Notes under the pieces: generated by a model
Told to the model about the DNA's origin: nothing
Database searches by the model: none
Seen by the model: only the letters and a program-made list of their open reading frames with translations
Origin: Arthrobacter sp. Br18
Lineage (GTDB): Bacteria > Actinomycetota > Actinomycetes > Actinomycetales > Micrococcaceae
Length of the DNA stretch: 37,440 nucleotides
Assembly (NCBI RefSeq): GCF_000520555.1
Contig: NZ_KI914847.1
Span: 1-37,440, forward strand
Direction: 5' to 3'
In this document: positions 1-37,440 of the stretch, piece after piece
How positions within the stretch are numbered: position 1 is the first letter of the stretch
How the letters are laid out: each line of letters begins with the position of its first letter
Made by a program: the position numbers and the translations under genes

Positions 1-50
1 TCAGGTCAGCCCCACCCGAACTTCCCGTCCATTTGTTCAAGGAGCTAACA

Positions 51-248
51 ATGATCGCACTGTACGCAACACTCACGACCGTTCTCCACACCGCCAAGGC
101 TCGGCTGGCCAACGAAAAGGGCGCCACGATGGTGGAGTACGGCCTGATGGTCGCCCTGATCGCCGTCGTGGTCATCGCCGGACTGCTCGTTCTCGGACCC
201 AGGATCGCGGGTCTGTTCACAGGTGTCGCCGCAAACCTCAACCCGTAA
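51..248 (+). CDS. flp: Flp-family type IVb pilin
   Basis: Major subunit of a Flp/Tad pilus, a thin surface fibre used in adhesion. The 65-residue protein has a 24-residue leader ending in Gly24, then a mature part starting ATMVEYGLMV, with Glu at +5 and Tyr at +6, the Flp signature recognised by prepilin peptidase. One hydrophobic helix fills most of the 41-residue mature chain. I chose ATG 51 over the in-frame TTG 33 because AGGAG at 40-44 is 6 nt upstream of it. It is the first visible gene of the tad cluster, and a prepilin peptidase gene lies at 9846-10502. The promoter is probably outside the window. Family assignment is firm; major-subunit status is inferred from gene order. Confidence 0.93.
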   Translation: MIALYATLTTVLHTAKARLANEKGATMVEYGLMVALIAVVVIAGLLVLGPRIAGLFTGVAANLNP

Positions 249-256
249 GACGTTAC

Positions 257-283
257 GGCTCCGGCGGCAGCACCGTCGGAGCC
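257..283 (+). promoter_or_regulatory. Hairpin after the pilin gene, possible attenuator or mRNA stabiliser
   Basis: An inverted repeat of 11 pairs (arms 257-267 and 273-283, one G-U pair, 5-nt loop) lies just after the pilin stop codon and before the TadE-like gene. No clear U tract follows, so it is not a classical terminator. By analogy with other pilin operons it could protect the upstream pilin mRNA or reduce transcription of the assembly genes. That role is inference. Confidence 0.5.
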
Positions 284-325
284 ATCGTCGTCTCATGCTC
301 CAGCGACCGAGGAAAGGACAGAATC

Positions 326-715
326 ATGAAGAGAACAAACCGCGAACGCGGGGCAGTAGCCCTCGAGATGGCCCTGGTTCTGCCCGTCCTGCTGCTCATC
401 CTCGTCGGCATCCTCGAGTTCGGCAGGGTCATGAACGTCCAGGTTTCCCTGACCCAGGCCGCGCGTGAAGGCGCGAGGCACGCGGCCATCCACTACGACG
501 ACGGCACCATGGATGTCACCGGAACGGCGCGTGCGGCCGCACCCTCCCTGGCTAGCCTTCCCATCGCGGTCAACCATAATGCTGGAGCCTGCGCACCCGG
601 CGGAACGGTCAGGGTCACCACGAGCATCGCCCTCCCGTCGATGACCGGTTTCCTCGATGCAGGCCTGTTTCCGATGAATCTCCAAGGCATAGGAGTCATG
701 CGATGCGGCGGATGA
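326..715 (+). CDS. tadE: TadE-like pseudopilin
   Basis: A 129-residue TadE-like protein, a minor pilin-like factor needed for Flp pilus biogenesis. It opens with a short basic leader, RERG then AVALE, so Gly9 is followed by a mature start with Glu at +5 as in pilins. A single membrane helix covers residues 15-33, and the conserved EFGRVMN and QAAREGARHAA blocks follow. Two Cys residues lie in the C-terminal extracytoplasmic part and could form a disulfide. The ATG at 326 has a purine-rich ribosome site at 311-317. The stop overlaps the start of the next gene by 13 nt, consistent with coupling. Probably processed by the peptidase at 9846-10502. Confidence 0.9.
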   Translation: MKRTNRERGAVALEMALVLPVLLLILVGILEFGRVMNVQVSLTQAAREGARHAAIHYDDGTMDVTGTARAAAPSLASLPIAVNHNAGACAPGGTVRVTTSIALPSMTGFLDAGLFPMNLQGIGVMRCGG

Positions 716-1752
716 CGCGCCGGGGTAGCGCCTCTGTCACTTCACAGCCCGGGGACAGCGAACGCGGCGCGGTGACTGTGCTGGTCGCCCTGATGATGGT
801 GGTCCTCCTAGGGATGGCCGCCCTGGCGGTCGACGTCGGAGCTATGTACGCCGAGAAGGCCCAACTGCAGAACGGTGCCGACGGCTCCGCCCTCGCAATT
901 GCGAACGACTGCTCGAGGGGGAACTGCGGCGCCTTCAACACCACGGGCCAGGCGTTTGCCAATGCTAATGCCGGAGACGCCACGAGCGGCATCACCTCCG
1001 TCACTTTTCCAACCGCCACCAGCGTGCGTGTGAAAACCAACGCCCGGGAAGCCGGAACCGGCGCGAACCACTTCTCCCTGTCCTTCGCCCAGGCACTCGG
1101 GATCGAGAACGCCGACATCACGGCCTCCGCAACCGCCGCATGGGGTGCACCTACCGGTGGCAGCACCCTTCCCTGGACCATCAGTCAGTGTGTCTTCCGG
1201 CAGTTCCTCAGTCCGTCACAACGTGCCCAGCTTGACTCCACCGGCACTTTTGCCGGGGATCCTATCCCTACGCACATCCTCATGCGCTACGACGAGAACA
1301 CTCCGACGTATCCCGGCTGTGCCGCCCAGAACGGGTATACCTCAGGAGGCTTCGGCTGGCTGGATCTTGATGGCGCCGGCTGCTCTGCACTCGTGGACAT
1401 CGGAGCGGGCGAGGTGGGCAGCAACCCCGGCAACAACTTTCCGAATGTGTGCCTGGCCGAACTGGCCACCCTCACCGGCGAACCGGTGCTGATTCCGCTG
1501 TTCAGCGGTTCCACCGGAAGTGGGGGCAACGGTGCCTACACCCTGGTGGGATTCGCCGCTTTCCAAATCACGGGCTACAAGTTCGGCGGCGGTCCCTCAC
1601 TGACCAGCCTCGACCCCGCCGCGCCCAACTGCAACGGGAACTGCCGAGGCATCCAGGGCTTCTTCACCCGTTTCGTCTCCCTCGAGGATGGCATGGCCAC
1701 CTCCCCCACCGCCCCCAATTTCGGCGCATCAGTCGTCAGCCTCTCTGGCTAG
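703..1752 (+). CDS. tadG: TadG-like pilus assembly protein with N-terminal anchor
   Basis: A 349-residue protein of the TadE/TadG-like group. After a basic N-terminus it has an RGAVTVLVALMM-type start, one membrane helix (about residues 24-44), then the conserved AVDVGAMYAEKAQLQNGAD block typical of TadG N-termini. The remaining 290 residues are predicted extracytoplasmic, rich in Gly, Ser and Thr, with several Cys. No von Willebrand A motif is obvious, so it is a shorter version than many proteobacterial TadG. Position +5 after the Arg-Gly is Leu, not Glu, so pilin-type cleavage is doubtful. Start 703 has AGGAG at 691-695; ATG 712, which forms ATGA with the previous stop, is an alternative. 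Confidence 0.82.
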   Translation: MRRMTRRGSASVTSQPGDSERGAVTVLVALMMVVLLGMAALAVDVGAMYAEKAQLQNGADGSALAIANDCSRGNCGAFNTTGQAFANANAGDATSGITSVTFPTATSVRVKTNAREAGTGANHFSLSFAQALGIENADITASATAAWGAPTGGSTLPWTISQCVFRQFLSPSQRAQLDSTGTFAGDPIPTHILMRYDENTPTYPGCAAQNGYTSGGFGWLDLDGAGCSALVDIGAGEVGSNPGNNFPNVCLAELATLTGEPVLIPLFSGSTGSGGNGAYTLVGFAAFQITGYKFGGGPSLTSLDPAAPNCNGNCRGIQGFFTRFVSLEDGMATSPTAPNFGASVVSLSG

Positions 1753-1808
1753 AGAAACCACGTCATGACGCCCTACCCCCCACAGAATGACCAGAGGAGT
1801 TACCACCA

Positions 1809-2573
1809 GTGAAAGCACGTCTATTTGGAGGACTTGCAGCACTCCTGCTGGCGGTCATCGGAACCGCTCTCCTCGTTCTCTACGTGGGAGCAGCCGACAG
1901 CCGCGCCCAGGAGGGCCTCGAACCCACTGACGTCCTCGTGGTGAGCGAGCGCATCCCCGCCGGAACTTCTGTCGAGGACATTCGAAGCAAGGTGGCGAGC
2001 GAGTCTTTGGTGCAATCGGCGATAACACCTCAGGCGCTCACAACCCTCGACGGCCAGGAACAAAAAATCACGGCCGTCGATCTCTTCCCCGGGGAACAGC
2101 TGCTGGCCGAGCGACTCGTGGCCCCGGAGGATTTTGCGCCCGGGACAGTGCCCGTACCGGACGGACTGGAGGAAGTAACTGTTCTGCTCGCACCAGAGCG
2201 GATGCTGGCCGGAAGGCTCAAGGCCGGTGATTCCGTTGGCGTCCACCTTTCCGGCGAACTTGAGGAAGAAGCCCCGAACTTCGATCGGCTGCCCGACGAG
2301 ATGGTCGGTTTCAAGCAGTATTCGAACCTCAATTTCCAGAACGTCCTGGTGATCGCTGTTCAGCAGGCGGCACCGGAAGCGGAGGACTCCACAAATGCTG
2401 AAGGTGTGGCGATGCCCAACGGCTCCGCCTTCGTCACCTTCGCCCTGAACGACTCCGATGCGGGCCGAGTCATCTTCGGAGCAGAATTCGGCACGATCTG
2501 GCTGACGAAGGAGACCGACACCTCCGAAGTGGCGGATCCACCAGTCATCACCATCCCAGAGGTAGTCAAATGA
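1809..2573 (+). CDS. cpaB: CpaB/RcpC-type SAF-domain pilus assembly protein
   Basis: A 254-residue protein with an N-terminal membrane anchor (about residues 4-26) and an extracytoplasmic SAF-like domain with the pattern DVLVVSERIPAGTSVEDI and later VDLFPGEQLLAERLV, which fits the CpaB/RcpC family of Flp pilus assembly. In proteobacteria this protein works with the secretin; no secretin gene is present here, as expected for a monoderm, so it may stabilise the fibre or bind the cell wall (inference). The start is GTG 1809 with GAGGAG at 1794-1799. The stop forms an ATGA overlap with the next gene, so the two are translationally coupled. Confidence 0.85.
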   Translation: MKARLFGGLAALLLAVIGTALLVLYVGAADSRAQEGLEPTDVLVVSERIPAGTSVEDIRSKVASESLVQSAITPQALTTLDGQEQKITAVDLFPGEQLLAERLVAPEDFAPGTVPVPDGLEEVTVLLAPERMLAGRLKAGDSVGVHLSGELEEEAPNFDRLPDEMVGFKQYSNLNFQNVLVIAVQQAAPEAEDSTNAEGVAMPNGSAFVTFALNDSDAGRVIFGAEFGTIWLTKETDTSEVADPPVITIPEVVK

Positions 2574-3769
2574 GCAGGTTTGTGATCATCACCGCAGTGC
2601 GGGAATTCGAGAGCCGCGTGCGGCAGGCCATCGCCGGAGCATTGGCGGGGGATTTGCAGACCCTCCCCCCCGAAGTCCTGCACCTTGGACCCAATGCGAT
2701 CCTCCAGCAGGTGACCGGGGGCCAGCCGGACGTGCTGATCCTCGGACCCGGAGTACGGCCTGATGACGCGATTGCGCTCGCCGCCATCTTCGACCTGCAG
2801 CACCCCGACATCAGCGTGATCCTCACGGCACCAGCCACCCAGGACATGATGCTGGGTGCTATGCGGGCAGGGATCCGCGACGTCATCAGCGCAGAGATAG
2901 AGCTGGACGAACTCCGAATCATCCTGGAGCGCGCCTGCAGCGCCGCGGAAAGCCGGCGGCGGGGCCAACACCCCGGCTCGGAGGGCGAGAACAATCGGGG
3001 ACGGGTCATCGCCGTCATGTCGCCCAAAGGCGGTGTCGGGAAGACCACGGTCGCCACCAACCTCGCCATTGGGCTGGGCCGGATTGACCCGATGAGCGTG
3101 GTCCTCCTCGACCTCGACCTGCAGTTCGGGGACGTTGCCACCGGGCTGCAGCTCGAGCCGGAGCACTGTATCACCGAGGCGGTCCACGGTGCAGCCGCGC
3201 AGGACTCCATGGTCCTCAAGGCCTTCCTGACAGTGCACCCCGCCGGAATCTATGCCCTCTGCGCCCCACGCTCCCCGGCCGAGTCCGACTACATCAACGC
3301 GGAGCACGTCACCCGCCTGATCAACCAGCTGGCAGCTGAATTCAGGTACGTCGTCGTCGACACCGCCCCCGGCTTAGGTGAACACTGCCTCGCGACGCTG
3401 GAACTCGCCACGGACGGCGTCTGGATCTGCGGGATGGACGTGCCGAGTGTCCGGGGACTCCACAAGTGCTTTTCGGTGCTCAACGAACTCCAGCTCCTTC
3501 CCCGGAACCGGCATACTGTCCTTAACTTCGCCGACCGTAAGAGCGGCCTGAGCGTCCGGGATGTCGAGGCTACCCTCGGCGTTCCCATCGACGTGGTGGT
3601 TCCGCGGTCTCGAAGCCTTCCGCTGTCGACCAACCGGGGGATACCGATACTGCAGGGAACTACAAAGGATTCCGCCTACCGCGGGCTCCAGAAACTGGTG
3701 GACCGTTTCAATCCAGCACTGGTTCCGGCGGCGCAGCGCCAGATCCACCGACGTGCTGTGGTGGCATGA
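2570..3769 (+). CDS. tadZ: TadZ/CpaE-type MinD/ParA-like ATPase
   Basis: A 399-residue localisation ATPase that in related systems places the Tad secretion machine at its site on the inner membrane. Residues 1 to about 120 resemble a degenerate response-regulator fold. A ParA/MinD domain follows, with deviant Walker A KGGVGKTT, signature Lys153 and P-loop Lys158, then LLDLDLQFGD and a VVDTAPG block that corresponds to Walker B. Length and two-domain order match CpaE/TadZ. It overlaps its neighbours by ATGA at both ends (2570-2573 and 3766-3769), so it is tightly coupled to cpaB and tadA. Confidence 0.9.
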   Translation: MSRFVIITAVREFESRVRQAIAGALAGDLQTLPPEVLHLGPNAILQQVTGGQPDVLILGPGVRPDDAIALAAIFDLQHPDISVILTAPATQDMMLGAMRAGIRDVISAEIELDELRIILERACSAAESRRRGQHPGSEGENNRGRVIAVMSPKGGVGKTTVATNLAIGLGRIDPMSVVLLDLDLQFGDVATGLQLEPEHCITEAVHGAAAQDSMVLKAFLTVHPAGIYALCAPRSPAESDYINAEHVTRLINQLAAEFRYVVVDTAPGLGEHCLATLELATDGVWICGMDVPSVRGLHKCFSVLNELQLLPRNRHTVLNFADRKSGLSVRDVEATLGVPIDVVVPRSRSLPLSTNRGIPILQGTTKDSAYRGLQKLVDRFNPALVPAAQRQIHRRAVVA

Positions 3770-5319
3770 AACTCTCGGAGCGGATGAACCGCTTGCCCGC
3801 AGCCGCCGGCGATACAACCGCTGCGGAAGCCCCGCGGCCCGAAGGGCTAGCTGTTGCCACCCCTGAGAACACACCGCAGGTTTCACCGCCGGCGGTGGCA
3901 GTCGTTCCGCGGCCGGTCGCGGCACGCGTCCCGCCGCGAATCACTGGCCCCTCGGCCTCATCGCTGTCCGCCCGCGTCGCTGGTCCTGGCGCGGCAATCA
4001 AGAACAGCACCGTGCAGGCTGCCCCTGCGGTTGATGCGCTCGCGGGCATTAAGCACCGTGCTTCCCTCGCACTCTTCGACCGCATGGGCAGCCGCTTCAG
4101 CGACTCCTCGATCTCGGAGGAGGAACTGCGGAAAACGGCAAAGGAGGAACTGTCACTCGTCATCGATGAGGAGCAGGTACCCCTGTCCCCCGAGGAACGC
4201 CGCCGCCTCATCCGGGAGATCGCTGACGAGGTCATGGGATACGGTCCGCTCCAGCGGCTCCTCGAGGATCCCTCTATCACGGAGATCATGGTCAACAGCT
4301 CCGAGCAGATCTACATCGAGCGCAAGGGCCGCCTCATCCTCACTGACCTGCGCTTCAACTCGGACGACCACCTTCGGAAGGTGATCGAGCGGATCGTCTC
4401 CAAAGTGGGCCGTCGCATCGATGAATCGTCGCCCCTCGTCGACGCGCGGCTGGAGGACGGCTCGCGCGTCAACGCGATCATTCCTCCACTGGCCGTTAAT
4501 GGGCCTTCCCTTACCATCCGGAAGTTCTCCCAGGTTCCCATCACGGTCAATGACCTCATTGGGTGGGGATCGCTGACCCCGGAGATGGCGGAACTCCTCG
4601 ACGCCTGCGTCAGGGCACGGCTGAACATCATCGTCTCCGGCGGCACCGGCACGGGCAAGACCACCATGCTCAACGTCGTGTCGTCCTTCATTCCCGAGGA
4701 TGACCGCATTGTCACTATCGAGGACGCCGTCGAACTCCAGTTGCAGCAGGCGCACGTTGTCCGACTCGAGAGCCGGCCGGCAAACATCGAGGGCAAGGGT
4801 GCCGTGGGTATCCGCGACCTGCTGAAGAACTCGCTGCGCATGCGGCCGGACCGGATCATCGTCGGCGAGTGCCGTGGCGGTGAGTCGCTCGACATGCTGC
4901 AAGCGATGAACACCGGGCACGACGGCTCGCTGTCCACCGTCCACGCCAACTCTCCCCGGGACGCCATCGCCCGCCTCGAAACGCTGGTGCTCATGGCGGG
5001 AATGGACTTACCGCTCCGGGCTATCCGTGAGCAGATTGCCTCTGCGGTGGACCTCATCATTCAGCTCACCCGGATGCGCGACGGGAGCAGGCGTGTCACG
5101 CATGTCACCGAGGTGCAGGGGATGGAGGGCGAAATCGTGACGCTCCAGGATGCTTTCCTGTTCGACTACTCTGCGGGCATGGACGCACAGGGCCGGTTCC
5201 TCGGCCGTCCGGTCGCCACCGGCATCCGCCCCCGCTTCCTCGACCGGTTCGAGGAGCTGGGTATCCACGTCTCCCCCAGTGTGTTCGGCGCCGGCTACGC
5301 CCCGGCGGCCCGGCGATGA
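3766..5319 (+). CDS. tadA: TadA/CpaF-type pilus secretion ATPase
   Basis: Cytoplasmic hexameric ATPase that powers Flp pilus extrusion, of the type II/IV secretion ATPase superfamily. The 517-residue protein has a Pro/Ala-rich N-terminal tail (about 1-90), an N-terminal domain, then Walker [10 protein letters not shown] at about 292-300 (Lys298), an Asp box around [14 protein letters not shown], Walker [13 protein letters not shown] and the His box [13 protein letters not shown]. All catalytic elements are intact. The disordered tail is longer than in many CpaF proteins. It overlaps tadZ by 4 nt and tadB by 4 nt. Because only one such ATPase is present, the locus is probably extension-only, as in other Tad systems. 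Confidence 0.95.
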
Positions 5320-6260
5320 TGCTGTCCCCGGTGGTCCTGGTTCTTGGTACCTTGCTGTGCTTCTTCTCGATGTTGGTACTGTTCGTCGTGGTCTTTAAAC
5401 CCCGCGCAGGTTCCGTGTCCCTCGATCGACGGCGCCCCAACGTGGCCCCGGAACTCTCGGTGTTCAGCAGGGTCAGTTCGTCGACCGTCGGTGCCGTTGA
5501 CGAGGTTCTTGGTAAATCGGGCGGGCTGTACGGCAAGGAGCTGCTGTACAACGCGGGCGTGAAGATGAAGTCCGCCGACTTCACGGTCTTCATCCTGACC
5601 ATTTCTTTGGTCGCGGGGCTCGTGTTCGGGTTCCTTTCCCACATTCTATTCGGGCTCCTTGTTGCCGTCATCGTGCCTATTGGTGCACGGGCTGTCCTTT
5701 CGATCAAGAGCGACAAGCGCCGGGGCCGCTTCGACGCCCAGCTCCCTGACACCATCCAGACGCTCATCGGTGGGTTGCGTGCCGGCCACAGCGTCATGCG
5801 GGCCCTCGACGCGGTTGCGGCGGAATCGGATGCACCGACCTCAGAGGAACTCGCCCGCATCGTCAACGAGACACGCATTGGCAAGGATTCGCAGGTCGCG
5901 ATCGAGGAAGCCGCCCGCCGTATGGATAGCGAGGATTTCCGCTGGCTTGCTCAAGCTATCCAGATTCACCGGGAGGTGGGCGGGGACCTCGCCGAGGTCA
6001 TGGAACACGTCCTCGAGACGATCCGCGAGCGGAGCCAGATCAAGGCCCAGGTGAGGGCCCTCAGCGCGGAGGGAAAAATGTCCGCCTACATTCTGATGGC
6101 AGTTCCGATCGCCATTGCGTTGTTGTTCTCTGTCATGAATCCGCCGTACATCCTTACCCTCGTGGAGAACCTGCTCGGCATCATCATGATCATTGCCGCT
6201 GTACTGATGTACGCCATCGGCGGCTTCTGGTTGAGCCGCACCATCAAGATCAAGTTCTAG
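5316..6260 (+). CDS. tadB: TadB-type inner-membrane platform protein
   Basis: A 314-residue polytopic protein of the type II secretion F (T2SSF) family. It forms the membrane platform on which the TadA ATPase acts. There is an N-terminal helix (about 4-25), a helix pair near residues 88-130, a cytoplasmic T2SSF core with DTIQTLIGGLRAGHSVMRAL and FRWLAQAIQIHREVGGDLAEV, and two C-terminal helices. Length and helix layout match TadB. The ATG at 5316 overlaps the tadA stop as ATGA; ATG 5319 is an equally possible start. The partner tadC follows after 10 nt. Confidence 0.92.
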   Translation: MMLSPVVLVLGTLLCFFSMLVLFVVVFKPRAGSVSLDRRRPNVAPELSVFSRVSSSTVGAVDEVLGKSGGLYGKELLYNAGVKMKSADFTVFILTISLVAGLVFGFLSHILFGLLVAVIVPIGARAVLSIKSDKRRGRFDAQLPDTIQTLIGGLRAGHSVMRALDAVAAESDAPTSEELARIVNETRIGKDSQVAIEEAARRMDSEDFRWLAQAIQIHREVGGDLAEVMEHVLETIRERSQIKAQVRALSAEGKMSAYILMAVPIAIALLFSVMNPPYILTLVENLLGIIMIIAAVLMYAIGGFWLSRTIKIKF

Positions 6261-6270
6261 GAGGCCGGAC

Positions 6271-7155
6271 ATGCCGCTCTTGGTATGGATTGCAGCGGCG
6301 AGCATCACATTTCCGCTCGCCTATTTGGGGTGGTCGTTGTCCACATCGGACCGGAGATCCGCGGTCGCCATCCGCGTCAATCTGGCCCGGGGGATGGGGC
6401 AACGCACCAGCCAGACCGCTAACACCCCTTCGGCACTGACCGAGCTTGCGCGAAGACTCACGCCCGCGGCCTATATCGCGAAAATCGACGAGTGGCTCAG
6501 CCTGGCCGGCCGACCTGCAGCCATGCCGCTCGAGAAGATCCTTGCGGTGAAACCTGCGCTTGCACTCATCGGAGCGGCGTTCGGCCTGTTGCTCTTCAGC
6601 CAGGCTCCAAGTCCGCGGATCGTTTTTCTGGGCCTTTTCATCACCGTCCTCTTCTACTTCATTCCGGACCTGCTGGTGTACAACTCGGGGGTCAAACGTC
6701 AGGAACAGATCCAGACGGAGTTACCGGACACCCTTGACCAGATGCTCATCTCGGTGGAGGCGGGGCTCGGGTTCGAGGGCGCCATGGCCCGGGCGGCCGC
6801 CAATGGCAAGGGCCCGATAGCTGTCGAACTCATGCGGACTCTTCAGGACATGCAGGTGGGCAGGCCACGCCGCGAGGCATATCAGGCGCTGGCCCAGCGC
6901 TCCTCGGTGCAGGACCTCAAGAGCTTTGTCAGCGCGATCGTCCAGGCGGACAAGTACGGAATCGGCATTGCGAAAGTGCTGAGAGCCCAAGCGAAGCAGT
7001 CCCGCGTCAAGCGCCGCCAGCGCGCGGAGGAAAAGGCGATGAAACTACCCGTCAAGGTACTGTTTCCTTTGCTGCTGTTCATCTTCCCGGTGATGTTCAT
7101 CGTGATCCTCGGTCCCGCAGTCATCAACATCATGAAGACGTTCGGCGCCATGTGA
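6271..7155 (+). CDS. tadC: TadC-type inner-membrane platform protein
   Basis: A 294-residue T2SSF-family protein, second platform subunit of the Flp pilus machine. It has a membrane helix at the N-terminus, a helix pair around residues 95-130, the conserved ELPDTLDQMLISVEAGLGFE block, a cytoplasmic stretch with SVQDLKSFVSAIVQADKYG, and a final helix pair after KAMKLPVKVLFPLLLF. A strong AGGAGG at 6259-6264 overlaps the tadB stop and lies 6 nt before ATG 6271. It ends the core tad run and meets the response-regulator gene tail to tail, with only 20 nt between the stop codons. Confidence 0.92.
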   Translation: MPLLVWIAAASITFPLAYLGWSLSTSDRRSAVAIRVNLARGMGQRTSQTANTPSALTELARRLTPAAYIAKIDEWLSLAGRPAAMPLEKILAVKPALALIGAAFGLLLFSQAPSPRIVFLGLFITVLFYFIPDLLVYNSGVKRQEQIQTELPDTLDQMLISVEAGLGFEGAMARAAANGKGPIAVELMRTLQDMQVGRPRREAYQALAQRSSVQDLKSFVSAIVQADKYGIGIAKVLRAQAKQSRVKRRQRAEEKAMKLPVKVLFPLLLFIFPVMFIVILGPAVINIMKTFGAM

Positions 7156-7175
7156 GGAACCTCAGCCAACTTGGC

Positions 7176-7982
7176 TCAAAACTCCTTCGGCGCGAGGCGA
7201 TAGCCCACGCCCCGGATGGTCTGCAGCCAGCGGGGCTCCTTCGGATCCTCGGAAAGCTTGCGCCGGAGGTTTCCGATGTGAACCTCGATCGCACGTTCAT
7301 CAGCGTCACTGATGTACGCATCGACAGCGTAGTAGTCCCCGCGAACCACCCGGACGAGGTCGGCCTTGGTCCTCACCACCCCGCCGCTCTGCACCAGGTC
7401 GGCCAGCAGGTCGAACTCACTGCGCGTCAGGGAGAGCTCGACGCCGTGGACCGACGCGGTGCGGGCGTCGGGGCTGAGGACGAGCCGGTTGTGTTCGATG
7501 GTCTTCGTCCCCTGGGCTGCGCGACCAGGAGCAACTTCCGTCACCACCTGCGCAACGGACGCTGCAACCGGCGCAGCGTCGGCCCCGACCTCCGGTGTAC
7601 CTCGCGGACGGCGGAGCATCGCGGCAACCCGGGCGCGCAGTTCCCGGGGCCGGAAGGGCTTCGTCAGGTAGTCATCCGCCCCCGACTGCAGCGCGGTCAG
7701 CGTATCCAGTTCGTCGCCGAGGGAGGTCAGCATGATGACATAGCAGTCACTGGACTGCCGGATGCGTCGAAGCACCTCGAAGCCGTCGATATCAGGAAGA
7801 CCCACGTCGACGGTGACCACCGTCGCCTGATTAATTCTTGCTGCCTCAACACCGTCCCTGCCGGTGGCGGCCGCATGCACGTCAAACCCTGACTGCTGAA
7901 GGACAGCGACCACAAGGTTGCGCACGTCGGCGTCGTCCTCAATCACCACTGCCACACCCGGATCGCTCACAATATCCTTCAC
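7176..7982 (-). CDS. OmpR/PhoB-family response regulator
   Basis: A 268-residue DNA-binding regulator. The receiver domain has acidic residues Asp16-Asp17, phosphoacceptor Asp59 (in TVDVGLPDIDG), Thr86 and Lys108 (in LTKPF). An Ala-rich linker of about 50 residues precedes a C-terminal winged helix (about 165-268) with typical OmpR-type features (SRSEFDLL-like block, RKLSEDP, IRGVGYRL). The linker is longer than usual. Start GTG 7982 has a weak ribosome site; GTG 7970 has AAGGA 4 nt upstream and may be the true start, giving 264 residues. It is divergent from the sensor kinase at 8162, almost certainly its partner. Targets are unknown; the tad genes are the obvious candidates. Confidence 0.92.
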   Translation of the reverse strand: MKDIVSDPGVAVVIEDDADVRNLVVAVLQQSGFDVHAAATGRDGVEAARINQATVVTVDVGLPDIDGFEVLRRIRQSSDCYVIMLTSLGDELDTLTALQSGADDYLTKPFRPRELRARVAAMLRRPRGTPEVGADAAPVAASVAQVVTEVAPGRAAQGTKTIEHNRLVLSPDARTASVHGVELSLTRSEFDLLADLVQSGGVVRTKADLVRVVRGDYYAVDAYISDADERAIEVHIGNLRRKLSEDPKEPRWLQTIRGVGYRLAPKEF

Positions 7983-8161
7983 CCCGAAGCCGTTCGTCCC
8001 ATTGCTCTATTGACCATAAGCCACATCAGGCACTCTGCTGCTGATCTGCAACACAAGCCCCTCCCCAAAACGGCCATCGTGGCACATACTGAAGGCTGTC
8101 CTGCATTCTGCTGGGGAGTGGTTGGGGTACATGCAAATCTATCTTCGCGCGCGGGCTGGCC

Positions 8162-9853
8162 TTGACTAGCCGCTCGGTGCTGGTTCGTGCCAAATCGGTG
8201 TTCGGTCGGCTCGGCATCCTGCTTCCGGTCGTACTCTGCCAGCTGCCGCTGGCCCTGATCGTCTTCGTCGTCGCCCTCACCGGCCCGCTCCTGGGCCCGG
8301 GAATGTTGAGCAACAGCACCTTCCAGTGCGGCCTGGGTCTCCTTGCGGTACTCACGGCGCTCAGCACGTTTCTCCCATGGAGCAGGCTGCCTACCCATGC
8401 CTCACTCCTCATACCGCTGCTGGATTTCGTTGCCATAGCGTTATGTCGGGAAGGCGCGACAGGGCTCCAGCCGGACTTTGGCGTCCTCGCCATCTTCCCC
8501 GTGGCCTGGGTTGCTGCCTCCAGCAGCCGCTGGTGGGTGGCTCTCCTCATCTCCTTCCTTGGCTCCTTCCTGCTCGTTCTCTGGCCATTTCTCGGTGGTG
8601 GGCCCACCTCGGCGGCCGAGTTGCTCAGCACCCTGCTCCTGCCCGTGGTGATGGTCGCAGTGGTCCTTGCGGTTCGCTTCACCAAGGGGCAGACCAGGGC
8701 GCACGAGACGGAACTCATCGCCAAAGACCGGAAGGTCCAGGAACTCCTGCAGGCGAGCGAAGAGCGGGAACGGCTACTCACCACCATTCTCGAGACCGTC
8801 GATGTGGGCCTCATCGCCGTCGACAGCAACGGACATAGCACCCTGACCAACCGGCAGCAGGAACTGTTCCACCGGCTGGCGGGTAAATCCGGCGATTCGC
8901 TTCCCGCCGAGGAAGAGCAGAAGCTCTTCCAGAAGGACGGCGTTACTCCCCTGCCGGCCAACCGCCGGCCCGTGCATCGAGCGCTTGCGGGTGAGACCTT
9001 CTCCAATCACCTCGTCTGGATCGGCAGCGGGCCCGAGCAGCGCGTCATCTCCGCTGCCGGCCGGCCCATGCACAACGACGCCGGCGAGCTCACCGGATCG
9101 GTCATCATCTGCAGTGACGTCACCGAACTGGTGGAGGCCGTCGCCTCGAAGGACGCCTTCATCTCGAACGTCTCCCACGATTTCCATGCACCCCTCACCT
9201 CGATTCTTGGCTACCTCGAGCTGGTGCTCGAAGACAAGCAGCTGCCCGCGCATCTCGCCTCCTACATCGACGTCGCCGGACGGAATGCCGATCGCGTGCT
9301 CCACCTTGTCGCTGATCTCCTCACGACGGCGGGCGACAGCGTGCGCGTCCACCCGCGTCCCACAGACCTTGCGGGGCTTATCGAGATGAGTGTCCGTTCC
9401 AGTCAACCCAGTGCCACAAGCGCCGGAGTGTCCTTCGAGGTGGACGTACCCTCCCCCACGTGGTCATTGCTCGACCCCCTCCGCATCTCCCAGGTCCTCG
9501 ACAACCTGCTCTCCAACGCCATCAAGTACTCGCCCTCCGGAGGCACCGTCGCCGTCTCGGTTGCGGAACTTCCCGACGCCCTTCACCTGCGGGTCCGGGA
9601 TACCGGCATGGGTATGGCACAGCACGAAACCGATCTGGTCTTCTCCCGCTTCTACCGCACGGAGGCCGCGCGGAAGACGTCCATCCCGGGGGTAGGACTG
9701 GGCCTCTGCGTCACGAAGGCGATCGTGGAAGGCCACGGCGGCAGCATCCACTGCTCAAGCTCGCCTGGTGAAGGGACCACCTTCACAGTTGTGCTGCCGG
9801 TCAACGGCAACGTTGCCCCGGTTCCGGGTCGGCACTACGCAGACCATGCTTAG
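8162..9853 (+). CDS. Membrane sensor histidine kinase
   Basis: A 563-residue sensor kinase. Residues 15-175 hold about five to six membrane helices with little extracytoplasmic loop, followed by a coiled segment, a PAS-like domain (about 205-325), a HisKA domain with VSHDFHAPLTS (phosphoacceptor His339), and an HATPase domain with N box DNLLSNAIKYS, G1 DTGMGM, F box SRFYR and G2 GVGLGL. The H-box is unusual: the canonical Arg three residues after the His is His342. The TTG start at 8162 has no clear ribosome site, and GTG 8177 is an alternative. The prepilin peptidase start codon lies inside its last codons, so kinase and peptidase are translationally coupled. Confidence 0.9.
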   Translation: MTSRSVLVRAKSVFGRLGILLPVVLCQLPLALIVFVVALTGPLLGPGMLSNSTFQCGLGLLAVLTALSTFLPWSRLPTHASLLIPLLDFVAIALCREGATGLQPDFGVLAIFPVAWVAASSSRWWVALLISFLGSFLLVLWPFLGGGPTSAAELLSTLLLPVVMVAVVLAVRFTKGQTRAHETELIAKDRKVQELLQASEERERLLTTILETVDVGLIAVDSNGHSTLTNRQQELFHRLAGKSGDSLPAEEEQKLFQKDGVTPLPANRRPVHRALAGETFSNHLVWIGSGPEQRVISAAGRPMHNDAGELTGSVIICSDVTELVEAVASKDAFISNVSHDFHAPLTSILGYLELVLEDKQLPAHLASYIDVAGRNADRVLHLVADLLTTAGDSVRVHPRPTDLAGLIEMSVRSSQPSATSAGVSFEVDVPSPTWSLLDPLRISQVLDNLLSNAIKYSPSGGTVAVSVAELPDALHLRVRDTGMGMAQHETDLVFSRFYRTEAARKTSIPGVGLGLCVTKAIVEGHGGSIHCSSSPGEGTTFTVVLPVNGNVAPVPGRHYADHA

Positions 9854-10502
9854 CGTTCCCGTCGGCGCCCTCCTCGGAGCGGTGACCCTCGCCGCCTTCC
9901 TACTGGGCGCAGGGTGTGGGTATGCCCTGTATTCCCTCGCAGGCCGCGACGAACGCACCATCCTCCCGGAAAGCTGGAGGGTGCCCATCGCGGTGCTCAC
10001 CGCGATGCTCTTCGCACTGGTGGCATTCATTTTCGGCCCATCCTGGGACCTTGCCCTGCTCCTCGTCCTGCCACTCTTCGGCGTGCTGCTCGGAGCGATC
10101 GACCTGCGGACCAAGCTCCTGCCCAACAGGATCATGAAACCGTTTTTGCTCGCCACGGCTCTCGCTGCTCTCCTCGGCGCTCTGGGCGGCAGCGGGTGGG
10201 GCGCTCTTGCGGGAGCTGCCCTCGGCGGCGGCGCCATGTTCCTCGTCTACCTGGTGCTCGCCCTGATTTCCCCGGCAGGCATGGGCATGGGGGACGTCAA
10301 ATTGGGCGGAGTGCTGGGCATCTACGGAGGTTACCTGGGCGCCGCGACCTGGATGGGCGCCCTCCTGGGCGGGTTCCTGCTCGGAGGAGTAATCGGGCTG
10401 GTCCTGCTGCTGCTACGCCGGGCGGACCGCAACACGCACTTCCCCTTCGGTCCCGGCATGATCGCCGCTGCCATCGGGAGCGTTCTCATCTTCTCGACCT
10501 AG
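9846..10502 (+). CDS. tadV: A24-family prepilin peptidase (TadV/CpaA type)
   Basis: Membrane aspartyl protease that removes the leader from Flp and TadE-like pre-proteins. The 218-residue protein has about six to seven hydrophobic helices and the two catalytic aspartates of the family: Asp86 in GAIDLRTKLLPN and Asp150 in GMGMGDVKLGG. A short FPFGPGM motif is near the C-terminus. It lacks the N-terminal Cys-rich methyltransferase domain of PilD, as is usual for TadV. The start is taken as ATG 9846, inside the kinase 3' end; the upstream in-frame extension to 9768 has no pilus-like content. Its stop shares CTAG with the truA stop on the other strand. Confidence 0.9.
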   Translation: MLSVPVGALLGAVTLAAFLLGAGCGYALYSLAGRDERTILPESWRVPIAVLTAMLFALVAFIFGPSWDLALLLVLPLFGVLLGAIDLRTKLLPNRIMKPFLLATALAALLGALGGSGWGALAGAALGGGAMFLVYLVLALISPAGMGMGDVKLGGVLGIYGGYLGAATWMGALLGGFLLGGVIGLVLLLLRRADRNTHFPFGPGMIAAAIGSVLIFST

Positions 10503-11452
10503 GGCACGGGGGCTGGTGCGTCCAGTGCTGAGGGACCACGCCGGGCCCGCGTCAACGCCGCCCGGCGGCCGAGCTCATCAGCCCCCGGATACGCCACCTC
10601 CTCAAGCACCAGGGCATGCGCCGGCGCCAGAATGGACTGCGCATCCTTGAGCCCGGCCTCCAGCCGCTCCTTCAACCATCCGGCCGGCACCTCGCCGCTG
10701 CCCACCATCAGGGTGGAGCCGATGAGGGCCCGCACCATGTTGTGGCAGAAGGCGTCGGCCTGAATGGTGGCGGTGATCGCTCCGTCGGGCTCCCGCTGGA
10801 ACTCGTAGCGCTGGAGCTCGCGGATGGTGGTGGCGCCCGCGCGCGGCTTGCAGAACGCCCGAAAGTCCTGCATGCCCCGGAGGTGCGCGGCGCCGTCGTT
10901 CAGGAGCCCGACGTCGAGCTCCCCCGGGTACCAGAGCGTGGAGTGCCGAGCCAGCGGATCCTGCCCCGCCTGCACGTCAGCGATGCGGTAGCTGTACCGT
11001 CTCCAGAGTGCCGAGAACCGCGCGTCGAACCCCGTCGGAGCACGGCGAACTCCCCGCACGACGACGGCGGGCACGGCGTTCCTCGTCGTCCTGCCGATGC
11101 CGGGCGGCTGACGGGAGAGCACGAGGTTCACCGTTCCCGTGAGCCTCCGGCGCATCGCCTCCTCGGGAGAGAGTTCCTTGCCGCGGGTCATGGCCTGCCA
11201 CTCCCCTGCCGTCAGGTCCACGTGCATCACCTGGCCGCGCGCGTGCACCCCGGTATCGGTTCTGCCCGCGACCGTCACCCGGGCAGGGCGGCGCAGCAGG
11301 GTGAACAGCGCTTCCTCCACCACACCCTGAACGGTGGCGAGTCCCGGCTGCAGCGCCCACCCGGCGAAGGGACCGCCGTCGTACGCGAGGTCGATCCGGA
11401 CACGCAAAAGCCCGCCGGTCCCCGAAGGGAGGGCGGGCTCGTGCGTCGTCAT
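10499..11452 (-). CDS. truA: tRNA pseudouridine(38-40) synthase TruA
   Basis: Converts uridines 38-40 in the tRNA anticodon arm to pseudouridine. The 317-residue protein has the YDGGPFAGW entry motif and the catalytic block GRTDTGVHARGQVMH, with nucleophile Asp66, then FRAFCKP and the FCHNMVR block in the C-terminal half. The core is complete; insertions rich in Arg and Ala are common in actinobacterial members. It is the last gene of the alpha operon, 29 nt after rplQ, and has no strong ribosome site of its own, so it may depend on translation of rplQ. Its TAG stop overlaps that of the prepilin peptidase. Confidence 0.95.
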   Translation of the reverse strand: MTTHEPALPSGTGGLLRVRIDLAYDGGPFAGWALQPGLATVQGVVEEALFTLLRRPARVTVAGRTDTGVHARGQVMHVDLTAGEWQAMTRGKELSPEEAMRRRLTGTVNLVLSRQPPGIGRTTRNAVPAVVVRGVRRAPTGFDARFSALWRRYSYRIADVQAGQDPLARHSTLWYPGELDVGLLNDGAAHLRGMQDFRAFCKPRAGATTIRELQRYEFQREPDGAITATIQADAFCHNMVRALIGSTLMVGSGEVPAGWLKERLEAGLKDAQSILAPAHALVLEEVAYPGADELGRRAALTRARRGPSALDAPAPVP

Positions 11453-11481
11453 TCAGCGGATCCAGGGGTACGGGAGAAGAA

Positions 11482-12144
11482 CTACTTCTTCTCGCCGGTC
11501 CCGGTGGTGCCCTCTTCGACCACAACAACCTCATCGGTGCCGGCTTCGGCATCGATGGTGGTGTCTTCTGCTGCAACCTCGGCAACCTCGTCGGCCGAAG
11601 GCGCGGACGGCGCCGACTCTGCCGAAGGTGCTGAATCTGCCGACTCCGCTGAGTCCACGGAATCTGCGGACTCGGGTGAATCAGCGGATTCGGCGACGGG
11701 TGCGGCAACCGGAGCGGCTGCCGACGCGCCGGCCGGCGTCGTCTTGGCCTGCTCGGCCTCGGCGACTACCGACTGCTTCGCCGACATCGGATCCAGCACC
11801 AGTTCGATGACGGCCATGGGGGCGTTGTCGCCCTTGCGGTTGCCGATCTTCGTGATACGGGTGTAGCCGCCTTCGCGGTTTGCAACAGCGGGGGCGATGT
11901 CCGTGAACAGCTCGTGGACGATGCTCTTGCTGCTGATGACACCGAGGACACGACGGCGCGAGGCGAGGTCGCCCTTCTTGGCGAAGGTGATCAGGCGCTC
12001 GGCGTAGGGGCGGAGCCTCTTGGCCTTGGTGACCGTGGTGGTGATGCGCTTGTGCTCGAACAGTGAGGCGGCCAGGTTGGCGAGCATCAGGCGCTCGTGC
12101 GCCGGACCGCCTCCGAGACGTGGGCCCTTTGTGGGTGTGGGCAT
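11482..12144 (-). CDS. rplQ: 50S ribosomal protein L17 with long acidic tail
   Basis: L17 binds 23S rRNA near the tunnel exit. The first 120 residues are a normal L17 ([20 protein letters not shown] and [10 protein letters not shown] blocks). The protein is 220 residues long, against 127 in E. coli: residues 130-220 form a low-complexity tail first rich in Ala and Pro, then in Ser, Ala, Asp and Glu with ESADS-like repeats, ending in an acidic Val/Glu stretch and EKK. Such a tail is probably disordered and lies on the ribosome surface. GAGGAG lies 8 nt before ATG 12144. The gene follows rpoA, as in all bacteria with this operon. Confidence 0.96.
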
Positions 12145-12211
12145 GATTGTTTCTCCTCTAAGTGATCCTGTACGCCGCTTCTAGAACGGCGTACAGGCGG
12201 ATCCTGCGGTG

Positions 12212-13222
12212 TTAGAGCTCTTCGTCGCTGTATGCGGCGTCGTCCTCTTCGATGGCTGCTGCACGTGCGGCGAGGTCGAACCCTGGAGGGGAATCCTTCA
12301 GGGACAGACCCAACTCGACGAGCTTTGCCTTGACCTCGTCGATGGACTTCGCACCGAAGTTACGGATGTCCATGAGGTCGGCCTCGGAGCGCGCAACGAG
12401 TTCACCCACGGTGTGGATGCCCTCGCGCTTGAGGCAGTTGTACGAGCGGACCGTCAATTCGAGGTCCTCGATCGGCAGTGCCATGTCAGCGGCCAGGGCC
12501 GCATCGGTGGGCGACGGGCCGATCTCGATGCCCTCGGCAGCGGTGTTGAGCTCGCGCGCCAGGCCGAACAGTTCCACCAGGGTGGTTCCTGCGGAGGCGA
12601 CGGCGTCGCGGGGTTCGATCGCGTCCTTGGTCTCGACGTCGACGATCAGGCGGTCGAAGTCGGTGCGCTGCTCAACACGGGTGGCTTCCACGCGGAAGGT
12701 CACCTTGAGCACCGGCGAGTAGATGGAGTCGACCGGGATGCGGCCGATCTCCGAGTCGCCGGACTTGTTCTGCGAGGCCGACACGTAGCCGCGCCCGCGC
12801 TCGATGGTCAGTTCGAGCTCGAACTTGCCCTTCGAGTTCAGGGTGGCGATGTGAAGGTCGGGGTTGTGGAACTCGACACCGGCCGGAGGCGCGATGTCGG
12901 CAGCGGTGACGACGCCGGGTCCCTGCTTGCGCAGGTAGGCCACGACGGGCTCATCGTGCTCTGACGAGACGGCGAGGTTCTTGATGTTCAGGATGATCTC
13001 GGTGACATCTTCCTTCACACCCGGAACGGTGGTGAATTCGTGCAGCACTCCGTCGATGCGGATGCTTGTGACAGCAGCACCCGGGATCGAGGACAGGAGT
13101 GTACGGCGAAGGGAGTTTCCGAGGGTGTAACCGAAGCCGGGCTCGAGGGGTTCGATCACGAACCGTGAGCGGTTGTCGGCGACGACTTCTTCAGTCAGGG
13201 TGGGGCGCTGTGCAATAAGCAC
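12212..13222 (-). CDS. rpoA: RNA polymerase alpha subunit
   Basis: Scaffold subunit of RNA polymerase. The 336-residue protein has the dimerising N-terminal domain (about 1-230, with [25 protein letters not shown] split over its first strands) and the C-terminal UP-element and activator-binding domain (about 245-320, with [14 protein letters not shown] and [15 protein letters not shown]). The acidic C-terminal end [12 protein letters not shown] is typical of actinobacteria. Start GTG 13222 has AAAGGA 7 nt upstream, and an ATG-TAA start-stop pair sits directly before it (13223-13228). The 157-nt spacer to rpsK holds a large hairpin. Confidence 0.98.
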
Positions 13223-13316
13223 TTACATTTCCTTTCAGGGAGCATCCGCTATATGACGCTACACAAATGGTGGAAAGGGACAGCTAGTGAGCCGGCTCAA
13301 AAGCTTCTGAAACCGG

Positions 13317-13365
13317 CACCGAACCGCCCTGCGGAAGCGAAATGCTTCCCCAGGGCGATTCGGTG
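13317..13365 (-). promoter_or_regulatory. Large hairpin in the rpsK-rpoA spacer
   Basis: An interrupted inverted repeat: outer arms 13317-13323 and 13359-13365 (7 pairs), a middle stem CGCCCT/AGGGCG and an inner stem GGAAGC/GCTTCC with a 5-nt loop. No U tract follows on the - strand, so it is more likely an mRNA structure or processing site than a terminator. A second, weaker palindrome centred on AAGCTT lies at about 13292-13316, just beyond it in the direction of rpoA. Confidence 0.5.
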
Positions 13366-13379
13366 ACCGAAAAAGCCGA

Positions 13380-13781
13380 TTAGACGCGGCGGCGCTTCGG
13401 GGGACGGCAGCCGTTGTGGGCGCTGGGGGTGACATCCGAGATGGAGCCAACCTCGAGGCCGGTGGCCTGCAGTGAACGAATTGCGGTTTCGCGTCCGGAT
13501 CCCGGGCCCTTCACAAAGACGTCGACCTTCTTGACGCCGTGCTCCTGGGCGCGCTTCGCGGCGGCTTCGGCAGCCATCTGCGCAGCGAACGGGGTGGACT
13601 TGCGTGAGCCCTTGAAGCCAACTTCACCGGCGGAGGCCCAGGAGATGACTGCTCCATTGGGGTCCGTGATGGACACGATGGTGTTGTTGAAGGTGCTCTT
13701 GATGTGCGCCTGTCCGAGCGGGATGTTCTTCTTATCCTTGCGACGCGGCTTGCGCACCGCTCCACGAGTCTTGGGGGGCAT
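13380..13781 (-). CDS. rpsK: 30S ribosomal protein S11
   Basis: S11 lies on the 30S platform, contacting 16S rRNA near the mRNA exit. The 133-residue protein has the family blocks [20 protein letters not shown]-like, [21 protein letters not shown] and the invariant basic end [11 protein letters not shown]. Length is normal. It sits between rpsM and rpoA, but rpsD, which often follows it, is absent here. GGAGAAGTAATG at the start gives a short but clear ribosome site. Confidence 0.98.
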
Positions 13782-13854
13782 TACTTCTCCTACGAAGGTA
13801 TTGGATTAAGCATGTGTTCGCTGGTTCCACCGAGTGTCTGTTGCCGGGCACTGG

Positions 13855-13908
13855 CAGGGGCCACCGCTGCCGAGGGTCCCCTGGCGTGACGAGCGCTAGC
13901 GAGTCACG
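13855..13908 (-). promoter_or_regulatory. Tandem hairpins in the rpsM-rpsK spacer
   Basis: Two adjacent inverted repeats lie in the 147-nt spacer. One has CAGGGG at 13855-13860 and CCCCTG at 13878-13883, with an inner CC-ACC/GGT extension. The other has CGTGAC at 13885-13890 and GTCACG at 13903-13908 around an inner CGC/GCG. Neither has a U tract. The function is unknown; RNA processing or a ribosomal-protein binding site are possibilities. Confidence 0.45.
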
Positions 13909-13928
13909 TTAGGGAGCCAGTGGGGGAT

Positions 13929-14303
13929 CTAGCGAACCTTCTTCTTGCCGGCGACGGTACGCTTCGGGCCCTTGCGGGTACGGGCGTTGGTCTTCGTACG
14001 CTGTCCGCGTACGGGAAGGCCGCGGCGGTGCCGAATGCCTTCGTAGCTGCCGATTTCCACCTTGCGGCGAATGTCGGCTGCAACCTCGCGGCGGAGGTCA
14101 CCCTCAACCTTGAAGTTGCCTTCAATGTAGTCGCGGAGCTGAAGCAGCTCCGAGTCGGTGAGGTCCTTGACGCGCGTATTCGGGGAGATGCCCGTGTCCA
14201 CGATCGTCTTCTCTGCACGGGTCTTGCCCACGCCGTAGATATAGGTAAGCGCAATGACAACCCGCTTTTCGCGGGGAATGTCTACGCCAGCGAGACGTGC
14301 CAT
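13929..14303 (-). CDS. rpsM: 30S ribosomal protein S13
   Basis: S13 sits in the 30S head and contacts the P-site tRNA and the 50S subunit through bridges B1a and B1b. The 124-residue protein begins [15 protein letters not shown] and has the helix-two-turn-helix region with [10 protein letters not shown], then [23 protein letters not shown] split across the basic C-terminal tail. Length and motifs are normal. It is separated from rpmJ by 167 nt and from rpsK by 147 nt, unusually loose for this operon. Confidence 0.98.
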
Positions 14304-14369
14304 ATCGGCGGTTCTCCTTTGGAAATACCGGAGGTCTGAGACAAAACAAGCCGGGAGAAGTTTCCTGGT

Positions 14370-14389
14370 CCCCGGCCTCCGTGCCGGGG
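14370..14389 (-). promoter_or_regulatory. Hairpin in the rpmJ-rpsM spacer
   Basis: A perfect 7-bp GC-only stem, CCCCGGC at 14370-14376 and GCCGGGG at 14383-14389 with a 6-nt loop, lies between rpmJ and rpsM. No U tract follows on the - strand. It is the third structured spacer in this operon. Confidence 0.4.
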
Positions 14390-14470
14390 GTGTGCGTTCC
14401 CTTATGGAGAAACGCTGCTTTGCCTATATGTGAACTACTACGTGCGGGGCAGAACCTCGGGAAGAGGTAG

Positions 14471-14584
14471 TTAGCCCTGACGCTGCTTGTGACGTGGGTT
14501 TTCGCAGATCACGAGAACGTTGCCCTTGCGGCGAACCACCTGGCACTTCTCGCAGATCCGCTTCACGCTCGGCTGGACCTTCAT
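14471..14584 (-). CDS. rpmJ: 50S ribosomal protein L36, zinc-ribbon form
   Basis: A 37-residue protein, the smallest in the window, found by reading the - strand between infA and rpsM. It begins [14 protein letters not shown] and ends KQRQG. Cys11, Cys14, Cys27 and His32 form the zinc-binding set, so this is the C+ zinc form rather than the zinc-free paralogue used under zinc limitation. It binds 23S rRNA in the 50S subunit. AAAGGA lies 5 nt before the ATG. The gene follows infA by 21 nt, the usual order. Confidence 0.96.
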
Positions 14585-14605
14585 GGTTTTCCTTTGCGTC
14601 GGTTC

Positions 14606-14827
14606 TTATTTGTAGCGGTAGACAATACGGCCCCGGGTGAGGTCGTACGGGCTCAGTTCCACTACTACCCGGTCCTCGGGGAGGATTCGAATGTAGTGCT
14701 GGCGCATCTTCCCTGAGATGTGGGCGAGAACAATGTGTCCGTTAGCGAGCTCAACGCGGAACATCGCGTTGGGCAGCGCCTCGTTCACAGTGCCTTCAAT
14801 CTCAATGACACCGTCTTTCTTGGCCAT
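14606..14827 (-). CDS. infA: Translation initiation factor IF-1
   Basis: Binds the 30S A site during initiation together with IF-2 and IF-3. The 73-residue protein is one S1-like OB fold: [14 protein letters not shown], then [25 protein letters not shown], and the end GRIVYRYK. I placed the start at ATG 14827, because an upstream in-frame extension is not IF-1-like and GGAGG directly precedes this ATG, though with a spacing of only 2 nt. It is now first in its transcription unit, since the ABC cassette separates it from map, so it must have its own promoter. Confidence 0.97.
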
Positions 14828-14963
14828 ATCCTCCGCTAACGTCTGTGCCCACCACTTGCACGGTGAGCGGGTTTGGGTTTTGATTGTCGAACCCCGCCCG
14901 GCAGTCGCGGCGATGAGATGCCCGGCCCAAAATGGGCGCGATGGCAGAGACAACCAACAGCCA

Positions 14964-14992
14964 ACGTTACGCTACGCGCGCGCAGAAGTTAA
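14964..14992 (-). promoter_or_regulatory. Candidate promoter for infA
   Basis: On the - strand, TTAACT (14987-14992) and TAACGT (14964-14969) are separated by 17 nt, a fair match to a -35 and to an actinobacterial TAnnnT -10. It would give a leader of about 130 nt. The match is modest, but a promoter is required here by gene layout. Confidence 0.35.
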
Positions 14993-15071
14993 ATCGGCGC
15001 AGGGTGTTCAGGGAACCCCCCGGTGAACCATTTGCGAACTTTGCAGGAAAAGCGCCACTGAATTCCCCCGT

Positions 15072-15083
15072 GGAACCGGTTTC
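15072..15083 (+). promoter_or_regulatory. Candidate LacI-type operator before the ABC transporter
   Basis: GGAACCGGTTTC is symmetric at 5 of 6 positions around a central CG, the form of LacI/GalR-family operators, and sits 46 nt before the permease start codon. No LacI-family gene is in the window, so the regulator would act from elsewhere. Short palindromes arise by chance, so confidence is low. Confidence 0.3.
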
Positions 15084-15129
15084 TATGGTGAAGTGTTGAT
15101 ATTTCCTCCACCACTTCGAGGTCACCTCC

Positions 15130-16122
15130 ATGAGCCGGGTCCACACTGAGCCTCTTCCTCCCCCCGCGGATCCATCCGGTTCGCTGTCCCGGGGTACGGC
15201 AAAGCGGGATAACCTGAAGAATTCCGCGGGCTCGAAACGCAGGTTCTCGCCGCGCGCCAGGCGTGAGGGGCTGGTCTTCCTGGCCCTGGTGCTGCCGAAC
15301 CTGGCGCTCATCGGGGTGTTCACCTACCTCCCGCTGCTGAACAACCTGTACTACTCCACGCTGAACTGGACACTCGGTTCCAGCAACGCCACGGTGATCG
15401 GGCTGGGGAACTATGTCACCTTCTTCACCTCGGGCGATGCGCCCCGCGTCCTCGGAACGACGGCGGTGTTCACGCTCATCACTGTGGGCGGTTCAATGGT
15501 GCTGGGCCTGCTGATAGCGCTGGCACTGAATCAGAGGATCCGCGGGACCACCTTCGCCCGGTCCGCGGTCTTCGCCCCCTACGTCCTGTCCGGGGTGGGC
15601 GTGGGCCTGGTATGGCTGTTCATCTTCGACCCGGTGTACGGGGTTCTCGCTTGGTTCCTGCGGGGCTTCGGCGCCACCAGCCCCCAGTGGATCAATGATC
15701 CGGACCTCGCGCTGACCATGGTCATCATCGTGTACGTCTGGAAGAACCTCGGGTACTGCGCGGTGGTCTACCTCGCCGGCCTGCAGTCATTGCCCAAGGA
15801 CATCATGGAGGCCTCGCAGCTCGACGGCGCCGGCGCGGTGCGTGCCTTCTGGAGCGTCAAGCTCCCGCTGATCTCCCCCACCACTTTCTTCCTCCTCATC
15901 ACCTGTCTGTTGAGCTCGCTCCAGGCCTTCGACCTCATCCGGATCATGACCCCGCTCGGCTCGGGCACTTCGACGCTGGTCTACGAGGCATACCTGCAGG
16001 CCTTCGGTGCGTTCAACCGGGCCGGGTACTCGGCCGCCATCTCCGTCATACTCTTCACCATCCTGCTGGTTGCCACCGTGCTGCAGCTGCGGTTCGTCGA
16101 GCGTAAGGTCCACTACTCATGA
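15130..16122 (+). CDS. CUT1-family ABC importer permease (UgpA/MalF type)
   Basis: A 330-residue inner-membrane permease with six predicted helices after a basic, Pro-rich cytoplasmic N-terminus of about 45 residues. The binding-protein-dependent transport signature (EAA loop, EASQLDGAGAVRAFW and following KLPLISP) starts near residue 227 and contacts the ATPase. The PNLALIGVFTYLPLLNNLYYS entry region resembles UgpA-type permeases, but substrate cannot be fixed from sequence. GAGG at 15118-15121 lies 8 nt before ATG 15130. It overlaps the second permease by ATGA. No ATPase gene is nearby, so a shared MsiK/UgpC-type ATPase is probably used. Confidence 0.93.
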   Translation: MSRVHTEPLPPPADPSGSLSRGTAKRDNLKNSAGSKRRFSPRARREGLVFLALVLPNLALIGVFTYLPLLNNLYYSTLNWTLGSSNATVIGLGNYVTFFTSGDAPRVLGTTAVFTLITVGGSMVLGLLIALALNQRIRGTTFARSAVFAPYVLSGVGVGLVWLFIFDPVYGVLAWFLRGFGATSPQWINDPDLALTMVIIVYVWKNLGYCAVVYLAGLQSLPKDIMEASQLDGAGAVRAFWSVKLPLISPTTFFLLITCLLSSLQAFDLIRIMTPLGSGTSTLVYEAYLQAFGAFNRAGYSAAISVILFTILLVATVLQLRFVERKVHYS

Positions 16123-16985
16123 GCACCACCGTCACGCGCCCCGAGCGGGCCCTTTCGCGCCGCAACCTCGCTGCTACCGTCGTCGGCGGTTACGTGCCCC
16201 TGATCCTGACCACCGCCGTCGTCTTCCTTCCCCTGCTCTGGATGATCCTCTCCAGCATGAAGATGCCCAATGAGATCGTCACCACCGACCTCGCGGTACT
16301 CCCGGCCCAGTTCAGCCTCGAGAACTATTCCGCCGCCGCCGACAAGGTGCCGTTCGGCCAGTTCTTCCTCAACAGCACGATTGTCACTGTCACCGGCGCT
16401 GCCATCAAGGTTGTCCTCGCTCTGCTCACCGCCTACGCCCTGGTCTTCGTGAGGTTTCCCTTCAAGCGGCTGATCTTCGTGCTGATCCTTGTGGCCCTGA
16501 TGGTCCCGCCCCAGGTATCGATCCTCCCGAACTACATCCTGATCACGGGCATGGGCGGCAGAAACACCTTGTGGGGCATCATCCTTCCCGGGTTGGGCAC
16601 TGCCTTCGGGACCTTCCTCCTGCGCCAGCATTTCCTCAGCCTGCCGGCCTCGCTGCTCGAAGCAGCCGAGATCGACGGCGCGGGGCACTGGCGGCGCCTT
16701 TGGCGGATCGTGGCTCCGGTGTCGGTGCCCAGCATCGCCACGGTGGCCCTGGTGACCATCGTGAGCGAGTGGAACGAATACATCTGGCCGCTGATCATCG
16801 TCGATGATCCCCGGTACATGACCCTTCCTGTCGGACTCACGCTGCTGCGCAATTCTGAGGGAGACGCCGCCTGGGGCATCCTCATGGCCGGTGCGGTCAT
16901 GGTGATCGTCCCGGTCCTCATTATCTTCGCCGCCCTGCAGCGCTACATAGTCGCGGGACTAACCCAGGGGTCGGTCACCGGCTAG
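16119..16985 (+). CDS. CUT1-family ABC importer permease (UgpE/MalG type)
   Basis: A 288-residue permease, partner of the preceding one. It has six helices, the first about residues 22-43, and the EAA loop EAAEIDGAGHWRRLWRIVAP from about residue 181. The ending LQRYIVAGLTQGSVTG is the classic C-terminus of MalG/UgpE-type subunits, where AGLTxGxVKG is near-universal; here Lys is replaced by Thr. It overlaps the upstream gene by 4 nt and is followed after 46 nt by the binding-protein gene. Confidence 0.94.
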   Translation: MSTTVTRPERALSRRNLAATVVGGYVPLILTTAVVFLPLLWMILSSMKMPNEIVTTDLAVLPAQFSLENYSAAADKVPFGQFFLNSTIVTVTGAAIKVVLALLTAYALVFVRFPFKRLIFVLILVALMVPPQVSILPNYILITGMGGRNTLWGIILPGLGTAFGTFLLRQHFLSLPASLLEAAEIDGAGHWRRLWRIVAPVSVPSIATVALVTIVSEWNEYIWPLIIVDDPRYMTLPVGLTLLRNSEGDAAWGILMAGAVMVIVPVLIIFAALQRYIVAGLTQGSVTG

Positions 16986-17031
16986 CTGCCTCCCGTTCCA
17001 CTCTCACCACCCTTCAACGAAAGGTTCCTTG

Positions 17032-18387
17032 ATGAAATCCATCCCCCTGCCGCCGCTGAACCGGCGCCATTTCCTCTCCTTCGCCGCCCTCGGCTCGGGC
17101 ACCGTCGCCCTTGCCGCGTGTGGCGGACCCTCGACGGCGCCGCCCGCGGAAGAGGAAGAGACGGACCTCGACTTCGAGGGCGTCACTCCGGCTGCTGCAA
17201 TCGAGTTCTGGTCGACCCACCCGGGGCAGTCGCAGGAAGTCGAGAAGGCGCTGATCGAGAAGTTCAATTCGTCGCAGTCGGAGGTCCAGGTCACGCTCGT
17301 GACGGCAGGCGCCGACTACGAGGAGATCGCCCAGAAGTTCCAGACTGCGCAGCAGGGCGGCAAGCTGCCCGCCGTCGTGCTCCTCTCGGATGTGTGGTGG
17401 TTCCGGTACTACATCAACGGGTCGATCATTCCCCTGGACGGGCTCATCGAGCAGCTCGAAGTGGAGACGGGCGACTACCGTGAGTCGCTGATCGCCGACT
17501 ACCAGTACGAGGACAAGCAGTGGGCGCTGCCGTACGCCCGGTCCACTCCCCTCTTCTACTACAACCGTGACCACTTCAAGGCCGCCGGCCTTCCGGACCG
17601 CTCCCCGACCACCTGGGAGGAATTCGGCGAGTGGGCACCCAAACTGATGAACGCCGGTATACCGGGACTGCAGACCGCCTACCAGTTCCCGGCCCTTGCC
17701 GGGTACGCCGGATGGTCCCTGCAGAACCACCTGTGGGGCTACGGCGGCGGGTGGTCGGACGAGTGGACCATGACGGCGGACTCCCCCGAATCCGTGGCCG
17801 CCATCCAGTGGTGCCAGGACGCCGTCTTCAAGCACAAATGGGCCGGCGTGTCCTCGAACGATGCCTCGGCCGACCTCTCGTCGGGAGCCGTGTCGGCGAC
17901 GGTCAGCTCCACCGGGTCCCTCGTGGGCGTACTGAAGGCGGCGCAGTTCGACGTCGGGGTGGGTTTCCTGCCCGGTGGTCCGGAAGAAACGGACCCGGTC
18001 TGCCCGACGGGCGGTGCGGGTCTCGGAATTCCCAGCGGCGTCACGAAGGAGGAGCAGCTCGCGGCGGCAATGTTCCTGAAATTCATGGGCGAGCCGGAGA
18101 ACACCGCCGAATTCTCCGCGGCTACCGGATACATGCCGGTGCGTTCCTCCGCTGATATGACGGCGGTGCTCGCCGTCAGCCCGTTGATCGGGACGGCCAT
18201 CGACCAGCTCGACGTCACCCGGCCGCAGGATTACGCCCGGGTGTTCGTTCCCGGAGCTGACCTCGAGATCGCCAAGACGGCCGCAGCGGTCCTGACTCAG
18301 CCGGGCGATGTCCAGACGGAGATGACCAAGCTGAAGGAAACTCTCGAATCCATGTATCAGCGGGATGTGGAGCCGAACCTGGCCTGA
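17032..18387 (+). CDS. ABC importer substrate-binding lipoprotein (UgpB-like)
   Basis: Extracellular binding protein for the importer, 451 residues. The N-terminus has a twin-arginine motif, NRRHFLSFAAL with Arg11-Arg12, and a lipobox LAAC with lipidated Cys30, so it is probably a Tat-exported lipoprotein. An acidic linker follows, then an extracellular solute-binding family 1 fold. The blocks KFNSSQSEVQV, the Trp-rich WGYGGGWS region and ATGYMPVRSSA are like those of UgpB, the glycerol-3-phosphate binding protein, which makes a phosphodiester or sugar substrate plausible but unproven. ATG 17032 is preferred to TTG 17029 because GAAAGG lies 7 nt before it. A strong terminator follows at 18471. 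Confidence 0.9.
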   Translation: MKSIPLPPLNRRHFLSFAALGSGTVALAACGGPSTAPPAEEEETDLDFEGVTPAAAIEFWSTHPGQSQEVEKALIEKFNSSQSEVQVTLVTAGADYEEIAQKFQTAQQGGKLPAVVLLSDVWWFRYYINGSIIPLDGLIEQLEVETGDYRESLIADYQYEDKQWALPYARSTPLFYYNRDHFKAAGLPDRSPTTWEEFGEWAPKLMNAGIPGLQTAYQFPALAGYAGWSLQNHLWGYGGGWSDEWTMTADSPESVAAIQWCQDAVFKHKWAGVSSNDASADLSSGAVSATVSSTGSLVGVLKAAQFDVGVGFLPGGPEETDPVCPTGGAGLGIPSGVTKEEQLAAAMFLKFMGEPENTAEFSAATGYMPVRSSADMTAVLAVSPLIGTAIDQLDVTRPQDYARVFVPGADLEIAKTAAAVLTQPGDVQTEMTKLKETLESMYQRDVEPNLA

Positions 18388-18470
18388 TGTGATCCGAGCC
18401 CAGTTCGAGGCGGCACCGGGCGCCTGGCATCCGGCGCCGAGCCTAACCCCTTTCCGCCAGAGGGGGTTTC

Positions 18471-18526
18471 GGCGGTCGTCGCAGCGTTCAGAAGCTCTGA
18501 ATGCTGCAACGACCGCCTATTTTCTT
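18471..18526 (+). terminator. Rho-independent terminator after the ABC transporter operon
   Basis: A 22-nt arm at 18471-18492 pairs with 18496-18517 with one mismatch and one G-U pair, around a 3-nt loop, and is followed by TATTTTCTT. This is a strong intrinsic terminator, 84 nt after the binding-protein stop, and it ends the + strand unit before map, which is transcribed towards it. With its symmetric stem it could also act on map transcripts, though no T-run is present on that side. Confidence 0.85.
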
Positions 18527-18564
18527 CCGGAGCCGCACCACTTTTCACGGCATTGAGCGGTTGG

Positions 18565-18593
18565 ACAGCGTGTCGTCCGGCAACACGCCGGTT
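18565..18593. repeat. 29-bp direct repeat, copy 1
   Basis: Identical over 29 bp to 18712-18740, 147 bp away. The unit holds an internal hairpin, CCGGC-AACAC-GCCGG. Similarity continues weakly on the right side (TTATCAGCA against TTGTCGGCG). It looks like a copy of a small palindromic intergenic repeat. Confidence 0.85.
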
Positions 18594-18679
18594 ATCAGCA
18601 GTTTCCGGCGCTGAATGGCGGCACATCCCGTGCGGCGCAGGCCCCCTTGCTTACCCGGAGGCCGACCTCTGGGCCCATT

Positions 18680-18780
18680 CGTGGCTGTCCTGCCCACGTT
18701 CGAGGGTGCGAACAGCGTGTCGTCCGGCAACACGCCGGTTGTCGGCGATATCGACTACAAAAGGTGGGCAGGAAGCCACG
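18680..18780. repeat. Inverted repeat enclosing repeat copy 2
   Basis: Arms 18680-18697 and 18764-18780 are reverse complements apart from one inserted base. Inside lie a second small hairpin (GTTCG 18698-18702 with CGAAC 18709-18713) and the CCGGC/GCCGG hairpin of repeat copy 2. The whole can fold as one multi-branched structure. Confidence 0.75.
18712..18740. repeat. 29-bp direct repeat, copy 2
   Basis: Exact second copy of 18565-18593. It is inside the larger inverted repeat 18680-18780 and about 55 bp from the map stop codon. Read on the - strand, both copies encode the same residues TGVLPDDTL in one frame because they are 147 bp apart, but there is no other sign of coding. Confidence 0.85.
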
Positions 18781-18794
18781 CCATGCGCAGAGAG

Positions 18795-19622
18795 TCAGCC
18801 CTCGAGCGGAACCGGGGTGACGCCGAGGGGCTCTAGGGCAGACACTCCGCCGTCCGCGGCGCTGAGGACCCAGATGCCGCCGTCGTGCACTGCCACCGTG
18901 TGCTCCCACTGGGAGGCGCGCTTGCCGTCGCTGGTGACGACGGTCCAGTCGTCGGCGAGCACCTTGGTGTCGAGCCCGCCGAGCACCAGCATCGGCTCGA
19001 TCGCCAGGCACAGGCCCGGACGCACCTTGGGCCCGCGGTGGGTGCTGCGGTAGTTCAGGACATCGGGCGCCTGGTGCATCTGGGTGCCGATGCCGTGGCC
19101 CACGTAGTCCTGCAGGATGCCGAGCCGCTTGCCGGGCAGTCCTGAGACATAGTCGTCGACCGCCGCCCCGATGTCACCGACGAACTTCGCGGAGGCCAGG
19201 GCCGCTATGCCGTGCCACATCGCGGCCTCCGTGGCCTCGGACAACCGTACGTCCTCCGGGCGGGGTGGGCCCACCAGGACCGTGCGGGCCGAGTCGGAGT
19301 GCCACCCGTCCACCACGGCGCCGCCGTCGATGGAGAGGATGTCGCCATCCCGCAGGACGTAGCTCCCGGGAATCCCATGGACCACCTCGGCGTTCACCGA
19401 GGTACAGATGCTCTTGGGGAACCCGTGGTACCCGAGGAAGTTGGAGGTGGCACCGGCTTCCTTCAGCACGGCTTCGAAGGCAGTGTTGAGGTCATCCGTC
19501 GTCGCTCCCACCGTCGCCGCGGACACCGCTGTGTCCAGCGCTCTCGAGAGGACGATGCCTGCCTCGCGCATGGTGAGGATCTGGTGATTGGTCTTGTACT
19601 CGATCTTCGGCTGGCGGAACAT
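18795..19622 (-). CDS. map: Type I methionine aminopeptidase
   Basis: Removes the N-terminal Met from new proteins. The 275-residue protein has the pita-bread fold motifs and a full metal-ligand set: Asp99 and Asp110 in SIDGGAVVDGWHSDSART, His in YVGHGIGTQMHQAP, Glu in LAIEPML and Glu in SQWEHTVAV; His82 in EVVHGIP is the substrate-binding His. It lies 9 nt after adk, whose stop overlaps the AGGA ribosome site. In most relatives infA follows directly; here the ABC cassette and the repeat region come next. Confidence 0.96.
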   Translation of the reverse strand: MFRQPKIEYKTNHQILTMREAGIVLSRALDTAVSAATVGATTDDLNTAFEAVLKEAGATSNFLGYHGFPKSICTSVNAEVVHGIPGSYVLRDGDILSIDGGAVVDGWHSDSARTVLVGPPRPEDVRLSEATEAAMWHGIAALASAKFVGDIGAAVDDYVSGLPGKRLGILQDYVGHGIGTQMHQAPDVLNYRSTHRGPKVRPGLCLAIEPMLVLGGLDTKVLADDWTVVTSDGKRASQWEHTVAVHDGGIWVLSAADGGVSALEPLGVTPVPLEG

Positions 19623-19631
19623 GTGGAAGTC

Positions 19632-20204
19632 CTAGCTCGCTACCTTGAGGGCAGCCATGACGCGCTCGGTGACGTCGTCGATCGGTCCGATGCCATCGAC
19701 CTGCGTCACGATGCCGCGCTCCTTGTACTGGGACACCACACTCTCGGTCTGCGAGTGGTACAGGCCGAGGCGGTGGCGGATCACGTCCTGGTTGTCATCC
19801 GAGCGGCCGTCGAGCTTCGCCCTGCCGAGGAGACGGCGTACCAGCTCCTCATCCTCCGCGGTGAGCTGCAGCACCACGTCGAGGGCGAGCTCGTTCTCCC
19901 GCAGGATGTCGTCGAGCTCGGCCACCTGGGGCGCCGTGCGCGGATACCCGTCGAGCAGGAAGCCCTCCTGGACGTCGCTGGCCGCGAGGCGGTCGCGCAC
20001 CATCAGATTGGTGACGCTGTCCGGAACGAAGTCGCCGGCATCCATGTACTTCTTGGCCTCGACGCCGAGCGGGGTCTCTCGCTTCACGTTGTCCCGGAAG
20101 ATGTCGCCGGTGGAGATGGCCACCACCCCGAGGCGCTCGGAAATCCGGGCCGCCTGCGTTCCCTTGCCTGAGCCGGGAGGGCCGATAATCAACATTCGTG
20201 TCAT
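19632..20204 (-). CDS. adk: Adenylate kinase, short-LID form
   Basis: Interconverts AMP, ADP and ATP. The 190-residue protein has P-loop GPPGSGKGT (residues 8-16, Lys14), the AMP-binding region with STGDIFRDN and GFLLDGYPRTAPQ, and a short LID around GRAKLDGRSDDNQDVIRHRL without the zinc-binding cysteines of the long form. This length is usual for actinobacteria. It overlaps secY by ATGA and is followed closely by map, the standard secY-adk-map order. Confidence 0.97.
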   Translation of the reverse strand: MTRMLIIGPPGSGKGTQAARISERLGVVAISTGDIFRDNVKRETPLGVEAKKYMDAGDFVPDSVTNLMVRDRLAASDVQEGFLLDGYPRTAPQVAELDDILRENELALDVVLQLTAEDEELVRRLLGRAKLDGRSDDNQDVIRHRLGLYHSQTESVVSQYKERGIVTQVDGIGPIDDVTERVMAALKVAS

Positions 20205-21514
20205 CGCAACAACCCTTCATAGTGACGCTGCTGGAGCTGGGCATCGATCTGCTTCACGGTTTCCAGTCCGACGCCCACCATGATCAGGATCGAGGTTCCG
20301 CCGAAGGGGAAGTTCTGGTTCGCACCGATCGCCACGAGCGCAATCAGCGGGATGAGCGCAACCAGGCCCAGGTAGATGGCGCCCGGCAGGGTGATCCGCG
20401 ACAGGACGTACTGGAGGTACTCCGCCGTCGGGCGCCCTGCGCGGATGCCCGGGATGAAGCCGCCGTACTTCTTCATGTTCTCGGACACCTCGTCCGGGTT
20501 GAACGTGATGGAGACGTAGAAGTAGGTGAAGAAAACGATCATGGCGAAGTAGAACGCCATGTACAGCGGGTGGTCGCCCGTGGAGAGGTAGGTGGTGATC
20601 CAGTTGACCCACTCGGGCGGCGGGGTCTGCCCGTCGGTCGGGGTGTTGAACTGGGCCACCAGCGAGGGCAGGTACAGCATCGACGAGGCGAAGATGACGG
20701 GGATGACCCCGGCCATGTTCACCTTGATGGGAATGTAGGTGCTGCTGCCGCCGAGGGTGCGTCGTCCGATCATGCGCTTGGCGTACTGCACGGGAATCCG
20801 GCGCTGCGACTGTTCGACGAAGATGACCAGTGCGACGACGACAACGCCCATGAGCAGGACGAAGGCGAAGACGGTGGGGCCCTGCGTGTTGAGGATCTCG
20901 CCGAGGGATGAGGGGAAGCCGGCTGCGATGGCGGTGAAGATGAGCAGCGACATGCCGTTGCCGACGCCCTTCTCAGTGATGAGCTCGCCCATCCACATGA
21001 TGAGGCCGGTGCCTGCGGTCAGGGTGAGGATCAGGAGGATGATCGTGATCAGTGAGTCGTCCGGGATGATCGGCACGGGACAGTCGCCCAGCAGGGCTCC
21101 CGAGCGCGCGAGCGACACCAGTGTCGTGGCGTTGAGCAGTCCCAGCGCGATCGTCAGGTAGCGCGTGTACTGCGTGAGCTTCGACTGGCCCTGCGCGCCT
21201 TCCTGGTGGAGTTCCTGGAAGCGCGGGATGACTACACGCAGCAACTGGGTGATGATGCTCGCGGTGATGTAGGGCATGATCCCGAGGGCGAAGATGGACA
21301 CCTGCAGGAGGGCACCGCCGCTGAAGAGGTTGACGAACTGGTACAGGCCACCCTCGGTGTTGCCGAGGTTGAGGCACTGCTGAACGTTTCCGTAATCGAC
21401 GCCGGGTGCGGGGATGAAGGCACCCAGACGGAAGATGGTGATGATTCCCAGCGTGAACAACAGCTTGCGCCGCAGGTCTGGCGTCCGGAAAGCCCGGCCA
21501 ATAGCGCTTAGCAA
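20201..21514 (-). CDS. secY: Protein translocase subunit SecY
   Basis: Central channel of the Sec translocon, in the cytoplasmic membrane with SecE and SecG. The 437-residue protein has ten predicted helices, the periplasmic-plug region after helix 1 and cytoplasmic loops with conserved Arg residues. The C-terminal block GTSILIMVGVGLETVKQID is typical. I placed the start at TTG 21514, reading MLSAIGRAFRTPDLRRK, because AGGAGG at 21519-21524 is 4 nt before it; the longer open frame to 21562 is not SecY-like. A 235-nt spacer to rplO suggests a separate promoter or processing site. Confidence 0.95.
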   Translation of the reverse strand: MLSAIGRAFRTPDLRRKLLFTLGIITIFRLGAFIPAPGVDYGNVQQCLNLGNTEGGLYQFVNLFSGGALLQVSIFALGIMPYITASIITQLLRVVIPRFQELHQEGAQGQSKLTQYTRYLTIALGLLNATTLVSLARSGALLGDCPVPIIPDDSLITIILLILTLTAGTGLIMWMGELITEKGVGNGMSLLIFTAIAAGFPSSLGEILNTQGPTVFAFVLLMGVVVVALVIFVEQSQRRIPVQYAKRMIGRRTLGGSSTYIPIKVNMAGVIPVIFASSMLYLPSLVAQFNTPTDGQTPPPEWVNWITTYLSTGDHPLYMAFYFAMIVFFTYFYVSITFNPDEVSENMKKYGGFIPGIRAGRPTAEYLQYVLSRITLPGAIYLGLVALIPLIALVAIGANQNFPFGGTSILIMVGVGLETVKQIDAQLQQRHYEGLLR

Positions 21515-21638
21515 GCGTCCTCCTGAAGGTCTTGATCGTCCGGAACGGACAGTCCACAACAACCGAGTCTAACGGTTGACGATCGGTGCATTGGCACCAT
21601 GGGGTAGATGACGGCCCTTAAGCCGGAAAACTCCTGGC

Positions 21639-21659
21639 GGGCCGGTTGAGTACCGGCCC
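21639..21659 (-). promoter_or_regulatory. Hairpin in the rplO-secY spacer
   Basis: A perfect 8-bp stem, GGGCCGGT at 21639-21646 with ACCGGCCC at 21652-21659, around a 5-nt loop, 91 nt downstream of rplO on the - strand. Only TTTT at a distance follows, so it could be a weak terminator or attenuator, which would let secY, adk and map be expressed below the level of the ribosomal genes. Confidence 0.45.
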
Positions 21660-21749
21660 ACCAAGAGTCTAGTTCCTTGGAGCGGTGGATCACAGCAGGC
21701 CCGGCGCCCACGTCTGCCTCAGCAGTCGCGGATCCGGATCCCGGACGGC

Positions 21750-22244
21750 TCAGACCTTGGTGGTCGAGCCGCCCGCTGCCGAGATCTTTTCAGCAGCGCT
21801 GGCGGAGAAGCGGTTTGCCGTGACGTTGACGGCAACCGTGATGTCTCCGGTCCCCAGCACCTTGACGGGCTGGTTCTTGCGGACCGCGCCGTTCGCTACG
21901 AGGTTCTCCACCGTGACGTCGCCGCCGTCGGGGTACAGCTCCGAGATCTTGTCCAGGTTGACCACCTGGAACTCGACGCGGAACGGATTCTTGAACCCGC
22001 GCAGCTTTGGCAGACGCATGTGGAGCGGCAACTGGCCGCCTGCGAATCCTGCCTTCACCTGGTAACGCGCCGCGGTGCCCTTGGTACCACGGCCCGCGGT
22101 CTTGCCCTTGGAGCCTTCGCCACGGCCCACGCGGGTCTTGGCGGTCTTGGCTCCGGGTGCGGGACGCAGGTGGTGGACCTTGAGCGCGTGAACGCGCGGG
22201 GCCTTCTCTTCGGTGGCTGGTGCCACCGTCTTGTTCTCTGCCAT
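21750..22244 (-). CDS. rplO: 50S ribosomal protein L15
   Basis: L15 binds 23S rRNA late in 50S assembly. The 164-residue protein has an N-terminal extension of about 20 residues ([19 protein letters not shown]), then the core start [13 protein letters not shown], the Gly/Arg/Lys-rich [19 protein letters not shown] loop and the [15 protein letters not shown] block. GAGGAGG is 7 nt before ATG 22244. The start overlaps the rpmD stop by one base (TAATG), so it is coupled. Confidence 0.97.
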
Positions 22245-22462
22245 TAGTTGGCCTCCTCAACCTTCAAGAGGTGCGGAACCGTATTGACCATGCCCACGGT
22301 GACGGCGTCGGCTTCACGGACCACGGTGTGACCGATCCGCTTGAGCCCCAGGGAGCGCACGGTGTCGCGCTGGTTCTGCTTTTCGCCGATGATCGACTTG
22401 ATTTGCGTGATTCGGAGCTGCGCTGAGCTCACGACGACGCGCTTGGGGGTGATAGCGGTCAT
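22244..22462 (-). CDS. rpmD: 50S ribosomal protein L30
   Basis: A 72-residue protein, slightly longer than the common 58-60. The fold motifs are clear: [27 protein letters not shown] region and the end [18 protein letters not shown]. It lies on the 50S surface near 5S rRNA. The gene overlaps rpsE by ATGA (22459-22462) and rplO by one base, so S5, L30 and L15 are made as a coupled set. Confidence 0.97.
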
Positions 22463-23199
22463 TTCGCACCTACCTTCTGTGCTGCGATTGCGCGCAGCAT
22501 CTGGTGTGACGCGACCTCGTCCAGCGGCAGTCCACGACGGGCTGCCACTGCCTGGGGCTCCTCAAGGCGCTTGAGCGCATCGACGGTCGCGTGAACGATG
22601 TTGATGGCGTTCGAGGATCCGAGCGACTTGGAGAGGACGTCGTGGATACCGACGCATTCGAGGACTGCACGCACCGGACCACCGGCGATGACGCCGGTAC
22701 CCGGGGACGCCGGACGGAGCAGGACAACTCCAGCTGCCGCTTCGCCCTGCACCAGGTGCGGAACGGTGCCACCGATGCGGGGTACACGGAACATGGTCTT
22801 CTTGGCTTCCTCTACGGCCTTCTGGATGGCGGAGGGAACTTCCTTCGCCTTGCCGTAGCCGACGCCGACCATGCCGTTGCCGTCGCCGACCACCACGAGT
22901 GCGGTGAAGCTGAACCGGCGGCCACCCTTGACGACCTTGGAGACACGGTTGATGGTGACGACGCGCTCAATGAACTTGTCCTTGTCGTCCCGTCCGCCGT
23001 CGCGTCCACCGTCGCGGCCACCGCGCCCGCCGCGATCGCTCTTGCCGCCGCGCTGTTCCCCGCCGCGTCCGCTTGCGCGGCCGCCCCGGTTGGCGTCGGC
23101 AGCTGCGGCGTCAGTTGCGCCCGCAGCCGGGGCTTCGGTCGCTGGCTGCTCTGTACCCGTACTCAATGGGGCTTCCTTTGCCTTGTTTTCCTCGGTCAC
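22459..23199 (-). CDS. rpsE: 30S ribosomal protein S5 with RGG-rich N-terminus
   Basis: S5 lies at the back of the 30S subunit, where it helps mRNA unwinding and decoding fidelity. The core (about residues 72-246) has [21 protein letters not shown] and [17 protein letters not shown]. In front of it are about 70 extra residues: an Ala/Thr-rich part followed by repeated RGG and RDGG motifs. E. coli S5 is 167 residues, this is 246. RGG tails bind RNA in other proteins; the role here is inferred. The start is GTG 23199, overlapping the rplR stop as GTGA. Confidence 0.96.
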
Positions 23200-23579
23200 A
23201 GTGACAGACCACCCGTCCGGGCGCCGTCTGCGATTGCTGCAACGCGGCCGTGATACTTGTTTCCGCCACGGTCGAAGACAACTGCTTCGACGCCGACAGC
23301 CAGCGCGCGCTGTGCAACGAGCTCGCCAACGCGCTTGGCCTTGGCGGTCTTGTCGCCGTCGAAAGCGCGGAGATCGGCTTCGAGGGTGGAGGCGGATGCA
23401 ACCGTCATGCCCTTGGTGTCATCGACGACCTGCACGAATACGTGGCGGGCTGATCGGTTGACGACCAGGCGCGGACGGATCGCGGTACCTGAAACGCGCT
23501 TGCGCACGCGGAGGTGGCGGCGTCCACGCGAGGCGGACCTGCTCTTGGAGCTTCGCTTCTTATTGATGCTGATTGCCAT
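23196..23579 (-). CDS. rplR: 50S ribosomal protein L18
   Basis: L18 binds 5S rRNA and joins it to the 50S central protuberance. The 127-residue protein starts with a basic tail ([20 protein letters not shown]), then has [18 protein letters not shown], a HVFVQVVDD block and the ending [17 protein letters not shown]. All conserved parts are present. The gene follows rplF by 2 nt and overlaps rpsE by 4 nt. Confidence 0.98.
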
Positions 23580-23581
23580 GG

Positions 23582-24118
23582 TTACTTACCAGCCTTTCCG
23601 ACCTTGCGGCGGATGATCTCGCCTGCATAGCGGATTCCCTTGCCCTTGTAGGGGTCGGGTTTGCGCAGCTTGCGGATGTTTGCAGCAACCTCGCCGACCT
23701 GCTGCTTGTTGATGCCTGATACCGAGAGCTTCGTCGGGGTATCGACGGTGAGGACGATGCCTTCGGGAGCCTTCACGGCAACCGAGTGGCTGTAGCCCAG
23801 CGCGAACTCCAGGTCGGTTCCCTTGGCCTGCACACGGTAACCCGTGCCCACGATCTCAAGGTTCTTCTTGTACCCGTCGGTGACTCCAACAATCATGTTG
23901 GACACCAGTGTGCGGGTGAGGCCGTGCAGTGAACGCGATTCGCGCTCGTCGTTGGGCCGGGTAACGGTCAGCGTGGAACCGTCGAGGGTCACTTCGATGG
24001 GGCTGGGCACAGTGTGGCTCAGCTCGCCCTTCGATCCCTTGACGGAAACCTCGTTGCCGTTGACCTTGACCTCGACACCTGCAGGAACGGTGATGGGGAG
24101 ACGTCCGATACGTGACAT
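23582..24118 (-). CDS. rplF: 50S ribosomal protein L6
   Basis: L6 lies near the sarcin-ricin loop and the factor-binding site. The 178-residue protein has the two related domains expected: an N-terminal one starting [17 protein letters not shown], and a C-terminal one with the RNA-binding loop [20 protein letters not shown]. Length is standard. It follows rpsH by 18 nt and precedes rplR. Confidence 0.98.
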
Positions 24119-24136
24119 TTTTCTTTCCCTTTCCCG

Positions 24137-24535
24137 CTACCAGACGTAGGCGAGGACTTCCCCACCTACACCCTTCTTGGATGCCTGGCGGTCTGTCAGT
24201 AGACCGGAGGACGTGGACAGGATGGCGATGCCGAGACCGCCGAGAACGTGCGGCAGGTTGGTGGACTTCGCGTACACGCGAAGACCCGGCTTGGAGATAC
24301 GGCGGATGCCGGCGATTGAACGCTGGCGGTCCGGACCGAACTTCAGGTCGAGGGTGAGCTTCTTGCCCACCTCCGCCTCCTCTTCCTTCCAGCTGGCGAT
24401 GTAGCCTTCAGCCTTCAGGATGTCGGCGACGCGTGCCTTCAACTTGCTGTACGGCATGGACACGGAATCGTGGTACGCCGAGTTTGCATTGCGCAGACGC
24501 GTGAGCATGTCTGCGACAGGATCTGTCATTGTCAT
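24137..24535 (-). CDS. rpsH: 30S ribosomal protein S8
   Basis: S8 binds helix 21 of 16S rRNA and in E. coli also represses its own spc operon. The 132-residue protein starts [18 protein letters not shown] and ends with [13 protein letters not shown] and GGEVLAYVW, all family hallmarks. Two in-frame ATG codons (24535 and 24529) are possible starts. rpsN, usually just upstream, is absent, and the spacer to rplE holds a hairpin. Confidence 0.98.
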
Positions 24536-24570
24536 GTGGGCTTCAGCCCTTCCTCGAAACGGTTTCCGGC

Positions 24571-24600
24571 CTCCGGCGCTGCACCTGGGTGCAACCGGAG
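24571..24600 (-). promoter_or_regulatory. Hairpin in the rplE-rpsH spacer
   Basis: A two-part stem, CTCCGG (24571-24576) with CCGGAG (24595-24600) and TGCACC (24580-24585) with GGTGCA (24588-24593), separated by a small asymmetric internal loop. It fills the 86-nt gap where rpsN usually lies. In E. coli, S8 represses the spc mRNA by binding near the start of rplE; whether this structure is such a site is untested. Confidence 0.45.
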
Positions 24601-24621
24601 CGGACCTGCAACGTAGTTAGA

Positions 24622-25197
24622 TTAATCTTCGGATTTGAACGGGAAACCGAGCGCCTTGAGGAGCGCGCGGCCCTCGGCGTCGGTCTTGGCGGTGGTGACG
24701 ACAGTGATGTCCATACCACGCACGCGGTCAATCTTGTCCTGGTCGATCTCGTGGAACATCGACTGCTCGGTGAGGCCGAAGGTGTAGTTGCCGTTGCCGT
24801 CGAACTGCTTGCCGTTGAGTCCGCGGAAGTCGCGGATACGGGGCAGCGCGAGTGATACCAGACGGTCGGTGAATTCCCACATGCGGTCGCCGCGAAGAGT
24901 CGCGTGGGCGCCGATCGGCATGCCCTCACGAAGCTTGAACTGCGCGATGGACTTGCGGGCCTTCGTGACCTGGGGCTTCTGGCCCGTGATCTGGGTCAGG
25001 TCCTTGACGGCACCGTCGATGAGCTTGGAGTCCTTGGCTGCATCTCCGACACCCATGTTGACGACGACCTTGACCAGGCGGGGAACCTGGTTCACGTTCG
25101 AGTAGCTGAACTCTTCCTGCAGTGCAGGCTTGATCTCAGCGGCATAGCGGGCCTTCAGTCGGGGAAGGACCTTGGTCTCTGCGGTTTCAACAGTCAT
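24622..25197 (-). CDS. rplE: 50S ribosomal protein L5
   Basis: L5 binds 5S rRNA and contacts the P-site tRNA. The 191-residue protein has a short extension at the start ([17 protein letters not shown]) and the conserved blocks [42 protein letters not shown], and [19 protein letters not shown]. Its ATG overlaps the rplX stop by one base. Length is a little above the E. coli 179. Confidence 0.97.
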
Positions 25198-25574
25198 TAC
25201 AGATCCTTCCCTGATGACTTGGCGAAGCGGATGCGGACTACGCGCTCCCGGCCGTCGCGCTCGACGGTCTCGGTGCGGTAGCCGACTCGCGTGGGCTTCT
25301 TTGTCTCGGGATCGACGACGGCCACGTTGCTGATGTGCACGGGCGCCTCGACTACCTCGATGCCACCGGTCTTGGTGCCACCCTGCGACTGGCCGGCCTT
25401 GGTGTGCTTGGTCACCCGGTTGATGCCCTCAACGAGCACGCGGTTCGATTCGGGGAACACCCTCAGAACCTTGCCCTGCTTGCCGCGGTCTCCGCCGCGC
25501 TCCTGCCTGGCTCCCGTGATCATCTGGACGAGATCGCCCTTTTTGATCTTGAGCTTCACTGTTTTTTGTGCCAT
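25197..25574 (-). CDS. rplX: 50S ribosomal protein L24
   Basis: L24 is an assembly-initiating protein at the tunnel exit. The 125-residue protein has a KOW motif near the start ([16 protein letters not shown] with [11 protein letters not shown]), then [20 protein letters not shown] and a C-terminal part longer than the E. coli 104. The C-terminus ends in a basic stretch [17 protein letters not shown]. It lies between rplN (4 nt) and rplE (1-nt overlap). Confidence 0.97.
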
Positions 25575-25578
25575 GGAC

Positions 25579-25947
25579 TTAAAGCACCTCCGGCGCCAGC
25601 GAGATGATCTTCATGAAACGCTTGTCGCGCAGCTCGCGACCGACAGGGCCGAAGATACGGGTACCGCGGGGGTCGCCGTCGTTCTTCAGGATCACTGCTG
25701 CGTTTTCATCAAACTTGATGTAGGAACCGTCCGCACGGCGGCGTTCCTTCTTGGTACGGACGATGACCGCCTTGACGACGTCGCCCTTCTTGACGTTTCC
25801 GCCGGGAATTGCATCCTTGACGGTGGCGACGATGACGTCCCCGATGCCTGCGTAGCGGCGCCCTGACCCTCCGAGAACGCGGATGGTCAAGATTTCCTTG
25901 GCCCCCGTGTTGTCGGCGATCTTTAGCCGCGATTCTTGCTGAATCAC
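25579..25947 (-). CDS. rplN: 50S ribosomal protein L14
   Basis: L14 makes bridge B8 to the 30S subunit and is a target of RsfS-type silencing. The 122-residue protein reads [18 protein letters not shown] at the start and has [15 protein letters not shown], the [20 protein letters not shown] block and ends [13 protein letters not shown]. The start is GTG 25947 with AGGAG 6 nt upstream; the longer open frame is not L14. A 268-nt spacer separates it from rpsQ, so it is likely to be first in its own transcript or processed. Confidence 0.97.
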
Positions 25948-26165
25948 TGTGTACTCCTGTCGTCGCGCCGGTTCTCGATACGAGCCTTGCGGAACGGATA
26001 TGGGTGGCCCCGTAATACTGGTACTCGCCACGAACCGCACGCCAGGGCGCGCGGCACCCTCAATGGATGGTGTGATGAACAAGATTATCGGGCTTTTGCC
26101 TATTTGTCGGTGTGAGGGCATGCGCCAACCCACCAGACAGACAAGGTTTTCATCCTATCGCGACA

Positions 26166-26197
26166 ATGCCCCGGACACGAAATCGCATCCAGGGCAT
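26166..26197 (-). promoter_or_regulatory. Hairpin in the rpsQ-rplN spacer
   Basis: Arms 26166-26175 and 26188-26197 pair over 10 bp with one G-U wobble around a 12-nt loop, just downstream of rpsQ on the - strand. No U tract follows. The remaining 220 nt to rplN shows no gene on either strand and no clear -35/-10 pair to me. It may end or process the S10 transcript before the spc part. Confidence 0.45.
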
Positions 26198-26215
26198 CCT
26201 CGGTATAGCTTGTGC

Positions 26216-26527
26216 CTACTTGGCCTTCTCGATGATCTCGACAAGGCGCCACCGCTTGGTGGCCGACAGCGGGCGGGTCTCGCTGATGAGAACGGAATCG
26301 CCGATGCCGGCGGCGTTCTCCTGATCGTGGACCTTGACCTTCGAGCTGCGGCGCAGAACCTTGCCGTACAGCGCGTGCTTCACGCGGTCCTCGACCACGA
26401 CGACGATGGTTTTGTCCATCTTGTCGGAGGTGACGTAGCCGCGGCGTACCTTGCGGTAGCCGCGGGAGTCGGCGTCGTGCACTGCCTTCTCGGTTCCTAC
26501 AGCTGTTTCACTCTTCTGCTCACTCAT
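26216..26527 (-). CDS. rpsQ: 30S ribosomal protein S17
   Basis: S17 is a primary binder of the 5' domain of 16S rRNA. The 103-residue protein has an extra N-terminus of about 20 residues ([18 protein letters not shown]) and then the OB-fold core with [39 protein letters not shown] and the end [11 protein letters not shown]. Its start overlaps the rpmC stop by ATGA. It is the last gene before the long spacer. Confidence 0.97.
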
Positions 26528-26868
26528 TTGGCGTCCTCCTCAGAAGCCTCGGTGTCCACGGACGCGGCGTCCTTTGTGGAGGCCTTCTTGGATTTCTTGA
26601 CCTTTTCCGTCTTCTCGGGCTTTGCTTCCTCAACGGGAGCAACCACCTCGGGACGGAGGCCCAGCTCGCGCTCGCGCAGCACCGTGTAGATGCGGGCGAT
26701 GTCGCGCTTCACCGAGCGGAGACGGCCGTGGCTTTCCAGCTGGCCGGTGGCCGACTGGAAACGGAGGTTGAACAGCTCCTCCTTGGCCTTGCGGAGCTCT
26801 TCCACCAGACGGTCCTTGTCAAAACCGTCCAGCTGGTCCGATGCTAGTTCCTTTGAACCCAGTGCCAT
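26524..26868 (-). CDS. rpmC: 50S ribosomal protein L29 with charged tail
   Basis: L29 sits at the tunnel exit beside L23, near the docking site for SRP and trigger factor. The core (about 12-75) has the [26 protein letters not shown] helix split and [17 protein letters not shown]. The protein is 114 residues, against about 63-80 elsewhere: residues 80-114 form a Lys/Glu/Ala-rich tail with [18 protein letters not shown] and an acidic end. The start at ATG 26868 lies inside rplP, an overlap of 25 nt, which is long for this operon. Confidence 0.95.
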
Positions 26869-27287
26869 GTGTATTCACCACCCTCACGTCGCACAATGCG
26901 TGCTTTCAACGGCAGCTTGTGAATTGCGAGGCGCAGCGCTTCGCGAGCCACCTCTTCGGTTACACCGGAGAGTTCGAAGAGAACCCGTCCCGGCTTGACG
27001 TTGGCCACCCACCACTCGGGCGAACCCTTACCGGAACCCATGCGGGTCTCGGCAGGCTTCTTGGTCAACGGGCGGTCCGGATAGATATTGATCCAGACCT
27101 TGCCGCCACGCTTGATGTGGCGGGTCATGGCAATACGCGCTGATTCGATCTGGCGGTTGGTGACGTATGCCGGGCTAAGCGCCTGGATACCCCATTCGCC
27201 AAAGCTCACTTCGGTACCACCGGTAGCAGCGCCGGAACGACCCGGGTGGTGCTGCTTACGGAATTTGACTCGACGTGGGATAAGCAT
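26844..27287 (-). CDS. rplP: 50S ribosomal protein L16
   Basis: L16 shapes the A-site tRNA pocket of the 50S subunit. The 147-residue protein starts [19 protein letters not shown] and has [23 protein letters not shown] with the conserved Arg-Met-Gly-Ser. The family usually ends near REGGE; here it goes on with YTWHWVQRN through the start of rpmC. It directly follows rpsC without spacing, so ribosomes may pass straight on. Confidence 0.96.
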
Positions 27288-28160
27288 TTAAGCCTGTCCT
27301 CCTTCAGTCGCAGCGGGTGCTGCGGCGGTTTCGGCGGGAGCCGAGGATCCCTGGGGAGCCGAAGCTCCCTGGGTAGCCGGAGCTCCCTGGCCCTCGGTGC
27401 GCTCGGGTGCACGACGACGACGCTCGCCACCGCGGTCCGCGCCGGCTGCGGGCCCGCGGCTGGGGCGGTCTCCGCCACGGCCGCGCGAAGGAGCAGCTGC
27501 GGCCTGGGCCGCGAGTTCCTTGGCGGTGATGTCGCCCTTGTAGATCCAGACCTTCACGCCGATGCGGCCGAAGGTGGTCTTGGCTTCGAAGAACCCGTAG
27601 TCGATGTTCGCACGGAGGGTGTGCAGGGGCACACGTCCTTCGCGGTAGAACTCCGAGCGGCTCATTTCGGCGCCGCCCAGGCGGCCGGAGCACTGGACAC
27701 GGATGCCCTTGGCTCCCGCGCGCTGCGCCGACTGCATGGCCTTCTTCATGGCGCGGCGGAAGGCCACGCGTGAGGAAAGCTGCTCGGCCACGCCCTGGGC
27801 GACAAGCTGTGCTTCCATCTCGGGGTTCTTGACCTCGAGGATGTTCAGCTGGACCTGCTTGCCGGTGAGCTTCTCCAGCTCGCCGCGGATGCGGTCCGCT
27901 TCGGCGCCGCGGCGGCCGATGACGATGCCTGGACGCGCAGTGTGGATATCCACACGGACGCGGTCACGGGTGCGCTCGATCTCGACCTTCGCGATGCCCG
28001 CGCGGTCCATGCCCGTGGACATGAGCTGGCGGATCTTGATGTCCTCACGGACGAAGTCCCGGTAGCGCTGGCCCGGCTTGTTGCTGTCGGCGAACCAGTG
28101 CGACCTGTGGTCCGTGGTGATGCCGAGTCGGAACCCATGCGGGTTTACTTTCTGTCCCAC
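27288..28160 (-). CDS. rpsC: 30S ribosomal protein S3 with repeat-rich tail
   Basis: S3 forms part of the mRNA entry channel with its helicase activity. The core (about 1-215) starts [20 protein letters not shown] and has the KH-type [17 protein letters not shown] block and [19 protein letters not shown]. The protein is 290 residues, against 233 in E. coli. The last 70 residues are Arg/Gly-rich ([13 protein letters not shown]) and then Ala/Ser/Gln/Pro-rich, encoded in part by an 18-bp tandem repeat at 27338-27391. The GTG start at 28160 overlaps the rplV stop by one base. Confidence 0.96.
27338..27391. repeat. 18-bp tandem repeat, three units, in rpsC
   Basis: Units at 27338-27355, 27356-27373 and 27374-27391 share the form AGCCgnAGcTCCCTGG and encode six-residue Ala/Pro/Gln/Gly units in the S3 tail. 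Repeats of whole codons like this can change in number by slippage without breaking the frame, so tail length may vary between strains. Confidence 0.75.
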
Positions 28161-28525
28161 TAGCGGACCTCCACTTTCTCAGGGGTAGTTACGACAACCG
28201 TGATGTGGCTGGTCCGCTTGTTGATGCGGAACGCGCGGCCCTGGGCACGCGGACGGAACCGCTTCATCGTGGGGCCTTCATCGACGAATGCTTCGCTGAT
28301 GATGAGGTTGTCCTCATTGAAGGCGAGGCCGTCACGGTCCGCGAGGACGCGTGCGTTGGCCATGGCCGACTGAACTACCTTGAAAACCGGCTCTGAAGCA
28401 ACCTGTGGGGCAAACTTCAGAATAGCCAGAGCCTCATTCGCCTGCTTACCACGAACAAGGTTGACGACGCGCCGGGCCTTCATAGGCGTTACGCGGATAT
28501 GACGCGCAATTGCCTTGGCTTCCAT
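28160..28525 (-). CDS. rplV: 50S ribosomal protein L22
   Basis: L22 lines the narrow part of the peptide exit tunnel and is a site of macrolide resistance. The 121-residue protein starts [27 protein letters not shown] and contains the long tunnel loop with [31 protein letters not shown] split around its tip. All landmarks are intact and no resistance-type insertion is visible. It lies between rpsS and rpsC. Confidence 0.98.
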
Positions 28526-28563
28526 TGCTTTCCTTCTCTCGTCTTAGCCGTAGAGCCAAGCGC

Positions 28564-28845
28564 CTAGCGGCGCTTGCCTTTACGGTCGTCCTTAACATGG
28601 CCGCGGAAGGTCCGCGTAGGAGCGAATTCGCCGAGCTTGTGCCCGACCATCGACTCGGTGACAAACACCGGAATGTGCTTGCGCCCGTCGTGCACCGCGA
28701 TCGTGTGCCCGAGCATGTCGGGGACGATCATGGAGCGGCGGGACCACGTCTTGATGACGTTCTTCGTACCCGATTCGTTCTCGCGAGCAACCTTTACGTA
28801 CAGGTGCTGATCGACGAAGGGGCCTTTCTTCAGGCTGCGTGGCAT
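28564..28845 (-). CDS. rpsS: 30S ribosomal protein S19
   Basis: S19 sits in the 30S head beside S13 and forms bridge B1a. The 93-residue protein starts [19 protein letters not shown] and has [41 protein letters not shown] and the end [14 protein letters not shown]. It is a standard length for actinobacteria. A TAGGAG site precedes ATG 28845. The order rplB-rpsS-rplV is universal. Confidence 0.98.
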
Positions 28846-28857
28846 GTTCCCAGGCTC

Positions 28858-29697
28858 CTATCGCTTGTTCTTGCCGGAACGGCGGCGACGCACAATGAGT
28901 GAATCGCTCTCTTTGTTTTGGCGACGCGTACGTCCCTCTGCCTTGCCGTTGGGGTTGACCGGGTGGCGTCCACCGGAGGTCTTGCCCTCGCCACCACCGT
29001 GGGGGTGGTCGACAGGGTTCATGGCCACACCACGGACGGTCGGGCGGATGCCCTTCCAGCGGTTACGGCCGGCCTTGCCCCAGTTGATGTTCGACTGCTC
29101 GGCGTTGCCGACCTCGCCGACCGTTGCACGGCAGCGGACGTCGACGTTGCGGATTTCCCCGGACGGCAGTCGCAGCTGGGCGAAGCGGCCTTCCTTGGCG
29201 ACGAGCTGGGTCGAAGCCCCGGCAGAGCGGGCCATCTTCGCGCCGCCGCCAGGACGGAGCTCCACAGCGTGGATCACCGTACCGACGGGGATGTTGCGCA
29301 GCGGAAGGTTGTTGCCGGGCTTGATGTCGGCCCCGGCACCTGCCTCGACGAAGTCGCCCTGCTTGAGCTTGTTCGGCGCGATGATGTAGCGCTTGGTGCC
29401 GTCGACGTAGTGCAGGAGGGCGATGCGCGCGGTGCGGTTGGGATCGTATTCGATCTCGGCAACGCGGGCGTCGACGCCGTCCTTGTCGTGGCGGCGGAAG
29501 TCGATCAGACGGTACTGACGCTTGTGTCCACCGCCCTTGTGACGGGTGGTGATCCGACCGGTGTTGTTACGGCCGCCCTTTTTGGGGAGCGGACGCACCA
29601 GTGACTTCTCCGGTGTGGATCGTGTGATTTCTGCGAAGTCGGCAACGCTCGAGCCACGACGGCCCGGGGTTGTCGGCTTGTATTTACGGATTCCCAT
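28858..29697 (-). CDS. rplB: 50S ribosomal protein L2
   Basis: L2 is needed for subunit joining and peptidyl-transferase activity. The 279-residue protein has the Lys/Arg-rich start [16 protein letters not shown], the two RNA-binding domains with [18 protein letters not shown], and the highly conserved [14 protein letters not shown] with the key His, ending in [11 protein letters not shown]. Length is normal. The gene follows rplW with a spacer of 33 nt. Confidence 0.98.
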
Positions 29698-29730
29698 AAC
29701 TCAATTCCTCGTTAAAGTGGTCTCCGCTCC

Positions 29731-30036
29731 CTAGGAGAGCGGACCGCCGAAGATGTCGATCGAGCCCTCTTTGAGGGACACGATGGCACGCTTGGTGCCC
29801 TTGCGCTGACCCCAGCCGAACTTGGTGCGCTTGCGCTTGCCAACCCGGTTGATGGTGTTGATCGAGTCGACCTTGACGGAGAAGATTTTCTCCACGGCCA
29901 GCTTGATCTCTTCCTTGTTGGAGCGTGGGTCAACCAGGAAGGTGTATTTGCCTTCGTCGATCAGGCCGTAGCTCTTCTCCGACACGACGGGTGCAATGAC
30001 GACGTCGCGCGGATCCTTTGCGATGGTGCCGCTCAC
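29731..30036 (-). CDS. rplW: 50S ribosomal protein L23
   Basis: L23 at the tunnel exit docks SRP and trigger factor. The 101-residue protein has [44 protein letters not shown], and the end DIFGGPLS. It is the short bacterial form. The start is GTG 30036, overlapping the rplD stop as GTGA, so L4 and L23 are coupled. Confidence 0.97.
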
Positions 30037-30656
30037 GTGGCATCCTCCTCGGAGATTGCGTCAGCCGATCCCACGAAGGCGTCGTAGGCGGCCTTGGTGA
30101 AGATCACGTCGTCCGAAACCAGCACGTCGTACGTGTTGAGCTGGTCTACATACAGGACGTGAACCTGTGGGACGTTGCGGACCGACAGTGCGGCCACATC
30201 GTTTGCGCGCTCGATGACGACGAGCAGGCGCGGGCGTTCGGAGACGGCGCGCAGCGTGTCGATGGCACCCTTCGTGGACGGCTTGCCGCCGGCAACGAGG
30301 GACTCGAGGACATGGATCCGGCCGTTGCGTGCCCGATCGGAGAGGGCGCCACGGAGAGCGGCGGCCTTCATCTTCTTGGGGGTGCGCTGGCTGTAGTCGC
30401 GGGGGGTCGGTCCGTGGACCACGCCGCCACCGGTCATGTGCGGTGCGCGGATCGAGCCCTGGCGGGCGCGACCGGTTCCCTTTTGCTTGAACGGCTTGCG
30501 GCCTGCACCGCTCACCTCGGCGCGGGTCTTGGTCTTGTGGGTACCCTGGCGGGCGGCCGCAAGCTGAGCCACGACTACCTGGTGAAGCAGCGGGACGTTG
30601 GTCTGTGCGTCGAAGATCTCCGCGGGGAGATCGACGTTCACTGTGTTGACAGCCAT
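30033..30656 (-). CDS. rplD: 50S ribosomal protein L4
   Basis: L4 reaches into the exit tunnel next to L22 and, in E. coli, represses its own S10 operon by acting on the leader mRNA. The 207-residue protein has the extended tunnel loop [38 protein letters not shown] split across the loop, then the C-terminal domain with [20 protein letters not shown]. Length is normal. The gene is 4 nt downstream of rplC. Whether autogenous control exists here is unknown; the leader of about 200 nt would give it room. Confidence 0.97.
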
Positions 30657-30660
30657 CTGA

Positions 30661-31317
30661 CTATGCTCCCTTCACGGCGGTGCGTACGAGGACGACCTGT
30701 CCGCGGGCGCCTGGAACGGCACCCTTGATCAGCAGCAGCGACTTCTCGGCGTCGACCGCGTGGACCCGGAGGTTCAGCGTGGTCTGACGAACGGCACCCA
30801 TACGGCCTGCCATTTTCATTCCCCGGAAGACGCGGCTGGGGGTTGAAGCTCCACCGATGGAACCGGGCTTGCGGTGGTTCTTGTGTGCACCGTGTGAGGC
30901 GCCGACGCCGTGGAAGCCGTGACGCTTCATCACACCGGCGAAGCCCTTGCCCTTGGTGGTGCCGATGACGTCGACCTGCTGGCCGGCCTCGAAGAGCTCA
31001 ACGGAGAGCTCCTGACCGAGCGAGTAGGAATCAGCATCGGAGGTACGCAGCTCGACCACGTGGCGACGGGGGGTGACCCCGGCGCTCTCGAAGTGGCCGG
31101 CCAGCGGCTTGGTGACCTTGCGGGGATCGATCTGGCCGAAGCCGATCTGCACGGCCGAGTAGCCGTCCTTCTCCGCGGACCGCAGCTGCGTAATAACGTT
31201 CGAATCAGCCTGGACGACAGTGACGGGGATGAGGATGTTGTTCTCGTCCCAGACCTGGGTCATGCCGAGCTTGACGCCCAGCAGGCCTTTGACCTGACGC
31301 GTAAGTGAAGTAGACAT
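30661..31317 (-). CDS. rplC: 50S ribosomal protein L3
   Basis: L3 is an early assembly protein that extends to the peptidyl-transferase centre. The 218-residue protein has [17 protein letters not shown] at the start, then [38 protein letters not shown] with the central Gly/His-rich loop, and [13 protein letters not shown]. All expected residues are in place. It follows rpsJ by 16 nt and precedes rplD. Confidence 0.98.
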
Positions 31318-31333
31318 GTGTATCCGCTCTCCC

Positions 31334-31642
31334 TTACAGCTTGATTTCGATGTTCACGTCCGCGGGCAAGTCGAGACGCATCAGCGAATCAACGGCCTTG
31401 GGCGTGGGATCAATGATGTCGATCAGACGCTTGTGCGTGCGCATTTCGAAGTGCTCACGGCTGTCCTTGTACTTGTGCGGCGACCGGATAACAACGAAAA
31501 CGTTCTTCTCCGTAGGCAGTGGCACTGGGCCGACAACCGTTGCGCCTGCGCGCGTCACCGTCTCAACGATCTTCCGGGCTGAAACATCAATGACCTCGTG
31601 GTCATATGACTTCAGCCGGATGCGGATTTTTTGTCCCGCCAT
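31334..31642 (-). CDS. rpsJ: 30S ribosomal protein S10
   Basis: S10 is part of the 30S head and also acts as NusE in transcription antitermination. The 102-residue protein has the full family sequence from [19 protein letters not shown] through [20 protein letters not shown] to [18 protein letters not shown]. It opens the S10 operon. The ribosome site is a GAGAGAGAG purine run rather than a classical AGGAGG. A promoter is predicted about 200 nt upstream. Confidence 0.98.
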
Positions 31643-32101
31643 GGCGTCTCGACTCTCTCTCTACATGAAAACTGCTGGGCAGTTCCGGTACGTACATTGC
31701 CGCGTCCGTTGTATGACGCTCCCCGCACAGACTGAATCCGGAAGAATCCGGGTTCCTCACCCTGCTGGGGCTCCGACCCCCGCGCTCGGGCGTGTCGCAA
31801 CTTTCGTGACACACACCGTCCGCAAATTCCGGCCGAGCCGAACGGGCTGGATTATATTTGGGCCGCGCAATCGGTGAACCCGAACCCTGCACCAGGCATT
31901 ATCCTGACCGGGATGGAGTCTCAAACCGCACGCGCAAGCACTTGAACAACTTGTCCAGTCTGGCAGAGATAGCCCAATTACGCCAATCGGTGGGCCTGCA
32001 GCCACTGCCCCGGGCTGTGAAAGCGGCTCGGCAGCCACGGGTCAAACCCGCCGGATGAGGATTAAACTGTAGGGGTCCATCCGTACGAAAGGAGTTTAGC
32101 C
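31643..32101. other. Divergent intergenic region between rpsJ and the VOC gene
   Basis: These 459 bp hold no supportable gene; the short open frames have no family features. The rpsJ side has the predicted S10 promoter (31851-31878), a leader of about 200 nt and a direct repeat GAATCCGG twice (31734-31741 and 31744-31751). The VOC side has AAAGGAG before the GTG at 32102 but no clear -35/-10 pair. Confidence 0.6.
31851..31878 (-). promoter_or_regulatory. Probable S10 operon promoter
   Basis: On the - strand, a perfect TATAAT -10 (31851-31856) is preceded by TTCACC (31873-31878, 4 of 6 bases of the -35 consensus) with a 16-nt spacer. Transcription would begin near 31844 and give a leader of about 200 nt before rpsJ. 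The position, ahead of a highly expressed operon, supports it. Confidence 0.65.
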
Positions 32102-32485
32102 GTGCTCAGCACCAGCAAGGCGACGACGATCCTGCCTGTGAAAGACATGGACCGTGCACGAGGTTTTTATGAGAAGTCCCTCGGCCTCACGCCGGCTGGG
32201 CCCATGGAGGAGGGATCGTTCCTCTTCAGCGACGACGGCCACAACGGGATCGAGCTCATGCTGAAACCGGAAAGCGGCCCGTCGGGCAATACAGAACTCA
32301 GCTTCGAGGTGGAGGATATCGCGATGGAACTGGGGGCCCTGGAATCGCAGGGAGTCCGGTTCGAGGACTACGACCTCCCCGGTTTGAAGACCGTCAACCA
32401 CATTGCAGAGCACGATGGGCTCAAAGCGGCCTGGTTCACCGACACGGAGGGGAACATCCTCTGCCTTCATCAGGTTCTGACCTGA
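32102..32485 (+). CDS. VOC-superfamily (glyoxalase-fold) protein
   Basis: A 127-residue single-domain member of the vicinal oxygen chelate superfamily, which includes glyoxalases, dioxygenases and drug-resistance binding proteins. It shows TILPVKDMDRARGFYEKSLGL, a GIELMLKP strand, a TELSFEVEDI strand and the ending AAWFTDTEGNILCLHQ, as two babbab halves. A metal-binding Glu/His set is suggested (Glu in GIELM, Glu or His near the ends) but not certain, so the reaction is unknown. GTG 32102 has AAAGGAG 7 nt upstream. It is the only + strand gene between the str and S10 operons and is unrelated to translation. Confidence 0.85.
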   Translation: MLSTSKATTILPVKDMDRARGFYEKSLGLTPAGPMEEGSFLFSDDGHNGIELMLKPESGPSGNTELSFEVEDIAMELGALESQGVRFEDYDLPGLKTVNHIAEHDGLKAAWFTDTEGNILCLHQVLT

Positions 32486-32536
32486 GCAGGCGCCTGCCGC
32501 CGCGGGTCCCAGTCACAGGAGAGGGCCCACCCACAG

Positions 32537-32572
32537 AAAAGGGCCCCGCTGCCAAAGCAGCGAGGCCCTTCT
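32537..32572 (-). terminator. Bidirectional terminator between tuf and the VOC gene
   Basis: AAGGGCC (32539-32545) pairs with GGCCCTT (32564-32570) and GCTGC (32548-32552) with GCAGC (32557-32561), with a CAAA loop. On the - strand TTTTCT follows, ending the str operon after tuf; on the + strand only CTTCTGG follows, so it probably also helps end the VOC transcript but less strongly. Confidence 0.85.
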
Positions 32573-32597
32573 GGTGATCAGTCGGCAGTAGAAGTGA

Positions 32598-33788
32598 CTA
32601 CTTGGTGATCTTGGTGACGCGTCCCGAACCGACCGTGCGGCCGCCTTCGCGGATAGCGAAGCCGAGGCCCTCTTCCATGGCGATAGGCTGGATGAGTGCC
32701 ACTGACATTTCAGTGTTGTCACCAGGCATGACCATTTCCGTACCCTCAGGAAGGGTGATGACGCCGGTGACGTCAGTGGTGCGGAAGTAGAACTGCGGGC
32801 GGTAGTTCGAGTAGAACGGGTTGTGACGCCCGCCCTCGTCCTTGGCCAGGATGTAGACGTTGGCCTCGAAGTCGGTGTGCGGGGTGATGGAGCCCGGCTT
32901 CACGATGACCTGTCCGCGCTCCACGTCCTCGCGCTTGATGCCGCGGAGCAGGAGGCCACAGTTCTCGCCGGCCCATGCTTCGTCGAGCTGCTTGTGGAAC
33001 ATCTCGATACCGGTGACCGTGGTCTTCTGGACCGGACGGATTCCGACGATCTCGATTTCCGAGTTGATCTTCAGCGTTCCTCGCTCGGCGCGGCCCGTGA
33101 CGACGGTTCCGCGGCCGGTGATGGTGAAGACGTCCTCGACGGGCATGAGGAACGGCTTGTCCTTGTCGCGGATGGGGTCCGGTACGGACTCGTCCACGGC
33201 AGCCATCAGATCCTCGACAGACTTGACCCACTCGGGGTCACCTTCCAGTGCCTTCAGGCCTGAAACGCGCACCACAGGGGCGTCGTCGCCGTCGAAGCCC
33301 TGCGCGCTGAGCAGCTCGCGGACCTCCATCTCGACGAGGTCGAGAAGCTCTTCGTCGTCGACCATGTCGGACTTGTTCAGCGCGACCAGCAGGTAGGGAA
33401 CGCCGACCTGGCGGGCGAGCAGAACGTGCTCGCGGGTCTGGGCCATCGGGCCGTCGGTGGCTGCAACAACGAGGATGGCGCCATCCATCTGTGCCGCACC
33501 GGTAATCATGTTCTTGATGTAGTCAGCGTGGCCGGGGGCGTCTACGTGTGCGTAGTGGCGCTTCTCGGTCTGGTACTCAACATGCGAGATGTTGATGGTG
33601 ATGCCGCGCTGCTTCTCCTCGGGAGCCGAGTCGATCGACGCGAAATCGCGCTGCTCGTTGAGAGTGGGGTACTTGTCGTACAGCACCTTGGAAATGGCAG
33701 CCGTCAACGTGGTCTTTCCATGGTCAACGTGACCAATGGTTCCGATGTTAACGTGCGGCTTAGTCCGCTCGAACTTTGCCTTCGCCAC
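32598..33788 (-). CDS. tuf: Elongation factor Tu
   Basis: GTPase that brings aminoacyl-tRNA to the ribosome. The 396-residue protein has the G1 loop GHVDHGKTT (Lys25), the DAPGHADY switch 2 motif (Ala where E. coli has Cys), NKSD for guanine recognition, and domains 2 and 3 with [10 protein letters not shown] and the end [12 protein letters not shown]. All three domains are complete. The start is GTG 33788 with AGGAGG 5 nt before it. The 222-nt spacer to fusA suggests tuf has an additional promoter. Confidence 0.98.
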
Positions 33789-33856
33789 GGGTTCCTCCTA
33801 GAACGTTTGAGAAGATTTGCTTTCCACCCGCGCTGTTCGCGGCTGAAACTCATGCA

Positions 33857-33862
33857 AGTCTA
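33857..33862 (-). promoter_or_regulatory. Candidate -10 box for a separate tuf promoter
   Basis: TAGACT, part of TAGACTTG on the - strand, lies 69 nt before tuf. The same 8-mer occurs upstream of rpsL (37305-37312). It fits an actinobacterial TAnnnT -10, but I see no good -35 at 16-19 nt, so this is a weak call. Confidence 0.3.
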
Positions 33863-33901
33863 CTGGGGGCTTTTGGTTTTGATGAAATTGCTCTGCGCGT
33901 C

Positions 33902-33965
33902 CGGTCCACGATGGACCGTCGGCTGGGATGCGGTGCCGGCCGGCTGTCGAGCCGGCCGGCACCGC
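33902..33965 (-). promoter_or_regulatory. Two tandem perfect hairpins in the fusA-tuf spacer
   Basis: The first in - strand order has a perfect 16-bp stem, arms 33930-33945 and 33950-33965 with a 4-nt loop. The second has a 7-bp stem, 33902-33908 and 33912-33918, with a 3-nt loop. No U tract follows either on the - strand. They may be a partial terminator or an RNase barrier that lets tuf mRNA be made or kept at a higher level than fusA mRNA. Confidence 0.65.
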
Positions 33966-34010
33966 CCGGTGGTCTCCCGCGTCGCGGGGACCAGCCGAAG
34001 TTACCCGCGC

Positions 34011-36125
34011 CTACTCACCGCGGGTCTTCTGGATGATCTCGTCGGCTACTGCCTTCGGAACCTCCGAGTAGCTGTCGAACTTCATGGAATACACCGCGCG
34101 GCCCTGGGTCTTGGACCGCAGGTCGCCGATGTAGCCGAACATGCCCGAGAGGGGCACGTGCGCCTTGATGACCTTGACGCCCATCGCATCCTCCATGGAC
34201 TGCATCTGCCCACGGCGCGAGTTCAGGTCACCGATCACCTCACCCATGTATTCCTCGGGGGTGCGCACCTCGACCTCCATCAGCGGCTCGAGCAACACCG
34301 GCTTGGCCATCCGTGCAGCTTCCTTGAACGCCATCCGGCCGGCGATCTTGAACGCCATCTCGGAGGAGTCGACGTCGTGGTAGGCGCCGTCGAGCAGGGT
34401 TGCCTTGATGCCCACGACCGGGTAGCCCGCCAGGACGCCGTCGTTGAGGGCATCCTGGATGCCCGCGTCGACGCTGGGGATGTACTCGCGGGGAACGCGG
34501 CCACCGGTGACCTTGTTCTCGAAGGCGTACAGCACGCCCTCCTCGACCTCCATCGGCTCGATGGCGATCTGGATCTTCGCGAACTGGCCCGACCCACCCG
34601 TCTGCTTCTTGTGGGTGTAGTCGTGCTTGGCCACCTTGCTCTTGATGGTCTCGCGGTAGGCGACCTGGGGCTTGCCCACATTGGCCTCGACCCGGAATTC
34701 CCGGCGCATGCGGTCCACGAGGATATCCAGGTGGAGCTCGCCCATGCCGGCGATGATGGTCTGTCCGGTGTCCTCGTTGAGGGACACCTGGAAGGTGGGA
34801 TCCTCAGCCGAGAGCTTCTGGATGGCGGTGGATAGCTTCTCCTGGTCACCCTTGGTCTTCGGCTCGATCGCGACCGAGATCACGGGATCGGGGAAGCTCA
34901 TCGACTCGAGGACGATCTGGTTGCCCGCATCCGACAGGGTGTCCCCCGTCGTCGTGTCCTTCAGACCGATCGCCGCGTAGATGTGGCCCGCGAAGGCCTC
35001 GTCCACAGGGATCTCCTTGTTGGCGTGCATCTGGAAGAGCTTCCCGATGCGCTCCTTCTTGTTCTTGGTCGAGTTCACCAACTGCGTCCCGGCCGTCACG
35101 TGCCCGGAGTAGACGCGGATGAAGGTCAACTGTCCGAAGAACGGGTGGGTGGCCACCTTGAACGCCAGCGCCGAGAACGGCTCCTCGGTGCTCGGTGCAC
35201 GGGTCAGTTCCACCTCTTCGTTCCGGGGATCGTGACCGATCATCGGGGGAACGTTCAGCGGCGACGGCAGGTAGTCGATCACGGCGTCAAGCATGGGCTG
35301 CACGCCGCGGTTCTTGAACGCGGAACCGCAGAGGATCGGGTAGAGCTCGGAGTTGATCGTCATCTTGCGGATGCCGGCCTTGAGCTCATCGATGCTGATT
35401 TCTTCGCCCTCGAGGTACTTCTCCATGAGTTCCTCGGAAGCGTCGGCGACGGTCTCGATGAGACGCGCGCGGTACTCTTCAGCCTTGGCCTGCAGGTCCG
35501 CGGGGATCTCCTGGATCTCGTACTTGGCTCCCATGGTGACGTCACCCTTGGAGTCGCCGGGCCACACCAGTGCGCGCATGTAGAGGAGGTCGACGACGCC
35601 GACGAAGTCGTTCTCGGAACCGATCGGCAGCTGGAGGACCAGCGGCTTGGCGCCGAGACGGCTGATGATGGTGTCGACGGTGTAGTAGAAGTCGGCACCG
35701 AGCTTGTCCATTTTGTTGACGAAGCAGATACGGGGCACTTCGTACTTGTCGGCCTGGCGCCAGACGGTCTCCGACTGGGGCTCGACGCCCTCTTTACCGT
35801 CGAACACGGCGACGGCGCCGTCGAGGACGCGCAGTGAGCGTTCCACCTCGACGGTGAAGTCGACGTGGCCCGGGGTGTCGATGATGTTGATCTGGTTGTT
35901 TTCCCAGAAGCAGGTCACGGCGGCCGACGTGATCGTGATGCCGCGTTCCTTTTCCTGTTCCATCCAGTCCGTCGTCGAGGCGCCGTCGTGCGTCTCGCCG
36001 ATCTTGTGGTTTTTACCCGTGTAGAACAGGATGCGCTCGGTCGTAGTGGTCTTGCCGGCATCGATGTGCGCCATGATGCCGATATTGCGGACCTTGTTGA
36101 GGTCTGTAAGCACGTCCTGTGCCAC
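34011..36125 (-). CDS. fusA: Elongation factor G
   Basis: GTPase that drives translocation and, with RRF, ribosome recycling. The 704-residue protein shows all five domains: [20 protein letters not shown]-loop (Lys25), switch 2 [13 protein letters not shown], then domain 2, and domains 4 and 5 with [20 protein letters not shown] and [16 protein letters not shown]. Length is typical. The start is GTG 36125 with AAGGGAG upstream. It lies between rpsG (86-nt spacer with a hairpin) and tuf in the classical str order. Confidence 0.98.
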
Positions 36126-36165
36126 GGTGTCTCCCTTTTGACGAAGATGGAGTTCTGCTGGACCG

Positions 36166-36203
36166 CAGGTCGGAAGGCTCCCTGTGGGAAACCCTCCGAC
36201 CTG
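36166..36203 (-). promoter_or_regulatory. Hairpin in the rpsG-fusA spacer
   Basis: Arms 36166-36174 (CAGGTCGGA) and 36195-36203 (TCCGACCTG) pair perfectly over 9 bp, with a further inner CTCCC/GGGA pairing. It lies between rpsG and fusA on the - strand. In E. coli, S7 represses its own operon by binding an mRNA structure in the neighbouring rpsL-rpsG spacer; here that spacer is 1 nt, so this structure could hold the equivalent site, but that is speculation. Confidence 0.5.
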
Positions 36204-36211
36204 AAGCGCTA

Positions 36212-36682
36212 TTACCAGCGGTAGTGTGCGAAGGCCTTGTTCGACTCGGCCATCTTGTGCGTGTCCTCGCGACGCTTGACAGCGGCGCCCAGGCCGTTCG
36301 AGGCGTCGAGGATTTCGTTCTGCAGGCGTTCCGTCATGGTCTTCTCGCGGCGGGCCTTCGAGTAGCCGACCAGCCAGCGGAGGGCGAGGGCGGTTGAGCG
36401 CCCGGGCTTGACCTCGACGGGAACCTGGTAGGTGGCGCCACCGACGCGGCGTGAACGAACCTCGAGGCTCGGCTTCACGTTGTCCATGGCCTTCTTCAGT
36501 GCTGCCACGGGGTCGCCGCCGGACTTGGCACGGGCGCCTTCGAGTGCACCGTAGACGATGCGCTCTGCCGTGGACTTCTTGCCGTCGACGAGAACCTTGT
36601 TGATCAACTGGGTGACCAGAGGTGAACCGTAAACGGGATCTAATACGAGCGGCCGCTTCGGGGCCGGGCCCTTACGTGGCAT
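36212..36682 (-). CDS. rpsG: 30S ribosomal protein S7
   Basis: S7 starts assembly of the 30S head. The 156-residue protein has [19 protein letters not shown] at the start, [20 protein letters not shown] and the end [14 protein letters not shown]. The start is at ATG 36682; a longer open frame to 36784 overlaps rpsL and is not S7-like. The gene begins 1 nt after the rpsL stop, so the two are coupled. Confidence 0.98.
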
Positions 36683-36683
36683 A

Positions 36684-37058
36684 TTACTTCTTCTCCATCT
36701 TTGCTCCGTAGCGGCTGCGGGCCTGCTTGCGGTTCTTGACGCCCTGGGTATCGAGTGCGCCGCGGACGATCTTGTAGCGGACACCGGGGAGGTCCTTCAC
36801 ACGGCCGCCGCGCACCAGCACGATGGAGTGTTCCTGAAGGTTGTGACCTACACCGGGAATGTATGCGGTGACTTCGATGCCGCCGTTGAGGCGAACGCGG
36901 GCCACCTTGCGGAGCGCCGAGTTCGGCTTTTTGGGTGTGGTCGTGTACACGCGGGTGCAGACGCCGCGCTTCATCGGGCTGCCCTGCAGTGCGGGCGCCT
37001 TGGTCTTGGAGACCTTAGGTGACCGGCCCTTACGGACCAGCTGGTTAATCGTAGGCAC
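36684..37058 (-). CDS. rpsL: 30S ribosomal protein S12
   Basis: S12 controls decoding accuracy. The 124-residue protein starts at GTG 37058 ([16 protein letters not shown]) with GGAG 8 nt before it. It has Lys43 and Lys44 in [11 protein letters not shown] and Lys88 in GGRVKDLPG, the wild-type residues at the positions where substitutions cause streptomycin resistance, so no resistance substitution is seen there. It opens the str operon. Confidence 0.98.
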
Positions 37059-37440
37059 TTTCGTGTTCTCCGTAATGTCTGAAGATGAGTTCTCTGTCAG
37101 CCCGACCCTGCGGTCAGCCGGCCCTTGCAGGCGGCGGACCACCCGTAAGCGGGGGTTCTCAGTCGCTTGGCGCTTGACCTACCGAAATAAGCTGCCGCAG
37201 AACGACCGTAGGCGTGCGAAAATGTGGCATTCGTTGTACAAGATCCCTACAACACGGAGATACGTTTCGCAACGCCAATCCACTGCCACACAAACAATTG
37301 AGATCAAGTCTAGCAGAGATTGACTCCCCGCCCGGTCGGAGCACTCCCCCGCGGCAACCTGCGGGGCCGCCGCCCACGGCTGTCCCCCTGCCGCCGGGCG
37401 GGCCGGGCGCTGGCGTCAAGGAGTGCGTCGCTTTTCACGC
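37059..37440. other. Leader and upstream region of the str operon
   Basis: No gene is supported in the last 382 bp. It holds the rpsL leader and promoter. TAGACTTG at 37305-37312 (- strand) is a candidate -10 element, without a clear -35. A GC-only hairpin, CCCCGC 37347-37352 with GCGGGG 37361-37366, lies further upstream in a very GC-rich stretch. It may end a gene beyond the window. Confidence 0.5.

Follow-up and report, generated by a model that had tools for sequence, protein, structure and literature searches.

Paired intergenic hairpins in Arthrobacter sp. Br18 belong to a repeat family coupled to the gene for an AbiEi–DUF559 nuclease

The stretch of Arthrobacter sp. Br18 DNA analysed here (contig NZ_KI914847.1, positions 1 to 37,440, called the window below) contains an exact 29-bp repeat on the 3' side of a methionine aminopeptidase-like gene, presumably map. 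The two copies are identical and spaced 147 bp apart, as a sequence-only reading of the window had reported (Table 1), and a 24-base core of the 29-mer has two matches in the window at up to three mismatches, against 0.00 expected from 100 shuffles. An ABC-transporter cassette (15130-18387) lies directly beyond the pair in this genome (G000; 3.54 Mb in 120 contigs). Between the gene for a substrate-binding protein and the pair there is also a 22-bp palindrome with a 3-nt loop (18471-18517); its GCGGTCGYYGCAGC arm recurs beside another copy at C66 (L005, L055), and a palindrome resembling it was seen by eye at locus L048 of G016.

Table 1. Repeat copies, hairpin elements and neighbouring reading frames in the window
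Feature	Position	Strand	Detail
Exact 29-bp repeat, copy 1	18565-18593	.	ACAGCGTGTCGTCCGGCAACACGCCGGTT
Exact 29-bp repeat, copy 2	18712-18740	.	ACAGCGTGTCGTCCGGCAACACGCCGGTT
Hairpin element, type A (around first copy)	18535-18633	minus	outer arms 18535-18559 / 18609-18633
Hairpin element, type B (around second copy)	18681-18779	minus	near-perfect outer arms 18681-18697 / 18764-18779
Inner conserved hairpin of element A	18568-18590	minus	CGGCGTGTTG-CCGGA-CGACACGC
Inner conserved hairpin of element B	18715-18737	minus	same sequence as in A: CGGCGTGTTG-CCGGA-CGACACGC
62-aa ORF made by the repeat, most likely spurious	18545-18733	minus	reads LPDDTL twice
Methionine aminopeptidase-like gene (presumably map)	18795-19622	minus	hairpin pair on its 3' side

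The repeat unit is about 100 bp long, not 29 bp. The 29-mer is the common core of two different imperfect hairpins, elements A and B, which have the inner part in common and outer arms of different sequence. The arms of B measure 17 and 16 bp with one bulged base, while those of A are weaker. An inverted repeat had been noticed around the second copy, and it is there, but the first copy has such a frame as well. On the minus strand, an element starts with an outer arm of about 20 bp and about 20 nt often ending in a CTGATAAC-like sequence, followed by an 8-bp inner stem (GCGTGTYG/CGACACGC) whose loop has 5 nt, about 11 nt and the second outer arm. The sequence-only reading had placed a CCGGC/GCCGG hairpin at the core. 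That hairpin is visible in the window, but over 30 family members only 69% of its cells are paired, against 95% for the inner stem, and it is not a family feature. Both copies do read in one minus-strand frame, and the accompanying warning of false protein calls seems justified: 13 of 33 family copies have a stop in this frame within 30 codons, so the ORF is most likely spurious.

A covariance model, R1, built from 30 copies including the two in the window, matches element A at 18553-18610 (minus strand, E 2.1e-11) and element B at 18700-18757 (minus strand, E 8.5e-10). At E<=1e-3 it finds 10 copies in G000 and 137 matches in 31 of 38 genomes of the Arthrobacter-like genus, with a maximum of 13 copies per genome. 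A DNA search places a relative of element B at G000:C28:128052 (E 2.7e-13). In a family sample of 245 genomes searched with stricter filters, 12 genomes have R1 matches at E<=1e-4, two of these from another genus. The 29-mer itself has no further copy within three mismatches in the whole of G000, as would be expected of a local duplication without a family, the alternative that the sequence-only reading had named. The dispersal of diverged relatives of the same architecture through this genome and its relatives refutes that alternative.

Hairpins standing alone, which we call solos, are intergenic in 32 of the 33 cases kept as loci, a few of which share one site. Of these 32, 25 follow the gene on their left in sense orientation, and none separates a divergent gene pair. 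For gene calling we used a simple script based on codon bias, and the names map, rpsM, pyrE, glmU, FrnE and polyprenyl synthase are presumed from the sequences. The hairpins have a conserved TGATAAC-like flank and terminal inverted repeats, the outer arms, which are weak in some copies. In G018 two solos enclose a gene (L078) that is unrelated to the nuclease described below and presumably DsbA/FrnE-like; hairpins near such a gene were also seen by eye in G010 (L111) and G034 (L113). This gene is possibly a cargo or a hot spot.

The position of solos 3' of genes, often in sense, would suit a structured RNA or transcription terminator in 3' untranslated regions, as would one inner-stem pair, U.G or C-G in all 30 copies and never A.C. 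Other results speak against such a role, which we consider highly improbable. The inner stem is without covariation, no Rfam match reaches the gathering score in the window stretch or at ten loci, and a consensus scan for a stem followed by a T run finds 0 terminator-like sites in 18300-18900. One hairpin of each nuclease unit, moreover, lies upstream of its gene. In the outer arms, among those of 97 hairpins with an arm score of at least 22, G.T mismatches (88) and A.C mismatches (79) show no strand bias; the palindrome is therefore kept at the DNA level.

The sequence-only reading had proposed a search for a REP-associated tyrosine transposase (RAYT). None was found (PF01797, Y1_Tnp) in G000 or the other genomes of the genus, 0 of 38 in all, with 5 of 14 control genomes positive. 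The partner of the hairpins is instead a nuclease gene. Many R1 matches form same-strand pairs about 1.0-1.1 kb apart, and most of the pairs that we opened enclose a gene for a protein of about 275 residues in which an AbiEi_4 winged helix is joined to a DUF559 nuclease domain. Some same-strand pairs enclose other genes.

A protein search of the 38 genomes gave, by our own count, 39 nuclease loci at 50% identity or more, remnants included. Within 250 bp of 20 of these loci lie 30 of the 137 R1 matches, all 30 on the strand of the gene; by our arithmetic random placement would give about 0.02, in a count made by hand in which six of the 30 matches belong to the training set of R1. A direct search of the loci at a loose limit (E<=0.5 in 166 kb) finds hairpins on both sides of 30 of the 39, three of which (G000, G006, G017) had supplied training sequences. 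Both hairpins run with the gene in 28; the exceptions are G010 and G030 (C26), each with one near-symmetric copy that gets its higher score on the opposite strand. At E<0.01 on both sides and on the strand of the gene, 21 of the 39 remain. Four loci have one hairpin only (G028, G026 with doubtful strand, G022 and G003) and five have none (G037 at C1:706742, G036 at C24, G030 at C18, G014, and G035 at C21). The unit normally has one hairpin upstream of the gene and a second, in direct orientation, after the stop codon.

Presence across genomes follows the same pattern. All 31 genomes with R1 matches carry the nuclease gene or a remnant of it, and the six without the gene have no R1 match: G009, G020 (68% complete), G025 and G027 have no nuclease homolog at E<=1e-8, and G023 and G033 have only paralogs at most 41% identical. 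G011, with no match in the genus search, has the nuclease and two weak flanking hairpins (E 0.0025 and 0.004). As the genomes are related, this co-occurrence is a count and not a probability. The coupling of gene and hairpin is well supported: it shows in where the hairpins lie and on which strand, in which genomes have them, and in the sequence of their outer arms.

The protein is an AbiEi-like winged helix fused to a DUF559/Vsr-like PD-(D/E)XK endonuclease domain. DUF559 is above its cut-off in all six nuclease proteins. PF13338 (AbiEi) exceeds its cut-off of 25 in two of the six (27.8 and 27.1 bits) and falls below it in two more (24.8 at L102, 15.2 at L110); the gene models at L101 and L112 are shortened at the N-terminus. 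Among 62 proteins, conservation of the residues E179, D206, E216-x-D218, H223, D232 and R235 (numbered as in G005) is 98-100%. A PDB sequence search returned a weak match only, to 3hrl, 'Endonuclease-Like Protein' (E 0.038). REase_MTES_1575, termed a novel Vsr REase in the part of PMC3710099 available, matches all six proteins below its curated cut-off.

Homologs of the nuclease at E<=1e-40 occur in 68 of the 245 family genomes, in 13 of the 32 genera sampled. There are none among 50,697 phage records and none in a scan of viral contigs limited to close relatives, and three plasmid records have one, annotated as hypothetical protein in two and as AbiEi antitoxin in one. By eye, we recognised no DUF1814-type toxin gene among the neighbours of the nuclease. 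One observation on the inner stem belongs here. Vsr cuts at T:G mismatches, and one inner-stem pair (columns 29/37 of alignment A1) takes only two forms among 30 copies, T.G in 19 and C-G in 11; with a Vsr-like partner nuclease this is suggestive only.

The outer arms follow the nuclease they flank. Between the two hairpins of one locus the mean arm score is 34.9, between loci 19.2, and over 27 nuclease loci the similarity of arms rises with protein identity (Mantel r 0.80, 0 of 5000 permutations). Units at each site look mostly vertically inherited, so part of this correlation is common descent and linkage. In the genomes with two nucleases each (G037, G013 and G001), the hairpins of one nuclease never best match those of its sibling, and in five of six cases they are most like the hairpins of a related nuclease in another genome (G013a is without a good match). 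In genomes with a tested nuclease, 10 of 28 solos match the flanks of that nuclease best, against about one expected; for the other 18 it is not ranked first. The two window elements divide in the same way. Among the 27 loci, copy A best matches the nuclease flanks of its own genome (31, with 20 for the next), and copy B has no clear nuclease partner, its best score being 20.5 and its own nuclease ranking 13th. Assignment of type B to the G016 nuclease was considered and not upheld by the arm comparison.

A winged-helix protein with a hairpin upstream of its gene also invites a regulatory explanation, in which the hairpins are operators through which the AbiEi-like domain represses its own gene and others. 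Antitoxins of the AbiEi family are reported to recognise inverted repeats within the promoters of their own genes (PMC7319586), and each unit has a hairpin upstream of its gene. The second hairpin, after the stop codon, does not fit, nor do the solos, with none of the intergenic ones between divergent genes and most of them 3' of their left-hand gene and in sense with it, and a promoter operator needs no outer arms of about 20 bp kept as DNA. The downstream hairpin and the 3' position of solos weaken the operator explanation and leave it unlikely.

Paired repeats are not confined to close homologs. We compared upstream and downstream flanks, with coordinates taken from the protein search and a score cut-off of 24 picked after seeing the scores, and found direct repeats beside 13 of the 18 homologs tested from other genera and beside 8 of the 12 distant paralogs (at most 41% identity). 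These 21 of 30 wider homologs have their own direct, palindromic flanking repeats, with aligned lengths of about 50-150 bp, and nine fail the test. The palindromes of the distant paralogs are of other sequence than the genus hairpins. Such paralogs had been considered as a negative control for flanking repeats and are unfit for it. Two of the 18 other-genus homologs (G089, G191) have weak R1 matches on both sides.

Loci with known hairpins pass the comparison in seven of seven cases, and the five close homologs without hairpins all fail it. Among unrelated genes, from which nuclease homologs had been removed by a phmmer filter, 5 of 134 reach 24, and one of the two outliers at 26 or more is the gene between two solos in G018. 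Nucleases in this control run reach 24 in 21 of 37 cases, an underestimate because many nuclease gene models start too late. Further afield, an Actinomyces oris homolog (32% identity, WP_271289585.1, hypothetical protein) lies between 78-bp repeats identical at 72 of 78 positions, which hold GTGTCC-GATTT-GGACAC, much like the inner stem of the genus hairpins. The Tsukamurella homolog tested has no flanking direct repeats.

Comparison of sites gives some idea of history. The sequence-only reading had placed the repeat at the edge of the ABC cassette, but the elements go with the 3' side of map. In G016 element B (a model match) lies 3' of map, followed by a decayed A recognised by eye, and the next called gene, presumably rpsM-like, comes 955 bp on from map, which leaves no room for the cassette. 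As G016 keeps these elements without the cassette, the elements of the window seem to predate the split of G000 and G016 and to be independent of the cassette. In 19 further genomes, of the 35 others with a map match, no hairpin 3' of map is found at E<=0.5. The window copies look old and ageing, and the exact 29-bp identity of A and B is most simply explained by local gene conversion between neighbours.

Judged by neighbour genes, the nuclease loci of the genus occupy six distinct genomic sites, in clusters of 18, 9, 5, 4, 1 and 1 loci with unflanked homologs included. At the largest, beside a presumed polyprenyl-synthase gene, 18 loci have the nuclease unit, or a relative of it, in common. 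G004 has one hairpin there (E 2.1e-6), the arms of which best match its own unit elsewhere (39.0, with 38.0 for that of G021). G021 has a weak hairpin (E 0.0045), G012 and G017 have weak or doubtful ones, and G025, G032, G005 and G014 give no model match. We had considered this as an empty site and rejected it as decayed, there being arm-like remnants, by eye, in G025, G005 and G014 and the weak hairpin in G021.

A solo site of G002 could be followed into nine genomes. It is filled in G003 and G007, holds five tandem copies in G006, is doubtful in G008 (E 0.11) and leaves an arm remnant, by eye, in G019; G024, G022, G001 and G025 give no match. What the site records is an old copy that has decayed in some genomes and multiplied in tandem in another. 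No clean junction was found across the ten genomes, whose intergenic DNA is too diverged, and at none of the sites compared did we find a clean empty site, an excision product or a target duplication. The five hairpins of G006 (L236, G006:C1:93948-94501) have a period of about 124 bp and share a single intergenic site, at which each of nine other genomes has at most one. Inserts of about 850-960 bp, each with two small called genes and no hairpin, occupy the site in G001 (L238, C44) and G025 (L239, C8). G008 has a tandem array of three hairpins.

Much of this could be accounted for without any copying of hairpins in trans. Solo LTRs are single repeats left at old sites of a unit that has direct terminal repeats. 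By analogy, hairpin-gene-hairpin units might spread rarely, by any means, and all single hairpins, the window pair included, might be leftovers of recombination. The direct, not inverted, orientation of the hairpins allows such a collapse, and the lone or weak hairpins at the polyprenyl-synthase site (G004, G021, G012, G017) and the arm remnants of G014 are what it predicts. The arrays of five and three, and A beside B in the window, need extra steps, and no unit has been seen at most solo sites, few of which were examined. The analogy has its limits as well, as the repeats here are hairpins of about 100 bp and the one recognised gene of the unit encodes a nuclease. We think this account possible, with the balance somewhat against it. 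It overlaps the explanation we prefer, so that the chances we give the two are not shares of a single whole. At least some solos are likely to be collapsed units, given that the hairpins point the same way and given what G004 shows.

The explanation we prefer, and think probably correct, is that the window holds two non-coding copies of a hairpin of about 100 bp whose family has a partnership, like that of REPs and RAYTs, with an unrelated AbiEi–DUF559 nuclease. The nuclease unit normally carries one hairpin per side in direct orientation. The winged helix of the protein may bind the hairpin, and the nuclease domain may cut there or at a target. Units and hairpins could then be copied or moved in trans, as RAYTs are thought to act on REPs, with single hairpins arising either in this way or as the remainder of recombination between the two direct repeats of one unit. 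From the six genomic sites, the solos and the tandem arrays we infer that units move, and action of the protein on the hairpin is likewise inferred. The bolder step is to suppose that hairpins are copied in trans. Several results tell against our explanation: no clean empty site, excision product or target duplication turned up; copy B and most solos do not best match their own nuclease; five close homologs, nine of the 30 wider ones and that of Tsukamurella fail the flanking-repeat comparison; and neither phage records nor the viral contigs scanned for close relatives yielded a homolog. A wider proposal is that the AbiEi–DUF559 proteins of Actinomycetota are the mobility enzymes of an unnamed class of element, with direct hairpin ends of about 100 bp, gene-less hairpins spread in trans and hairpins specific to each clade, two of them in the window. 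This we advance tentatively, giving it slightly less than an even chance.

How does this compare with known systems? The sequence-only reading had suggested a REP- or MITE-like family. Dispersed, almost wholly intergenic palindromes agree with that description, and, against the account of REPs and RAYTs in the available part of PMC2817692, there are further likenesses in the DNA-processing enzyme gene between two palindromes and in a repeat sequence that follows the enzyme clade. The family is nevertheless not REP. The enzyme is a Vsr-like nuclease and not a Y1 transposase, the flanking copies are direct and not inverted, and the hairpins are about 100 bp long instead of 20-40, present in about 10 copies instead of more than 100, and without a GT(A/G)G or GTAG-type head. 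With MITEs and other small mobile repeats, as described in the parts available of PMC10969869 and PMC2229807, the hairpins have in common that they are short, non-coding and intergenic, with terminal inverted repeats. They differ in having two whole hairpins per partner unit and no related transposase ends known. Target duplication of hairpins was not seen, the intergenic DNA being too diverged. Solos resemble the hairpins of the nuclease unit, which is itself no known transposon.

EDxHD homing endonucleases are linked to Vsr. They are named in the accessible part of PMC6083498, and the nuclease here resembles the Vsr-like REase_MTES_1575 of PMC3710099, as far as that is available, in its DUF559 domain and conserved E, D, ExD, H and D residues. 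It differs from both in standing alone between hairpin repeats in bacterial chromosomes. The AbiEi_4 winged-helix match recalls the AbiEi antitoxins of type IV toxin-antitoxin systems (PMC7319586, available part), but the C-terminal half of the present protein is a nuclease domain.

Our literature searches, with most subscription journals outside their scope, found nothing on DUF559 with a mobile element and direct repeats or on AbiEi with DUF559, and matches for DUF559 with palindromic look unrelated by title. The visible part of a 2025 report on a REP-finding tool (PMC12306157) gives large automatic REP counts for an Arthrobacter species, which may include the present hairpins and weigh against novelty. 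In the literature searched, the partnership of hairpin and nuclease, with its likeness to a mobile element, looks undescribed.

REP repeats have been tied to one enzyme family, the RAYTs, and this RAYT-less genus has an analogous partnership with an unrelated nuclease. The pairs of hairpin and protein are short and directly testable. If the nuclease moves DNA, a large orphan nuclease family would gain a function and the origin of bacterial intergenic palindromes a new answer.
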